Below are positions 1-48,469 of a stretch of 48,469 nucleotides of DNA, one piece after another. Position numbers and translations under genes: made by a program. How positions within the stretch are numbered: the first letter of the stretch is position 1; each line of letters opens with the position of its first letter. The DNA lies in the IMG/VR virus record IMGVR_UViG_3300025598_000056, positions 1 through 48,469 of that record; one strand, given 5' to 3'. The stretch is from a virus. The notes below the pieces were generated by a model, which saw only the letters and a list, made by a program, of their open reading frames with translations, did not search any database and was not told the origin of the DNA.

Positions 1-1
1 A

Positions 2-289
2 GCAGTCAATATGCATAAGCGTATCGCCATGGGTGGCGAGAGCGAAGCAAATCACCTTAAAAAAGGTGGAAAAATTAAGAAGTACGCTAAGGGTGGGTTT
101 ATTTCTGGTGAGAGAGAAGTAAAAGCTCCAGCTGAAATTAGCCATCAAAAGAATGTTAATAAGATTGGAGCCTACCCAGAATCCAAAATTAGAACATTAA
201 TTAATGACAGCGGTCAAAAGCGTCCACTACCTAAACCAACGGGCAAAATTGCTACGATGAAAAAAGGTGGCGGTGCTAGAGGTCGTTAA
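2..289 (+). CDS. Lys/Gly-rich (KGG-motif) protein, probably 5'-partial
   Basis: This is a small, very basic protein with the motifs LKKGGK, YAKGGF and MKKGGG. The reading frame is open back to the first bases of the window and no ribosome binding site is visible in the ten bases before the first ATG (base 11), so the true start may lie outside. The KGG motifs link it to the longer proteins at 5173-6345 and 7174-7743. It is followed directly by the next gene through a TAATG overlap. Function is unknown. I infer a virion or head-assembly role only from its place at the head of the capsid operon. Confidence 0.7.
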   Translation, partial: AVNMHKRIAMGGESEANHLKKGGKIKKYAKGGFISGEREVKAPAEISHQKNVNKIGAYPESKIRTLINDSGQKRPLPKPTGKIATMKKGGGARGR

Positions 290-477
290 TGGATTTAATT
301 AATCAAATAATTCATGCAGTCAAGAAGCAACAGGAAGCCATAATGGTTTCGATGGCAAACGGAAATTGTGCAAGTTTTGATAGTTACCAGCGTCTTGTCG
401 GTGAATATGTGGGTCTCCAGAAGGTTTTGGTGACTATTGACCAACTTTTAGATGAGGAAAAAAATGTCGAGAAATGA
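289..477 (+). CDS. Small unknown protein, 62 aa
   Basis: The ATG overlaps the stop of the preceding gene (TAATG), and the 3' end overlaps the start of the GroES-like gene by 14 bases, so it is translationally coupled on both sides. The protein is predicted to be mainly helical (MDLINQIIHAVKKQQEAIM at its N-terminus) with no signal peptide, membrane segment or recognisable motif. Its position in the head operon suggests a small assembly or packaging accessory role, but I do not recognise the family. Confidence 0.65.
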   Translation: MDLINQIIHAVKKQQEAIMVSMANGNCASFDSYQRLVGEYVGLQKVLVTIDQLLDEEKNVEK

Positions 478-955
478 CATTGTGTCTCAGATTTTTGCAG
501 ATAAAACTGTACCACTTGACCCAAAGATTTTTGATGCTCGTGATGCAGAACAGACGCTTGAAGAAGCGTTTCCAGTAGTAGACCCTCTCATGGCTCCATT
601 TGGAGCTAGAGTTCTTGTTCAATTAAGGGCAGTAAAAGAGAAGGTAACCTCCAGCGGAATCTATATTCCTGAAGAAGTTAAGGAAACTGAGAAGTGGAAC
701 ACCATGATTGGAAAGGTGATTGCTATCGGTGACTTAGCCTTTAAGAAGCGTGACACCATGGAGCCATGGCCAGAAGGTGCATGGGCGCAAGTAGGAGATT
801 TTGTTCGAGTGCCTAAATGGGGCGGTGACCGTTGGGAAATTGACTTTAAAGATGACCGTGGAATTGCTGGGAAGGCGTTATTTACCTTCTTCAATGACCA
901 TGAACTCATCGGTAGAGTCACTGGCGACCCCCGTGACATTAAAGCATTTTTATAA
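464..955 (+). CDS. GroES-like co-chaperonin
   Basis: The 163-residue protein has an N-terminal extension of about 45 residues and then a GroES/Cpn10-like domain. This runs from PFGARVLVQL (the family's PL.DRVLV start), through a segment like the mobile loop (TSSGIYIPEE), GKVIAIGD, and VGDFVRVPKW, to a final strand LFTFFNDHELIGRV. A GroES heptamer caps GroEL. Phage versions such as T4 gp31 substitute for host GroES so that the major capsid protein can fold. The position just before scaffold and capsid genes fits that. I chose ATG 464 because AGGA lies five bases upstream; an in-frame ATG at 452 would put that motif inside the gene. The inserted WPEGAWAQ segment is longer than in bacterial GroES. 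Confidence 0.8.
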   Translation: MSRNDIVSQIFADKTVPLDPKIFDARDAEQTLEEAFPVVDPLMAPFGARVLVQLRAVKEKVTSSGIYIPEEVKETEKWNTMIGKVIAIGDLAFKKRDTMEPWPEGAWAQVGDFVRVPKWGGDRWEIDFKDDRGIAGKALFTFFNDHELIGRVTGDPRDIKAFL

Positions 956-974
956 GTTTTGAAAGGAAAACTGT

Positions 975-1955
975 ATGAACCCAACCCAAAAGATGGAAAT
1001 GCAGGTTGACGAAGAGCAGGATGGTTCTGCTTTAGTAACCCTGCCAGAAGGTGAAACACCAGCAGTAGAAGAAGAAAATCAGGGTAAACCCGAATCTGAG
1101 TATCGTGAAGATGGCTATGAGGATGTTGAACCTAGTCAAGAGCATGATGTTGACCGTGAGGAATTGCGGGCTCAGCGTCGTGAAGAACGCAAGCTTAAGA
1201 AGCAAATTAGTCGTGAACGCTACAATCAAGCAAATCACCAAGTTACTTTCTTAACCAAACGAAATCAAGAGCTGGCTGAGCGCCTTGCTATCTTAGAAAA
1301 GAAAACCTCTGGTGCTGAATTAGCACGAGTAGATAAAGCTATCGAAGATGCTGGAGTTCAGGTTGAATACGCTAAGATGAAGATGCAAGAAGCTGTTGCT
1401 CAGTCTGATGGCGTAGCATTAACCAGAGCTCAAGAAATGTGGTTTGAAGCTAAACGCAAGCAAGAATCCCTTGAAAGCGTAAAGACTCAGGCTACTAAAC
1501 AAATGTCTCAGCCACGCCAAAACATCAATGTCCCTGACCCAATGGTACAAAAGTTGGCAGCGGATTGGATGGAACGCAATACATGGTACAACCCACACGG
1601 TACTAATGAAGAGTCAGAAATCGCTATGATGATTGACAAAAAGTTAACCGCAGAGGGTTTTGACCCATCAACTCCCGATTATTGGGATGAATTAGATGAA
1701 AGGCTTGAAAAATATGTACCACAAAAAGTAAATCGTGGATATAATGATTCAAGTGTCCGTAAAGAAAGACCGAGGTCTGTTGTGACGAGTTCAGGTAGGG
1801 AATCTACTGCAAGCACCAGAGGGAATGAGTTTAGACTCAGTCCTGACCGTGTCGCCGCCATGAAAGAGGCTGGCATGTGGGATAACCCAGAACTCAAACA
1901 AAAAGCCATTCGCAAATATGCGGAATGGGACAGAACCAACAAACTTAAAGGTTAA
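975..1955 (+). CDS. Putative capsid scaffolding protein
   Basis: The protein is 326 residues, highly charged and rich in Glu, Lys and Arg. The N-terminal third is acidic (EEEN, EYRED, DVDREE). A long predicted coiled coil spans about residues 65-175 (RREERKLKKQISRER onward). The C-terminal region is basic and ends in a helix (residues 290-322). An acidic and coiled-coil body with a basic capsid-binding tail, placed two genes before the major capsid protein, is what tailed-phage scaffolds look like. There is no motif that proves it. AAAGGA precedes the ATG at good spacing. Confidence 0.65.
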   Translation: MNPTQKMEMQVDEEQDGSALVTLPEGETPAVEEENQGKPESEYREDGYEDVEPSQEHDVDREELRAQRREERKLKKQISRERYNQANHQVTFLTKRNQELAERLAILEKKTSGAELARVDKAIEDAGVQVEYAKMKMQEAVAQSDGVALTRAQEMWFEAKRKQESLESVKTQATKQMSQPRQNINVPDPMVQKLAADWMERNTWYNPHGTNEESEIAMMIDKKLTAEGFDPSTPDYWDELDERLEKYVPQKVNRGYNDSSVRKERPRSVVTSSGRESTASTRGNEFRLSPDRVAAMKEAGMWDNPELKQKAIRKYAEWDRTNKLKG

Positions 1956-1960
1956 TAAAA

Positions 1961-2494
1961 ATGGACAATCGATTAAAAAAGAATACTTCAGCAGGTCGTG
2001 AAAGTCGTGGAGTTAGCGACTTAGAGAGACAACCTCCTGAGGAAAGTTTTGTATCTTCTGATGAGCGTCGTAAGATGTTCCGCTCGGAATGGCTTCAAGA
2101 AGCTCTTCCAAACCCACCCGAAATTAAGGGTTTTCACTTATGCTGGTTATCAACAACTAACCAATACGACCCAATACACAAGCGTGTGCGTCTTGGATAC
2201 ACCCCTGTAAAAGCCGAAGAAGTGCCAGGCTTTGAGAACTACAAGGTTAAATCTGGCGAACATGCAGGTTTAGTAGCAGTCAACGAAATGATTCTCTATA
2301 AACTCCCTAACGATGTTTATCAAGAGATGATGACCGAGTTGCATCATAACGCTCCCATGGATGAACAGGAGAAGATTAGGATTCAACAGGAACAGTTGCT
2401 CAATACTAAGGATAGTAACGGGAAACGACTTGGACAAGTTGAAGGTGATGGCATGAACTTTGACCAAACAGTAAAAGCGCCTATATTTAATTAG
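1961..2494 (+). CDS. Conserved head-operon protein, unknown function
   Basis: This 177-residue hydrophilic protein sits between the scaffold-like and capsid genes. The N-terminal 50 residues look disordered. The middle holds a compact region (GFHLCWLSTTNQYDPIHKR ... LGYTPVKAEEV) followed by helical, charged sequence. I recognise the general pattern as a protein that accompanies capsid genes in podovirus-like aquatic phages, but I cannot name its function. A head-assembly or minor head role is inferred from position only. Confidence 0.6.
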   Translation: MDNRLKKNTSAGRESRGVSDLERQPPEESFVSSDERRKMFRSEWLQEALPNPPEIKGFHLCWLSTTNQYDPIHKRVRLGYTPVKAEEVPGFENYKVKSGEHAGLVAVNEMILYKLPNDVYQEMMTELHHNAPMDEQEKIRIQQEQLLNTKDSNGKRLGQVEGDGMNFDQTVKAPIFN

Positions 2495-2517
2495 GCTCTT
2501 TAACAAGGAGAATTTAT

Positions 2518-3126
2518 ATGTCCGCAACATCCGCTCCGTTTGGTTTACGCCCTGCCTATTTTCCAACTGGGTTGGAACGGGCTCAAGCGTTAGCCAACGG
2601 TATTGCTTCAGGTTTTGCAAGTAACATCCTAAAAGGTCAGCCAATTGTCTATGGACAAGCGTCTAACCAAACAGGTGTATCAACCAACGGTACTATTCTT
2701 CCAGCTGTAGCCACCTCTAACACTACTGTTACTGGTGCTTTCGCTGGTGTAGAGTGGACTGATACCACTGGTCGTCGTCGTGTATCCAATTACTGGCCTG
2801 CCAGCACAACTGGTACACAAATCGTGGCTTATTTCTACAACGACTTAAACATCGTTTATGAAATCCAGACCGATGCGACCATTGCTCAGACTTCCATTGG
2901 TGATACTTACTTATTTAGTAACATCACTGCTGGTTCTACCACAACTGGTTTATCAGCCGCTACATTAGGTGTATCAACAGCAACTGCAAACGGTGCTACC
3001 ACAGGTCAGATGCGTGTTGTTGATATTGCACCTTATGCAGACAACAACTGGGGGGATGCGTATGTTATCGTTCGTGTCCAATTGGTCAACACACAATTCT
3101 ATGGCAACTATGCCTCGATTGTTTAA
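2518..3126 (+). CDS. Putative head decoration/stabilisation protein
   Basis: The protein is 202 residues, rich in Ala, Thr, Ser and Gly, and predicted to be all beta. It starts MSATSAPFGLRPAYFPTG, a form typical of structural proteins encoded just before the major capsid protein. There is no signal peptide or membrane segment. The segment GAFAGVEWTDTTGRRRVSNY resembles capsid-bound beta-rich cement proteins. A strong AAGGAG lies nine bases before the ATG. The evidence is composition and position, not a catalytic or binding motif. Confidence 0.6.
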   Translation: MSATSAPFGLRPAYFPTGLERAQALANGIASGFASNILKGQPIVYGQASNQTGVSTNGTILPAVATSNTTVTGAFAGVEWTDTTGRRRVSNYWPASTTGTQIVAYFYNDLNIVYEIQTDATIAQTSIGDTYLFSNITAGSTTTGLSAATLGVSTATANGATTGQMRVVDIAPYADNNWGDAYVIVRVQLVNTQFYGNYASIV

Positions 3127-3141
3127 TTAGGAGACTGACAA

Positions 3142-4056
3142 ATGGCAGCCCCAATGCGTAGTACGGATTTCCGCTCAATTGTTGAGCCAATCCTTAATGA
3201 AAGTTTTGATGGAGTTTACGACCAACGAGCTGACGAATGGAGCACTGTGTTCCGTGAGCAAGCTGGTATTCCACGCAACTACCACGAAGAACCTGTCCTT
3301 TATGGATTTGGAGCAGCGCCTCAGTTACCTGATGGCTCACCTGTTTCATACCAACAAGGTGGTGTTCTGTTCCTCCAACGCTACATCTACAATGTGTACG
3401 GCTTGGCATTTGCTTTGACCAAAGTTCTGGTTGAAGACGGTGACCACATCCGCATTGGTCAGGTTTACGCTAAGCACTTGGCTCAATCTTTGGTTGAGAC
3501 TAAGGAAACCTTGGCAGCTAACATCCTGAACCGTGCGTTTAATAGCTCCTACACAGGTGGCGACGGTGTATCTTTAATCAACACAGCTCACCCATTAGCA
3601 GTTGGTACAGCAAGCAACCAGTTGGCAACAGCGGCTGCTTTGTCCCAAACTTCTTTAGAGCAAATGTTGATTCAGATTCGTCAAGCCGTTGACAACAACG
3701 GTAAGAAAATCCGTCTACAGCCTTTGAAGATTGTTGTAGCACCAGGTAATGTGTTCCAAGCTGAAGTATTGCTGAAGAGCGTATTGCGTACTGGTACTGC
3801 TAACAACGACATCAACCCAATTAAATCAATTGGTTTGTTGCCAGAAGGCGCTACTGTAATTAGCCGTTTGACTTCAGCTACTAACTGGTGGATTCAAACC
3901 GATGCTCCAGAGGGTATGAAACTTCTAATGCGTCGTGCTTTGGAGAAGACCATGGAAGGCGATTTCGAGACTGACTCTATGCGCTACAAAGCGACTGAGC
4001 GTTACGCAATCAGCTGGACTGACTGGCGTGCAATGTACGGCACACCAGGCGCTTAA
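3142..4056 (+). CDS. Major capsid protein
   Basis: The 304-residue protein has the size and texture of an HK97-fold capsid subunit. It has a charged N-terminal arm (about residues 1-60), a long spine-helix region around residues 105-130 (AKHLAQSLVETKETLAAN), the sequence SLINTAHPLAVG near residue 150, and a C-terminal P-domain-like part ending YAISWTDWRAMYG. It follows scaffold-like and decoration-like genes and is followed by a strong stem-loop, as capsid genes often are. It has a well spaced ribosome binding site (TAGGAG). Identification rests on gene order and general pattern; a structure prediction would settle it. Confidence 0.75.
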   Translation: MAAPMRSTDFRSIVEPILNESFDGVYDQRADEWSTVFREQAGIPRNYHEEPVLYGFGAAPQLPDGSPVSYQQGGVLFLQRYIYNVYGLAFALTKVLVEDGDHIRIGQVYAKHLAQSLVETKETLAANILNRAFNSSYTGGDGVSLINTAHPLAVGTASNQLATAAALSQTSLEQMLIQIRQAVDNNGKKIRLQPLKIVVAPGNVFQAEVLLKSVLRTGTANNDINPIKSIGLLPEGATVISRLTSATNWWIQTDAPEGMKLLMRRALEKTMEGDFETDSMRYKATERYAISWTDWRAMYGTPGA

Positions 4057-4071
4057 TGTATTAAAGGTTAT

Positions 4072-4094
4072 GTGGGGGAGCCTTAATCCCCCAC
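4072..4094 (+). terminator. Stem-loop after the capsid gene (terminator or attenuator)
   Basis: GTGGGGGA (4072-4079) pairs perfectly with TCCCCCAC (4087-4094) around the loop GCCTTAA. The following bases are only moderately U-rich in RNA (CTTCATTTGTC), so partial termination or RNA 3'-end protection is more likely than a complete stop. The core GGGGGAGC ... AATCCCCC is shared with the stem-loop at 6352. Confidence 0.6.
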
Positions 4095-4127
4095 TTCATT
4101 TGTCATACTTTTCATGGAGCAGACAAC

Positions 4128-5156
4128 ATGCCACAATTTAGCGATGATTTATACTTGGGTTCAGCCCAAGCTTACATGGGTACTGACCAGTATCTTATGT
4201 ATACAACCGCGGCTACCGCTGCCACTGTAGTTTCAGGTGGTTCTAGTGGTTATGCAGTTGGTGATACCCTTCAAGTTCTAGGCGGTACAGGTACACCTAC
4301 AGTATTGACTGTAGCAACCGTATCAGCTGGAATTGTTCAAACTGTTACCGTTTCAACTGGTGGTGCTTACACAACCCCTCCTATTGGAACACTCAACACA
4401 GCTATCCTTAACAGTGCTTCTGGCTCTGGTACGGTTACTGTAACTTTAACTTTAGGCACACCAATCAATTCTTATTCTTCCCCAATGGGTCAAGGCGTAG
4501 GTCCATTAGGTCGTGTTTATATATTCGATATTTGCCCATCTGCTCCTTCTGCAACTGCCTTAGCCGCGGCTCAAGCTACCACAGCAAGCACAGCTATGAC
4601 ATTGTCCGTAGGTTCAGGTACAGGCGTAACTAAGACTACAAATACTGCTGGTACAACCATTTATCAACTTGATGTAGCTCGTACTATTTCAATTACAACT
4701 GGTGGTTCTACAATTACAGCTTCTGTATTTACAGTGTCTGGTTATGACATTTACGGTCAAGCAATGACTGAAGCAATTAGCGTTCCTGTAACTGCTTCTA
4801 CCACCACAAATGGTAAAAAAGCATTCAAGACTGTTGTTTCCATTACTCCAAGCGTAAGCAATACCAATACTGTTTCCGCTGGCGTATCTAATATCTACGG
4901 TTTGCCAGTTCGTGCAACAGACGCGGCTTATATCGCTGATATTGGTTGGGCTCAATCTATTGCAAACGATACAGGAACTTTTGTAGCCGCTGTACAAGGT
5001 ACTGCAACTTCAACCACTGGTGATGTGCGTGGAACTTATGCTCCTAGCTCAAATGCTAATGGTACTTATCGTTTGGTCATGGGCATTTATATGCCTGCAA
5101 TTGCAGTAGGTCCAAACGCTACTCAAATTGGCGCTCTTGGCGTTACTCAAGCCTAA
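4128..5156 (+). CDS. Structural protein, beta-rich, function unknown
   Basis: The 342-residue protein is dominated by Thr, Ala, Val, Gly and Ser with alternating beta pattern. Residues about 25-110 hold a segment (YAVGDTLQVLGGTGTPTVLT) like repeated beta-sandwich modules found in virion proteins. The N-terminal start is MPQFSDDLYLGSAQAYMG. It lies between two strong stem-loops together with the His/Lys/Gly-rich gene, so those two genes may form a separately expressed block. I infer a virion component such as a decoration or fibre-like protein. Confidence 0.6.
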   Translation: MPQFSDDLYLGSAQAYMGTDQYLMYTTAATAATVVSGGSSGYAVGDTLQVLGGTGTPTVLTVATVSAGIVQTVTVSTGGAYTTPPIGTLNTAILNSASGSGTVTVTLTLGTPINSYSSPMGQGVGPLGRVYIFDICPSAPSATALAAAQATTASTAMTLSVGSGTGVTKTTNTAGTTIYQLDVARTISITTGGSTITASVFTVSGYDIYGQAMTEAISVPVTASTTTNGKKAFKTVVSITPSVSNTNTVSAGVSNIYGLPVRATDAAYIADIGWAQSIANDTGTFVAAVQGTATSTTGDVRGTYAPSSNANGTYRLVMGIYMPAIAVGPNATQIGALGVTQA

Positions 5157-5172
5157 TTAGGAGAAATTAATC

Positions 5173-6345
5173 ATGGCAACAAAATTTAGTCGTGAACCAA
5201 AAGAAATGACTACCGAGCCTTCTGCTGATGAAGCAGGTAAAGGTATGAAAAAAGGTGGTCATGCGCACAAGAAGCATATGGCCATGGGCGGAAATCCAAT
5301 GATGGCAATGGCACCTCGTCCTGTAATGGGACGTCGCCCTCCTATGCCAACTGGTGCCCTTCTTCAGCGCAAAAAAGGTGGTAAAGCTGAAAGTGGTAAA
5401 GAGCACAAAGCAGAAATGCATGAAATGAATAAGATTGAAAAAGAACTTAAGCATCATGAAAGCATGAAAGCTAGTAAAGCTCATCGTGGCTTAAAAGCAG
5501 GCGGTAAAGCAGGTATGTACAATCCTCCAGTTGGCGGTTTGCTAGGTGAAGGTAAACCTCATCACAAAGGCACATCTGGTGGTATTGAAGGACCTGGCTA
5601 CAAGCACGGTGGTAAAGCTCATCGTATTTCTGGTCATCCTGAAGGCTCACATGCACACCACAAAGCAATGGCTAAGCATCACAAAGCTAAACATGCAGAA
5701 GGCGGATCTATGCATCATCACAAAATGCATGAGCATCACAAGCGCATGGCTAAAATGGCTGCAGGCGGTACAAGCCCTGTTGATCACGAAGGCGGTAAGC
5801 AATTGAAACGTGGCGGTCATGCTAAACATCACTATGCTAAAGGCGGTCAAGCTTTGGCAGCTAAAGGTGATCGTTTTCAAGATCGTAGTGCATTAAAGCC
5901 AAAAATTGATGTGCAAGATAAAGTTCATGAAGCTAAACAGACTAAGTCTTTTCACACCAAGACAGGTGGAGTAGAAGGTGTTGGTTATAAACATGGCGGT
6001 CATAGCAAGAAGCATTATGCAAAAGGCGGTACTGTATCGCAGAATGTTGCTAAACGCTACTTGAATGACATGAAAGACGGCGCTAAAATGCCTACCAAGA
6101 AAGCTGGAACTGGTGAAATTAAAGAAGGACCAGCTGGCTACAAAAAAGGTGGACATGTTAAGCATGCTCATGGTCATGTTGCTCATCACACTACTCATGG
6201 TCATCATGATTCTGGTCATACCCATATGCACAAACATGCTGCAAAGCATTCGCATGGTCATGACAAGATCGACGGTCATCCTATGAAACATGGTGGTCAT
6301 GCTAAACACCATAAAATGGGTGGCAAGGCTAAGTGTAATTACTAA
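5173..6345 (+). CDS. His/Lys/Gly-rich KGG-repeat protein
   Basis: This is a 390-residue low-complexity protein. By my count it has about 55 histidines and about 15 copies of a short motif of the form x-K/H-x-GG followed by a small or basic residue (MKKGGHAHKK, YKHGGKAHR, YAKGGTVSQ, MKHGGHAKHH). A larger unit is also repeated: GGIEGPGYKHGGKAH and GGVEGVGYKHGGHSKK. It is strongly basic, with no membrane segment or known fold. A ribosome binding site (AGGAG) precedes the ATG. It is flanked by capsid and structural genes and followed by a terminator. Packaging-related DNA binding, metal binding by the His clusters, or capsid-interior cargo are all possible. None is shown. Confidence 0.75.
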   Translation: MATKFSREPKEMTTEPSADEAGKGMKKGGHAHKKHMAMGGNPMMAMAPRPVMGRRPPMPTGALLQRKKGGKAESGKEHKAEMHEMNKIEKELKHHESMKASKAHRGLKAGGKAGMYNPPVGGLLGEGKPHHKGTSGGIEGPGYKHGGKAHRISGHPEGSHAHHKAMAKHHKAKHAEGGSMHHHKMHEHHKRMAKMAAGGTSPVDHEGGKQLKRGGHAKHHYAKGGQALAAKGDRFQDRSALKPKIDVQDKVHEAKQTKSFHTKTGGVEGVGYKHGGHSKKHYAKGGTVSQNVAKRYLNDMKDGAKMPTKKAGTGEIKEGPAGYKKGGHVKHAHGHVAHHTTHGHHDSGHTHMHKHAAKHSHGHDKIDGHPMKHGGHAKHHKMGGKAKCNY

Positions 6346-6351
6346 AAGGTT

Positions 6352-6374
6352 GGGGGAGCAATCCCCCGCTTTTT
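6352..6374 (+). terminator. Rho-independent terminator
   Basis: GGGGGA (6352-6357) and TCCCCC (6362-6367) form a G/C-rich stem closed by a GCAA tetraloop and followed by GCTTTTT. This is a canonical intrinsic terminator just after the His/Lys/Gly-rich gene. It shares its core with the hairpin at 4072. Confidence 0.85.
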
Positions 6375-6388
6375 AAATTGGAGAATTT

Positions 6389-7171
6389 ATGAGCAATAAT
6401 AATATTGTCGCTTCAGTCACACGTGCTGGTCGATATGAACCATTTGATTTGCAAGTGGCTCGTGGTCAGATTATGGGCCATAGTGTGGTAAGTTTGTTTG
6501 GTTATCAGTCATCAGTAACTACAACATCAATTCCTATTTGGGAAAATGCATCAACTTATACATACATTACATCAGCATCTACTTTAACGCTTGTAAGTAC
6601 GTCAGCATCTGATGATACAAGTGCTAAAATATTTATTAGTGGATTGGATTCAAGCTTTAATCCAATTTCTGAAACTTTGGCGCTAAACGGTACTGCTGGT
6701 GTTACGACAGTTAATAGCTATTTTAGAGTCAATAGTTTGCTAATGACGTCACCCGGCACAGGTCAAACGACCAATGTAGGTACAATTACTCTTAAGCAAT
6801 CTTCTAACGTAGTTGCACAAATTAATGTAGGTATAGGTAAGTCACAAAGTACGATATACACTGTTCCTGCCGGTTATACATTTTATTTAGATTTAGCTGA
6901 AGTAAATACTTCAAATAGCTATACAGGAAGTACAATTATTACGTATAAAGTTCAGGCAATTAATAATGTAACTGGTGTGAAGCTAACTGTATTACAACAA
7001 CCATTTGTTTCAATTTATACGGCATCACGTGCATCAGACCCATTTGCATATAGTGAAAAGACAGATATTCAATGGCAGTTAGTTACTAGTACAGGAACAA
7101 TTGCTGCTGGAGTAATCGTCACAGGTAAATTAATTGCAAATAACAATAACGTTAACCCAGCATTCCCATAA
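6389..7171 (+). CDS. Structural protein, beta-rich
   Basis: The 260-residue protein has long alternating hydrophobic/polar beta strands and no cysteine. It starts with VTRAGRYEPFDLQVARGQI and has the middle segments GLDSSFNPISETLALNGT and SQSTIYTVPAGYTFYLDLAE. This resembles beta-sandwich virion proteins found downstream of capsid genes in aquatic phages. TTGGAG lies six bases before the ATG, directly after the terminator, so a new start or read-through must feed it. Function beyond probable virion component is not clear. Confidence 0.6.
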   Translation: MSNNNIVASVTRAGRYEPFDLQVARGQIMGHSVVSLFGYQSSVTTTSIPIWENASTYTYITSASTLTLVSTSASDDTSAKIFISGLDSSFNPISETLALNGTAGVTTVNSYFRVNSLLMTSPGTGQTTNVGTITLKQSSNVVAQINVGIGKSQSTIYTVPAGYTFYLDLAEVNTSNSYTGSTIITYKVQAINNVTGVKLTVLQQPFVSIYTASRASDPFAYSEKTDIQWQLVTSTGTIAAGVIVTGKLIANNNNVNPAFP

Positions 7172-7173
7172 TC

Positions 7174-7743
7174 ATGCCACTTATCAAATCTAAATCCCCA
7201 AAAGCATTTAGTAAGAATGTAGCTGCAGAAGTGCATGCAGGTAAACCTGTAAAACAAGCAGTTGCCATTGCTTATTCTGTTAAACGATCTGTTAAGAAAA
7301 AAGACGGTGGCAAACTACCTGGTTTATGGGCAAATATTCATGCTAAGCAAGAACGGATTAAGCATGGCTCAGGCGAGCATATGAGAAAGCCCGGAAGTAA
7401 AGGTGCTCCAACAGATTATGATTTAAAGCATTCACAGTCTAAGAAGATGGCTCATGGCGGTGATGTTAAGCTATCTATTAAACGAGGTGAAAAGAAGCCT
7501 ACTAGTCAAGGTGCTGGCCTTACTGCAAAAGGTCGAGCAAAAGTGAATCGTGAAACAGGTAGTCATTTAAAACCGCCACAAGCAAGTGGTCCTAGACATG
7601 ATTCATTTTGTGCCAGAATGTCAGGCATGAAAGGTCCTATGAAAGATGAAAAAGGACGACCTACACGAAAAGCAGCATCCTTGAAAAGTTGGCATTGTAA
7701 AGACGGTGGTAAGCCTAAAAAGCACAACATAAAAGGGTGGTAA
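7174..7743 (+). CDS. Lys-rich phage protein with KGG-like and SFCARMSG motifs
   Basis: The 189-residue basic protein has three parts. The N-terminal segment (SPKAFSKNVAAEVHAGKPVK, then QAVAIAYSVKR) is a short helical module I recognise as recurring in phage and some bacterial proteins. The middle has KGG-type motifs (KKKDGGKLPG, KMAHGGDVKL). The C-terminal module has SFCARMSGMKGPMKDE and GRPTRKAASLKSWHC with conserved Cys and His. The last part looks like a small fold that might bind metal or nucleic acid. It is found in head operons of related aquatic phages, but no function is established. It overlaps the next start by one base (TAATG). Confidence 0.65.
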   Translation: MPLIKSKSPKAFSKNVAAEVHAGKPVKQAVAIAYSVKRSVKKKDGGKLPGLWANIHAKQERIKHGSGEHMRKPGSKGAPTDYDLKHSQSKKMAHGGDVKLSIKRGEKKPTSQGAGLTAKGRAKVNRETGSHLKPPQASGPRHDSFCARMSGMKGPMKDEKGRPTRKAASLKSWHCKDGGKPKKHNIKGW

Positions 7744-8801
7744 TGAGTACAAGCGGAACAGTAAGCCAAACCGTTATCACTGTTCAACAACTTATTGATA
7801 GTGGTGCTCGGCGAGCAGGTAAATTAGCAGAAGACTTGACAGTTGAACAAGTCAATGCTGCTACTCAGAGTCTGTACTATCTATTGTCAAATCTGGCAAA
7901 TAGAGGTATTCAGTATTGGTGCATTCAAAAGTATGTACTTGGATTAATTCCTGATCATTATCAGTACTATCTGAACACAGGTGTAGTTGATGTACTAAAT
8001 GCCAACTATCGAACTGTTACTCAGAACACTACAGGCGGATATTCTACCACTGGTAATGGTTCATATGCATTTGATGGTCAGTACACCAATATTTGCCAAT
8101 GTACAAATAACACAAGCTCTATTGGAATTAATAACGGATCTGGGCAGAATGTCTATATTGGAACTGTAGGTATTCTACCTGCTGTCAGTGGGTCTGTGAC
8201 AATACAGATTCAATACTCAAATGATGGCACCAACTGGACAACTGCGTATAGCCCTGGTGCCACGAACTGGGTCTCAGGGACATGGCTGTATTATGACCTC
8301 GATCCTTCTGCTAATGTTCCGTATTGGAGAATTCAGCAGACATCTGGTATTAATATGGGTGTATATCAAGTAGTTTTTGGATCCAATGCTACTGAAATTC
8401 CAATGGCTAGAATGAATCGTGATGATTACACCAACTTGCCGAACAAAAATTTTACTAATAACTACCCTTTGCAATACTGGTTTGACAGGAATATTCCTCA
8501 ACCTGCTATATACTTATGGCCTGCACCTCAAATCTATTCGCCACAAATCGTAGTTTGGGCTCACAGATATATTCAAGATGTGGGCGCTTTATCTGGATCT
8601 ATTGAGATTCCTCAAAGATGGTACTTAGCAGTACAGAATATGCTAGCTCATCAAATGGCAATGGAATTACCAAATGTAGAGCCACAAAGAATTATTTATT
8701 GTGAACAGCAAGCTGAAAAATACTGGATGATGGCTGAGCAAGAAGAGCGTGACAAGTCTCCTATTTACTTTGCACCTAACATAAGTCCTTATACAAAATG
8801 A
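7743..8801 (+). CDS. Head-tail connector-like protein with inserted beta domain
   Basis: The 352-residue protein has a split architecture. Residues 10-55 (LIDSGARRAGKLAEDLTVEQ ...) and about 215-352 (IPMARMNRDDYTNLPNKN ... VNMLAHQMAMELPNVEPQR-like helices) look like a tail adaptor or tubular protein of the P22 gp4/T7 gp11 type. Residues about 95-210 form an inserted beta module (IQIQYSNDGTNWTTAY ... YYDLDPSANVPYWRI) like a discoidin/galactose-binding domain. I chose the ATG at 7743, which overlaps the upstream stop as TAATG, over a GTG two codons earlier. The gene is coupled to the next by ATGA. The connector call is by pattern and position. Confidence 0.6.
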   Translation: MSTSGTVSQTVITVQQLIDSGARRAGKLAEDLTVEQVNAATQSLYYLLSNLANRGIQYWCIQKYVLGLIPDHYQYYLNTGVVDVLNANYRTVTQNTTGGYSTTGNGSYAFDGQYTNICQCTNNTSSIGINNGSGQNVYIGTVGILPAVSGSVTIQIQYSNDGTNWTTAYSPGATNWVSGTWLYYDLDPSANVPYWRIQQTSGINMGVYQVVFGSNATEIPMARMNRDDYTNLPNKNFTNNYPLQYWFDRNIPQPAIYLWPAPQIYSPQIVVWAHRYIQDVGALSGSIEIPQRWYLAVQNMLAHQMAMELPNVEPQRIIYCEQQAEKYWMMAEQEERDKSPIYFAPNISPYTK

Positions 8802-9172
8802 GCATCTGGTTAGACACTCGTGGCAATACGGTACTCAGTATCGCTATCTGCGATAGGTGTAAGATGAAACGTGCCTATGATGATATTAGTAATGATAGAA
8901 ATATTCCTGGGTTAAGAGTATGTAATTTTGGTTGCAATGATGAGCGTGATCCCTATAGACTGCCTGCAAGACAGCCTGAAAAGATCTCGATTCGGTTTCC
9001 ACGTCCTGATGCACCGCTTAATCCAGATAATGATGCATTAACAACTGATCCTAATATTGTAAATGATGTAAATCAAGATCCAACACTTCCATCTACTGCT
9101 GGTGAGTGGGGAATTGCACCTGAGCAGTCCGAGGATACAATTGATGGAAATTTAGATAATTTGAGTCCCTAA
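8798..9172 (+). CDS. Small zinc-ribbon-like virion-operon protein
   Basis: The 124-residue protein has an N-terminal Cys cluster (AICDRCKMKRAYDD ... RVCNFGC, i.e. CxxC and CxxxC) that could form a zinc site, then a proline-rich linker (ISIRFPRPDAPLNPD) and an acidic tail. It starts inside the ATGA overlap with the connector gene and ends two bases before the long fibre gene, so it is part of the same translational unit. Similar small proteins sit between connector and fibre genes in related phages. I infer a minor virion or assembly protein. Confidence 0.65.
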   Translation: MSIWLDTRGNTVLSIAICDRCKMKRAYDDISNDRNIPGLRVCNFGCNDERDPYRLPARQPEKISIRFPRPDAPLNPDNDALTTDPNIVNDVNQDPTLPSTAGEWGIAPEQSEDTIDGNLDNLSP

Positions 9173-9174
9173 TT

Positions 9175-11826
9175 ATGGCAAATATAAGAATCTCGCAGCT
9201 TCCACCAGCACAGACTGCCATTACTGGCTCTGAGTTAGTACCAATAGTCCAAAATGGACAAACGGTACAGACTACTGTTAGTGCAATTACTGCTAGTCCG
9301 TCTTTAACTCAAACTTTCTTAACTGTTACTGCTCAGTCCACTCTTCCAAATAGTCGATACATCGGTACAGGATTAGGCCTAGGATCCTCTGATGGAGGCT
9401 CTGGAGGTATTTACAATATCTTCTTGAATGGAGTATCAGGCAGTTTAGAGAATGCCTCTCAAGGCATCATAGTTAAGAACAGCGGAACTACAGTTACTAG
9501 CCGAACATTGTCTGTGTCTGGCTTAGGCTTAAGTATTTCCAACGGTAATGGCATTAGTGGCAATCCTACATTTGCACTTACGGGATTAGTACAAGCTCTT
9601 GCAACTACTTCTGGTACAGGATTATTACAGACCAACGGAACTACAATTTCAGTAGCTACTGTTGCAGGAACAACCAATCAGATTTCGGTATTAAATGGAA
9701 ATACCAATCCGATCATAGGCTTAGCAAGCAATCCTGTGCTTCCTGGGTCGGCTAGTGTTTCAGTACCTAGTGGTAATACAGCTGCAAGAGCGGCAAGCCC
9801 TGTCAACGGAATGCTTCGTTACAATACAGACTTAAACTCTTTAGAAGCTTATGCAAACAGTAACTGGGGAACCATTATTTCTGGTGCTGGTGTTTCAAGT
9901 TTTAGTGCAGGCACTACTGGTTTTACTCCTAATTTTGCAAGTACTGGTGCTATCATCCTTGGTGGTACATTAAACGTTGCTAATGGCGGTACAGGGGCAA
10001 CCACTTTAACTGGTTATGTATACGGCAATGGCACATCTGCCATGACTGCATCAACCACAATTCCCACAACTGCTTTAAGCGGCACTGTTACAAATGCTCA
10101 GATTGCAAACCCACAAGTGACATACAATGGTGTAACAGTTGCTTTAGGTGCTAGCGGAACCATTACTGCGACTGCTACAAATCCATTAACTGTTAGCACT
10201 GGTTTACAGTTAAATTCAGGCACAACCTATGATGGTTCTGTAGCAAAAACAATCAGTATTGATAGTACTGTTGCTACTTTGACAGGCACTCAAACATTGA
10301 CCAATAAGTCAATCAGTGGCTCCACAAATACGTTTACTAATATTCCAAATAGTGCATTGACCAATAGTTCAATTACGCTTGGAACAACTACAACTGCTCT
10401 AGGTGCGACTTCATTGACATTGGCTGGCTTAACTACAGTCACAGTTACTCAAGATCCTACCCAAGCTTTGCAATTGGCTACTAAGCAATATGTAGACTCT
10501 GTAGCTCAAGGGTTGAATACTAAAGCTCCAGTTTTATGTGCTACGACAACAAGTATTACATTGTCTGGTGAACAAACTATTGATGGAGTAACCACATCTG
10601 GAAGTCGAGTACTTGTTAAAAATCAAGGCACAGCATCACAAAATGGTATTTATTTATCTAGTTCTGGTGCATGGACAAGAACAACAGATGCCAATACATG
10701 GAATCAATTGGTTTCTGCTTATGTGTTTGTAGAAGAAGGAACATTACAAGCGGACACTGGTTGGGTCTGTACTGTTGATCCGGGTGGCACGCTTGGCGTT
10801 ACAGCAGTTACTTGGGTTCAGTTCTCAGGTGCTGGTGCTTACACTGCTGGTACAGGATTAACACTAACAGGTACACAGTTTAGCATTAGTAATATCGGCA
10901 CTGCAGGAACATATGGTTCTGCTACACTGATTCCTGTTATTACAACAAATGCTCAAGGTCAAGTTACTAGTGTAACCACTGCAGCAAACCCACAGGGTAC
11001 GGTAACCAGTGTTGCTCAATCATTTACAGGCGGTTTAATTTCTGTATCTGGTTCACCAATTACAAGTTCTGGTACTTTAGCTTTAACTGTTGCCGGAACA
11101 TCTGGTGGTGTACCTTACTTCTCCAGTGCGTCTACTTGGGCATCTTCTGCAGTTCTTGCAGCTAACGCATTAGTGATTGGTGGCGGCGCTGGTGTTGCCC
11201 CTGCTACAACTACAACAGGCACAGGCGTTGTTACAGCTTTAAGTGTTAATACTGGCTCTGCCGGTGCTTTTGTAGTGAATGGTGGAGCACTAGGCACACC
11301 AAGTTCTGGCACATTGACTAATGCAATTGGATTACCATTAACGACAGGTGTGACTGGTACACTACCGGTTGGCAATGGAGGAACAGGAGTTGTAACTCTT
11401 ACAGGTCTTGCTTATGGGAATGGCACTTCTGCATTTACCGCTGCAACAGCTGCTCAAGTAGTGTCAGTAATTGGTACAACAGCTGTCACAAATTCGACAA
11501 ATGCAACCAATATCTTGGGTGGTAGTGCAGGAGCTTTGCCATATAACAGTGCTACAAATACGACTACTTTCTTGTCTTTAGGAACAAGTGGTTATGTACT
11601 TACTGCTGGCGCATCTTCACCTACATACGTAGCACAAAGTACTTTAAGTGTAGGTTCTGCTACAAACGCAACAAATTTAGCTTTGACTGCAGGGTCTGGT
11701 ACAACAAACTACATTACTTATGCGAGTGCAACTACCGGAAATCAGCCTCAGTATACAAGTACTGGGTTAACGTACAATGCCACAAATACAGCAATTACAG
11801 GCGGTATAAATGGAGGTACTTTTTAA
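9175..11826 (+). CDS. Large tail fibre / receptor-binding protein
   Basis: The 883-residue protein is rich in Thr, Gly, Ser and Ala. The N-terminus (IRISQLPPAQTAITGSELVP) is a typical virion-attachment start for fibres of aquatic phages. The shaft has repeats of the form GGTGxxTLTGxxYGNGTSA at about residues 265-290 and 735-760. A recognisable fibre module lies at about residues 443-540 (TIDGVTTSGSRVLVKNQGTA, then QNGIYLSSSGAWTRTTDA). There is no enzyme motif and no S74 domain. The C-terminus ends in GGTF, as does the fibre-like protein at 19440. Its codons supply a GGAGG sequence. The role would be host recognition. Confidence 0.75.
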   Translation: MANIRISQLPPAQTAITGSELVPIVQNGQTVQTTVSAITASPSLTQTFLTVTAQSTLPNSRYIGTGLGLGSSDGGSGGIYNIFLNGVSGSLENASQGIIVKNSGTTVTSRTLSVSGLGLSISNGNGISGNPTFALTGLVQALATTSGTGLLQTNGTTISVATVAGTTNQISVLNGNTNPIIGLASNPVLPGSASVSVPSGNTAARAASPVNGMLRYNTDLNSLEAYANSNWGTIISGAGVSSFSAGTTGFTPNFASTGAIILGGTLNVANGGTGATTLTGYVYGNGTSAMTASTTIPTTALSGTVTNAQIANPQVTYNGVTVALGASGTITATATNPLTVSTGLQLNSGTTYDGSVAKTISIDSTVATLTGTQTLTNKSISGSTNTFTNIPNSALTNSSITLGTTTTALGATSLTLAGLTTVTVTQDPTQALQLATKQYVDSVAQGLNTKAPVLCATTTSITLSGEQTIDGVTTSGSRVLVKNQGTASQNGIYLSSSGAWTRTTDANTWNQLVSAYVFVEEGTLQADTGWVCTVDPGGTLGVTAVTWVQFSGAGAYTAGTGLTLTGTQFSISNIGTAGTYGSATLIPVITTNAQGQVTSVTTAANPQGTVTSVAQSFTGGLISVSGSPITSSGTLALTVAGTSGGVPYFSSASTWASSAVLAANALVIGGGAGVAPATTTTGTGVVTALSVNTGSAGAFVVNGGALGTPSSGTLTNAIGLPLTTGVTGTLPVGNGGTGVVTLTGLAYGNGTSAFTAATAAQVVSVIGTTAVTNSTNATNILGGSAGALPYNSATNTTTFLSLGTSGYVLTAGASSPTYVAQSTLSVGSATNATNLALTAGSGTTNYITYASATTGNQPQYTSTGLTYNATNTAITGGINGGTF

Positions 11827-11858
11827 TGTTTAGATATATAATGACACAAAGGGTTTAA
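11826..11858 (+). other. Micro-ORF between fibre genes (10 codons)
   Basis: The ATG overlaps the fibre stop as TAATG and has GGAGG nine bases upstream. It encodes MFRYIMTQRV and stops two bases before the next gene's ATG. It may pass ribosomes on to the gene at 11861, which lacks a good ribosome binding site of its own, or it may be a decayed gene start. It is too short to judge as a protein. Confidence 0.35.
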
Positions 11859-11860
11859 TC

Positions 11861-12730
11861 ATGTCAGCTACTGGATTTACACCGATTATTGTTTATAACA
11901 GCGGTACGGCAAGTAATGTGCCGTTAGCTGCCAATCTTGCTGCTGGTGAGCTTGCAATTAACTATGCTGATGGTAAACTTTACTATAAAGATAGTGGAGG
12001 TACTGTTCAAGTTATTGCTGCAAAAGGCGGTAATGGTGTTACTACTTTCCAAACCTCATTAAGTGGATTAACTCCAAGTACAGCAACTTCTGGAGCAATT
12101 ACTTTAGCTGGGACTCTTGGTGTTGCTAGTGGTGGTACTGGTTTAACCTCATTAACTGCTGGCTATATTCCTTACGGTAATGGTACATCAGCATTTAGTA
12201 ATAGTTCTAATTTGTATTTTTCTGGTTCTAAGTTTGGTGTTAATACAGCAACTCCAGCAGTTACCGCAGTGTTTGTCGGTACAGACGCGGTACAAATTCC
12301 AGTAGGCTCAAATGCTCAACAGCCGGGTCAATCTGGTCAACCAACCCCCGCCGCTGGTATGTTGCGTTTTAACAATAGCACAACTCAGTTTGAAGGTTAT
12401 AACGGTACAACTTGGGCTTCTGTAGGTGGCGCGGCGATCAGTAATGACACCTCTACCTCATCTTTTGAGTATCCATTATTTGCATCTGCAACATCAGGTA
12501 CTGCTCTTACCGTATATACCAGCAACGCCAAATATTTGTATAAGCCATCTACTGGTGAGTTGCAAGCGTCAGAATTGATCGCAGGAAACGGTTTGGTATT
12601 GAACAATACGACTGTTGCATCAAGTTATACGATTGCAACTGGTAATAATGCAATGAGCGTAGGCCCTGTCACTATTGCTACAGGTCAATCAGTCACAGTC
12701 TCTAGCGGTCAACGCTGGTTAGTGTTCTAA
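11861..12730 (+). CDS. Tail fibre-like protein
   Basis: The 289-residue protein starts with a segment (NVPLAANLAAGELAINYADG, then KLYYKDSGGTVQVI) that is a common N-terminal module of phage tail fibres. It then carries ASGGTGLTSLTAGYIPYGNG, the same shaft repeat as in the 883-residue protein. Residues 150-185 hold PAAGMLRFNNSTTQFEGYNG, another widespread fibre motif. It ends in a small beta domain (ATGQSVTVSSGQRWLVF). It is one of at least four adjacent fibre genes and probably attaches or extends the receptor-binding apparatus. Confidence 0.7.
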   Translation: MSATGFTPIIVYNSGTASNVPLAANLAAGELAINYADGKLYYKDSGGTVQVIAAKGGNGVTTFQTSLSGLTPSTATSGAITLAGTLGVASGGTGLTSLTAGYIPYGNGTSAFSNSSNLYFSGSKFGVNTATPAVTAVFVGTDAVQIPVGSNAQQPGQSGQPTPAAGMLRFNNSTTQFEGYNGTTWASVGGAAISNDTSTSSFEYPLFASATSGTALTVYTSNAKYLYKPSTGELQASELIAGNGLVLNNTTVASSYTIATGNNAMSVGPVTIATGQSVTVSSGQRWLVF

Positions 12731-12741
12731 AAGGATAAAAC

Positions 12742-13686
12742 ATGGCATCAATAATTTCAGCAGGAACCACATCAGCAACCGCATTAAACATGAGTGCGGA
12801 CACTTCAGGTATTTTGCAACTTGCATCTAATAACGGCACGGTGGCTTTAACAATTGGAACCAATCAATATATTGGTGTAGGCGTTACCAATCCAATAACT
12901 AAATTTCAAGTAAATACTGGAACAAATCAAAATTTTACAGTTCAGGCTGGTTATTTAGTTTCGACTGCTTCTCTTGTTCAAGCACAAAATGATACTGGGG
13001 GAAGTTTAATACCTTTTGAATTTAGAGCATCACAACATTCTTTTGATATTGGCAGTGCAGAAGCCATGCGTATTGACTCTAGTGGTAATTTATGTGTTGG
13101 AACAACTGCGCCTTATTTAACAAGCATTTTGTCTTTACAGTCTGCAAATAGTAACAACGGAAGAATAACGCAAAATATTTCTAATTCTGTTGCTACTTCT
13201 ACAACAAGACTACAAAATACAATCGTTAGAATTGCATCAAATGCAAACGGTGCAGATGCTTGTTTACAACTAACAGATAATGTAGCAAATAATTATTTTT
13301 TTGGCGGCAATAATGGTGGTGCTTATGTTGTTTGCAATAGTGGTGGCGTAAGATTATCTAGCGGTGCAACATCATGGGCTTCTGATTCTGATGAACGCTT
13401 AAAAGACATTATTGAACCTATTTCTGATGCTTTGACAAAAGTTGATAGTTTGCGTTCTGTTATTGGTAAATACAAAACTGATAATGAAGATACTCGTAGG
13501 TCATTTTTGATAGCACAAGATGTTCAAGCCGTTTTACCTGAAGCCGTTGTTGTACAACAAGATGAAATTGGTACATTAAGCCTTGCTTATACCGATGTTA
13601 TTCCATTGTTGGTAGCATCAATTAAAGAACTAAATGCAAAAATAATCAGCCTTGAAGAGCAAGTGCTCAACTTAGGAGTCAAATAA
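12742..13686 (+). CDS. Tail fibre with C-terminal S74 intramolecular chaperone
   Basis: The 314-residue protein has an N-terminal fibre segment (MASIISAGTTSATALNMSAD), a variable beta-rich middle with YIGVGVTNPITKF, and a C-terminal peptidase S74 chaperone from about residue 212. The expected Ser/Lys pair is present: S216 and K221 in DSDERLKDII. The rest of the domain (RRSFLIAQDVQAVLPEAV, then a coiled coil to the end) is intact. This domain helps fibre trimers fold and then cuts itself off, here just before S216. It is preceded by AAGGA and overlaps the next fibre gene by one base. Confidence 0.85.
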   Translation: MASIISAGTTSATALNMSADTSGILQLASNNGTVALTIGTNQYIGVGVTNPITKFQVNTGTNQNFTVQAGYLVSTASLVQAQNDTGGSLIPFEFRASQHSFDIGSAEAMRIDSSGNLCVGTTAPYLTSILSLQSANSNNGRITQNISNSVATSTTRLQNTIVRIASNANGADACLQLTDNVANNYFFGGNNGGAYVVCNSGGVRLSSGATSWASDSDERLKDIIEPISDALTKVDSLRSVIGKYKTDNEDTRRSFLIAQDVQAVLPEAVVVQQDEIGTLSLAYTDVIPLLVASIKELNAKIISLEEQVLNLGVK

Positions 13687-14456
13687 TGGCATCAATAATT
13701 AACGCATCCTCAACAGGCTCAGGTGGATTAATCTCTACAGGAGATGCATCAGGTGTATTGCAACTACAGAATAACGGTACTGTAGCAGTAACTGTTACTG
13801 GTGGTAATGTAGGTATTGGAACTACTAACCCACAAGCTAATATAGAGGTATCAACAAGTAGTCCAACTTATATCAAAGTCACTAACACCAACGGTACCGC
13901 TGGTAATGCTGGTTTTGTTATGGCAAACAGTTCAAAAACATATTACACACTTGTTGATGCTTTAAATAATTACCAAATTTATGATGGTACCGCTGGTGTT
14001 CAAAGAGCCACTATTGATACTAGCGGAAACTTTAATATTAAAACATCAAATGCTGGTATTACATTTGCTAATGCTTCCGCAATAGCATCTTCAACATTGA
14101 ATGACTATGAGACAGGGACTTGGACACCTACAGCAACTTATGGAACTGGTTCAGCAACATTATCTGCAAATGGGCAATATGTAAAAATTGGAAGATTGGT
14201 AACAATCACATACCAATTATCATTTAGTGGGTCATCAAGCACTTCTGGAGTTCAAATAACTAATTTTCCATTTTCTGTAGGCACTGGTTCAGGTTCAGGA
14301 GTAATGCGAGAAGGAACACAAACAGGATATTTTTGGACAATTGTCGGCACAGCAGGTACGGCATCGGGATATTTATTTCAATATGTGAATAATCAAAATC
14401 TACCCAACGGTAATTCTAGTTTTACTGGCACATATTCTTATTACGCATCTTTCTAA
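13686..14456 (+). CDS. Tail fibre paralogue (YETGTWTPT family)
   Basis: The 256-residue protein shares its start (MASIINASSTGSGGL) and GNVGIGTTNPQANIEV with the preceding gene. It shares its second half with the following gene: TSNAGITFANASA, STLNDYETGTWTPT, YVKIGRLVTITYQL and the ending YYASF. The C-terminal 110 residues form a compact beta domain common at the tips of phage fibres. It has no S74 domain of its own. Partial sequence sharing between neighbours points to module exchange. Confidence 0.7.
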   Translation: MASIINASSTGSGGLISTGDASGVLQLQNNGTVAVTVTGGNVGIGTTNPQANIEVSTSSPTYIKVTNTNGTAGNAGFVMANSSKTYYTLVDALNNYQIYDGTAGVQRATIDTSGNFNIKTSNAGITFANASAIASSTLNDYETGTWTPTATYGTGSATLSANGQYVKIGRLVTITYQLSFSGSSSTSGVQITNFPFSVGTGSGSGVMREGTQTGYFWTIVGTAGTASGYLFQYVNNQNLPNGNSSFTGTYSYYASF

Positions 14457-14465
14457 GGAACAACT

Positions 14466-15317
14466 ATGACACTCATCCTTCAAGGAACAGACAACAGCGT
14501 ATCGTCCCCAGCGGTGCAAGGTGGTACTGCTGGCACTACGACTGGTGTGTATTACCCAGCAAGCAATCAGGTGGCTTTGGCAACCAATGGAACACAAAGA
14601 CTTTTAGTTGATGCAAATGGTCTTATCGGTGTCAATCAATCATCTTTAAGTAATCAATTCACGATAAAATCGGCATCCGGTATTGGAGCCGCACTGGTTT
14701 TGCAAGCAACAGATGCTGGTGGTAACGCACAAATTTTGTTTAACGGAACAAGAAATTGGCAAATTGGCACAGGTAATGCAAGCTCTGGTTTTTCAAACCA
14801 GTTGTATTTTTATGATGGTACTGCTGGCGTTAATCGTGCAACGCTTGATTCAAGTGGTAATTTCACTTTGAATACATCCAATGCTGGCATCATATTCAAC
14901 AACTCCTCAGCACTAACAAACTCCACGCTAAATGATTATGAGACTGGCACTTGGACACCCACATTGGGTGGTACTGCCACTTATTCAGGTTTATACGGAA
15001 GATATACTAAAGTAGGCAATTTAGTAACTGTACAATTTTTAATTGCAGTTGCATCTTTGGGAACAGGTAGTCAAACTCAAATTAAAGGACTGCCATTTAC
15101 TTCGCTTAATATTGGTAATGTCCAAACAGGAAATATAAGTTATTTCAATTCAATAGCTAGTGCAGTCTACAGTATTGGAACTTATGTAGAAAATAACTTG
15201 GCTAGTATGCAATTAGTTGGAACAACATCACAAACTGTAAGCGTTGTTAATGGTTTAGCAACATTTCAAAATACAACTATTGTTTATGGTTCTGCATCAT
15301 ATTTTGCATCATTTTAA
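14466..15317 (+). CDS. Tail fibre paralogue (YETGTWTPT family)
   Basis: The 283-residue protein has an N-terminus (MTLILQGTDNSVSSPAVQGG) typical of a different fibre subfamily, then ATNGTQRLLVDANGLIGVNQ. The distal domain is close to the preceding gene: TSNAGIIFNNSSALTNSTL, NDYETGTWTPTLGG, YTKVGNLVTVQFLI and the ending SYFASF. AAGGA precedes the start. The two genes probably arose by duplication of the distal domain with exchange of the proximal part, giving alternative or stacked receptor-binding tips. Confidence 0.7.
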   Translation: MTLILQGTDNSVSSPAVQGGTAGTTTGVYYPASNQVALATNGTQRLLVDANGLIGVNQSSLSNQFTIKSASGIGAALVLQATDAGGNAQILFNGTRNWQIGTGNASSGFSNQLYFYDGTAGVNRATLDSSGNFTLNTSNAGIIFNNSSALTNSTLNDYETGTWTPTLGGTATYSGLYGRYTKVGNLVTVQFLIAVASLGTGSQTQIKGLPFTSLNIGNVQTGNISYFNSIASAVYSIGTYVENNLASMQLVGTTSQTVSVVNGLATFQNTTIVYGSASYFASF

Positions 15318-15374
15318 TCATAACTAAATCGGATGGTTTAGTCGGACAGATTTTTTAACCAAAGGAGAAGCAAA

Positions 15375-15653
15375 ATGGCTTTAACAAAAGAAGTAGCAAT
15401 CGACAAGATTGAAGTATTAGAACAAGGTCAAATCCAAGTTCGTCAGATCACTCGTGTGATTGAAGATGGCACAGAGTTGTCAGCTTCCTATCATCGTTGG
15501 GCTTTATCCCCCGGTGATGACTTAACAGGTCAAGATCCTAAAGTGGCGGCTATTGCTAATGCTACTTGGACTGCTGATGTAGTTGCGGCTTACAAAGCTC
15601 AATTAGTGGCTAACCAAGCACAATTAGCGGCACCTGCAACACCAGCAGCATAA
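15375..15653 (+). CDS. Small protein of fibre region, 92 aa
   Basis: The sequence contains KIEVLEQGQIQVRQITRVIE, then SYHRWALSPGDDLTGQDP and an Ala-rich C-terminal helix. I recognise this as a small protein regularly found after fibre genes in aquatic phages, with no established function. It could be a fibre cap or assembly factor. It has a strong AAAGGAG ribosome binding site, 57 bases after the last fibre gene. Confidence 0.7.
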   Translation: MALTKEVAIDKIEVLEQGQIQVRQITRVIEDGTELSASYHRWALSPGDDLTGQDPKVAAIANATWTADVVAAYKAQLVANQAQLAAPATPAA

Positions 15654-15678
15654 ATTAACTTCATATACAGGAAAAACA

Positions 15679-15840
15679 ATGGATAAAATTACTTTATCAC
15701 TTCAAACAATCAATCAAATCATGGCGTATCTTGGTAGTAAGCCTTATCAAGAGACTTTTCAATTGATTAATGCAATACAAGATGAGGCAAAATCTCAAAC
15801 GCCTACATCAAGTACTGCTGAAACAGTGGTATCGCAATAA
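15679..15840 (+). CDS. Small conserved phage protein, 53 aa
   Basis: It starts MDKITLSLQTINQIMAYLGS and continues KPYQETFQLINAIQDEAK. The pattern (a hydrophobic helix, a glycine, then an F.LI..IQ helix) is one I recognise from short proteins downstream of fibre genes in aquatic phages. ACAGGAAAAACA precedes the ATG. It ends three bases before the oxygenase-like gene. Function is unknown; a two-helix protein is predicted. Confidence 0.7.
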   Translation: MDKITLSLQTINQIMAYLGSKPYQETFQLINAIQDEAKSQTPTSSTAETVVSQ

Positions 15841-15843
15841 CTG

Positions 15844-16476
15844 ATGCAAGATAACTTAGAAACTTCAGCACATTTTGCAACGGCTATCTATAGTATTAGC
15901 AAGCCTGACTTTTTACCGTCAGTGCTTGCTGTTTTTGATGAAGCAATTAAAAAACAACAGCAGTTAAAAGAAATCAATGCACTCTATCCTGTCTATATGA
16001 CAGGAAATTTGTATATGGATCCTAGATTAAATGATTTTAGTACTTATATTGCATCTACCGCATGGAATGTGCTGAACTCACAAGGCTATAAGATGGACGA
16101 TAAAATTACTTATTTCCATTCTATGTGGGGACAAGAGCATCACAAAACATCAAATATGGAAGAGCATGCCCATAATGATGGTGTGCAAATTGTAGGCTTT
16201 TATTTTCTAGATTGCCCAGAAAATAGTTCGCATATGGTCTTTACTGATCCTCGAGTAGGTAAGAACTTATTAGGAATAGTAGAAGCGGATCCATCTAAGA
16301 TCAGTATGGCATCTGCTCATATTAGTTTTAAACCTGAAGTCGGTAAATTGTATTTGACCAATGCTTGGTTAGCACATTCTTTTTCACGGCATAATAACGA
16401 TAAACCATTTAAGTTTATTCATATGAATCTGTCTGTGCAACAAGCGCCTCCTCAGCAAGAGGTGACAATTGTATGA
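15844..16476 (+). CDS. 2OG-Fe(II) oxygenase-like protein
   Basis: The 210-residue protein matches the phage-type putative 2OG-Fe(II) oxygenase pattern (double-stranded beta helix). The metal triad is visible as H110-N-D112 in EEHAHNDGVQIVGFYFLD and H178 in LTNAWLAHSFSRH. A basic residue after the last His (R182 or K190) could bind 2-oxoglutarate. Such enzymes hydroxylate protein, nucleic acid or small-molecule substrates; the substrate here is unknown. The location among virion genes would allow modification of virion proteins, but this is inference. It is coupled to the next gene by ATGA. Confidence 0.7.
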   Translation: MQDNLETSAHFATAIYSISKPDFLPSVLAVFDEAIKKQQQLKEINALYPVYMTGNLYMDPRLNDFSTYIASTAWNVLNSQGYKMDDKITYFHSMWGQEHHKTSNMEEHAHNDGVQIVGFYFLDCPENSSHMVFTDPRVGKNLLGIVEADPSKISMASAHISFKPEVGKLYLTNAWLAHSFSRHNNDKPFKFIHMNLSVQQAPPQQEVTIV

Positions 16477-16709
16477 TGAACAAGTACTTGGTCAGATACA
16501 ACAAAACACGAGGACAGCCAGGAAGAGGAACAATTGAACATGTATGGAGAGTATTTGAAAATGGTAAAGAATTTTTATGCAAGCATATCAAAATTGAAGT
16601 TCCTGTCCACGATGAAAGAACTGGTGAAGACTGGTCTCTCTGCGGTTATGGCTATATGGAAATCAATAAAGAAGAATCCCTAATCACTATTAAAGCTACT
16701 AAGGAGTAA
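16473..16709 (+). CDS. Unknown protein, 78 aa
   Basis: The start ATG is inside the ATGA overlap with the oxygenase gene. The protein (NKYLVRYNKTRGQPGRGTIE ... WSLCGYGYMEINKEESLI) is predicted to be beta-rich with a basic N-terminal half and two cysteines. It resembles a small conserved phage protein I have seen without a function. Coupling to the oxygenase-like gene may mean a shared process, but there is no motif to support one. Confidence 0.6.
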   Translation: MMNKYLVRYNKTRGQPGRGTIEHVWRVFENGKEFLCKHIKIEVPVHDERTGEDWSLCGYGYMEINKEESLITIKATKE

Positions 16710-16711
16710 TC

Positions 16712-17041
16712 ATGCAATTCTTAAAAGAAATTGAAGCACATTTGGAAAACTTTGAATCAAAAGCCAAAGAAGAAATTCAAAAGTTTATTGCTCATTTATA
16801 TACAAAGTATCAACCGGTGACTGATGCAGTAGTGCCACCTCCTGCACCATTGACTGTTACTACTCCTGTGCCAGCACCTGTTACTTTGGTTCCAGTTTGC
16901 GCACCTGCAGCGGATGCAACACCAGAACCAACGCCGGAACCTATATCAGCACCTGAGATAACAGTAACGTTACCTGAAGACAATACATCTGAAGTAACAA
17001 TCACTCCAGCACCAACTACTTGCGCACCTGCAGCTGAATAA
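16712..17041 (+). CDS. Helix plus Pro/Thr/Val-rich tail protein
   Basis: The 109-residue protein has a charged amphipathic helix (MQFLKEIEAHLENFESKAKE to about residue 32) and then a low-complexity tail of proline, alanine, threonine and valine (TPVPAPVTLVPVCAPAAD, TPEPTPEPISAPE). The Cys-containing phrase CAPAA occurs twice. It sits immediately before the lysis cassette. The extended Pro-rich tail could span periplasm or serve as a flexible linker; no family is recognised. Confidence 0.55.
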   Translation: MQFLKEIEAHLENFESKAKEEIQKFIAHLYTKYQPVTDAVVPPPAPLTVTTPVPAPVTLVPVCAPAADATPEPTPEPISAPEITVTLPEDNTSEVTITPAPTTCAPAAE

Positions 17042-17051
17042 AGTGTTTATC

Positions 17052-17267
17052 ATGGATCCAATAGAACTACAAATTAACGAAACAGACAAGCGTCTAATGG
17101 TCCATGAAGCTGTTTGTGCGGAGCGCTATGAAGGTATTCAAGATGCACTTGCTAAAGGTGTTAAACGTATGCAAAAAATTGAATATCTTTTATACGCAGT
17201 CATTGCTGCTGTCCTGTTAGGCCCTAACTTTGCAGCTAAAATGTTAGAAAAGTTTATAGGTGGATAA
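17052..17267 (+). CDS. Small membrane protein, XhlA-like topology (lysis cassette)
   Basis: The 71-residue protein has a charged N-terminal helix (about residues 1-44) and a single C-terminal membrane segment (YLLYAVIAAVLLGPNFAA), then a short basic end. This layout is like XhlA-type lysis accessory proteins, though sequence similarity is only at the level of layout. I chose ATG 17052; a GTG at 17043 is also possible. It overlaps the next gene as TAATG. Confidence 0.55.
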   Translation: MDPIELQINETDKRLMVHEAVCAERYEGIQDALAKGVKRMQKIEYLLYAVIAAVLLGPNFAAKMLEKFIGG

Positions 17268-17503
17268 TGCCTGAATTCTTAACTCATCTTGTCACAGGTA
17301 AAGATAATAAAACTCATGACATTGGTCGTTGGACTTGGTTAATTGGGTTTATTGCAGTTATCTGTATTGCTGCATATGAAGTACTTCAAGCCAAGTCTAT
17401 CAGCTTAACAGAGTTTGCAGAAGCTTTAGGCATTGTCTCTGGAGCTGGTGGGGCTGCTGTTGCTATGAAACAAAACTCAGAACCTGGAGATAGTAATGGA
17501 TAA
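17267..17503 (+). CDS. Small membrane protein, holin candidate
   Basis: The 78-residue protein has a soluble N-terminal part with a His (DNKTHDIGRWTW) and one clear membrane segment (WLIGFIAVICIAAYEVL). A second, weak Gly/Ala-rich hydrophobic stretch (GIVSGAGGAAVAM) lies near the C-terminus. Size, topology and position before endolysin and spanins suggest a lysis role. Holins are too diverse to call without testing. It overlaps both neighbours (TAATG upstream, 8 bases downstream). Confidence 0.5.
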   Translation: MPEFLTHLVTGKDNKTHDIGRWTWLIGFIAVICIAAYEVLQAKSISLTEFAEALGIVSGAGGAAVAMKQNSEPGDSNG

Positions 17504-17852
17504 TCAATTAGAAACTGCAAAAGAAGTTGCTGGTAAATCAATAGGCAAAAATGGTCTTGCTTATATTACTGCAATTATTCTTATTTCTGTTGGTGCAAGT
17601 ATTTTTTTAGATTCAGCAAAAATTGCCGCAGTTATTGGTATGGCTGGTAGTGCGTTAATGGCTATTATCAATATGATGAATGGTGTTGCTGGTACTACCG
17701 AAAAAGAAGAAAAGCCAGAGTTTCAAGTTATTCAACAACTCATTCAGCGTTTAGATCACCTTGCTGAAAAAGAACCCCCTATGTCTGTTAGCGTTGATGG
17801 AGATAAAGTTACAGTTACTAAAGGTTCAGATACTATTACTACCAAAAAATAA
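17496..17852 (+). CDS. Two-segment membrane protein, holin candidate
   Basis: The 118-residue protein has two hydrophobic segments at about residues 22-40 (LAYITAIILISVGASIFL) and 44-66 (AAVIGMAGSALMAIINMM), and then a charged cytoplasm-type tail with a beta-hairpin-like ending (SVSVDGDKVTVTKGS). Two close membrane segments in the lysis cassette make it the best holin candidate of the three small membrane proteins. It overlaps the spanin gene by one base (TAATG). Confidence 0.55.
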   Translation: MDNQLETAKEVAGKSIGKNGLAYITAIILISVGASIFLDSAKIAAVIGMAGSALMAIINMMNGVAGTTEKEEKPEFQVIQQLIQRLDHLAEKEPPMSVSVDGDKVTVTKGSDTITTKK

Positions 17853-18268
17853 TGTTTCCACTACCTATTTCCACTTATATCTATATTGCCATAGCACTTG
17901 GTACTGCATTCATTACTCATCGTGTTGATGGTTATTACGAAGAAAAAGCCAAGGTAGAGGCTATTTCGCATGCTATGGAAGTGCAAACTGAAGTCATGCA
18001 AAACCAAGCAAATATCTCTGAACAAACACAAAAGGACAAAGATGATTTACAAACTCGCTATGATAATGCTATTGCTCAGCTTAGAGGCTTGCGCAACACA
18101 AACCTTTCAAACGGTCAATCCTCCACCACTGCAATACCAAGTCAAGGACTCAGATTACTTGAATCAGATGCAGAAGTTCTTATCGGATTTGCAAGACAAT
18201 GCCAAACCTCAGAAATAGAACGGAATGATGTTATACAAAAATACAATGCTTTGATGGTGTCTAAATGA
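17852..18268 (+). CDS. Rz: Rz-like inner-membrane spanin
   Basis: The 138-residue protein has one N-terminal membrane anchor (about residues 5-23, ISTYIYIAIALGTAFI) followed by a long periplasmic, coiled-coil-prone helix (EEKAKVEAISHAMEVQTE, NISEQTQKDKDDLQTRY). This is the i-spanin layout: a type II anchored protein that joins an outer-membrane lipoprotein and fuses the two membranes in the last step of lysis. The partner lipoprotein is encoded inside it in another frame. The endolysin gene follows with an ATGA overlap. Confidence 0.8.
   Translation: MFPLPISTYIYIAIALGTAFITHRVDGYYEEKAKVEAISHAMEVQTEVMQNQANISEQTQKDKDDLQTRYDNAIAQLRGLRNTNLSNGQSSTTAIPSQGLRLLESDAEVLIGFARQCQTSEIERNDVIQKYNALMVSK
18042..18218 (+). 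CDS. Rz1: Rz1-like outer-membrane lipoprotein spanin, nested in Rz
   Basis: This 58-residue protein is read in a different frame wholly inside the Rz-like gene. It begins MIYKLAMIMLLLSLEAC, a lipoprotein signal peptide with the lipidation Cys at residue 17. The lipobox is LEAC; Glu at -2 is unusual. The mature part is about 42 residues with a proline cluster (VNPPPLQYQ). An AAGGA motif at 18032-18036 lies at good distance from the ATG. A longer frame open from 17970 would bury the signal peptide, so I prefer 18042. Nested Rz/Rz1 pairs are well known in Gram-negative phages such as lambda. Confidence 0.8.
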   Translation: MIYKLAMIMLLLSLEACATQTFQTVNPPPLQYQVKDSDYLNQMQKFLSDLQDNAKPQK

Positions 18269-18777
18269 CTGAAAACTTTGACCATTCACTTGATTTAGTA
18301 CTTAAGTCTGAAGGTGGGTTTGTTAACAACCCTAAAGACCCAGGCGGAATGACTAATTTAGGCGTAACAGCATCTACATGGGCAAATTTTAAAGGGCGTA
18401 ATACTAATGAAAAAGAAATGCGATCTCTTACAAGAGATGATGTCGCACCTTTGTATGAAAAGAAATATTGGGATGCTTGTAAATGCGATGACCTGCCTTC
18501 TGGCGTTGACTACCTTGTATTTGATTTTGCAGTAAACTCAGGCCCAGGGCGGTCTGTCAAAATACTACAAAGAGCTCTTGGTCTGCCTGAAGATGGCGCT
18601 GTTGGTCCTGTCACAATTCAGACCATTGATGTCATGGATAAAACAGAACTAATTGCTAGGTTCTCAGATGCTAAGAAGCAGTTTTATGAATCATTACCGA
18701 CTTTTGCTACCTTTGGCAATGGTTGGTTAAAACGAGTTGATGAAGCTCGTGTTAATGCTAGTAATATGTTAGGATAA
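18265..18777 (+). CDS. Endolysin, GH108-type muramidase
   Basis: The 170-residue protein fits glycoside hydrolase family 108 with a C-terminal peptidoglycan-binding part of the kind paired with it. The catalytic Glu is E16 in LKSEGGFVNNPKDPGGMTN. The LGVTASTW segment, YWDACKCDDLPSGVDYLVFD and the C-terminal LGLPEDGAVGPVTIQT repeat-like binding motif are also present. The enzyme cleaves the glycan strand between N-acetylmuramic acid and N-acetylglucosamine. There is no signal peptide, so release through a holin is expected. Its length is usual for the family. It follows the spanin genes by an ATGA overlap. Confidence 0.88.
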   Translation: MTENFDHSLDLVLKSEGGFVNNPKDPGGMTNLGVTASTWANFKGRNTNEKEMRSLTRDDVAPLYEKKYWDACKCDDLPSGVDYLVFDFAVNSGPGRSVKILQRALGLPEDGAVGPVTIQTIDVMDKTELIARFSDAKKQFYESLPTFATFGNGWLKRVDEARVNASNMLG

Positions 18778-18780
18778 AAA

Positions 18781-19437
18781 ATGGCTACCTCCTGTACTCC
18801 CGCATGTACCGCAGCAGCGGCAATGACTTACAATAGTCTGATTACTGATGTAACGCAGTACTTAGAGCGGAATGATACAGCGGTTGTTAATCAGATTCCT
18901 CAGTTTATTATGCTTGCAGAGTTTGAAATTGCGCAAGAAATTAAAACACTTGGTCAATTAAGTGTAGTAGAAAGTACTATGAATGCAGGTAATCCTGTTA
19001 TTCCTAAGCCGGCAAGATGGAGAAAAACCACATCTTTTAATATTACAAATTCTGGTGTAAAGCAACCTGTTTATCTTCGTAAGTATGAATACTTAAGAAA
19101 TTATGCGCCAACTAGTGGTTCTATAGGTGTTCCTCTGTATTATTGTGATTATAATTATGATAACTGGTTAGTCGCTCCTACGCCTGATCAGGCATATACA
19201 TTTGAAGTTCTTTATTATGAGAGGATTCCGCCTTTGTCTTCGTCAAATCAGACAAATTGGATCACACAGAATGCACCAAATGTGATGCTATATGGAACGC
19301 TGCTTCAAGCAATGCCGTTTCTAAAGAACGACCAAAGACAGATATTCCAACAGAAGTATACAGAAGGTATACAAGCTCTCAAGTTAGAAGATCAGATTCG
19401 TATTGCTGACCGTCAAGCAATTGCTCAGGATAGTTAA
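18781..19437 (+). CDS. Head-tail adaptor protein (SU10-type)
   Basis: The 218-residue protein has the pattern of the podovirus adaptor found in SU10-like phages: a helical start (LITDVTQYLERNDTAVVNQI), IPQFIMLAEFEIAQEIKTLG, a beta region around PVYLRKYEYLRNY and APTPDQAYTFEVLYYERIPP, then TNWITQNAPNVMLYGTLLQA and a C-terminal helix. Twelve such subunits would bridge portal and tail. The N-terminal 15 residues (TSCTPACTAAAAM) are odd, with two cysteines; an internal Met 15 start is possible. It is unusual that it lies so far from the capsid gene, after the lysis cassette. Confidence 0.7.
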   Translation: MATSCTPACTAAAAMTYNSLITDVTQYLERNDTAVVNQIPQFIMLAEFEIAQEIKTLGQLSVVESTMNAGNPVIPKPARWRKTTSFNITNSGVKQPVYLRKYEYLRNYAPTSGSIGVPLYYCDYNYDNWLVAPTPDQAYTFEVLYYERIPPLSSSNQTNWITQNAPNVMLYGTLLQAMPFLKNDQRQIFQQKYTEGIQALKLEDQIRIADRQAIAQDS

Positions 19438-19439
19438 TT

Positions 19440-20660
19440 ATGACCACATACACAAATCCATTCACTGGGCAGACTGTATCACCTGCTCAGGTATCTTATG
19501 AATCATTAACCATATCAACAAACACCACATTACAGTGGCCTATAAATGGTACAAGTTCTTCACTTACGACTGCAAATATTATAGAAGTAACTGCCACTAC
19601 AGGTGGATTAGAGTTGTTGCTACCAGTAGCTACTCAAGTCTCTGTAGGTGAAGCTGTTATTATTCGTAATATTGGGTCCAACTCATTTACTGTCACAAAT
19701 AATAGTGGCGGAACCATTATTAACATTGCTTCTGGCATTGCAGAATACATCTACTTAACCGATAATACAACCGCCAATGGTACATGGGCAACTGTTACTT
19801 TTGGTGCAGGCACATCATCTGCCAATGCTTCAGCTCTTGCTGGTTATGGCTTATATCCTATTGCTACTACTCTAAATCAACAATATGTCACAGCCAATTA
19901 TTACTCAAATCAGACTCTAGATGCTACCAATCGAGCTGAGTTTATAGTCTGGGCAGGCGGTGCAGGCACATTAACACTTCCTCCATCAGCATCTGTTGGT
20001 AATGGCTGGTTTGTGATGATCGCTAATGACGGAACAGGCATTTTAAACATTGCACTTCAAGGTACTGACACAATAGATGGTAATACATCTAAGCAATTAC
20101 AAATTTCTGAGTCATTTGTGGTTGTGTGTAATGGTTCTGGGTTTAATAGTTTTGGTTATGGTCAAGCTACTCAGTTTGCATTTACACAGTTAGCACTTGT
20201 AGTTACTGGCGGAACACTGACTGAGACTAATGCACAAGCATCTAACTTAATTCAAGAATTTAGTGGTACATTATCTTCAAATCAGATTATTGTTCTACCT
20301 TCTACTGTTCAGTTATATTCAATCACCAATAATACAACTGGCTCATTTAACTTAACATTTAAGACTGTAGCAGTCGGTGGTGCAACTGTTACTGTGCCTC
20401 AATCAACTAGTGTTATATTAATTTGTGATGGCACCAATGTCTACAATGCTACATCAGGTGCAGTTAGCTCAATTACTTCATTGACTTTAGGTAATGGGTC
20501 TACATCAGTACCGTCATTAAAATTTACCGGCGATCTAAACACTGGTGTTTATTTACCGTCTACTGGAACATTTGGTTTTGTTGTCGGAAATACAGAAGTT
20601 GGTTACTTTGATAATACAGGATTCTATGCATTCAATGGTATTAGCGGAGGGACATTTTGA
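19440..20660 (+). CDS. Tail fibre-like virion protein
   Basis: The 406-residue beta-rich protein is made of Thr, Ser, Asn and Gly. Modules include LPVATQVSVGEAVIIRNIGS and LPPSASVGNGWFVMIANDGT, forms usual in phage fibre or baseplate-decorating proteins. The C-terminal motif LKFTGDLNTGVYLPSTGTFG, then GYFDNTG, is a fibre-tip module seen in many aquatic phages. It ends GGTF like the 883-residue fibre. The adaptor gene ends two bases before its ATG, and it is coupled to the nozzle gene by a TTGA overlap. Confidence 0.65.
   Translation: MTTYTNPFTGQTVSPAQVSYESLTISTNTTLQWPINGTSSSLTTANIIEVTATTGGLELLLPVATQVSVGEAVIIRNIGSNSFTVTNNSGGTIINIASGIAEYIYLTDNTTANGTWATVTFGAGTSSANASALAGYGLYPIATTLNQQYVTANYYSNQTLDATNRAEFIVWAGGAGTLTLPPSASVGNGWFVMIANDGTGILNIALQGTDTIDGNTSKQLQISESFVVVCNGSGFNSFGYGQATQFAFTQLALVVTGGTLTETNAQASNLIQEFSGTLSSNQIIVLPSTVQLYSITNNTTGSFNLTFKTVAVGGATVTVPQSTSVILICDGTNVYNATSGAVSSITSLTLGNGSTSVPSLKFTGDLNTGVYLPSTGTFGFVVGNTEVGYFDNTGFYAFNGISGGTF
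20646..20659 (+). promoter_or_regulatory. GGAGG ribosome binding site deciding a TTG start
   Basis: GGAGG at 20646-20650 lies six bases before TTG 20657. There is no in-frame ATG nearby, so the nozzle gene almost certainly starts with TTG. The same bases encode the Gly-Gly of the upstream protein's GGTF end. Confidence 0.7.
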
Positions 20661-22414
20661 CCGCCAATGTTATCTCTCTCAATATTCCTGCAGGAATTCA
20701 GCGAGACGGTACTCAGTTTGACTCACCAATGTACGTTGATGGGCAATGGGTCAGATTTCAGCGCGGTCGTCCTCGTAAGATAGGTGGATATAAAGGCATC
20801 TTTTTAAGCGCACTTGAAATAAGTCGTGGTATGACCATGCAATCACAACAAGGTTTAAACTATGTATACTCAGGTTCACAGAACTATGTACAAGCTTGGC
20901 AAACTGATAATGATGATGGTGTAGGCTCAGGCCCGATTAATATTACATTAAATAACTTTACAGCAAATGCCAACAATCTATGGCAGTTTGACATTGGCTA
21001 TAACTCAAATGGCACAGGTCAGCTTCAAGTGGTTGCTCACCCAGGCCAGAATTTAACTAATATTGATAGCACCGTTAATGTTCCAGTACTTTCAGGCAAT
21101 TTCCCATACGGTGCTTTGTCCAAAGTTGGTGTCTTTACAGCAACAGGAACACTAACTGGAACATCATTTGTGATTAGCTCTGCTAACTATAAAATTGGTC
21201 TAGGTCAGACAGTTACAGGTGCTAGCTTACCTGCAAATACTACAGTTACTCTTGTAACGGTTGTAGGATCAACAACTACTGTGACTTTAAGCAGTGGTGG
21301 TGGTTCTGGCACACAAACATTGACATTTGATAATAATATCTCTGTATCAGGCGGAGCTTGCATGATCTATCCATACCTTTTTGTGTATGGGAATAATGGC
21401 TTAATTCAAAATAACTCAGCAGGCGACTTTACAAACTGGACAGGCGCTGATTCAAATGCGAACAATGTATCCAGCACAAAAGTAGTTAAAGGCATGGCAC
21501 TTAGAGGTGGTACTACATCACCTTCTGGGTTATTCTGGTCACTTGATCAGCTTACACGTGTGTCATATAGTCCTACCACTGTAGGATCATCTGTCTTGTA
21601 TTGGCGGTATGACATTATTAGTACGCAGACATCCATTATGTCTAGTTCTTGTGTTATTGAGTATGATGGTATATTCTATTGGTGTGGTGTAGATCGATTC
21701 TTAATGTATAATGGTGTTGTACAAGAAATTCCTAACACTACAAACCAAAACTATTTCTTTGATAACTTAAACTACAATCAGCGCCAAAAAGTATGGGCAA
21801 TCAAAATTCCACGTTGGGGTGAAATCTGGTGGTTTTATCCTGCAGGTGACTCTACTGAGTGTAATAATGCCATTATTTACAACGTACGTGAAAAGACTTG
21901 GTATGATGCAGGCTTTGCTCCTGCAGCAAATCGATCAGCAGGTGTGTTTTCTGAAGTGTTTCGTTATCCTATTTGGGCAGAGAATGTGCAGAATATTGCA
22001 GGTACATACACACTATGGCAGCATGAAGTCGGCACTGATGAAATCTTTTTAAGCACAGTAAATGCTGTTGAATCATATTTTGAGACTAATAGTATTGGTT
22101 GGGTAAGAGGCGGACCTGGTCAAGCATCAGTAACAGGCCCTAATAAATGGATTCGATTAGAACGTATAGAGCCGGACTTTGTGCAATCCGGTCAAATGAG
22201 TGTAACAGTTACAGGTAGAGGCTATGCAGATGATACAGACATTACCACTGCGCCTTATACATTTGATCCCGACACTTTAAAGATTGATATGCGTGAACAA
22301 AGACGTGAAATGAGACTTCGCTTTACAAGTAATACAGAAGGCGGAAACTATCAGCTAGGTAATGTTCTATTAAGCGCTGATATTGGTGATGAACGCTCTA
22401 CAGGTAACCCATAA
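20657..22414 (+). CDS. Tail nozzle / stabilisation protein (P22 gp10-like)
   Basis: The 585-residue protein has the general pattern of podovirus nozzle or stabilisation proteins. The N-terminus is ISLNIPAGIQRDGTQFDSPM, then YVDGQWVRFQRGRPRKIGGY. A long beta-propeller-like body holds FLMYNGVVQEIPNTT, QRQKVWAIKIPRWGEIWWF and YNVREKTWYDAGF. The C-terminus is WIRLERIEPDFVQSGQM and REQRREMRLRFTSNTEGGN. It would close the tail tube below the adaptor. Its start is TTG, set by GGAGG six bases upstream. A discrete insertion rich in Thr (residues about 170-215) looks like an added beta domain. Confidence 0.65.
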   Translation: MTANVISLNIPAGIQRDGTQFDSPMYVDGQWVRFQRGRPRKIGGYKGIFLSALEISRGMTMQSQQGLNYVYSGSQNYVQAWQTDNDDGVGSGPINITLNNFTANANNLWQFDIGYNSNGTGQLQVVAHPGQNLTNIDSTVNVPVLSGNFPYGALSKVGVFTATGTLTGTSFVISSANYKIGLGQTVTGASLPANTTVTLVTVVGSTTTVTLSSGGGSGTQTLTFDNNISVSGGACMIYPYLFVYGNNGLIQNNSAGDFTNWTGADSNANNVSSTKVVKGMALRGGTTSPSGLFWSLDQLTRVSYSPTTVGSSVLYWRYDIISTQTSIMSSSCVIEYDGIFYWCGVDRFLMYNGVVQEIPNTTNQNYFFDNLNYNQRQKVWAIKIPRWGEIWWFYPAGDSTECNNAIIYNVREKTWYDAGFAPAANRSAGVFSEVFRYPIWAENVQNIAGTYTLWQHEVGTDEIFLSTVNAVESYFETNSIGWVRGGPGQASVTGPNKWIRLERIEPDFVQSGQMSVTVTGRGYADDTDITTAPYTFDPDTLKIDMREQRREMRLRFTSNTEGGNYQLGNVLLSADIGDERSTGNP

Positions 22415-22656
22415 TGGTAGTCTATGATCCACGCGGACTAACATGGGACTATTGGTGTTCCAGAATGGCTGATTTGTTTGCAGCAAATCAGCTAGGCACA
22501 GTGTCTGAAGATAAATGGAGAGACTGGGCAGATGGTATGCAAGGTATTGGATATTTTGTAAACTCTGCTGTACCTGATCCAAGAGGTTTTGATGAATGGT
22601 ATCAATGGGCTGAATCATTAGTAGGTATTATGAATGTAGATACAAGGCAACTTTAA
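22414..22656 (+). CDS. Small Trp-rich virion-operon protein, 80 aa
   Basis: The protein carries eight tryptophans in two similar halves (LTWDYWCSRMADLFAANQLG and FDEWYQWAESLVGIMNVDT). I recognise it as a small protein that tends to follow nozzle genes in podovirus-like aquatic phages, with unknown function. It overlaps the nozzle stop as TAATG, which supports a joint role in tail assembly. Confidence 0.65.
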   Translation: MVVYDPRGLTWDYWCSRMADLFAANQLGTVSEDKWRDWADGMQGIGYFVNSAVPDPRGFDEWYQWAESLVGIMNVDTRQL

Positions 22657-22657
22657 A

Positions 22658-23020
22658 ATGACACCAGAACAAATTATCGCATATGAAACTGGCCGTAAAG
22701 GCATGAATTCTGATGCAATCTTAGCCAAACTAAGAAAGCACATACATGAGCATGATGCTAATTTACTACAAAAGCATGATACATTAATGTACTTAAAAAG
22801 AATTAATGATCATAATGCCGACGTGCACTTTATTACAATCGATGCGCCATTGGTTTTATCCAGCGCAATTAAGTATTTTTTAGACTTAGCTAGAAAGCAC
22901 GGAATTAAAGTGCTTCATACAACTTCTAAGAACCCTAAAGTAATGCAAGCTTTACAGTCAAACCATGCTCATGTTATGAGATCTCCACAAAGTCCTTCAA
23001 AATTGGCAATCATTTTATAA
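22658..23020 (+). CDS. Unknown protein, 120 aa
   Basis: The N-terminal half is helical and rich in His and Lys (LAKLRKHIHEHDANLLQKHD). The C-terminal half looks like a small alpha/beta unit (DVHFITIDAPLVLSSAIKYF, then HGIKVLHTTSKNPKVMQALQ) with HAHVMRSPQSPSKLAIIL at the end, similar in texture to the second half of GNAT acetyltransferases. I cannot place it in a family. It is coupled by TAATG to the first cupin-like gene, so it probably belongs to the same accessory cassette. Confidence 0.6.
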   Translation: MTPEQIIAYETGRKGMNSDAILAKLRKHIHEHDANLLQKHDTLMYLKRINDHNADVHFITIDAPLVLSSAIKYFLDLARKHGIKVLHTTSKNPKVMQALQSNHAHVMRSPQSPSKLAIIL

Positions 23021-23511
23021 TGGCTAAAACTGTAGAACAATTTAAAGATTGGTGGATTAAGTCAGGAAGACCGTTTCGTCCTCCTTTTAAGAATTGTATT
23101 CATACAACTGACATTGCATATTCTTTGTGCTTATACAGAGAAGGACAATATCAAGTAGAGCTATATGTATGTAAACCTAATACTGAGTCTCCAATGCACA
23201 GTCATCCAAATGTAGAATCAATATCTATGTATTTAACAGGTGACTTATCTTTTTCAGACAGCCAAGGTAATTTTGCTGATTTATCCGCATATCAATACCC
23301 GAAACAAGATAGGTCGCATATGCTATTAGGAAAGACTGCTGATAAGAACAATGGAACACCTCATGCATTGAAAACTGGATCAAGAGGCGGCTCATTTTTA
23401 ATTTTTGAGCATTGGTTAAAAGACAATCCATCATCAGTAACTACGCACTGGGAAGGTGAATATGTAGGACCAATGCATGCAAAAACAATAGAGGTTAATC
23501 ATGTGGTCTAA
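23020..23511 (+). CDS. Cupin-like protein, copy 1
   Basis: The 163-residue protein has a single cupin-like beta barrel. The metal-binding pattern is H60-S-H62 in PMHSHPNVESISMYLTG plus a later His (H115, GTPHALKTG). The N-terminal part (FKDWWIKSGRPFRPPFKN) and the C-terminal LIFEHWLKDNPSSVTTHWEG are shared with the next gene, of which it is a paralogue. Cupins bind a metal and act as dioxygenases, isomerases or sugar binders. No substrate can be inferred. The start overlaps the upstream stop (TAATG). Confidence 0.65.
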   Translation: MAKTVEQFKDWWIKSGRPFRPPFKNCIHTTDIAYSLCLYREGQYQVELYVCKPNTESPMHSHPNVESISMYLTGDLSFSDSQGNFADLSAYQYPKQDRSHMLLGKTADKNNGTPHALKTGSRGGSFLIFEHWLKDNPSSVTTHWEGEYVGPMHAKTIEVNHVV

Positions 23512-23977
23512 TGTTACTGAATTTAAACAATGGTGGTTAAAGAGTCGACCATTACGTCCTCCATTTGATCAAGCATCATTTATTACAGATTTAGCTTATT
23601 CTCTTTGTTTATATAGAGAAGGTGCATTTCAAATTGAGCTGTACATACTTAAACCTAATAGTACTGCTCCATTTCATTCTCACCCAGGAGTAGATTCTAC
23701 TTTTATTTATTTAGGCGGCAATCTAGAATTTGGACTAGAAGATGGAACATTTCCTGATTTGTCTGAATTTCAAAAAGCTAAAGAGAACGGGGCACATATG
23801 CTATTAGGTAAGTCTGCCGATGCACCTGATGGTATGCTACATTCTGTTAGAACATTTAAAGAAGGCGGTGCATTTTTAAGTTTTGAGCATTGGAAAGAAA
23901 AAGAGCCTGATTCAGTAGTGTTAAATTGGACTGGGGAGCCTGATGGTAAAGTACATGCACAAATATTAGGAAAATGA
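23501..23977 (+). CDS. Cupin-like protein, copy 2
   Basis: The 158-residue tandem paralogue of the preceding gene has the same framework: FKQWWLKSRPLRPPFDQ, LAYSLCLYREGAFQIELYI, the metal pattern H59-S-H61 in APFHSHPGVDSTFIYLGG, H114 and LSFEHWKEKEPDSVVLNWTG. Conservation of the His pair and of the aromatic N-terminus in both copies suggests selection on the metal site. It overlaps copy 1 by 11 bases and the GNAT-like gene by 4, so all are co-translated. Confidence 0.65.
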   Translation: MWSNVTEFKQWWLKSRPLRPPFDQASFITDLAYSLCLYREGAFQIELYILKPNSTAPFHSHPGVDSTFIYLGGNLEFGLEDGTFPDLSEFQKAKENGAHMLLGKSADAPDGMLHSVRTFKEGGAFLSFEHWKEKEPDSVVLNWTGEPDGKVHAQILGK

Positions 23978-24432
23978 TTACATTTCAGAAAGAACAAGTT
24001 GAAACATTTAGCATATGGGAACAAGAAGCAAATGAGTTAATTCTTCAGCATTATGAAGAACTAGTAACGCAAAAAGAAGTGATGCAGTTAAAATTAAATT
24101 TAAAAGCATATAGTCAGTTATATGATAAAGATATTTTGGAAATACATACAGTGAGAGATGACGGCAAAATGATTGGTTATAGTACATGGATTATTAATAA
24201 GCCAATGCAATTTTCTGACACTCTTGTTGCAAATTCAAATGCTTTATTTTTAAGATCTGATTATAGAAAAGGCATATTAGGAATGAAGTTTATTAAATGG
24301 TCTGTAGAAGAAATTAAGAAGAGAAAACCTTCTAGAATATTTTTACATGTAAAACCATTTATGGACTTTAGTCCGATATTGGAAAGAATAGGCGCAAGTC
24401 TTTTTGAAACAACATATCTTATTACGGAGTAA
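23974..24432 (+). CDS. GNAT-like N-acetyltransferase
   Basis: The 152-residue protein has a GNAT-type order. An N-terminal helical region is followed by paired strands (LEIHTVRDDGKMIGYSTWII), then a strand and the acetyl-CoA-binding loop and helix (ALFLRSDYRKGILGMKFIKW; the RKGILG part corresponds to the R/Q-x-x-G-x-G/A loop). The end is SRIFLHVKPFMDFSPILERI, GASLFETTYLI, typical of motif B. I recognise the phage variant from aquatic phages. The acceptor molecule is unknown. It starts in an ATGA overlap with the second cupin-like gene. Confidence 0.65.
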   Translation: MITFQKEQVETFSIWEQEANELILQHYEELVTQKEVMQLKLNLKAYSQLYDKDILEIHTVRDDGKMIGYSTWIINKPMQFSDTLVANSNALFLRSDYRKGILGMKFIKWSVEEIKKRKPSRIFLHVKPFMDFSPILERIGASLFETTYLITE

Positions 24433-24435
24433 ATT

Positions 24436-25659
24436 ATGAGTTGCGTCGTTTGTGTACCTATTGTTAGCTGTATTGTTGATTGCGTTGTAGGTGTGTGCAT
24501 GCCAGGTATTAGTTGCTTAATACCTTGTTGTGTAAGCTGTTTAAATCCTTTCTGTGGACCTAGTTGCGGACCTACAAGTACGCCAGGTTGTGGAGCAGTA
24601 CCTTGTGCACCTGAACCTCCTACATGCACACCTACACCTCCTACATGTCAGCCTGCTCCTGTTCACTGTTATAGTACTCCTTATTGTGGACCATATAATG
24701 CCGGTGGAACATGTGCTGCTGCACAAGCTGCATTAAAAGCTGCAGGTACAACTGCTGCTACAACGCTAGGCAAACAAGTTCTTGCAGGCTTATTTTCACC
24801 TTGTGCACCTAGTAGAGGCGCAAAAGCACAGTCCAATGTAGGAAGTGCTCTAACTTCATCAGGTGCAAGCATGGTTGGTGGATCTTCAGGAAGTGGATCT
24901 TCAGGTAGCGGTGGTGGCGGTGGTGCTTTACCTACTCCATTACAGAGTGCCGGATTAGCAGCTGCTCCTGTTTATAACACAAATACAAATATTCTTAAAC
25001 CATTGACACAGTTAGAGAATCTTGGTAGCTCAGGTCAAACTCAGTCTGCACAGAATCCTGAAACAATCTCACCTACGAACTTACGAATAGGCGACCCTAC
25101 TGGTATGCCTGCTCAAGCTATGAGTGCATCAGCACAGCCTAATCCATATGCTGCTTTATACCAAACAATGCTAGGTGGTCTAGGTACATCGAACCCTTCA
25201 CCGGGTTATCCAGTAGCTGCAGAAGGTGGTAGTCAGGCCGACATTCTCCAAAGATTCCAAGATCAGAATCAAAGAAATAGATCTGGCGCGCTTATGAATT
25301 CCGGATTAAAATTACTCAGTGGACAAAAAGCAGGTGGCGCACAGCATGAAGAGCATGGTGAACATGGAGAACATGTACCAGAATTCATTACTGGTGCCAC
25401 TGGGCATTATGTAAAAGGCAAAGGTGATGGACAATCTGACGATATCCCTGCTATGTTGGCTGATGGTGAGTATGTTTTTGACGCCGATACTGTTGCTGCC
25501 TTGGGTAATGGTTCTAGTGATGCTGGCGCCAAACTTTTAGACCATTTTAGAGAGTCTTTACGTGAGCATAAACGATCAGCAGCTTCTGACAAAATACCAC
25601 CAAAAGCATCACCACTGGCATATATGAAAGAAGCGCTTAAACGGCATTCGAAAGGTTAA
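24436..25659 (+). CDS. Candidate internal virion protein with Cys-rich N-terminus
   Basis: The 407-residue protein has an extraordinary N-terminal region with 18 cysteines in the first 93 residues (positions 3, 6, 12, 16, 21, 27, 31, 32, 35, 40, 44, 52, 57, 64, 71, 78, 84, 93) and a Pro/Thr/Cys part (PPTCTPTPPTCQPAPVHC). A Gly/Ser-rich linker follows at about residues 140-158. The C-terminal 100 residues carry PEFITGATGHYVKGKGDGQS, DDIPAMLADGEYVFDADTVA, a short module that I recognise from phage internal or tape-measure-like proteins. Position at the head of the ejection-protein block supports a virion role. The Cys region has no close parallel that I know. Confidence 0.6.
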   Translation: MSCVVCVPIVSCIVDCVVGVCMPGISCLIPCCVSCLNPFCGPSCGPTSTPGCGAVPCAPEPPTCTPTPPTCQPAPVHCYSTPYCGPYNAGGTCAAAQAALKAAGTTAATTLGKQVLAGLFSPCAPSRGAKAQSNVGSALTSSGASMVGGSSGSGSSGSGGGGGALPTPLQSAGLAAAPVYNTNTNILKPLTQLENLGSSGQTQSAQNPETISPTNLRIGDPTGMPAQAMSASAQPNPYAALYQTMLGGLGTSNPSPGYPVAAEGGSQADILQRFQDQNQRNRSGALMNSGLKLLSGQKAGGAQHEEHGEHGEHVPEFITGATGHYVKGKGDGQSDDIPAMLADGEYVFDADTVAALGNGSSDAGAKLLDHFRESLREHKRSAASDKIPPKASPLAYMKEALKRHSKG

Positions 25660-25661
25660 TT

Positions 25662-26687
25662 ATGGCACTACCATCAGCATCACCTGCAGTTCCTTGTATT
25701 GGCGTAACTGCAGGATCACCACAAGGGGGCACATTTACTCAAGGGGCTGCCCTTCCAAATATTACGACCACTCAGACATCAGCAACAGCTGCTCCTCAGT
25801 TTTATACTTGCTATTTAAGTAATTTAGCAAGTCAAGGTCAGCAAGCTGCTCAAAATGCTCAGTACGTTGGTGCTCAGCCATTGCAGCAACAAGCATTTTG
25901 CCAAGTTGCTAAAAATGCAGGCAATTATCAACCCACATTAAATGCTGCAATTTGTGCTGCTAATCAAGTTAAAGGCACACATTTAGCATGTGCTATTGGT
26001 AATTATGGTCAGTCCAATATTGCTATGAACTTGGCACCACAGACAACTGCAGGTATAGTTGGTGCCGGTCAGTTTGGGTCAACTAGAGGTGCAGGTGCAT
26101 TAGCAGAGAATATTGCAAATGCAGACTTAGGAATTACACAGTTACAAGAGCAAGCATTACAGCAATGCCAAGCCAATAAGCTAGCAGCTGCTAATACACT
26201 TGGAAACTTGGCTACAACACAGCAGAATTTAGGTATTGGTTGCGTGAATGCGCTTTCTACATTAGGCGCTCAACAACAAACCATTGCACAGAATCAACAA
26301 TTATTCCCATTACAGCAACTAACCAATGAGTCGGCATTGCTACGTGGTTATACAATGCCTACATCATCTGCATCATCATATACAGGCCCAATTCCTGGAG
26401 CTTATGCCGCATCTCCATTACAGCAAATTGCCGGTATGGGAGCATTGGCTGCTGGTATCAGTTGTACAGCTCTTGGAAAAGCAATTGGCACAGGCGCATC
26501 AAAAGCAGTATGCTCTATATCAAATTACTTATTTGGTAAGAACAATTCTACTAATCCACAGCCAGGCATATGTGGCCCAACTCCTTGCATTCCACCGAAT
26601 GCCGTTTCAGGCGCATGCGGTAACTATGGTCCGACACCTACTGGCGGTAACATAGCTTGTTATTATTCATGCTGTGCATTTAATTAA
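25662..26687 (+). CDS. Candidate internal/ejection protein, Ala/Gln/Cys-rich
   Basis: The 341-residue protein is rich in Ala, Gln, Asn and Gly with long helices (about residues 55-220, e.g. LGITQLQEQALQQCQANKLA). Cysteines recur throughout and cluster at the end (GICGPTPCIPP, YYSCCAFN). The AGIVGAGQFGSTRGAGALAE segment resembles internal core proteins of podovirus-like phages. A hydrophobic stretch (LQQIAGMGALAAGISCTALG) near residue 255 could enter membranes during DNA ejection. The Cys-Gly-Pro phrases are like those in the preceding protein, suggesting the two interact. Confidence 0.6.
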   Translation: MALPSASPAVPCIGVTAGSPQGGTFTQGAALPNITTTQTSATAAPQFYTCYLSNLASQGQQAAQNAQYVGAQPLQQQAFCQVAKNAGNYQPTLNAAICAANQVKGTHLACAIGNYGQSNIAMNLAPQTTAGIVGAGQFGSTRGAGALAENIANADLGITQLQEQALQQCQANKLAAANTLGNLATTQQNLGIGCVNALSTLGAQQQTIAQNQQLFPLQQLTNESALLRGYTMPTSSASSYTGPIPGAYAASPLQQIAGMGALAAGISCTALGKAIGTGASKAVCSISNYLFGKNNSTNPQPGICGPTPCIPPNAVSGACGNYGPTPTGGNIACYYSCCAFN

Positions 26688-26697
26688 AGGTTAAGTT

Positions 26698-28437
26698 ATG
26701 GCAACATCACCACTAAATGCTTTAAAAGATGCTCCAGTACCTTCAGAAATTGGCGGAGACACAGACTATTCAACAAAATATATCGATGCTTTAAATAAAA
26801 TTAATGAAACTCTGAATCAACGTACAAGCCAGCCAATGAACTGGTTTAGTGTGGCGGGTGCATTATTAAAGCCTGGTCGTACAGGAAATGCAGGTGAAGC
26901 AATTGGAAATGCAGCTGATGTAGTAGGACAACAAGTCGAAAGACAGAGACAAGAAGAACTACCAGTAGCACAAATGAAAGCCGAGATTCTAGGTAAACAA
27001 TACCAAGTAGGCAGACAGCTGCAAGGTAATAAGATTTTAGGCAGTATTTTAGGTACTGACCCATCCGCTGCAAGACAGTCATTAGAATCAGGCAATGTAC
27101 CTGCAGGTATTAGCCGTCTTGCAAACGGTAAGCAACTGGCAGCATTGACATACTATGATAAAGATGCAGGAGCTGCTTTAAAAGCAGGCATTGATGTTGA
27201 GCAAAAGCAAATGGAAAATGCCATTAAGCTGCTTGACTCAGGCGTTGATATGTCAAAAGCAACTGCTAATATGAGTGAAGATCAAAAGAGAGAGTTTACT
27301 GCTAATATCGATGCCTATAGAACTATGCTCGGTATTCCTGGGCCTCATAGCAGTAATACACAGACTTTAGTAGAAGATCCTGCAAAGAAAGCTAAAGATG
27401 CAGGTATTCCTGTGATTCGTGGTCTTGGATCTAATGAAAAGCTATATGCAGATAGTGTTGCAAATGGTACGCCTGGAATTCAGCCAAACGGCTTACCTGT
27501 TGCTAAACCCGGAACTAGCATGCATGAAAAAGGTGCTGCATTGGATGTTGATGTTAATAAGATGACAGCACAAGATAAACAATGGCTACAAGATAATGGG
27601 TATATACAGCCTGCATGGGCAACTGATCCTAAGAGTCCTCAATATGACCCAGGTCATTATGAACTTGCATCAGCACCATCAACTCGACCTGCAGCAATTA
27701 GCGGAACTCTTGTAAAACGTTCTGATGAAACTCAAGAACAGTTTAACGCACGTAAAGCTAAGATTGAAGAGCCTCAAATTAAAGATGCAGCAGAAGTAGC
27801 ATCTGGATTAAGTAAGATTGATACTGATAGCTTAATAGCTTCAAACTCGGACTTAAATGAACTAAAGAAGATTGCAGCTAGATCTGATGCTAATAAGATT
27901 TTTGCACCATTGCAATTGCAAGGTGGTGAAACTTATGCACAAGCAGCTACTAAGGTTGCTATTCAGCAAATGAAAGAAGGCGTTAATGTCACAGCTGGCA
28001 GTATACATGCAGGTATTGGTGTAAACTTTGAGCCACTTTATCAGAACTTAAATTTAAGCCCTGACCAAAAAGTAGCTGCTGCTAAAGCACAGCAGATCAT
28101 TGCGCAACAAGTAATTAATAATATTATTGCCAATAAGACTAAGGCATTTGGTGGTTCACGTGTAACTAACTATCAAGACCAACAGTTATCAGCACTAAAT
28201 GCTAATATGAATCAACTTCCTAAGTTTATTGGTGCATGGGCAACAAGGCGTCAAGTTGATAATGCAGCATTATTAGATGCTCAGCAAGAATGGACTAATT
28301 TCCAAAGATCTGCATTGCAAACTAATCAACCTGCAGATCCACGTGCATTTATTCTAAGTGACACGTATCTCAAAGACTTGCCGCAACGGCACAGAGAGCA
28401 CATTGAAAAAGTAAACAAATTCTATGGTGAAGAGTAA
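26698..28437 (+). CDS. Ejection protein with M15 (VanY-type) peptidase domain
   Basis: The 579-residue protein is helical at both ends, with an M15-type zinc peptidase domain at about residues 235-325. The motif SMHEKGAALDVD gives S274, H276 and D283 (SxHxxGxAxD). DPGHYEL gives D317 and the third zinc ligand H320. GLGSNEKLYADSVANG and GLPVAKPGTSMH complete the family pattern. M15 enzymes cut D-Ala or L-Ala-D-Glu type bonds in peptidoglycan peptides. In an internal virion protein this would open the wall during DNA entry, separately from the GH108 endolysin used for exit. No signal peptide is present. Confidence 0.75.
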   Translation: MATSPLNALKDAPVPSEIGGDTDYSTKYIDALNKINETLNQRTSQPMNWFSVAGALLKPGRTGNAGEAIGNAADVVGQQVERQRQEELPVAQMKAEILGKQYQVGRQLQGNKILGSILGTDPSAARQSLESGNVPAGISRLANGKQLAALTYYDKDAGAALKAGIDVEQKQMENAIKLLDSGVDMSKATANMSEDQKREFTANIDAYRTMLGIPGPHSSNTQTLVEDPAKKAKDAGIPVIRGLGSNEKLYADSVANGTPGIQPNGLPVAKPGTSMHEKGAALDVDVNKMTAQDKQWLQDNGYIQPAWATDPKSPQYDPGHYELASAPSTRPAAISGTLVKRSDETQEQFNARKAKIEEPQIKDAAEVASGLSKIDTDSLIASNSDLNELKKIAARSDANKIFAPLQLQGGETYAQAATKVAIQQMKEGVNVTAGSIHAGIGVNFEPLYQNLNLSPDQKVAAAKAQQIIAQQVINNIIANKTKAFGGSRVTNYQDQQLSALNANMNQLPKFIGAWATRRQVDNAALLDAQQEWTNFQRSALQTNQPADPRAFILSDTYLKDLPQRHREHIEKVNKFYGEE

Positions 28438-28445
28438 AGGCTAAT

Positions 28446-29654
28446 ATGGCAGACCCAAAACAATCAAGCCCGTATGACACAGTGACATTAGGCGATACGC
28501 CTATCACATCTCCTGATGCATCTTCAAAGATAGACAACAGTCCTTATAGCAATATTACATATTCTAAGCCTTCATCTAATGCATCGGTAACTGTTACAGG
28601 AGCACCTGCAGACTATTTAGGCCCTGGATTAGCAGGTGCTGCTTTAGGCGCAGCTGCTGCTAAATATGGCCCTCAACCATATAATCTAGCACCTGATTTT
28701 CTTAAAGATCAAGAAGCTTTGTCAGGTAAAATTGCAGCGCACAATAAAGCAGCAGACTTACTGGATATGGCAAGAACTGAGCATGCATCTACATTAGACA
28801 CGGCTCATCAATTACATACTGACAAATTAGATGCTTTAAAAAATGCAGAAGATATGTTAGCACAAGCTACCGAGCATGCACAACAGTTAGATGCTATTCC
28901 TCCTGAAGGAGCAGGTCAAAAATGGATCCCTACATCAGCAGCTACAGGAACACCAACAGGCGCAGCAGAAACTACTGTATCAGAAGCAGGCCAATTATCT
29001 AGGCTTGCTAAAGACAGACCGCCTGGGTATAACCTCACAAATTCAGGCATTTGGGTACAAGGACAAGGTGATGTTGCACCGATTCTGACCAAAGAGCAAG
29101 AAGCTGCTAAAGCAGCAGCTGCTAGAAATTATATAGCAGCACAGCAATTAAGAGATACGCACCAAAAGATTGCAGCTCAGTCAGCAGCTGAATTAGAGAA
29201 AATGAAGAAAGCTGTGCCATCTAATGTGTCTAATTTGCAAAAGAGATTAAATGATTTAGCAATTGAACGTGCTGAAATTGAGCAAAGACTAAAAGCTAAG
29301 ACACCATCTGCATCTACTGTTCAACAATTTTTATCTGAAAAAGTTCCTTATGCGGATAAAGCAATGGAAGCTCTTGGAGAAGTGAATAATTTTATTAACA
29401 AAACTCCTGGTCTTAAGTATGCAGCACCTGCGTTAAGTGCAGGATTAGGCGTACCCCAAACATTTTCAGGCATGCAACACTACAATGAAGGGCAAAAGCT
29501 TAAAGGTGCTTTAGAAATGCTAAGTGGCGCAGGTGGAGTAATTGGAGCATTTCCACATCCTGCAACAAGAGCTGCTGGTGCTCTTGCGCAGGTTCCTTAT
29601 ATGGGATATGAAGCTGCTGAATACTTACATGACAAGCTTTATCCTCCTAAATAA
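28446..29654 (+). CDS. Candidate ejection protein, coiled coil with hydrophobic C-terminus
   Basis: The 402-residue protein has a disordered N-terminus, an Ala-rich hydrophobic stretch (YLGPGLAGAALGAAAAKYG), long coiled-coil helices at about residues 85-155 and 210-285 (RLNDLAIERAEIEQRLKAKT), and Gly/Ala-rich semi-hydrophobic helices toward the end (LSGAGGVIGAFPHPATRAAG). This mix is usual for podovirus ejection proteins that form a channel. It is the last gene of the + arm, and its end overlaps the last - strand gene by 16 bases. Confidence 0.6.
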   Translation: MADPKQSSPYDTVTLGDTPITSPDASSKIDNSPYSNITYSKPSSNASVTVTGAPADYLGPGLAGAALGAAAAKYGPQPYNLAPDFLKDQEALSGKIAAHNKAADLLDMARTEHASTLDTAHQLHTDKLDALKNAEDMLAQATEHAQQLDAIPPEGAGQKWIPTSAATGTPTGAAETTVSEAGQLSRLAKDRPPGYNLTNSGIWVQGQGDVAPILTKEQEAAKAAAARNYIAAQQLRDTHQKIAAQSAAELEKMKKAVPSNVSNLQKRLNDLAIERAEIEQRLKAKTPSASTVQQFLSEKVPYADKAMEALGEVNNFINKTPGLKYAAPALSAGLGVPQTFSGMQHYNEGQKLKGALEMLSGAGGVIGAFPHPATRAAGALAQVPYMGYEAAEYLHDKLYPPK

Positions 29655-29661
29655 GCTTTAT
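29634..29661. repeat. Direct repeat at the convergent gene junction
   Basis: AAGCTTTAT occurs at 29634-29642 and again at 29653-29661, spanning the place where the two transcription arms meet and their last genes overlap. No bidirectional terminator is visible here. Confidence 0.5.
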
Positions 29662-29881
29662 ATTTCTGTACGGCTCGGTTAACTTCTTGCTTATGCATAC
29701 CAAATAACCGAGCTGCATGAGACTGAGACTGTAAGTCAACAACTACTAAATACAAAGCATCCATGAGATGGTCAGACCATCGAGGACGTTGTAACCTAAA
29801 GTACTTAAAGTAATTAAATCGTTGCTGTTTAGTCATATGACTAAGATTAAATTTAATAGCTGCCCAGTTCTTATTTGCCAT
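29639..29881 (-). CDS. KorA/TrfB-like helix-turn-helix regulator
   Basis: The 80-residue protein ends in a helix-turn-helix of the KorA/TrfB kind: DALYLVVVDLQSQSHAARLF, GMHKQEVNRAVQKYKAYL. This lines up with the KorA pattern (hydrophobic helix, a Q-A-x-A-A helix, then a recognition helix with V-x-x-A-V). KorA proteins of IncP plasmids repress promoters that carry a GTTTAGCTAAAC operator. Inverted repeats of GTTTAC/GTAAAC overlap two - arm promoters in this window, which fits a self-regulating early repressor. GAGG lies seven bases before the ATG. It is the final gene of the - arm. Confidence 0.65.
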   Translation of the reverse strand: MANKNWAAIKFNLSHMTKQQRFNYFKYFRLQRPRWSDHLMDALYLVVVDLQSQSHAARLFGMHKQEVNRAVQKYKAYLGG

Positions 29882-30803
29882 GGATATGCCTCATTTCAAT
29901 AGCATCAATTTGTTTTAACAAGTCTTCCCTGATTCTTAAATAAGTCTCACTGCCTGGGAATTCATCACGACCGATTGGATGGTAGAACTGTTCTTCACAC
30001 CAATCAAAATTATCATTCTTCTTATTTGGTGGGAATATATTGGTTTTACCTTTGGCAGATTGACGTTGATAGAAAGCATCAGGTTTACGGAAATCAACCA
30101 ATCCTTTTAAGAATGGATAGACTTTTAATACTTCCAACCATAGTTTCATGGCAATAATGTTATCTACTGTTGTTTGAATCTGTTCATCACCGCGCATGAT
30201 GCAGTAACCAATAAGGTCTTTAATTGTACAGCGTACCATATAAAAGTGTTCAAAATTGCGAGGCATAATAGTACGGGTATCAAGGCCATGAACAAGACCA
30301 CTATCAAGCATGTCAACATAGAGATCACGAGCCATTGTAGTAATTTGTTTGTATCTTTCGAAAAAATCAGCATTTGCCATAATCCCCGGTTTAACCATTA
30401 CTCTGTCATCTCGCATATCCCTGTCACCATGAACTTGGGCCGCAAAACTAAACAGACGATGGCGTATTAAATGAGTTGTATCAATCATATCCATACCATT
30501 AACCGACCAAGTAATGTTGATCGTCTCCATGGCAGTAGGTAGCAGTTCATAACGGAATAGCTCATCAATGGTTTGGTCAATTTGATCCTCTGGAAAGTCC
30601 CATTGGATCTTGTCATTCCATGTATTTAATAAAAAGATGGATATAGTTTTTCTAAACTCTGCAACTGTAGGTGCATGAACTAGTTTAACATCAATACATT
30701 CTAATTGATTCATGAACTGGATTGGTTCTGTCTTTTTACCAAACTTCAGTGTTGTATGCATTGGCTGAAGATTTTTTATTTCTGATTTATGGATTTTTGG
30801 CAT
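29871..30803 (-). CDS. thyX: Divergent flavin-dependent thymidylate synthase (ThyX family)
   Basis: The 310-residue protein is a ThyX relative. The ThyX signature region is R114-H115-R116 in THLIRHRLFSFAAQ. The usual pattern is RHR, seven residues, then Ser; here that position is V124, and the downstream Arg is displaced. The C-terminal ThyX part is recognisable (RTIMPRNFEHFYMVRCTIKD ... LEVLKVYPFL). ThyX makes dTMP from dUMP using methylene-tetrahydrofolate, FAD and NADPH. The loss of the motif Ser may mean changed chemistry, such as another pyrimidine 5-modification, or simply tolerance. It overlaps both neighbours and sits with other nucleotide genes. Confidence 0.7.
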   Translation of the reverse strand: MPKIHKSEIKNLQPMHTTLKFGKKTEPIQFMNQLECIDVKLVHAPTVAEFRKTISIFLLNTWNDKIQWDFPEDQIDQTIDELFRYELLPTAMETINITWSVNGMDMIDTTHLIRHRLFSFAAQVHGDRDMRDDRVMVKPGIMANADFFERYKQITTMARDLYVDMLDSGLVHGLDTRTIMPRNFEHFYMVRCTIKDLIGYCIMRGDEQIQTTVDNIIAMKLWLEVLKVYPFLKGLVDFRKPDAFYQRQSAKGKTNIFPPNKKNDNFDWCEEQFYHPIGRDEFPGSETYLRIREDLLKQIDAIEMRHIHGK

Positions 30804-31077
30804 TTTCTACTCTCTTTAGTAAGTGTAATTCAACAAGGCGTGCATAACCGGCAATATCTCGCCAACTATCCACATGGTCTGGTGTAACAGCTAATCTAGA
30901 TAATTTCATGGCTATCTTAGAAAAATACATTTGATAAACCAATCCCATTTCAAGGCCATAATGATGCTTATAACGGTCTTTTAATAGCTGAATGATTTGA
31001 GCTTCCAATGTAATTCCTTCAAAAAAGTCGCCATAAACTTCACCACGTTCTTTAATGACTTGATCAGTGGTTGTCAT
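30787..31077 (-). CDS. Small phage protein of the DUF6378-like type
   Basis: The 96-residue helical protein reads KERGEVYGDFFEGITLEAQI ... FSKIAMKLSRLAVTPDHVDS, WRDIAGYARLVE. The pattern ERG..YGDF, then K..R, then D.W.DIAGYA.L is a widespread phage family of unknown function, which I match to DUF6378 from memory. The compact all-helical form with acidic residues recalls MazG-type nucleotide hydrolases, though the metal motif is not intact. It is coupled by ATGA to the gene upstream. Confidence 0.7.
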   Translation of the reverse strand: MTTTDQVIKERGEVYGDFFEGITLEAQIIQLLKDRYKHHYGLEMGLVYQMYFSKIAMKLSRLAVTPDHVDSWRDIAGYARLVELHLLKRVENAKNP

Positions 31078-31331
31078 TTCTCTTGTGCCTTTCTTAGTAT
31101 TGCTCTAGCAAAAGCAATGTTTTGTTCACCTGTGTCTGTTTCCATGCCACTCCAAATTTCAATTATTTCATTATCTGTTAGTGTCTTTGTTGGATGGGTG
31201 TAAAGTGGAATCCAATCATCATAAAGTTGTAATACATGAGGTAAAAACTTTTCTTTTTCTTCCAAACTAATTGGTATGTATTTTTTAACTAACTGATTTC
31301 TTGCAAGCCACGCTACTGGTTCATTGTTCAT
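31074..31331 (-). CDS. Unknown protein with PLYTHP...AQEK module, short copy
   Basis: The 85-residue protein holds the module IPLYTHPTKTLTDNEI and ends FARAILRKAQEK. The same module, with the same ending, closes the 161-residue protein at 41347. The DNA for the last part is identical over 32 bases (31075-31106 and 41348-41379), pointing to recent duplication or gene conversion. I recognise this C-terminal module from many enterobacterial and aquatic phages, without a function. It is coupled by ATGA on both sides. Confidence 0.65.
   Translation of the reverse strand: MNNEPVAWLARNQLVKKYIPISLEEKEKFLPHVLQLYDDWIPLYTHPTKTLTDNEIIEIWSGMETDTGEQNIAFARAILRKAQEK
31075..31106. repeat. 32-base repeat, copy A
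   Basis: This is identical to 41348-41379. The first 18 bases (catttctcttgtgccttt) occur a third time at 41148-41165. On the - strand the 18-base part encodes the end K-A-Q-E-K-stop of one gene and includes the ATG of the next. Confidence 0.85.
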
Positions 31332-31834
31332 ACTTTGTATGCCTCCAGTTTATGAGCTAGCACAGCCATGCGCTTTGCACTATTGGTGTATACATCTACC
31401 ATATAACCAGTATTGCCCATTTTGATTTCATTATCGGCATATTGTAGACATTGGAGTGCATCACAGTAATGAACCACCAATGCTTCTGGTGTATCATTAT
31501 GGTACATATCACAGAATTCACGTACCTGTTCTGGAAAGTTTTCTACTATCTGTGCTTCTGCATCTTTAAGTGCATCGGCAACATGTGGGTAATTCTTTTT
31601 GACGAGATGGTTAACATCTGATATTTCCATCTCTGCTAAATCATGGCATAAAGCAATCTTTAATGCTATATCAACATCAAATTCATATTCTTTAGACATC
31701 ATTAAAACACCAAGAGCTACAAAGAAACTATGAGTAGCTACGGATTCTGGATGAACTACAGGTTTCATAGAGTAACGTTTTGTATGCTCTAATGAATAAC
31801 TTCTCATAAAGAAGTCTAGGTCTTTTTCATTCAT
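31328..31834 (-). CDS. HD-domain phosphohydrolase, YfbR-like 5'-deoxynucleotidase
   Basis: The 168-residue protein has the HD metal site: H35 in SVATHSFFVALGV, H64-D65 in ALCHDLAEME, and D125 in VHYCDALQCL. This is the YfbR-type 5'-deoxyribonucleotidase arrangement, which removes phosphate from deoxynucleoside monophosphates such as dCMP or dUMP. I chose the ATG at 31834 (MNEKDLDFFM), which overlaps the upstream stop as ATGAATGA; an upstream start would add 19 residues with no family match. Neighbours (deoxyribosyltransferase, ThyX) support deoxynucleotide metabolism. Confidence 0.75.
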   Translation of the reverse strand: MNEKDLDFFMRSYSLEHTKRYSMKPVVHPESVATHSFFVALGVLMMSKEYEFDVDIALKIALCHDLAEMEISDVNHLVKKNYPHVADALKDAEAQIVENFPEQVREFCDMYHNDTPEALVVHYCDALQCLQYADNEIKMGNTGYMVDVYTNSAKRMAVLAHKLEAYKV

Positions 31835-32279
31835 AGTCAATAGCCTCTTTAGACCAATCCTTACGAGTAAAGCGCTGAGTTTCCAATACATCTTCTAATG
31901 CATCATGAAGTTGTGTGTATGATGTGCAAACAGAGCCAGATGCAGCTAACATGATATTAAACTTCTGACCTTTTTGTGCCGTTGTCCAAAGATAGATAAT
32001 AGGAATGTTTTTGGCACTACAATAGCCTGCCTCAAAGATTGTACCTGTATCCTTGTCATCAGTAATACAGACTAGCAAGGTTGTTTTCTCTAATGCTTTC
32101 ATATTGGAGTCAAATACTTCTTCTGGTGTAGTTACACCCGGCACAAAAAGACTTTCATCTTTAGGGCTAAAATATGGTATTTGTTTATCTTCAAGAACTT
32201 CTTTTACATTCTCTAAGCGTCTAGTTTGAACTTCATTAAAGAACGGAGAGGCTATATAAACATAAAGATTATCTATCAT
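31827..32279 (-). CDS. Nucleoside 2-deoxyribosyltransferase-like protein
   Basis: The 150-residue protein matches the nucleoside 2-deoxyribosyltransferase fold: the start NLYVYIASPFFNEVQTRRLE, the catalytic region DDKDTGTIFEAGYCSAKNIP (with the conserved D..GT.FE.G), and IYLWTTAQKGQKFNIMLAAS. Members move a deoxyribose between bases or hydrolyse the glycosidic bond. In phages they may recycle or destroy host nucleotides. It overlaps the HD gene by 8 bases and the small gene upstream by 11. Confidence 0.75.
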   Translation of the reverse strand: MIDNLYVYIASPFFNEVQTRRLENVKEVLEDKQIPYFSPKDESLFVPGVTTPEEVFDSNMKALEKTTLLVCITDDKDTGTIFEAGYCSAKNIPIIYLWTTAQKGQKFNIMLAASGSVCTSYTQLHDALEDVLETQRFTRKDWSKEAIDYE

Positions 32280-32424
32280 CTTTTTTATCCTTTTCGATGA
32301 CTACATCGCCATGTTGGTTAATGTAATATGGATTTCCTGTTTCTTTAGCTTTGTACAGTTCTCGTTCTTGCCATTTTGCATTGGCTTCCATCCATTTTTG
32401 TGCATCTTTATCTGCTTGATTCAT
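32269..32424 (-). CDS. Small unknown protein, 51 aa, first gene behind a promoter
   Basis: It reads MNQADKDAQKWMEANAKWQE, then RELYKAKETGNPYYINQHGD, then a charged tail. It is short but well supported: AAAGGA lies nine bases upstream, it overlaps the next gene by 11 bases, and a promoter-like sequence with a 22-base palindrome precedes it. It is predicted to have a charged N-terminal helix and a short beta end. It is the first gene of the unit that runs through the nucleotide genes to the KorA-like gene. Confidence 0.7.
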   Translation of the reverse strand: MNQADKDAQKWMEANAKWQERELYKAKETGNPYYINQHGDVVIEKDKKDDR

Positions 32425-32453
32425 GGTTTATCCTTTTTAGTTAACGACAAGTC

Positions 32454-32482
32454 ATTGTACCATGTGTTTACTTATAAGTAAA
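32454..32482 (-). promoter_or_regulatory. Promoter (extended -10) upstream of the nucleotide-gene unit
   Basis: On the - strand TGGTACAAT gives an extended -10 (TACAAT at 32454-32459). TTTACT at 32477-32482 is a fair -35 with a 17-base spacer. It shares the TGGTAyAATG core with the promoters at 40357, 44127 and 47576. Confidence 0.65.
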
Positions 32483-32485
32483 CAC
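32464..32485. promoter_or_regulatory. 22-base perfect palindrome, probable operator
   Basis: The sequence has two perfect 11-base half-sites, GTGTTTACTTA and its complement. It covers the -35 of the promoter and touches the helicase stop codon. Half-sites GTTTA/TAAAC resemble those of the KorA operator, though here they are six bases further apart. A protein dimer bound here would block RNA polymerase. Confidence 0.65.
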
Positions 32486-33856
32486 TTATTTTTCTTTTGC
32501 ATATGCTTTAACTGCATTCATAAGACTTTGTTGCGTCTTATCTTTACCTTCAATTGCTTTAATAATAGCTTCATCAATAGTTTTTCTACCAATAATCTGG
32601 TGAATGATAATGTTATTTCTTTGTCCTTGACGGTAGAGTCGTCTTACAAACTGCTCATAGATTTCTAAGGACCAAGTATTACTAAACCAGATCACAGCAT
32701 GACCAGCTCCTTGTAAGTTTAAGCCATGTCCTGCAGATTGTGGATGAGCAAGAAGCACAGGAGTTTTACCTTCATTCCATACATTAATAATCTTAGTTAG
32801 CTTATCGCCTGAAACTCCTGATCCAATCACTGGTGCAGATGGGAATGCTTTCTTAAGTCTATCTAAATCATGCTTAAAATGGTAGCCAATCAGACATGGT
32901 TGCCCTGATAGTTCTTCTACTATATCAATCACCGCTTCCAGTTTAGCATCGTGTATATGCTGTACTTCGCGCTCTGATCCGTCTAAATAGACTGCCCCAT
33001 TAGAAATTTGCTGGCATTTACCAATAGCAACTGCTGCTGTAGATGCAGTAACTTGGCCACTTTCTATATCAAGTAATAGCTTGTCTTCAAGCTCTTTATA
33101 CTTCTTAAATGCTTCAGGCGGAAGATCCACATATACTTTATTGGTGATTAGCTCAGGTAGTTCTAGATAGTCTTCAGCCGACATTCTTAATACTTTATCA
33201 GCCAATGCTTCATAAATTCGTTCTTCGGCACCTGTTTGTAAAGCCCATGTATAACCGCCATACCCACTAGGATAGAAGTAGTTTGCTCTAAAGTGTGTTA
33301 CATATTTACCAAACGTGGCTCCACGGTCAATTACAAGCTGTGGCCCAAATATATCCATTAATCCATTAGATGCTGGAGATCCTGTTAATCCAATTCGTCT
33401 AGGAAAGTGATCTAATAAAGGGCTTAAAGACTTAAATCTTTGTGTACGAGTATTTTTTAAATAGCTTATTTCGTCCACAATAAGCATGTCATAAGGTAGT
33501 TTAACTCCTAACCTTCTAAAGGTATTGGATAACCATGCCAGACCATCAAAGTTAACCACATGAATGGTTGCCTTATCATGGATTTTCTTGTCTTTCTGAG
33601 GGCCATGAAGCACACTGCAAGTAATGTCTTTAAAGTTATCCCATTTTTGTATTTCATCAGGCCAAACTGCATAGCAAGGTCGTAAAGGCGCTATAACTAA
33701 GACTTTCTTTACTGCATTGGCTTCAATTAATAACTTGATTGTTTCAAGCGTAATTGCGGTTTTTCCTAGCCCTGGGCTTAGCCATAATTGGCCTGAACCA
33801 TTTTCTAGGAGAAACTTAATTGCTTTTGTTTGGTACTCGTGTGGCTTCCAAAGCAT
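32486..33856 (-). CDS. SNF2-type superfamily II helicase
   Basis: The 456-residue protein has the helicase motifs in order: Q-motif-like HEYQTKAI, Walker A SPGLGKT (G29-T33), motif Ia LVIAPLRP, motif II as D128-E129-I-S, motif III GLTGSPASNG, and in the second domain NLQGAGHAVIWFSNTWSLEI and motif VI QFVRRLYRQGQ. The DEIS form and Q.R.hRxGQ ending are SNF2/SWI2-like. Such phage proteins translocate on dsDNA and may act in recombination or replication restart. It overlaps the VRR-NUC gene by 41 bases, so the two are made together. Confidence 0.85.
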   Translation of the reverse strand: MLWKPHEYQTKAIKFLLENGSGQLWLSPGLGKTAITLETIKLLIEANAVKKVLVIAPLRPCYAVWPDEIQKWDNFKDITCSVLHGPQKDKKIHDKATIHVVNFDGLAWLSNTFRRLGVKLPYDMLIVDEISYLKNTRTQRFKSLSPLLDHFPRRIGLTGSPASNGLMDIFGPQLVIDRGATFGKYVTHFRANYFYPSGYGGYTWALQTGAEERIYEALADKVLRMSAEDYLELPELITNKVYVDLPPEAFKKYKELEDKLLLDIESGQVTASTAAVAIGKCQQISNGAVYLDGSEREVQHIHDAKLEAVIDIVEELSGQPCLIGYHFKHDLDRLKKAFPSAPVIGSGVSGDKLTKIINVWNEGKTPVLLAHPQSAGHGLNLQGAGHAVIWFSNTWSLEIYEQFVRRLYRQGQRNNIIIHQIIGRKTIDEAIIKAIEGKDKTQQSLMNAVKAYAKEK

Positions 33857-34121
33857 TGGTAATTTCCTCTTTTGTTCTTAATACGAGTACGCAATGATGA
33901 TGTAATCGTAATAACATATGTATATGTTCTTGTCTAGCGGATAACTTTCCTGTTAGTGTTTTTAGCTCAATCCATAGCACTTTATTAAACGGCAAAACAA
34001 CAAGACGGTCAGGGTATCCTGTACTGAACTTTAAATGCAGCTTAATTGATGTAATCTTTAAGCGTTTGCATTCTGCTGAAAAATGTCTTTCCAGATCTCG
34101 TTCAAGTACTTTAGTTACCAT
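33816..34121 (-). CDS. VRR-NUC domain nuclease
   Basis: The 101-residue protein is a stand-alone VRR-NUC (PD-(D/E)xK) nuclease. Active-site residues are visible: D38 in STGYPDRLVVLP and E52-L-K54 in VLWIELKTLTGKLSARQE, with Q64. Members cut structured DNA; phage versions are often next to helicases. The 41-base overlap with the SNF2 helicase gene and the RecB/Cas4-like gene just upstream suggest a three-part DNA-processing module. Its length is normal for a single-domain member. Confidence 0.82.
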   Translation of the reverse strand: MVTKVLERDLERHFSAECKRLKITSIKLHLKFSTGYPDRLVVLPFNKVLWIELKTLTGKLSARQEHIHMLLRLHHHCVLVLRTKEEITNALEATRVPNKSN

Positions 34122-34753
34122 TTACATGGGCCGCCACTTTTCTTGCTAAAATTGCAGTAATTACACAAGAATGATGGATTAGGCGCAAAAATCTTATCCT
34201 TTTCCACATTTTCAAGCCGATGTTTTAACTGAACTTGTAAAGTCGGCAAGTCTGCTCTTGTGATTAATTTGTATTCATCTGTTTTAGCAAGATCAAGAAA
34301 CTCGATAGCAGTTTTAACATATTCAATATTAGGTTTACATGACATGATCAATGCTGCGTATACTGATACCTGATCCGAATAATCACGATGCTTACCTGTT
34401 TTAAAGTCAATGATAGTAGCTTCAGGGCCATTTTCTATGTATAAGTCAATCACACCACGAAACATAGCTGTAGGATCATTGTATAAAACAGGATTCCATA
34501 ATTTATCAACGGCAATAGTCATTTCAGATGCAGCTTTAAGCTTTAACCAGTTGGCAAGTTTGTCATCTAAATAAGCAATATCTTCTGAAAGCATTGGAAG
34601 ACCGCCTTTAAGAATGGTCTCAATCTCTTCATGAATCATCTTGCCTCGATTGGCAGCTTCACCTGATTTATCCTGAAGCTTATCAATACGGACAAATTTA
34701 TATTTACGAGCACATTGCTCATGCATTTTAACTGCGGAGTATGAATGGATCAT
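34115..34753 (-). CDS. RecB/Cas4-like Fe-S nuclease (PD-(D/E)xK)
   Basis: The 212-residue protein has the PD-(D/E)xK core of the RecB family: G-x-x-x-H at RGKMIHEEIE, D103 in FRGVIDLYIE, D116-F-K118 in ATIIDFKTGKH, and Q128 with VYAA. Four cysteines, C14 near the N-terminus and C197, C200, C210 at the end (FLCNYCNFSKKSGGPC), form the Cas4/AddB type of Fe-S cluster site. The likely role is a 5'-3' or single-strand exonuclease in recombination. It overlaps VRR-NUC by 7 bases and the gene upstream by 4. There is no sign of CRISPR nearby, so Cas4 here means fold only. Confidence 0.82.
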   Translation of the reverse strand: MIHSYSAVKMHEQCARKYKFVRIDKLQDKSGEAANRGKMIHEEIETILKGGLPMLSEDIAYLDDKLANWLKLKAASEMTIAVDKLWNPVLYNDPTAMFRGVIDLYIENGPEATIIDFKTGKHRDYSDQVSVYAALIMSCKPNIEYVKTAIEFLDLAKTDEYKLITRADLPTLQVQLKHRLENVEKDKIFAPNPSFLCNYCNFSKKSGGPCKW

Positions 34754-35007
34754 TCTACATTTTCCATGTTTCTTTTTATCATTTTAAACGTTTCATCATA
34801 CGTAAATTGGACAATGAAGTCTACAAAATTCTCTAAATCACGATCACTAAATACATGTACAAAAGCAGCTAATGGCACGGATTCATAATTACGATCTTCA
34901 AACTTTTGACTAATTTCACCTGTCATTAATTGAATAGTAGTTGCGTATTGAGTAATTAACCCACTCATATCCATACGATGACGAATTGCTTCTGGTCTAA
35001 GTTTCAT
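34750..35007 (-). CDS. Unknown protein, 85 aa
   Basis: The protein MKLRPEAIRHRMDMSGLITQ is helical and moderately acidic, with a C-terminal Asp/Phe/Thr region (SDRDLENFVDFIVQFTYDET). I chose ATG 35007 because AGGA is six bases upstream; a TTG six bases earlier would touch it. It overlaps both neighbours, so it is translated with the nuclease gene. Family not recognised. Confidence 0.6.
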   Translation of the reverse strand: MKLRPEAIRHRMDMSGLITQYATTIQLMTGEISQKFEDRNYESVPLAAFVHVFSDRDLENFVDFIVQFTYDETFKMIKRNMENVE

Positions 35008-35206
35008 TGTCAATCCTTTTTACATCAGGAAAATGTGCTTTAATTTGCTCTTCAATCGGTCCTTTTTCTTTAGGGAATTCTTTATGCAAGTCTTTACACA
35101 TAGTACATGTATCTGCAGGATCATCTAAAAAGAAATTACATAAAGGATGATGTTGACCTAAGAATGCTTTTCGAGATTTAACCCATTCTTCCCATTCATT
35201 GTTCAT
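34997..35206 (-). CDS. Unknown small Cys-containing protein, 69 aa
   Basis: The middle carries HHPLCNFFLDDPADTCTMC, giving a His/Cys pattern (H-x2-C, then CxxC) that could bind zinc. The rest is charged helix (KDLHKEFPKEKGPIEEQIKA). It starts in an ATGA overlap and ends within the next gene's start. No family is recognised; a zinc-bearing partner of nearby DNA enzymes is one guess. Confidence 0.6.
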   Translation of the reverse strand: MNNEWEEWVKSRKAFLGQHHPLCNFFLDDPADTCTMCKDLHKEFPKEKGPIEEQIKAHFPDVKRIDNET

Positions 35207-35484
35207 TGTTTCACCTGACTAGGTATGCGGTTACGAATACGAGCTGCTAGTTCTGTAAAATGCTCTGCATATGGCGGGTCTGTATGATCAAGTGCTTCTT
35301 CATCAACTAATTTAGCACATGCTTCACGTTCCATTGCAACTGCCATTTTAGATGCTTCAATTGCCATAGACATAATTTCAGCTTTAGCCATAACCAAGGC
35401 ATCATCAAACTCTTTTTGAGTAAATAAAGTACCGCCTGTTCCTTTGGCAAAGAACTGCTTTTGAAAATCCGATTGCTCAGCCAT
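35203..35484 (-). CDS. Unknown protein, 93 aa, helical
   Basis: A predicted long helix dominates the protein (EFDDALVMAKAEIMSMAIEA, SKMAVAMEREACAKLVDEEA). The C-terminus (AEHFTELAARIRNRIPSQVK) resembles a pattern common in small phage proteins (ACA..VD ... A..IR.R). Function is unknown. It is coupled at both ends (TAATG upstream, ATGA downstream). Confidence 0.65.
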   Translation of the reverse strand: MAEQSDFQKQFFAKGTGGTLFTQKEFDDALVMAKAEIMSMAIEASKMAVAMEREACAKLVDEEALDHTDPPYAEHFTELAARIRNRIPSQVKQ

Positions 35485-35666
35485 TATTCTTCTCCGCTTA
35501 GTGTTAAAACAGAATCTGATGAAATACCATTTGTATACAAAATTCTGTTAATTACATCTTGAAAAGAATTCAAAAATTCAGTTTGATGCTCTACAAGTTC
35601 TTTAACTTTATATGTTGCAATTTTGACTTTAAAGACAAGTTCAACTTCTTTAAGACTAGTCTCCAT
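35484..35666 (-). CDS. Unknown protein, 60 aa
   Basis: I set the start at ATG 35666 (METSLKEVELVFKVKIATYK) because GGAGG lies five bases upstream. A longer frame from 35708 has no such site and would overlap the upstream gene more. The protein looks alpha/beta with an amphipathic helix (VEHQTEFLNSFQDVINRILY). No family is recognised. Confidence 0.6.
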   Translation of the reverse strand: METSLKEVELVFKVKIATYKVKELVEHQTEFLNSFQDVINRILYTNGISSDSVLTLSGEE

Positions 35667-35952
35667 ATCTACCTCCGAATAATGGTTGTGCAGGTTGCCC
35701 TTCACCACATTTCATTTGTTGTTCAAGAGAATACTCTGCAGGTTTATAAATAGTTGGAACTGATGCTTTAAGTTGATCAATAATTCCACCAACTAAATTG
35801 TATGCCATTGGGGACTCTATAAATTCAGGATTGCCCTCAATAAGCTTTTCGACATTTTCAATTGCTTGAAGAATAAGCATAATTAATGTTGCTCTTTTTT
35901 GTTCTTTAGAGAATTGATCTTCTAAAAGTGCAAGTTCGTCGATTCGTTTCAC
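35656..35952 (-). CDS. Unknown protein, 98 aa, GTG start
   Basis: The gene starts with GTG inside a GTGA overlap with the gene before it. The first 60 residues are helical and partly hydrophobic (QKRATLIMLILQAIENVEKL), followed by NPEFIESPMAYNLVGGIIDQ and a Gly/Pro-rich tail (GEGQPAQPLFGGRYGD). The hydrophobic stretch is too charged around it to be a certain membrane segment. Family unknown. Confidence 0.6.
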   Translation of the reverse strand: MKRIDELALLEDQFSKEQKRATLIMLILQAIENVEKLIEGNPEFIESPMAYNLVGGIIDQLKASVPTIYKPAEYSLEQQMKCGEGQPAQPLFGGRYGD

Positions 35953-36452
35953 TTTGCTTCCTTGAATGTAGCAATAAAGTCATCTAAGGCTTTATGCAGT
36001 TGCTTTTGGTTTAATGCGCCTACTGATTTCTTTTCTGTGGTCATAGTGTCATCAAATAACCATTTTTCAAAATGTGTCTCAGCTTTTACATAAAACATAG
36101 ATCCTTTAAACTTATCGCCCCATTGCGCATGAGGAGATGTTTGTTTTAAAGATATTCCTAGCTGACGATTTCCAGCCCATTCTTCTTTTTCAGTCATTGA
36201 CTTATGCCAATTATTTAAAATCTGAAGTAAGTGCTTTCTAAACTGTTCTTTAGTAACAAATTCGCCGGGTTGATACATGTTAATAAATAACTGTAATGGA
36301 TTACTTTCACCTCTTAATAAACCATTTGGTTCAGGCAATATATCTGTATCACGATGAGTAGGCTGTTGTGGAATGCCATAAATCATATCGGTTAATGGCG
36401 CATCTTTACCTTCCATCATTTCTTGTACTTCTTGTTCTGTTTTAATAGACAT
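35949..36452 (-). CDS. Unknown protein next to DNA polymerase, 167 aa
   Basis: The hydrophilic alpha/beta protein includes GIPQQPTHRDTDILPEPNGL, FVTKEQFRKHLLQILNNWHK and TSPHAQWGDKFKGSMFYVKA. The last third is a charged helix. It sits eight bases after the polymerase gene in the direction of transcription. Possible roles are polymerase partner or recombination accessory, but there is no motif to choose. Family not recognised. Confidence 0.6.
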   Translation of the reverse strand: MSIKTEQEVQEMMEGKDAPLTDMIYGIPQQPTHRDTDILPEPNGLLRGESNPLQLFINMYQPGEFVTKEQFRKHLLQILNNWHKSMTEKEEWAGNRQLGISLKQTSPHAQWGDKFKGSMFYVKAETHFEKWLFDDTMTTEKKSVGALNQKQLHKALDDFIATFKEAK

Positions 36453-36460
36453 ATTGCTCC

Positions 36461-38281
36461 TTATTTAGTTTCTGCAAAGTTGTTGCCTATTACAGCCTCG
36501 GCAATAAAAGGGACATCCATTGGAAATGCATTGACCATACTTAATTCTAGTTTTTTAGACTCTTGCTCTTCATACCCTTTTTGACAAGTAATAACAATTT
36601 CATCATGCAAAGATAGTAAAAGCCGTGAATGCGTAGCTACTTTGGCATAATCAATCATAGCTTTCTTTGCCATATCAGCACCAGATCCTTGAATTAATGT
36701 ATTAAGAGATTTAAATCCGAATTCCATTAATTTACCATGGATTATCTTTGGCGGTTCGCCTTTTATTAGACGTCCGCCAACTGTCTTAAATGGTATCTTT
36801 GCTCTGTATCTAGCTATAAGATCTTCATTAATTTTAGGCAGACCTGTAGCAACCTCTGTTTTGTAAAGATCCACGAGTTCTTTAGCTTCTTCATACGGAA
36901 TTCTTAGCATCTCAGATAGCTTTTTAGGGCCTGCACCATACAAAATACCGAATGATAGAGTCTTTACATAATCACGAGGAATGTCTCTACCCACTTTTTC
37001 ACTCATTAAGTTTTTACTGAATGTATGTAGATCAGCTTTAGGGTCTTTAAGGTATTGCTGCTTTAGTTTTCCATCCTCAAAGTAGGCAAACAATCTAAGC
37101 TCCTGCGCATTGTAGTCACAGGCAATCATGGAATGGCCTTCATCGGGCAGAATGTACTCACGAACCTTAGGTATAATAAGATCACGAATCTCGGAGGGTA
37201 GAGGAGTCTTTGGGCCTCGTGTAGGCATTGTCTGTAGAGTCGGCTTTGATGATAACCGGCCTGTTCTAGTACCTCCTGCTTCACCTCTCACCGTATTCCA
37301 CTCTGTATAAATCCGACCTGTAGAAGCAGACTGCTCTAACCATGGCTCGATGTATGTGCCTGTCAATTTGACCAACACATCTCGATGCCGTAGAACGGAT
37401 GATAGCTCAGGATCTGTAATCAGATTTGCAAGTGTATCTTTATCTGACAAAGGCGTACCTTTATCACTCGTTGGCCATTTTTTGTTCTTGTCATAACAAC
37501 CTTTATTTTGAATGATTTGAACCAGCTGAGCACCAGAATTATAGTTAATATCGTCTGCATTAAAGTATTTATTCAACCAGACCTCACATTGAAAAATATC
37601 TGCCTTGGCTTTCTCCAATGACTGATTCAGACCGTCTCTATCCACTCGGATACCTAACTTAGAGTTTTCCAATAAAACAGGCATTAGCTCAATTTCCCTG
37701 AGATAGGCCCGTGGCATATGCTGTCTAACAGTTAAGGTAAAGTCCCATAGCTTGGCTGTTAATGCAACGTCGGCCTCTGCATACATTCCTACAAGGTCCG
37801 CCGGACCACGGGCAATGTAAGCTCCAGCGGTCTTAGGCTTTTTGGCAACTGCAGGTATGTGATTGACTAGCCATTCAAAGAGCTGATCACGCTCTTCAGG
37901 CTGTATATTAAGCCATTCAACACATAGTTCTTTTAATGATAAACTTCTGACATATGGATTGTACAAGAAAGCTAATACCAAGGTATCATGTACTCTTTCT
38001 GCAGAAATAAAAGGTAGGTTAAATTTCTCAGTAATGACTGACATATCAAACATTGCATTATGAAAACAAATAGATCTACCTGATTCCCATATACGAATTA
38101 GTAGTCTTCTTGCATCTTCATAAGTGCAATTATTGTTACTATCATGGCAAAATGCGTAATATCCAGATTTAAACTGGTTTGTACGATCTAAAACAGCCAA
38201 GCCAACGGGTTTAGGCGGATACTGTTCCGGTCTTGGCCCGATGGCTTCTGTCTCAAAATCCAAAAAGATTGGATCTGTCAT
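36461..38281 (-). CDS. Family A DNA polymerase with 3'-5' exonuclease
   Basis: The 606-residue protein is the replicative polymerase. The proofreading domain has D8 and E10 (IFLDFETEAIG), CFHNAMFDMSVI with D79, and YAEADVALTAKLWD with D171. The polymerase motifs are intact: A with D389 and E394 (MIACDYNAQELRLFAYF), B with R436, K440, F444 and Y448 (RDYVKTLSFGILYGAG), and C as H559-D560-E561. There is no 5'-3' exonuclease domain, as usual for phage enzymes. Motif B has Phe at 444 and Tyr at 448, the ordinary form. It is preceded closely by the putative ssDNA-binding protein gene. Confidence 0.93.
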   Translation of the reverse strand: MTDPIFLDFETEAIGPRPEQYPPKPVGLAVLDRTNQFKSGYYAFCHDSNNNCTYEDARRLLIRIWESGRSICFHNAMFDMSVITEKFNLPFISAERVHDTLVLAFLYNPYVRSLSLKELCVEWLNIQPEERDQLFEWLVNHIPAVAKKPKTAGAYIARGPADLVGMYAEADVALTAKLWDFTLTVRQHMPRAYLREIELMPVLLENSKLGIRVDRDGLNQSLEKAKADIFQCEVWLNKYFNADDINYNSGAQLVQIIQNKGCYDKNKKWPTSDKGTPLSDKDTLANLITDPELSSVLRHRDVLVKLTGTYIEPWLEQSASTGRIYTEWNTVRGEAGGTRTGRLSSKPTLQTMPTRGPKTPLPSEIRDLIIPKVREYILPDEGHSMIACDYNAQELRLFAYFEDGKLKQQYLKDPKADLHTFSKNLMSEKVGRDIPRDYVKTLSFGILYGAGPKKLSEMLRIPYEEAKELVDLYKTEVATGLPKINEDLIARYRAKIPFKTVGGRLIKGEPPKIIHGKLMEFGFKSLNTLIQGSGADMAKKAMIDYAKVATHSRLLLSLHDEIVITCQKGYEEQESKKLELSMVNAFPMDVPFIAEAVIGNNFAETK

Positions 38282-38282
38282 C

Positions 38283-39017
38283 TTAATACTTTGATGATGT
38301 TAATGCAGGCGCTTCTGGTTCACCTTCTACATCTGGTGAATTGATAGCATTGGCTACTTCTTTCTCACCTCTTGCCAATAAAGCTTTAACAATGTCAATA
38401 GACTCAATGGCTTTAACAAAGGTGAACTGAATCTTAAATTGTGTTTTAGGATCAGGTACCAATGCAATCTTAGTAACAACTCCTGCCAATGGTCGTTTAA
38501 CCGTTGATGCCACCGTTTGAACATATGTTGCAAAGCCTTTAACGCTAGTTACTGGAATACGAAGAGCTGCCACTTCACCCATATTTACTGCTTCTGGTGT
38601 TGCAATAGAATCAGCTGTCATTAGGAATAAACGACGCTTTTCACTACAAGCCTTTCCTTTACCACCATTTGAAGCACTACCCCATTGATTTTTAGGGCAT
38701 GTTTCACATAATTCTGATTGTGGAGTATCCGATAAATGACTTGGTTTTAGTCCTGTTAATGTAGAGCCTAGAGCAAAACATGTAGGAGGTGCATTATTGG
38801 TTGGATCATAACGTGATGTATAGTACAAACGCTCGATTGGGGATGCCAATACAACGACTTCCAATTCATTCTTTGCAATAGGGTTATCACGATACTTTAA
38901 TGTACCACCGCTGGTTGTAATGAATGAAACACCTGCAGAGCTTTTTTCTGCTGCAATACTTTGCTCTGCTAATTTAGCAAGTTCGGATTCAAAAGTTACA
39001 ATTTCGTTTTTAGCCAT
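38283..39017 (-). CDS. Putative ssDNA-binding protein with Cys4 site
   Basis: The 244-residue protein has four cysteines placed like a zinc site: C80, C104, C107 and C124 (PPTCFALG, LCETCPKNQWGSA, KGKACSEKRRLFLM). These sit in a beta-rich core (ELEVVVLASPIERLYYTSRY). The C-terminal 35 residues are acidic and disordered, as in ssDNA-binding proteins whose tails recruit partners. I recognise the CP.N.WGS...GKGKAC pattern from phage replication regions. The ssDNA-binding role is inferred from that, the tail and the place just before polymerase. Confidence 0.55.
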   Translation of the reverse strand: MAKNEIVTFESELAKLAEQSIAAEKSSAGVSFITTSGGTLKYRDNPIAKNELEVVVLASPIERLYYTSRYDPTNNAPPTCFALGSTLTGLKPSHLSDTPQSELCETCPKNQWGSASNGGKGKACSEKRRLFLMTADSIATPEAVNMGEVAALRIPVTSVKGFATYVQTVASTVKRPLAGVVTKIALVPDPKTQFKIQFTFVKAIESIDIVKALLARGEKEVANAINSPDVEGEPEAPALTSSKY

Positions 39018-39026
39018 TTTAGTTCC

Positions 39027-39401
39027 TTATTTACGTGACTTAGTTAAGTTAATTCCCCATAATTCAGTAGCCGATGAACCGGGGATTTGTTCACCTTGTT
39101 CGATTCGATCCTTAAACGCTGTAGAGCTTAAACGTTTATGGAGCAAATCAAAGCTTTTGGTTTGGGAAACATATTCATAAAAAGATTCCCAATCCGTAAT
39201 AACGGGTACAGTCTTTTTAGACATAGTAACTGAATGACCAGCTTCGGATGCCGCCTTGGTTGTGCCTGCCTCTGACATGGCATGCATAATATCTGCTTCT
39301 AATTGTGCCGCTTGTTTAGATAAATCACTATCTTGTAGTGCAAGATCAGCTCTTTGTTGCTTTACTTCTACTAATTGGTTAATTAGCTCTGATAAATTCA
39401 T
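39027..39401 (-). CDS. Unknown protein with coiled-coil N-terminus, 124 aa
   Basis: A heptad-like helix (LINQLVEVKQQRADLALQDS, to about residue 45) is followed by a small beta unit (HSVTMSKKTVPVITDWESFY) and a helix (FDLLHKRLSSTAFKDRIEQG) with the ending GINLTKSR. I recognise this layout from replication-region proteins of podovirus-like phages, without known function. It lies ten bases from the Cys4 protein gene, and the two are probably partners. Confidence 0.6.
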   Translation of the reverse strand: MNLSELINQLVEVKQQRADLALQDSDLSKQAAQLEADIMHAMSEAGTTKAASEAGHSVTMSKKTVPVITDWESFYEYVSQTKSFDLLHKRLSSTAFKDRIEQGEQIPGSSATELWGINLTKSRK

Positions 39402-39841
39402 TGGTTTTCCTCATAAAGTTTTATTTCTACAAATGCTTCTTTAAACATGTCGCTTGCTATTTGAAATGATTTATTCCACCTTTCAGGCCTTTTATTAAAG
39501 CTTACATGTCTAGTTATTCCTGATTGTATCATCATTGCAGCACATTCACTACAAGCTTGCATCGGGTATGTGTACATTGTGCAACCATATAAGTTTTGAT
39601 GAGCAAAGATAATTGCATTTCTCTCGGCATGAATTGTCATTGCATACTTTAGTTCACGGTCATGTAAGCGTTCAGGCTTATCATCAACATATACAGGAAA
39701 ACCATTAAAGCCAACACTAACAATATGGTTATTTGGATCCACAATAACCGCACCACATTTGGTTGATGGGTCTTTGGACCATGTAGATACCAATTTAGCC
39801 ATTTCCAAATACCTTAAATCCCATTTATTTTTATTAAGCAT
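39398..39841 (-). CDS. dCMP deaminase
   Basis: The 147-residue protein has the deaminase zinc site: H71-A-E73 in MTIHAERNAIIFA, and P-M-Q-A-C97-S-E-C100. The dCMP deaminase N-terminus (WSKDPSTKCGAVIVDPNNHI, SVGFNGFP) is intact. The enzyme turns dCMP into dUMP, the substrate of thymidylate synthase, so it would feed the ThyX-like protein. The PMQAC spacing, with two residues between Pro and the usual Cys position, is slightly unusual. It overlaps the genes on both sides. Confidence 0.88.
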   Translation of the reverse strand: MLNKNKWDLRYLEMAKLVSTWSKDPSTKCGAVIVDPNNHIVSVGFNGFPVYVDDKPERLHDRELKYAMTIHAERNAIIFAHQNLYGCTMYTYPMQACSECAAMMIQSGITRHVSFNKRPERWNKSFQIASDMFKEAFVEIKLYEENQ

Positions 39842-40316
39842 GGTGCCTCATCCAATCAGGCGCATAAGCTTTATCTTTATTCCATTTCATAACCATAATA
39901 TTTTTCTTATAGCGATAATATTGGCGGTATGCTTGGACCGTATCATCTGTTTTGCATTCATCTGGCATGCATTGTGGTGGATTTTTCCAACCACTAAATG
40001 TAAGAGAAGGAGGAGCAACTGATAACTCTTTTTTAAGTATGTGTTCTGTTGCATGTGTCTTACCATAGCGCTTTGTATACTCTTTACACAATGCAATAGC
40101 TAGGTCATAGACATAGTTGTAATGAAGTCTAGATTCTCTAGTCCATACGGCCGATGGATGATTCTTATGTGTTGGTTTGTAGGAAACTGGATGGCCGTGT
40201 TCGTGATGAGCAGTGGCTAAAAGCTGTGCTGACTCTATAATCATCTTAACCACATGTTTATCACAGTGGAATATAGCAGCCATTTTAGCATTAGAATGCA
40301 AAAAGAAAATATTCAT
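39834..40316 (-). CDS. Conserved phage protein (CDKHVVKM family), unknown
   Basis: The 160-residue protein is highly patterned: MNIFFLHSNAKMAAIFHCDK, HVVKMIIESAQLLATAH, YKPTHKNHPSAVWTRESRLH, YTKRYGKTHATEH, and PPQCMPDECKTDD followed by AYRQYYRYKK. I know this as a widespread phage protein in nucleotide and replication regions. The many conserved His, Cys, Lys and Arg residues suggest an enzyme, but I know of no proven activity. It is the first gene behind the promoter at 40357, with AAGGA before its ATG. Confidence 0.7.
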   Translation of the reverse strand: MNIFFLHSNAKMAAIFHCDKHVVKMIIESAQLLATAHHEHGHPVSYKPTHKNHPSAVWTRESRLHYNYVYDLAIALCKEYTKRYGKTHATEHILKKELSVAPPSLTFSGWKNPPQCMPDECKTDDTVQAYRQYYRYKKNIMVMKWNKDKAYAPDWMRHHA

Positions 40317-40347
40317 TTGGTATCCTTGTATTTAGAGTTTTGAATTA

Positions 40348-40388
40348 AGTGTTTACATTATACCATACTTTGATAAATAGTAAACATT
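40348..40388. promoter_or_regulatory. Inverted repeat around a promoter, probable operator
   Basis: AGTGTTTAC (40348-40356) and GTAAACATT (40380-40388) form an imperfect inverted repeat with 23 bases between, 8 of 9 positions matching. The right arm contains the -35 and the left arm adjoins the -10 of the - strand promoter. Half-sites match those of the 22-base palindrome at 32464. Confidence 0.55.
40357..40385 (-). promoter_or_regulatory. Promoter (extended -10) for the dCMP deaminase/polymerase unit
   Basis: On the - strand TATGGTATAATG gives a perfect extended -10 (TATAAT at 40357-40362). GTTTAC at 40380-40385 serves as the -35 with a 17-base spacer. The start of the next gene is 40 bases downstream. 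Confidence 0.75.
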
Positions 40389-40545
40389 ATTTTTTCCACC
40401 AATGTACAGGTTTACGCCTGCCATAACGAAGACGAGTCTTAAATGCATGATATTGATTAAAAAATCGCGTAAAATTTCTATGTTGTCGCCGCATGGCTGA
40501 CATGCGGGTTCTAGATCGACGAAGTTTTAATTTTCTAAATATCAT
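40387..40545 (-). CDS. Arg-rich basic protein, 52 aa
   Basis: It starts MIFRKLKLRRSRTRMSAMRR and continues QHRNFTRFFNQYHAFKTRLR to RKPVHWWKK. There are about 15 Arg and 6 Lys, with no acidic residue at all. It starts in an ATGA overlap with the gene before it, which supports translation. It ends at the upstream edge of the promoter at 40357. A nucleic-acid-binding or host-targeting role is plausible. The C-terminal WWKK and dense Arg also resemble membrane-active peptides. No family is recognised. Confidence 0.65.
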   Translation of the reverse strand: MIFRKLKLRRSRTRMSAMRRQHRNFTRFFNQYHAFKTRLRYGRRKPVHWWKK

Positions 40546-40751
40546 TTGATGCGCATGACTTTTGCTTTACGAAGCACTTGTTCGTATTGTTCTTTGGCTG
40601 CATCATCTAAATTACGCAAAGGTAAGTTTTGGAAAAACTTCCATTTGTCTTTGTATTCTTGCAGCTCTGATGGTGGAACCCAACCATACTTTGCACGCCA
40701 ACGGATTGTAATGTCAGTACCTGCAGCTGTCCAAATATATGCATTATTCAT
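40542..40751 (-). CDS. Unknown protein, 69 aa
   Basis: It starts MNNAYIWTAAGTDITIRWRA, then KYGWVPPSELQEYKDKWKFF and a charged helix. The pattern Y-G-W-V-P-P-S resembles a short phage protein family of unknown function. GGAG is well placed before the ATG, and its stop overlaps the Arg-rich gene. Confidence 0.65.
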   Translation of the reverse strand: MNNAYIWTAAGTDITIRWRAKYGWVPPSELQEYKDKWKFFQNLPLRNLDDAAKEQYEQVLRKAKVMRIK

Positions 40752-40760
40752 TGTTTTCTC

Positions 40761-41150
40761 CTATCTACACTGGTTTAACAGCTCTAATGCAATCATGTCT
40801 TCAGGGCCTGTCCATCCTTCAGGCTTAACTGCATCTTGTATATAACCGCGGCTTGTAGTTCCGGGTTCTTTCTTCATATTGGCTTCATGCACAATATTTA
40901 GAATTTTAGGTAGGTTAATCCCCATATGATGAGCACAACCCATTGTGACATAGGCCAAATCAGCAATAGCATCAGCAGCATCAACCAAGTTATTTTTTTC
41001 ATGCGCTTTCATCAATTCACTAAGTTCTTCCATTAAAAAGCGGGCATAAAAGCTAATATCAACAGGATCTAAAAGCTGAGCTTTATTAGAAACTGGGAGT
41101 TTTAATTTTGTTCTAAACTCTCGGACTTTGCCAAATATGTCTTGATTCAT
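40761..41150 (-). CDS. MazG-like nucleotide pyrophosphohydrolase
   Basis: The 129-residue helical protein has the MazG-type metal pattern: E41-E42-x-x-E45 in FLMEELSELMKAHEK, and D60/D64 in LVDAADAIADLAYVTMGCA. The C-terminus (KKEPGTTSRGYIQDAVKPEG) is usual in phage members of this all-alpha NTP-pyrophosphatase group. The enzyme would split (d)NTPs to monophosphates and pyrophosphate, either clearing unwanted nucleotides or supplying dNMPs to the neighbouring dCMP deaminase and ThyX-like route. It overlaps the gene upstream by 4 bases. Confidence 0.82.
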   Translation of the reverse strand: MNQDIFGKVREFRTKLKLPVSNKAQLLDPVDISFYARFLMEELSELMKAHEKNNLVDAADAIADLAYVTMGCAHHMGINLPKILNIVHEANMKKEPGTTSRGYIQDAVKPEGWTGPEDMIALELLNQCR

Positions 41151-41350
41151 TTCTCTTGTGCCTTTACATAGCTGTGCATATTAAACCAATGCTTGCGCAT
41201 AGACTCGGGATACATTTCAATTAACCAATCTTGAAACGCATTTGCTGGATTGATATTTAAGAGTAATCCATCTTCATCTTTGCATTGCATCAAAGTAATT
41301 AGGAGGTTCTCTAAAGATTCCTTGCTTATGTTCTTTTTATCTGACTTCAT
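41147..41350 (-). CDS. Unknown protein, 67 aa, ending KAQEK
   Basis: It starts MKSDKKNISKESLENLLITL and continues LNINPANAFQDWLIEMYPES, then HSYVKAQEK. The last five codons share an 18-base DNA stretch with the ends of the genes at 31074 and 41347. The middle looks like a helical domain. Function unknown. The repeated junction places its stop and the MazG-like start in the same ATGA. Confidence 0.6.
   Translation of the reverse strand: MKSDKKNISKESLENLLITLMQCKDEDGLLLNINPANAFQDWLIEMYPESMRKHWFNMHSYVKAQEK
41148..41165. repeat. 18-base repeat, copy C
   Basis: The sequence catttctcttgtgccttt is shared with the longer repeats at 31075 and 41348. It encodes A-Q-E-K-stop on the - strand and contains the next start codon. 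Confidence 0.75.
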
Positions 41351-41832
41351 TTCTCTTGTGCCTTTCTTAGTATTGCTCTGCCCAATTCAACAGGAAAGTT
41401 TCTCCAACCACCATCGGATTTTTTAGATTCTGTTAAAGCAAAGTCTTGCTCCACAGTTCTAAACACTTCCTCTATTTCCTCATCTGTTAGTGTCTTTGCT
41501 GGATGGGTGTAGAGTGGAACATAACCTTCTTTTGGGTTTGGAATAATACCGCTTGCCGTTACCCAATAATCATGTTCTTCTAAATACTTTCCATACGCTA
41601 CTGGTTCATTGCTAAAGACTTTTTCAAATTCAGGTATTTCTTTAAACAATAACTCTATTTCAGCTCGCTGTTTTAAGATAACATCTAAATCAGCCAATCT
41701 AGCCAACTTTAATTCTTTTAGTTCAGAATGTTGCTGGCGTAGCATGGCACAGGTTTTAACCATTAAATCTTCATTAACAAACCAAAGCCTGTCATCGTTT
41801 TCCAATACATCAGCTAGTTCATTTGCAGTCAT
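41347..41832 (-). CDS. Unknown protein with PLYTHP...AQEK module, long copy
   Basis: The 161-residue protein has a coiled-coil-like N-terminal half (AMLRQQHSELKELKLARLAD), a linker with EEHDYWVTASGIIPNPKEGY, and the C-terminal module VPLYTHPAKTLTDEEIEEVF ... LGRAILRKAQEK, shared with the protein at 31074. The module is common in phages and carries no known activity. The DNA repeat shows recent exchange between the two loci. Coupled to neighbours by ATGA overlaps. Confidence 0.65.
   Translation of the reverse strand: MTANELADVLENDDRLWFVNEDLMVKTCAMLRQQHSELKELKLARLADLDVILKQRAEIELLFKEIPEFEKVFSNEPVAYGKYLEEHDYWVTASGIIPNPKEGYVPLYTHPAKTLTDEEIEEVFRTVEQDFALTESKKSDGGWRNFPVELGRAILRKAQEK
41348..41379. 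repeat. 32-base repeat, copy B
   Basis: Identical to 31075-31106. A second similar stretch (around 41482-41520 and 31176-31212) encodes the PLYTHP part of the same module with few differences. Confidence 0.85.
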
Positions 41833-42053
41833 TTCAGCTCCTTTAATAGGTCATCCTGTATTGGCTTTGTGTTATTGGCCACATCATGCTTATGTACAAT
41901 ACTAAGTGAGATCATGAATGCATGTCTCCATGCCTCGTCCCATATTGCTTTCGGGTCTAACAAAAGTTCTTCGGCTTTTGCAGTTTTAAGTAGCCTTTCC
42001 CAATCCTCATAAGCAATTTCCCATTTTTGCTTATTGTACAGAATAATACTCAT
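41829..42053 (-). CDS. Unknown protein, 74 aa
   Basis: The helical, acidic protein begins MSIILYNKQKWEIAYEDWER, then LLLDPKAIWDEAWRHAFMIS, with a final charged helix. Trp-rich small helical proteins of this type are common in phage early regions, but I do not recognise a family. It starts in a TAATG overlap and ends in an ATGA overlap. Confidence 0.6.
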   Translation of the reverse strand: MSIILYNKQKWEIAYEDWERLLKTAKAEELLLDPKAIWDEAWRHAFMISLSIVHKHDVANNTKPIQDDLLKELK

Positions 42054-42244
42054 TATCTGTCTTTCTTTGTTTTTAATTGCTGTGCGCTAACTTTATTTGT
42101 GCAATTAGCACATTGCCAACGTTTAATATGCTTGTTTGCTGTTTGTATAACTTGTCCTGTTTCTGCAGGTTGATAAGAAATACATGATGAGCAATAACGT
42201 GTTTTTGCTGCATTTTCACGATCTTCTGTAGTGAATGAAGTCAT
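42053..42244 (-). CDS. Small zinc-finger-like protein, 63 aa
   Basis: Two CxxC pairs (RYCSSCISYQP and RWQCANCTNKV) about 30 residues apart form a probable treble-clef or ribbon zinc site. Such phage proteins often bind nucleic acids or host transcription factors. I chose ATG 42244 (MTSFTTEDREN) in an ATGA overlap with the phosphoribosyltransferase gene; a start nine codons earlier is open but less likely. Confidence 0.7.
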   Translation of the reverse strand: MTSFTTEDRENAAKTRYCSSCISYQPAETGQVIQTANKHIKRWQCANCTNKVSAQQLKTKKDR

Positions 42245-42675
42245 TCTATCTCCCAAGGAAAGACCAACCATTTATTTAATAATTGTTTTGTGCCGTAAAA
42301 CTTTAAAGGCGGTAAGTCACTATTATGATATAACACTGCAAAATCCGCAGATGGGTGACATGCTTGCAAACGGTTTATGGTTTTACCTGTATCATAAATT
42401 TCATCAACAAATAATAAATTAGGTAAACCGTCGCCTAATTGTGAATCAGGCCAAACTACATACATAGGCAACTTTAACCGATGACTAAGCATTACTGCAG
42501 GCACCAATCCACCTCTAAGGACACCAACAACTGCATCATATTGCTTACCGCTTTTACGAATTTGCGTGGTTAGTTGATCAACTAAAAATTCGATTGTAGA
42601 CCAATCAATAAAGACTTTTTCTTTCTTCATTCCGGGCTCCCAATACGTGTATTCTATAGTTGAAAAATCAACCAT
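42241..42675 (-). CDS. Phosphoribosyltransferase-like protein
   Basis: The 144-residue protein has the type I phosphoribosyltransferase signature V90-D91-E92-I-Y-D95-T96-G97-K98-T99 for binding PRPP. It also has the upstream loop VGVLRGGLVPAVMLSHRL typical of the xanthine/hypoxanthine branch. The hood region is short, so the base is uncertain. It would salvage purines, or bind nucleotides as a regulator. Start at 42675 overlaps the upstream gene by 8 bases; an internal Met at 42630 with GGGAG upstream is an alternative. Confidence 0.75.
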   Translation of the reverse strand: MVDFSTIEYTYWEPGMKKEKVFIDWSTIEFLVDQLTTQIRKSGKQYDAVVGVLRGGLVPAVMLSHRLKLPMYVVWPDSQLGDGLPNLLFVDEIYDTGKTINRLQACHPSADFAVLYHNSDLPPLKFYGTKQLLNKWLVFPWEIE

Positions 42676-42955
42676 TGTCCGACTCTAAATATTGCGTACC
42701 TTTATCAGAGACCGACAACTCTTTAATTCGTAGATTATTATTCGGGTTTTCAACCTTCACATAATCATTGTTTCGAAGCCAAGTTAGGTTCATGTAAATG
42801 TGAGCTCTAGAACCGATTCGTTCTTTTTCAGCTGCTGTAGCTAAGTCTGTGATCTTAATCGGCCCTTGTTCTCGAATTAAATCAAGAACGATTTCTGCAA
42901 CGTGTGACATTTCTGCCTGTTGACGTTTCTGATGCCATGCTAAAGGTGTTCTCAT
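42668..42955 (-). CDS. Winged-helix DNA-binding protein
   Basis: The 95-residue protein has an N-terminal basic segment and a winged helix: AEIVLDLIREQGPIKITDLA, the recognition-helix region HIYMNLTWLRNNDYVKVE, and a wing ending in LSVSDKGTQYLES. It resembles phage regulators that sense gene timing or bind promoters, but no operator can be assigned. It is coupled by ATGA to the small membrane protein gene before it. Confidence 0.65.
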   Translation of the reverse strand: MRTPLAWHQKRQQAEMSHVAEIVLDLIREQGPIKITDLATAAEKERIGSRAHIYMNLTWLRNNDYVKVENPNNNLRIKELSVSDKGTQYLESDNG

Positions 42956-43059
42956 AGGTCAAGTATCCCATAAGCAAACATGCAACCTAGTACAATTCCT
43001 GTTACAGCCAAAGCTATAACTTCTAACCATTGTGGAATGTTGTATTTATCTAAAAACAT
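42952..43059 (-). CDS. Single-span membrane micro-protein, 35 aa
   Basis: It starts MFLDKYNIPQWLEVIALAVT and ends GIVLGCMFAYGILDL, so most of the protein is one membrane helix with a short charged N-terminus. AAAGGA is well placed upstream, and its stop overlaps the winged-helix start as ATGA. It begins 21 bases after the terminator of the DUF932 gene. Function is unknown; early phage membrane peptides may alter host envelope or block superinfection. Confidence 0.6.
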   Translation of the reverse strand: MFLDKYNIPQWLEVIALAVTGIVLGCMFAYGILDL

Positions 43060-43079
43060 TCTGTTTCCTTTCATATAAA

Positions 43080-43110
43080 CAAAAAGGGGCATAGTGTTTA
43101 GCTATGCCCC
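43080..43110 (-). terminator. Rho-independent terminator of the DUF932 gene
   Basis: On the - strand GGGGCATAG (43102-43110) pairs perfectly with CTATGCCCC (43086-43094) around a seven-base loop and is followed by a run of five T. It lies seven bases after the stop codon of the DUF932 gene. Confidence 0.88.
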
Positions 43111-43116
43111 ACCATA

Positions 43117-44058
43117 TTAAGCAGCTAGCAATAAGTTATCCAATGCCTTTTGCTTAAGTGTCGCGCCATAACCAAACCATGCACTACGGATACGTGCATC
43201 ATCGGTTCTAGCATTTTCCCAATCAACTAATTGTGTAACCGCATTTAATGCACCCCATGCAGTACCATTTGCTGATTCCAGATCACTGCCAATACCACGA
43301 CCTTCAAACAAATCCAAGGCACGTAATGCTTGGCGGCTTGGTTTGTCCTCGGTACCACCTAATACATTGACAAAGATTTGTTTGGCTTTTGCGGAGTCCA
43401 ACTTAATCCGTGCTAATGTTTCGGCAGTTGTTTGAAATGCCTTAAAGCCAGCATTAATTTCACCTAATTTCTTAAGCACATCAGAAGGATCAAAGATGGA
43501 ATTATGTCTAACTTTAACTGCTTGACCTTGATTTTGTGCAATTTGCATTGTATTGTTGCATACCACACGGACCGTAGTCAATCTTGCTTGTGTTGCCAAT
43601 GAACCATCGGCTGATGAAGCTAATAACAAATACTGCATTACTTTATCGCCTGCAAGGTTAAATTCACCTTCCATTTTAGCGAGTGCCCAATAATGCGCAC
43701 CATTACGTAATACACCAGCTGTTTCAAGTTGTGCAACAGGTCCAATAATTTCTTTAAAGAAATGTAGGACCTCAATAGGTTGTACAATTTTGTAACGGTT
43801 GGACACAATACCTAGGGCTTCTGCTGTGTCTTTACGATAGATTACTGTCTTACCGTTATAAACATGGTTAATTCTATCTGCAGTAGGTTGAAATAAAATA
43901 GGTGTGGTTAACAATTGAAAATCAAGACCACTTTCTTTTGCCCAAGTATCGATAGGTGCATCAGCGGTTAATTGTTGACCAAGACCATGCCATGGTGTTT
44001 CACCGACATAGGCAATAGCATCCTTGCCGTCGATTGTTTTGGCTATCATATGTGCCAT
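43117..44058 (-). CDS. DUF932 phage/plasmid-like protein
   Basis: The 313-residue protein matches the DUF932 (phage/plasmid-like) family. The start is MAHMIAKTIDGKDAIAYVGE, TPWHGLGQQLTADAP. The core is VHFFKEIIGPVAQLE-like with ETAGVLRNGAHYWALAKMEG and TTVRVVCNNTMQIAQNQG. The end is GRGIGSDLESANGTAWGALN, AVTQLVDWENA. The family is widespread on phages and plasmids, and no activity is firmly established. Here it stands alone, with its own promoter (44127) and strong terminator (43080), which suggests high and separately controlled expression. Confidence 0.85.
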   Translation of the reverse strand: MAHMIAKTIDGKDAIAYVGETPWHGLGQQLTADAPIDTWAKESGLDFQLLTTPILFQPTADRINHVYNGKTVIYRKDTAEALGIVSNRYKIVQPIEVLHFFKEIIGPVAQLETAGVLRNGAHYWALAKMEGEFNLAGDKVMQYLLLASSADGSLATQARLTTVRVVCNNTMQIAQNQGQAVKVRHNSIFDPSDVLKKLGEINAGFKAFQTTAETLARIKLDSAKAKQIFVNVLGGTEDKPSRQALRALDLFEGRGIGSDLESANGTAWGALNAVTQLVDWENARTDDARIRSAWFGYGATLKQKALDNLLLAA

Positions 44059-44120
44059 ATAAAGCTCCTTATTAAAGTTAAGAATTACGAATTAAACTTA
44101 CAACCTGTATTACTAACTAC

Positions 44121-44148
44121 AAGTACATTATACCACATAATTGTACTT
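44121..44148. promoter_or_regulatory. Inverted repeat around the DUF932 promoter -10
   Basis: AAGTACA (44121-44127) and TGTACTT (44142-44148) are perfect seven-base inverted arms enclosing the -10 region. The spacing differs from the GTTTAC repeats elsewhere, so another regulator, or chance, is possible. Confidence 0.4.
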
Positions 44149-44155
44149 TTGAATA
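44127..44155 (-). promoter_or_regulatory. Promoter (extended -10) of the DUF932 gene
   Basis: On the - strand TGTGGTATAATGT gives a perfect extended -10 (TATAAT at 44127-44132). The -35 (TATTCA at 44150-44155) is weak, which the extended -10 can compensate. The leader that follows shares attaaagttaagaatta (44071-44087, + strand) with the leader of the gene at 47530. Confidence 0.75.
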
Positions 44156-44172
44156 TCATCATATGAAATAAA

Positions 44173-46212
44173 TTAAAAATTTGTTCTCTGAATTAATTTC
44201 TCGATTGCAAGGTTGGTTTTGTCTAATACGTCTTTATAGTTCACATTTAAGTCTCTTGCGGTTCTACCTAACAGTAGACATCTTACTGGTTGTCCATCAT
44301 GATTCTTAATCACTTTATTCTGCTGTACAAAACAAAGCTCATTAAATGAATTATTAATATTGTGACTTGTGAGTCTTGCTGACTCATAGTCAAAATAGCG
44401 AATCAATGTGGTCATCATACTCTTACTAAGTGCTGCCACACCATCAAGTTCTAAATCAACCCATTCCCAAACATCCTGTGCAAACTGTGCCCATGCCGAC
44501 TTACTGGCTTGTATTACTTCTTGCTTATGATCGGTCATTGGCGCTGGTGCTCGTGAATCAAATGTAGAAAGATCTCTTGTTGTGTAAAAATGCATCATGT
44601 GCTCAAAGCCTTGCTCTTCTTTACACCATGTTTTAACATCATGAATCATTGCATGACATGCAATAGGGTCTAATGAATGAGGAATATAAATGGCTTCCCG
44701 CCTTGCACCTTCATTTACTGTAGTCACTTTTGCATGATTGGTTGTAAATGCATAGTTAATGTAATTTGTAATTGAGAACACATCTTGGTTTTTAATCTCG
44801 ATAGGAATCGAGTCATTGGTTACGTAGTTTTTCACTGTATCTGCATGCCTTGCATTGTCAGTGCTTGGCTCATCTACAATAATCAATATGCGATTTAATA
44901 AGAATGAGTTGAACCTCTCAAATAACCGATCAGGGCCTAATGACAGTGATAGTTCTCCCATCATTTCTGCTATCCAACCTACAGTAAAGCTTTTACCAAT
45001 GCCTTGTCTCGGACTAATAAACTGAATGGTTGTATTGTTTCTTTCCCAGGGTTTTTGTAAAAACTGTGCAACCCAATTATGGAAAAACTCTTCAAACTCT
45101 GGAGCATCTTTAAAAAAGTATTTGCACCAATGTAGCCATGGATCGCATGGTCCTGCAAGTGGCTCATATTTCCAGTTTTTCGTGAAATTATAGTAGCCGT
45201 CGGGCGTAATGTTAAACCCTTGGTGTTGTGGAAACATGCCTAATCCTTTCAGATTCAGGCGCTTGCTCCAAGCGGGATAAGCATCTGCTAATTTTACGAT
45301 AGTCATTCGACCGTTTGGCCCAGGACGAAGCCACGACTGATTAGCAAGTTCCGTGCGTATTCTTTGACTGCTCATTTGCATGCCATCAGATAAGCGTACC
45401 CATTGTCCGTTAAATATTCCCCATTGTGTTCTAGCGGTGTACAAATAGTATTCCTCACTATTCTTCACCATGGTTGGATCTATACAATCATTTAAAACCT
45501 CTGATAATGTGCCACCAATTTCTAGGTGATCATCAATTGCATATTTCTGGCCTTTAATGGACTTAAACTTACCAATGCGGCATAAATGTACTTTGGCTCC
45601 AAGACCTGCAAGTGTAATTGCTAATTTAGTCTCTTCCAATGCAACCTGATCATTGGGCTCACCGTCTTCATATTTCCCGTCATAATCAAAGAGAATATAC
45701 ACATCTCGTGAGGCTAAACCTTTACTGTATAGGATCGCCATTAGGTCTTTGTGAATTGGCAGCTTGGATTTGTCGGTCCAAGATGATACACCTGCAAGGG
45801 CTAAACAGATATGCGGCAATCCTTCTTTTTGAATTGCCTTGGTGATTGCGTGAGCTTTAAACTCACCTTCTGTAATAATAAGTGGCAATCCTAAATTCGT
45901 TCGGGCTGATGCCCACATTGAGTTTTTAGAAAAATAAATGTGAGAGCCTGAATGCTGCCGTTGGCTATACTTTCTTTTTCCGCGCGGATTCAGAATGCGA
46001 ACGCGAACAAAATCTGTTTCGTTTCCATCCATATCAAAATACGGAATCTTTACTGATGCCGAAAACTCAGGAAAACCGAGAAGTGTTTGTGTATCTTGTT
46101 CGCTTAAATATTGTAGACCGAGGGCATTAATATCATCTTGATCAAAATTACGTGATTCTAGGAAGTCCTGATATAATTGTTCGGGTCTAATTGTTTGTTC
46201 ATTGAAACCCAA
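44173..46212 (-). CDS. Primase-helicase
   Basis: The 679-residue protein combines a Toprim-like primase half with a superfamily III-type helicase half. The N-terminal part has LPLIITEGEFKAHAITKA (E115) and VYILFDYDGKYEDGEP (D176, D178). The helicase has Walker A FISPRQGIGKSF (K407) and Walker B RILIIVDEPS (D447, E448), then NYINYAFTTNHAK as the sensor region. It would unwind DNA and make primers for the family A polymerase. The start is TTG: GGAG sits seven bases upstream and no in-frame ATG fits. A ten-codon leader ORF ends just before it. Confidence 0.85.
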   Translation of the reverse strand: MGFNEQTIRPEQLYQDFLESRNFDQDDINALGLQYLSEQDTQTLLGFPEFSASVKIPYFDMDGNETDFVRVRILNPRGKRKYSQRQHSGSHIYFSKNSMWASARTNLGLPLIITEGEFKAHAITKAIQKEGLPHICLALAGVSSWTDKSKLPIHKDLMAILYSKGLASRDVYILFDYDGKYEDGEPNDQVALEETKLAITLAGLGAKVHLCRIGKFKSIKGQKYAIDDHLEIGGTLSEVLNDCIDPTMVKNSEEYYLYTARTQWGIFNGQWVRLSDGMQMSSQRIRTELANQSWLRPGPNGRMTIVKLADAYPAWSKRLNLKGLGMFPQHQGFNITPDGYYNFTKNWKYEPLAGPCDPWLHWCKYFFKDAPEFEEFFHNWVAQFLQKPWERNNTTIQFISPRQGIGKSFTVGWIAEMMGELSLSLGPDRLFERFNSFLLNRILIIVDEPSTDNARHADTVKNYVTNDSIPIEIKNQDVFSITNYINYAFTTNHAKVTTVNEGARREAIYIPHSLDPIACHAMIHDVKTWCKEEQGFEHMMHFYTTRDLSTFDSRAPAPMTDHKQEVIQASKSAWAQFAQDVWEWVDLELDGVAALSKSMMTTLIRYFDYESARLTSHNINNSFNELCFVQQNKVIKNHDGQPVRCLLLGRTARDLNVNYKDVLDKTNLAIEKLIQRTNF

Positions 46213-46223
46213 GTCAATGCTCC
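46212..46223 (-). promoter_or_regulatory. Ribosome binding site deciding a TTG start
   Basis: On the - strand GGAG (46220-46223) lies seven bases before TTG at 46212. The site is inside the last codons of the ten-codon leader ORF, whose stop lies one base before the TTG, so translation of the two is probably linked. Confidence 0.6.
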
Positions 46224-46246
46224 TTCAAATTGTTAGATGACTTCAT
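46214..46246 (-). other. Ten-codon leader ORF before the primase-helicase
   Basis: It encodes MKSSNNLKEH, with GAGG eight bases before the ATG and a stop one base before the primase TTG start. It could couple ribosomes to the weak TTG start. A stem-loop (46261-46288) lies just upstream in the same leader RNA. Confidence 0.4.
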
Positions 46247-46260
46247 TGGTCTATCCTCTT

Positions 46261-46293
46261 AATCCCCGATGTTTCTGCATTGGGGATTTTTTT
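46261..46293 (+). terminator. Hairpin with T-tract, + strand orientation
   Basis: AATCCCCGATG and CATTGGGGATT form an 11-base stem with one G-T pair and a six-base loop, followed on the + strand by T (46289-46293, seven T in all with the stem end). By form it is a + strand terminator, although no + strand gene is near. It may block antisense transcription or act as a leader hairpin on the - strand RNA. Confidence 0.6.
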
Positions 46294-46327
46294 GTTCATA
46301 ATCTTTACTTAATACTATGCACTATTC

Positions 46328-46351
46328 ACCCGGCACTTTTTTGTGCCGGGT
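46328..46351. other. Perfect nine-base hairpin with T6 loop
   Basis: ACCCGGCAC (46328-46336) and GTGCCGGGT (46343-46351) flank TTTTTT. It lies 25 bases after the stop of the gene at 46377 on the - strand. It has no T-tract on either side, so it may protect or process RNA rather than terminate. Confidence 0.55.
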
Positions 46352-46376
46352 AACTATCATAACACCAATTAGCAGC

Positions 46377-46721
46377 TTAGCAGTAACTTATCGGTGTTTT
46401 GCTAAGCAATTGGTGAATTCTTAGTACTACATCACGAGATTTTCCACCAATGTGCCATGTGCGAATCTCTTCTTTGTTTTTACCTGAAGGACCACAATAG
46501 TTCTTACCGTCTTTCCAGTTATAAATGGTAGCAACTTCGCCATCGGGAAATTCTATGTACCACTCGGCATCACATTTGAAGTCATCAAAATGATCAGAAG
46601 GTTCGCCAAACATATCAACCAATGTGGTATATGGCAAATTATGTAAGTAGGCTTGCAATGATGTGCCGTTGGCTGTGATGGAATCGTCATCATTATGCGT
46701 TAAAAAGGGCTTATCGGTCAT
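46377..46721 (-). CDS. Unknown conserved phage protein, 114 aa
   Basis: The alpha/beta protein contains NLPYTTLVDMFGEPSDHFDD, then KCDAEWYIEFPDGEVATIYN, WKDGKNYCGPSGK and TWHIGGKSRDVVLRIHQLL. I recognise the pattern W.i.f.DG..a.IYnWK.Gk.Y.G and WHIGG from many phages, always without a proven function. It overlaps the upstream gene by 4 bases; the junction GAGGAGTTAGTATGA resembles that of the next gene. Confidence 0.7.
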   Translation of the reverse strand: MTDKPFLTHNDDDSITANGTSLQAYLHNLPYTTLVDMFGEPSDHFDDFKCDAEWYIEFPDGEVATIYNWKDGKNYCGPSGKNKEEIRTWHIGGKSRDVVLRIHQLLSKTPISYC

Positions 46722-46993
46722 ACTAACTCCTCATTGAGCCAAGGCTCGTGTTTATATTGATTTGAAATGGTAATACCGAAATGGTATGCCATTGCTTCTA
46801 GGGCTTCTCCAAATGATTGGTCGAGGGCATGCCTGATTGCCTTAGAACTAAATAATACACGAGCTTGTTCTTCGGTTAATCCGTTTGCCATAAAACCGTT
46901 CATAAGCGCATTCATGACCATCCAAGACGGGCGATCATAGGAGTATGCCTGCTTGAGGTCATCATCTCCTGAAAAATCGTGTTCGAAGTTCAT
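46718..46993 (-). CDS. Unknown protein, 91 aa
   Basis: The acidic N-terminus (MNFEHDFSGDDDLKQAYSYD) is followed by helices (MNALMNGFMANGLTEEQARV, LFSSKAIRHALDQSFGEALE). A GLTEEQARVLF-type segment suggests a small helical bundle. No family recognised. Coupled to both neighbours by ATGA overlaps. Confidence 0.65.
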   Translation of the reverse strand: MNFEHDFSGDDDLKQAYSYDRPSWMVMNALMNGFMANGLTEEQARVLFSSKAIRHALDQSFGEALEAMAYHFGITISNQYKHEPWLNEELV

Positions 46994-47136
46994 ACTAACT
47001 CCCTGGCTATAATGGTCCAGTTATGAAGTTGATACTTAATTGCATCATTCTGGGCATCGAGTTTACGATAGTAGACCGCAATCGGGTCTACCTCTTCCAT
47101 TAAAACGTATACTAGCTTAGTAGTGTCATTCTTCAT
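46990..47136 (-). CDS. Small unknown protein, 48 aa
   Basis: It starts MKNDTTKLVYVLMEEVDPIA and ends VYYRKLDAQNDAIKYQLH, NWTIIARELV. The strand-helix-strand form (V.VL.EEVDPIAVYY....A..DAI) resembles small phage proteins that bind partner proteins. It overlaps the gene before by 11 bases without its own clear ribosome binding site, and the next gene by ATGA. Confidence 0.65.
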   Translation of the reverse strand: MKNDTTKLVYVLMEEVDPIAVYYRKLDAQNDAIKYQLHNWTIIARELV

Positions 47137-47530
47137 ATGAGGAATCCGTGTTAATAACTATGTTACCAAATGTAAGTACGCCATCTGAAGTGCGTGTGCA
47201 AGTTGTTGAGTTTTTAAATTCAACAACTTGTGATAATTCAGGATCAACACCTATTGCATATTCGATAGGTACTAAACCAATTAAACCTGCATCTACAGGA
47301 TAGTGTCTGTGTTGATTATCGGCATATGTACCATCGCCCCAACGAGTTGAAAAACCAAGAACTTGATGGCCATGTACTTCACCAATAGGTTGTTCGAAAT
47401 ATTCACAAGATTTAAGAAGATCTTGCCAATCCAAGTCAGGAACTACATAACAAGGATCGCCAAGGACGTATTTGCCTGCTGCAACCTCTACACGAATGGT
47501 AGTAGGCGGTAATACATGCATTATTGTCAT
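47126..47530 (-). CDS. Conserved phage protein (GDPCYV family), unknown
   Basis: The 134-residue beta-rich protein begins IRVEVAAGKYVLGDPCYVVP and continues FSTRWGDGTYADNQHRHYPV, DAGLIGLVPIEYA. I recognise the GDPCYV, then T.yGDG.Y, then VDaG..g..p pattern from many phage and some bacterial proteins; no function is established. It has its own promoter (47576) and CGGAG ribosome binding site and opens a small operon of four genes. Confidence 0.7.
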   Translation of the reverse strand: MTIMHVLPPTTIRVEVAAGKYVLGDPCYVVPDLDWQDLLKSCEYFEQPIGEVHGHQVLGFSTRWGDGTYADNQHRHYPVDAGLIGLVPIEYAIGVDPELSQVVEFKNSTTCTRTSDGVLTFGNIVINTDSSYEE

Positions 47531-47575
47531 GATTTACTCCGTATTAAAAGTTAAGAATTAAGTTACTACATAAAC

Positions 47576-47604
47576 ATTATACCACAGATTACAGCTATCT
47601 CATA
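47576..47604 (-). promoter_or_regulatory. Promoter (extended -10) for the gene at 47530
   Basis: On the - strand TGTGGTATAATGT is identical to the core of the promoter at 44127 (TATAAT at 47576-47581). The -35 position (TATGAG) is poor. The leader shares taattcttaactttt with that of the DUF932 gene. Confidence 0.7.
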
Positions 47605-47637
47605 TCACTATGTAAAATAGTTTAAATCTTGATACTG

Positions 47638-47844
47638 TTAATAAAAACGATCGATGCGATCTTTGATTTTATTCACGAACATCTGTAAAGCAATGCCTTC
47701 CATCTCTACTACATCATCGAGATCTTCGGGCACGGAATACTCAGTGGCAACATCACGAAGACGCTCGATTGTGTCATCGAGGAATTCGTCTGCCATCTTA
47801 TCGCTGAGCGTGTCAGCTAGTTGTTTAAGTTCTTCGTTGGTCAT
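47638..47844 (-). CDS. Unknown acidic helical protein, 68 aa
   Basis: It begins MTNEELKQLADTLSDKMADE and continues FLDDTIERLRDVATEYSVPE, then EGIALQMFVNKIKDRIDRFY. It is strongly acidic and helical. I chose ATG 47844, in an ATGA overlap, over a start eight codons earlier. Its end lies before the promoter at 47576. Acidic small early proteins may mimic DNA or bind host factors, but nothing here proves that. Confidence 0.6.
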   Translation of the reverse strand: MTNEELKQLADTLSDKMADEFLDDTIERLRDVATEYSVPEDLDDVVEMEGIALQMFVNKIKDRIDRFY

Positions 47845-47981
47845 ACTTGCCCCGTTCTGTTCATCCAATCCGCATATTTCTCGGCATCGGATTCGTAATG
47901 AAAAAGTGCCATGATTTCACCATTCGGGTCTAGGATCGCATGTGGGAACTTGGCATCACTGCATGCTATTACTTCGAACAT
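47841..47981 (-). CDS. Small unknown protein, 46 aa
   Basis: It starts MFEVIACSDAKFPHAILDPN and continues GEIMALFHYESDAEKYADWM. The form (strand, helix, strand, helix with A.F...eDAE.YA.w) is a common small phage early protein pattern without known function. CAGGAG lies seven bases before the ATG, and the stop overlaps the next start. Confidence 0.7.
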   Translation of the reverse strand: MFEVIACSDAKFPHAILDPNGEIMALFHYESDAEKYADWMNRTGQV

Positions 47982-48005
47982 AGTGTTCTCCTGTTGTTGA
48001 CTAAG

Positions 48006-48021
48006 ACCACATCGCTGTGGT
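48006..48021. other. GNRA-type hairpin between early genes
   Basis: ACCACA and TGTGGT form a six-base stem closed on the - strand RNA by GCGA, a stable tetraloop. It lies between the stop at 48040 and the ribosome binding site of the gene at 47981. Without a U-tract it is more likely an RNA-stability or processing element. Confidence 0.5.
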
Positions 48022-48039
48022 TTCGCTCATTAGAGCTCA

Positions 48040-48216
48040 TCAGTTAGCCTGAGATTTCATATCTTTAAGAATGGCATCGATTTCTGCATATTCGCTTAGA
48101 GCCATGGTTGTAAACGGACTGGTACGTTTGTTTTCGATGGCTTGTTCTAGACTATCCATCTTTTTGTCGACCAGAACACTGAGCAGACCTATCTGATAGT
48201 AATCGAGTTGCTTCAT
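48040..48216 (-). CDS. Small unknown helical protein, 58 aa
   Basis: It starts MKQLDYYQIGLLSVLVDKKM and continues DSLEQAIENKRTSPFTTMAL, ending in a helix (EYAEIDAILKDMKSQAN). GAGGAG is eight bases before the ATG, inside the end of the upstream gene, and the starts and stops overlap (ATGA). Family unknown. Confidence 0.65.
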   Translation of the reverse strand: MKQLDYYQIGLLSVLVDKKMDSLEQAIENKRTSPFTTMALSEYAEIDAILKDMKSQAN

Positions 48217-48469
48217 GCTGTTAGCTCCTCGTCTGACATCCAGATCTTGTTCTTAACAAAAGTACCGAGGACGATGGCGCCTTCTACTTGAGGAGCATAC
48301 CAACGAATTTCATACTTAGAAGACTTATGACCAGGAACTAGCCAGATAGTGTAAGCCGCACCACCTTGACGTGGTTTGCGAAACCAATCGATTACTTCTA
48401 CAAGGTTGTCAGAGGTTTTCCACTCTGCATAGTTTGCACCATAGAAATGATGCGGGTTTTCTTGTGAGT
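48213..48469 (-). CDS. Unknown protein, 5'-partial (84 residues seen)
   Basis: The frame is open to the right edge of the window, so the start lies outside. The visible part includes NPHHFYGANYAEWKTSDNLV, EVIDWFRKPRQGGAAYTIWL and VPGHKSSKYEIRWYAPQVEG, ending IWMSDEELTA. It looks like a small alpha/beta phage early protein with a Y.iw.VPG......Y.I.wY.P pattern that I have seen without function. Confidence 0.6.
   Translation of the reverse strand, partial: SQENPHHFYGANYAEWKTSDNLVEVIDWFRKPRQGGAAYTIWLVPGHKSSKYEIRWYAPQVEGAIVLGTFVKNKIWMSDEELTA

Follow-up and report, generated by a model that had tools for sequence, protein, structure and literature searches.

The textbook capsid-specific co-chaperonin is gp31 of bacteriophage T4, and the explanation usually given for it rests on the size of its client. 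Marine et al. 2017 are said to have dealt with chaperonins of the virioplankton. In the parts of PMC6318259 available to us, gp31 is described as dedicated to gp23, a client of about 56 kDa whose size explains a larger cage; its mobile loop has 22 residues against 16, its chamber is 8% larger, it has no roof loops, and it is able to replace GroES for all Escherichia coli clients. The available part of PMC4294664 states that lambda prohead assembly needs GroES as well as GroEL and suggests that a siphovirus GroES may serve a complex capsid or tail. GroES is also counted among the 13 core genes of HTVC023P-type phages (PMC9599517, available in part) and is marked on a phage genome map (PMC10149686, available in part); in these available portions neither paper discusses a link between GroES and the capsid or an extension of the loop, and a term search of PMC10611076, which concerns DSL-LC04, returned neither "groes" nor "chaperon" in the main text. 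Within the open-licence literature, as far as its text was available, we did not find a description of a fixed cassette of GroES and major capsid protein (MCP) or of the loop extension.

We analyzed a virus record of 48,469 bases (IMGVR_UViG_3300025598_000056; here, the window), in which a plus-strand gene at positions 464..955 encodes a GroES-like co-chaperonin of 163 aa and 18.4 kDa. Two ATG codons could start it, at 464 and at 452 (adding 4 aa), and the one at 464 is the likelier because AGGA lies just upstream. The protein matched Pfam family PF00166 (Cpn10) over residues 44-127 (36 bits, cut-off 21.1) and phrog_3188 ("co-chaperonin GroES"), and a profile search of the PDB with eight relatives returned the chloroplast Cpn20 as the best match (4e-22), with Thermus Cpn10 at an E value of 2e-17. 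The AlphaFold2 model, computed from an input of 49 phage sequences (pLDDT 85.8, pTM 0.76), was nearest to Cpn10s and gp31: these filled all top 16 rows of a VIA-align search (Z 9.3-6.6, 71-97 residues), the best Cpn10 aligning over 94 residues with a Z of 9.3 and an rmsd of 3.5, and oxidoreductases with GroES-like domains ranked next at Z 6.2 and lower. Foldseek placed T4 gp31 first in the PDB (E value 1.4e-3), where no match passed 1e-3; 22 viral models did pass, the best of them one named GroES. These results indicate that 464-955 is a real gene and a member of the Cpn10/GroES family, as an initial annotation made from the letters alone had proposed.

The N-terminal extension described in that annotation is present as well, at about 42 aa (residues 1-42, 464..589, plus strand), and was modelled with low-to-middling confidence as carrying a short helix at residues 3-12. 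Among relatives its length runs from about 4 to 75 aa (a rough count that takes the first ATG as the start), and we therefore rejected the extension as a hallmark of the family. The median dN/dS of GroES against relatives was 0.078 (79 tried, 34 gave values, 21 with dS under 2.5), with usable dS values of 1.0-2.5 that are near saturation, which is consistent with purifying selection.

GroES is the first of five plus-strand genes, followed by a putative scaffold, proteins of 177 and 202 aa and an HK97-fold MCP, after which comes a terminator-like hairpin. Just before it, the ORF list has a small plus-strand ORF of 62 aa (289..477) that overlaps the GroES start by 14 nt; similar small ORFs of 55-79 aa sit at the GroES start in the 12 sequences aligned (11 of them relatives), a homology judged by eye. 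The putative scaffold (975..1955, plus strand, 326 aa), recognized by its position and composition, has an acidic N terminus and a coiled-coil-like character, and a search of solved structures with its profile returned only five weak matches (E values 0.028-0.051). The two conserved cassette proteins that follow, of 177 aa (1961..2494, plus strand) and 202 aa (2518..3126, plus strand), were recognized by profiles and by the survey of loci, and the second is a possible cement protein. The MCP gene (3142..4056, plus strand) encodes 304 aa and 33.5 kDa; its product matched PF25209 (46.2 bits, cut-off 27), PF10124 (26.9 bits), phrog_4523 (51 bits), phrog_133 and phrog_371, and its AlphaFold2 model (pLDDT 87.2) found HK97-fold capsids and encapsulins in the PDB with Z values up to 15.5. 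Profile searches of solved structures with the MCP and with the 202-aa protein returned no match at an E value of 0.1 or below. By profile and by fold the protein is an HK97-fold MCP (Phage_capsid_4 / Mu gpT-like), so the capsid gene expected downstream of GroES is a true one and the scaffold before it a putative one. The hairpin (4072..4094, plus strand), found by folding, begins 16 nt past the MCP stop, and a folding energy under -15 kcal/mol was reached by the 70 nt 3' of the MCP in 95% of the 230 loci examined and by 15% of the 171 stretches 3' of GroES, the sole comparison set, which consists of unshuffled sequence.

Elsewhere in the window, the genes at 5173-6345, 2-289 and 7174-7743 encode proteins rich in Lys, His and Gly that repeat KGG-like motifs. 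The 390-aa protein, of which 16% is K, 14% H and 16% G, has 12 of these motifs, against 2 in 14 other window genes that total 4362 aa. ORFs with six or more such motifs were present in 34 of 80 GroES-led loci (best 80 of 350) and in 2 of 42 distant MCP-led loci; these are possibly DNA-condensing head proteins. Two proteins resembled the SU10 adaptor (7737-8801 and 18781-19437), the first below the curated cut-off and with an F5/8 type C (discoidin) domain match that was also below its cut-off. A 44-nt direct repeat, 89% identical, lies at 31074-31117 and 41347-41390, 10.3 kb apart, and a minus-strand ORF has the second copy at its 3' end.

Next, we looked into how consistently GroES and the MCP occur together, a survey that the initial annotation had named as one of its checks. 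IMG/VR was searched with the single window GroES (best 80 of 350) and with an alignment of the MCP (best 80 of at least 598), and a search of genome contigs (best 80 of 93 fetched) covered metagenome bins for the most part, together with isolates such as Leisingera sp. SS27 and Salinisphaera hydrothermalis. Because the best 80 rows of each search were taken, the samples lean towards closer relatives, and locus counts were not deduplicated except where stated. GroES lay upstream of the MCP on the same strand in all 50 MCP-led IMG/VR loci (80 fetched) that had at least 2500 nt upstream, at a distance of 1975-3167 nt (median 2115); a GroES fragment lay upstream in one further locus, L158, which is shorter. 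Conversely, the MCP was found in 53/53 GroES-led loci with at least 3200 nt downstream (80 fetched). Among genome contigs with at least 2500 nt upstream, GroES preceded the MCP in 60 of 62 (80 fetched), and reading the ORFs of the two misses indicated cassettes cut within, L251 by apparent chromosomal genes and L258 by a run of N and chromosomal-type genes. The order and strand of the five genes were constant in the 183 loci (183/183) where all five profiles matched, and the 191 loci with both GroES and MCP had the scaffold in 185, the 177-aa gene in 185 and the 202-aa gene in 191. The cassette also sits in isolate contigs of 1.19 Mb (L268, Leisingera sp. SS27) and 168 kb (L238, Salinisphaera hydrothermalis), and such large contigs suggest that the lineage has temperate members.

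The choice of profile affected these counts. PF00166 alone found a Cpn10 in 28/50 and 21/38 MCP-bearing contigs, fragments included, and most of the contigs it missed were short or cut upstream of the MCP. Four loci that it had left as GroES-negative (L092, L104, L105 and L162) were rejected as such, since a GroES profile built for the lineage found a full GroES in each; PF00166 thus undercounts. The lineage profile in turn misses the Cpn10s of MW202601 and BK063670, both of which Pfam found. In an outgroup reached through the MW202601 MCP (L182-L189), the lineage profile, which misses the Cpn10 of MW202601 itself, found GroES in 0/8 fetched stretches, and PF00166 found a Cpn10 in 1/8 records, 7/8 of these being fragments of 4.7-14 kb. 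We rejected chance linkage of GroES and MCP on the locus counts. These results indicate that the linkage is the rule, a fixed state in a large lineage; the initial annotation had called it unusual, a description that does not fit such a lineage, nor the Cpn10s in the structural modules of Shewanella phage 1/44 and Vibrio phage 1.049.O.

We obtained a similar picture from GenBank phages. Three MCP queries combined gave 21 phage records with the MCP family, and all 21 had a Cpn10: 16 by PF00166 over the whole record, RLK, KcrB and Pra-JY27 by tblastn, and MW202604 and BK063670 separately. The records are related and non-independent, four Caulobacter phages being near-copies and MW202601 and MW202604 looking like one virus. 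The cassette was linked in 18, of which 14 were read from annotation and 4 (RLK, KcrB, Pra-JY27 and MinM2, where it spans the record's origin) were inferred from match positions; in MW202675, extra small ORFs are inserted. HTVC023P-type pelagiphages, CRP-901-type roseophages and the Caulobacter phage RW group have this cassette in this order and themselves belong to the group. In the remaining records the genes are unlinked: MW202601 and its twin MW202604 carry cpn10 among replication-type genes, and BK063670, assigned to a Methanomicrobiales host, carries groS upstream of the terminase. Since these viruses keep a nonadjacent Cpn10, the pairing of Cpn10 and MCP outlives the linkage. Three records in the set (OL906435, PP438419 and OQ594354; L006, L175) have 65,014 bases each and bear three cyanobacterial host names; their compared cassette DNA is 100% identical, the OQ594354 match covering 55% of the query because the cassette spans the record start, and the host labels or the independence of the isolates deserve checking.

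The window was searched for a Cpn60 together with 14 phage records, and none was found (0/15); within these 15 records, a phage-supplied GroEL was thus rejected. The lid would therefore use host GroEL. The lineage GroES shares with cellular GroES/Cpn10 (PF00166) the domain, the fold, a GGIxL-type loop motif and the roof segment; it differs in lacking a groEL partner gene (0/15 records), in its N- and C-terminal extensions and in the mobile loop, whose C-terminal limb is four residues longer and is predicted to hold a helix.

We then compared the mobile loop across the lineage. Alignments place it at residues 56-82 (629..709, plus strand) with its hydrophobic tripeptide present as GIYI at residues 65-68, and the structure prediction that the initial annotation had put forward as its test gave a Cpn10-like fold with this loop in place. 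A helix is predicted at residues 70-79 (671..700, plus strand; AlphaFold2 and alignment), in the C-terminal limb, whose length we counted from alignment columns, with E. coli GroES L27 and V40 as the flanking positions. Of 209 phage loci, 205 had a limb of 17 residues, 3 had 18 and 1 had 14; the cellular Cpn10s had 13 (22/22), four fewer than the cassette GroES, and the same four-residue gap appeared in HMMER alignments of relatives to solved Cpn10s. Outside the cassette, the limb was 13 residues in BK063670, Shewanella phage 1/44, Vibrio phage 1.049.O, D93 and Motura, and the Cpn10 in the replication module of MW202601 (13699-14163; L191) had 21, the longest seen. The roof-loop segment (residues 90-110, 731..793, plus strand) is present by alignment and rich in aromatic residues; it measured 20 residues in 132 of the 209 phage loci and 17 in a further 50, and 8 loci had fewer than 16, compared with 16 residues in 19/22 cellular Cpn10s.

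Taken together, we read the gene as encoding a phage GroES (Cpn10) that serves head morphogenesis in particular and caps host GroEL, and we give this reading a probability of about 0.68. The placement of the gene at the head of the capsid genes, which the initial annotation had pointed out, is most simply that of a putative head-assembly co-chaperonin, given its Cpn10 family and fold and the constant cassette, and the conservation of the arrangement across related viruses suggests that the shell protein needs a private lid to fold. The cassette would be transcribed late as one unit ending after the MCP gene, and a single transcript of this kind would have the co-chaperonin made just before its client. 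Seven GroES copies would form the lid, which would dock on host GroEL through the GIYI of its mobile loop and replace or supplement host GroES. Newly made MCP (33.5 kDa), the presumed main client, would fold in the GroEL cage and then be handed to the scaffold, and the longer C-terminal limb may alter the tightness or height of the lid.

T4 gp31 is the nearest model for such a protein, being phage encoded, with a GroES fold, a lengthened mobile loop, use of host GroEL and a capsid protein as its client, a client that is inferred for the lineage. By sequence no match was detected: the family HMM does not match the gp31 locus, and 1g31 was absent from the PDB profile matches at E values up to 1. 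Its loop limbs measure 14 residues (C-terminal) and 16 versus 12 (N-terminal), in an alignment that the divergence of gp31 makes uncertain. Both loops are lengthened, that of the lineage by four residues, but on opposite limbs; moreover, gp31, in the part of its description available to us, is without the roof loops that the lineage keeps, and its client gp23 has 56 kDa whereas the window MCP has 33.5 kDa and is not oversized for a GroES cage. The genes are also placed differently: gene 31 has rIII and 31.1 as its neighbours, and the 7 kb examined there held no capsid gene, whereas the lineage GroES heads the capsid cassette. The window GroES thus most likely works like gp31 and yet is not a gp31, given its roof, its limb and its small client.

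These differences bear on whether the longer mobile loop lifts the lid and so makes room for a client, as in T4. The extra length across the family (17 residues in 205/209 loci against 13 in 22/22 cellular proteins) and the parallel of gp31, whose longer loop (22 versus 16) goes with a cage 8% larger in the available text of PMC6318259, argue for such an enlargement. We nevertheless consider it doubtful: an MCP of 33.5 kDa is far smaller than the roughly 56 kDa that the cage can hold, most members retain the roof segment that gp31 lacks, the extra residues are modelled within a helix and would not be slack, and an 826-aa portal-type protein (L001), another candidate client, would exceed even the gp31 cage. 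The initial annotation had held that the linkage implies a modified GroEL cavity. Linkage does not imply this, and client size cannot be the reason as it is for gp23 because the MCP is only 33.5 kDa; an altered lid geometry is the part of the claim that stands as a possibility, because the mobile loop is longer than in cellular Cpn10.

The Cpn10s of other phages bear on a further reading, in which the phage GroES boosts or redirects host GroEL for many late proteins (tail, fibre, portal) and is adjacent to the MCP only because both genes are late. A tblastn search with E. coli GroES gave 90 phage records, so that phage Cpn10 is not rare and the precedents extend well past "T4 gp31 and a few others"; the 60 matches listed included jumbo phages and some that resemble host groES, these host-like ones sitting in prophage-type records. 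Cpn10 lies among nonstructural genes in D93 and Motura; in Shewanella phage 1/44 and Vibrio phage 1.049.O it has tail-completion genes on one side and major tail genes on the other. The D93, Motura and 1/44 positions would suit a general supplement, as would the finding that gp31 can stand in for GroES with every E. coli client (PMC6318259, available in part). On the other hand, the lineage GroES is fixed in the head cassette between the small ORF and the putative scaffold, and Cpn10 accompanies one MCP family in 21/21 GenBank records, so that we find a general supplement unlikely. Among the few phages examined, only this lineage has a Cpn10 directly heading a capsid cassette. Phages 1/44, 1.049.O and Pseudoalteromonas phage B8b resemble it in having the Cpn10 within a structural module, and they differ in that the Cpn10 lies amid tail genes and the MCP has 672-688 aa with a fused head protease (annotated or matched); in 1/44 and 1.049.O the loop limb has the normal 13 residues, unlike in the window lineage. 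The fused protease-capsid proteins of 1/44 (L304:1132-3198) and of a second record (L305:1168-3186) belong to phrog_4523. The 1/44 and 1.049.O MCPs match this family over its full length (739 and 735 bits), and the MW202601 MCP matches it with 55 bits; because the window MCP matches phrog_4523 too, these capsids may be remote relatives of it, and the pairing of Cpn10 and capsid may reach beyond the lineage. A direct profile comparison of the 1/44-type MCP with the window MCP was weak (probability 14%, E value 0.0019).

Finally, we assessed how far common ancestry accounts for the arrangement. In a tree of 75 Cpn10 domains (106 columns kept, with a bootstrap that had not settled), 51 cassette members formed one side of a branch (99/98.7), and the Cpn10s of MW202601 and BK063670 grouped with the cellular rows on long branches, which suggests an independent origin for these two; with the 22 cellular rows held as one clade, p-AU was 0.26 and a common origin was not rejected. 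Across 90 nonredundant loci, the divergence of GroES tracked that of the MCP (r = 0.825), and MCP divergence also tracked that of the scaffold (r = 0.83) and the 177-aa gene (r = 0.89), while the 202-aa gene correlated at about 0.59 with each other cassette gene (0.593 with GroES). Correlated divergence and linkage are equally expected from plain vertical inheritance of one block. The linkage could then be an accident of one ancestry, frozen in place and without a functional tie to the capsid, for which the single origin implied by the branch would suffice; against this, the order has been kept over a mean GroES divergence of 65% in the 90 loci, GroES dN/dS is low, and Cpn10 is retained even where it is unlinked, and we regard such an accident as improbable. 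A GroES ring that has given up its work with GroEL and now serves in assembly or in the virion would fit the variable N-terminal extensions and an Alcaligenes phage member with a rearranged loop, but is very improbable given that the GroEL-docking loop keeps its Gly and hydrophobic residues in 7/8 aligned members. In that alignment of eight, the seven have Gly followed by hydrophobic residues (one as GIIR), and the eighth has GRIVL; the Alcaligenes phage is QDWS535, whose cassette Cpn10 (L170:3531-3872) is without a clear GGIxL motif.

A co-chaperonin dedicated to head assembly thus accounts best for the locus, although a 33.5-kDa MCP should fit a normal cage, and size would not be what makes host GroES fall short. 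A wider and more tentative proposal is that the co-chaperonin is a hallmark of one HK97-type capsid lineage, spanning viruses of bacteria and methanogens, for whose small MCP host GroES does not allow productive folding; the odds, as we see them, are against it. If it were true, each branch would keep a Cpn10, either fixed in the cassette with a longer C-terminal limb or placed separately, as in MW202601 and BK063670, where it was perhaps acquired, and possibly in the 1/44 group too. Loop lengthening for capsid folding would then have evolved at least twice, on opposite limbs, in this lineage and in T4 gp31, and the role of the lid would be one of chemistry or timing and not of volume, with the client far below the cage limit. 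In this large and environmentally common lineage, GroES is tied to a small MCP with near-perfect linkage and a family-wide loop extension. The lineage is therefore naturally suited to asking if a phage lid acts through the volume of the cage, through affinity or through supply, and isolates such as Caulobacter phage RW, the pelagiphages and the roseophages are available for testing this directly.
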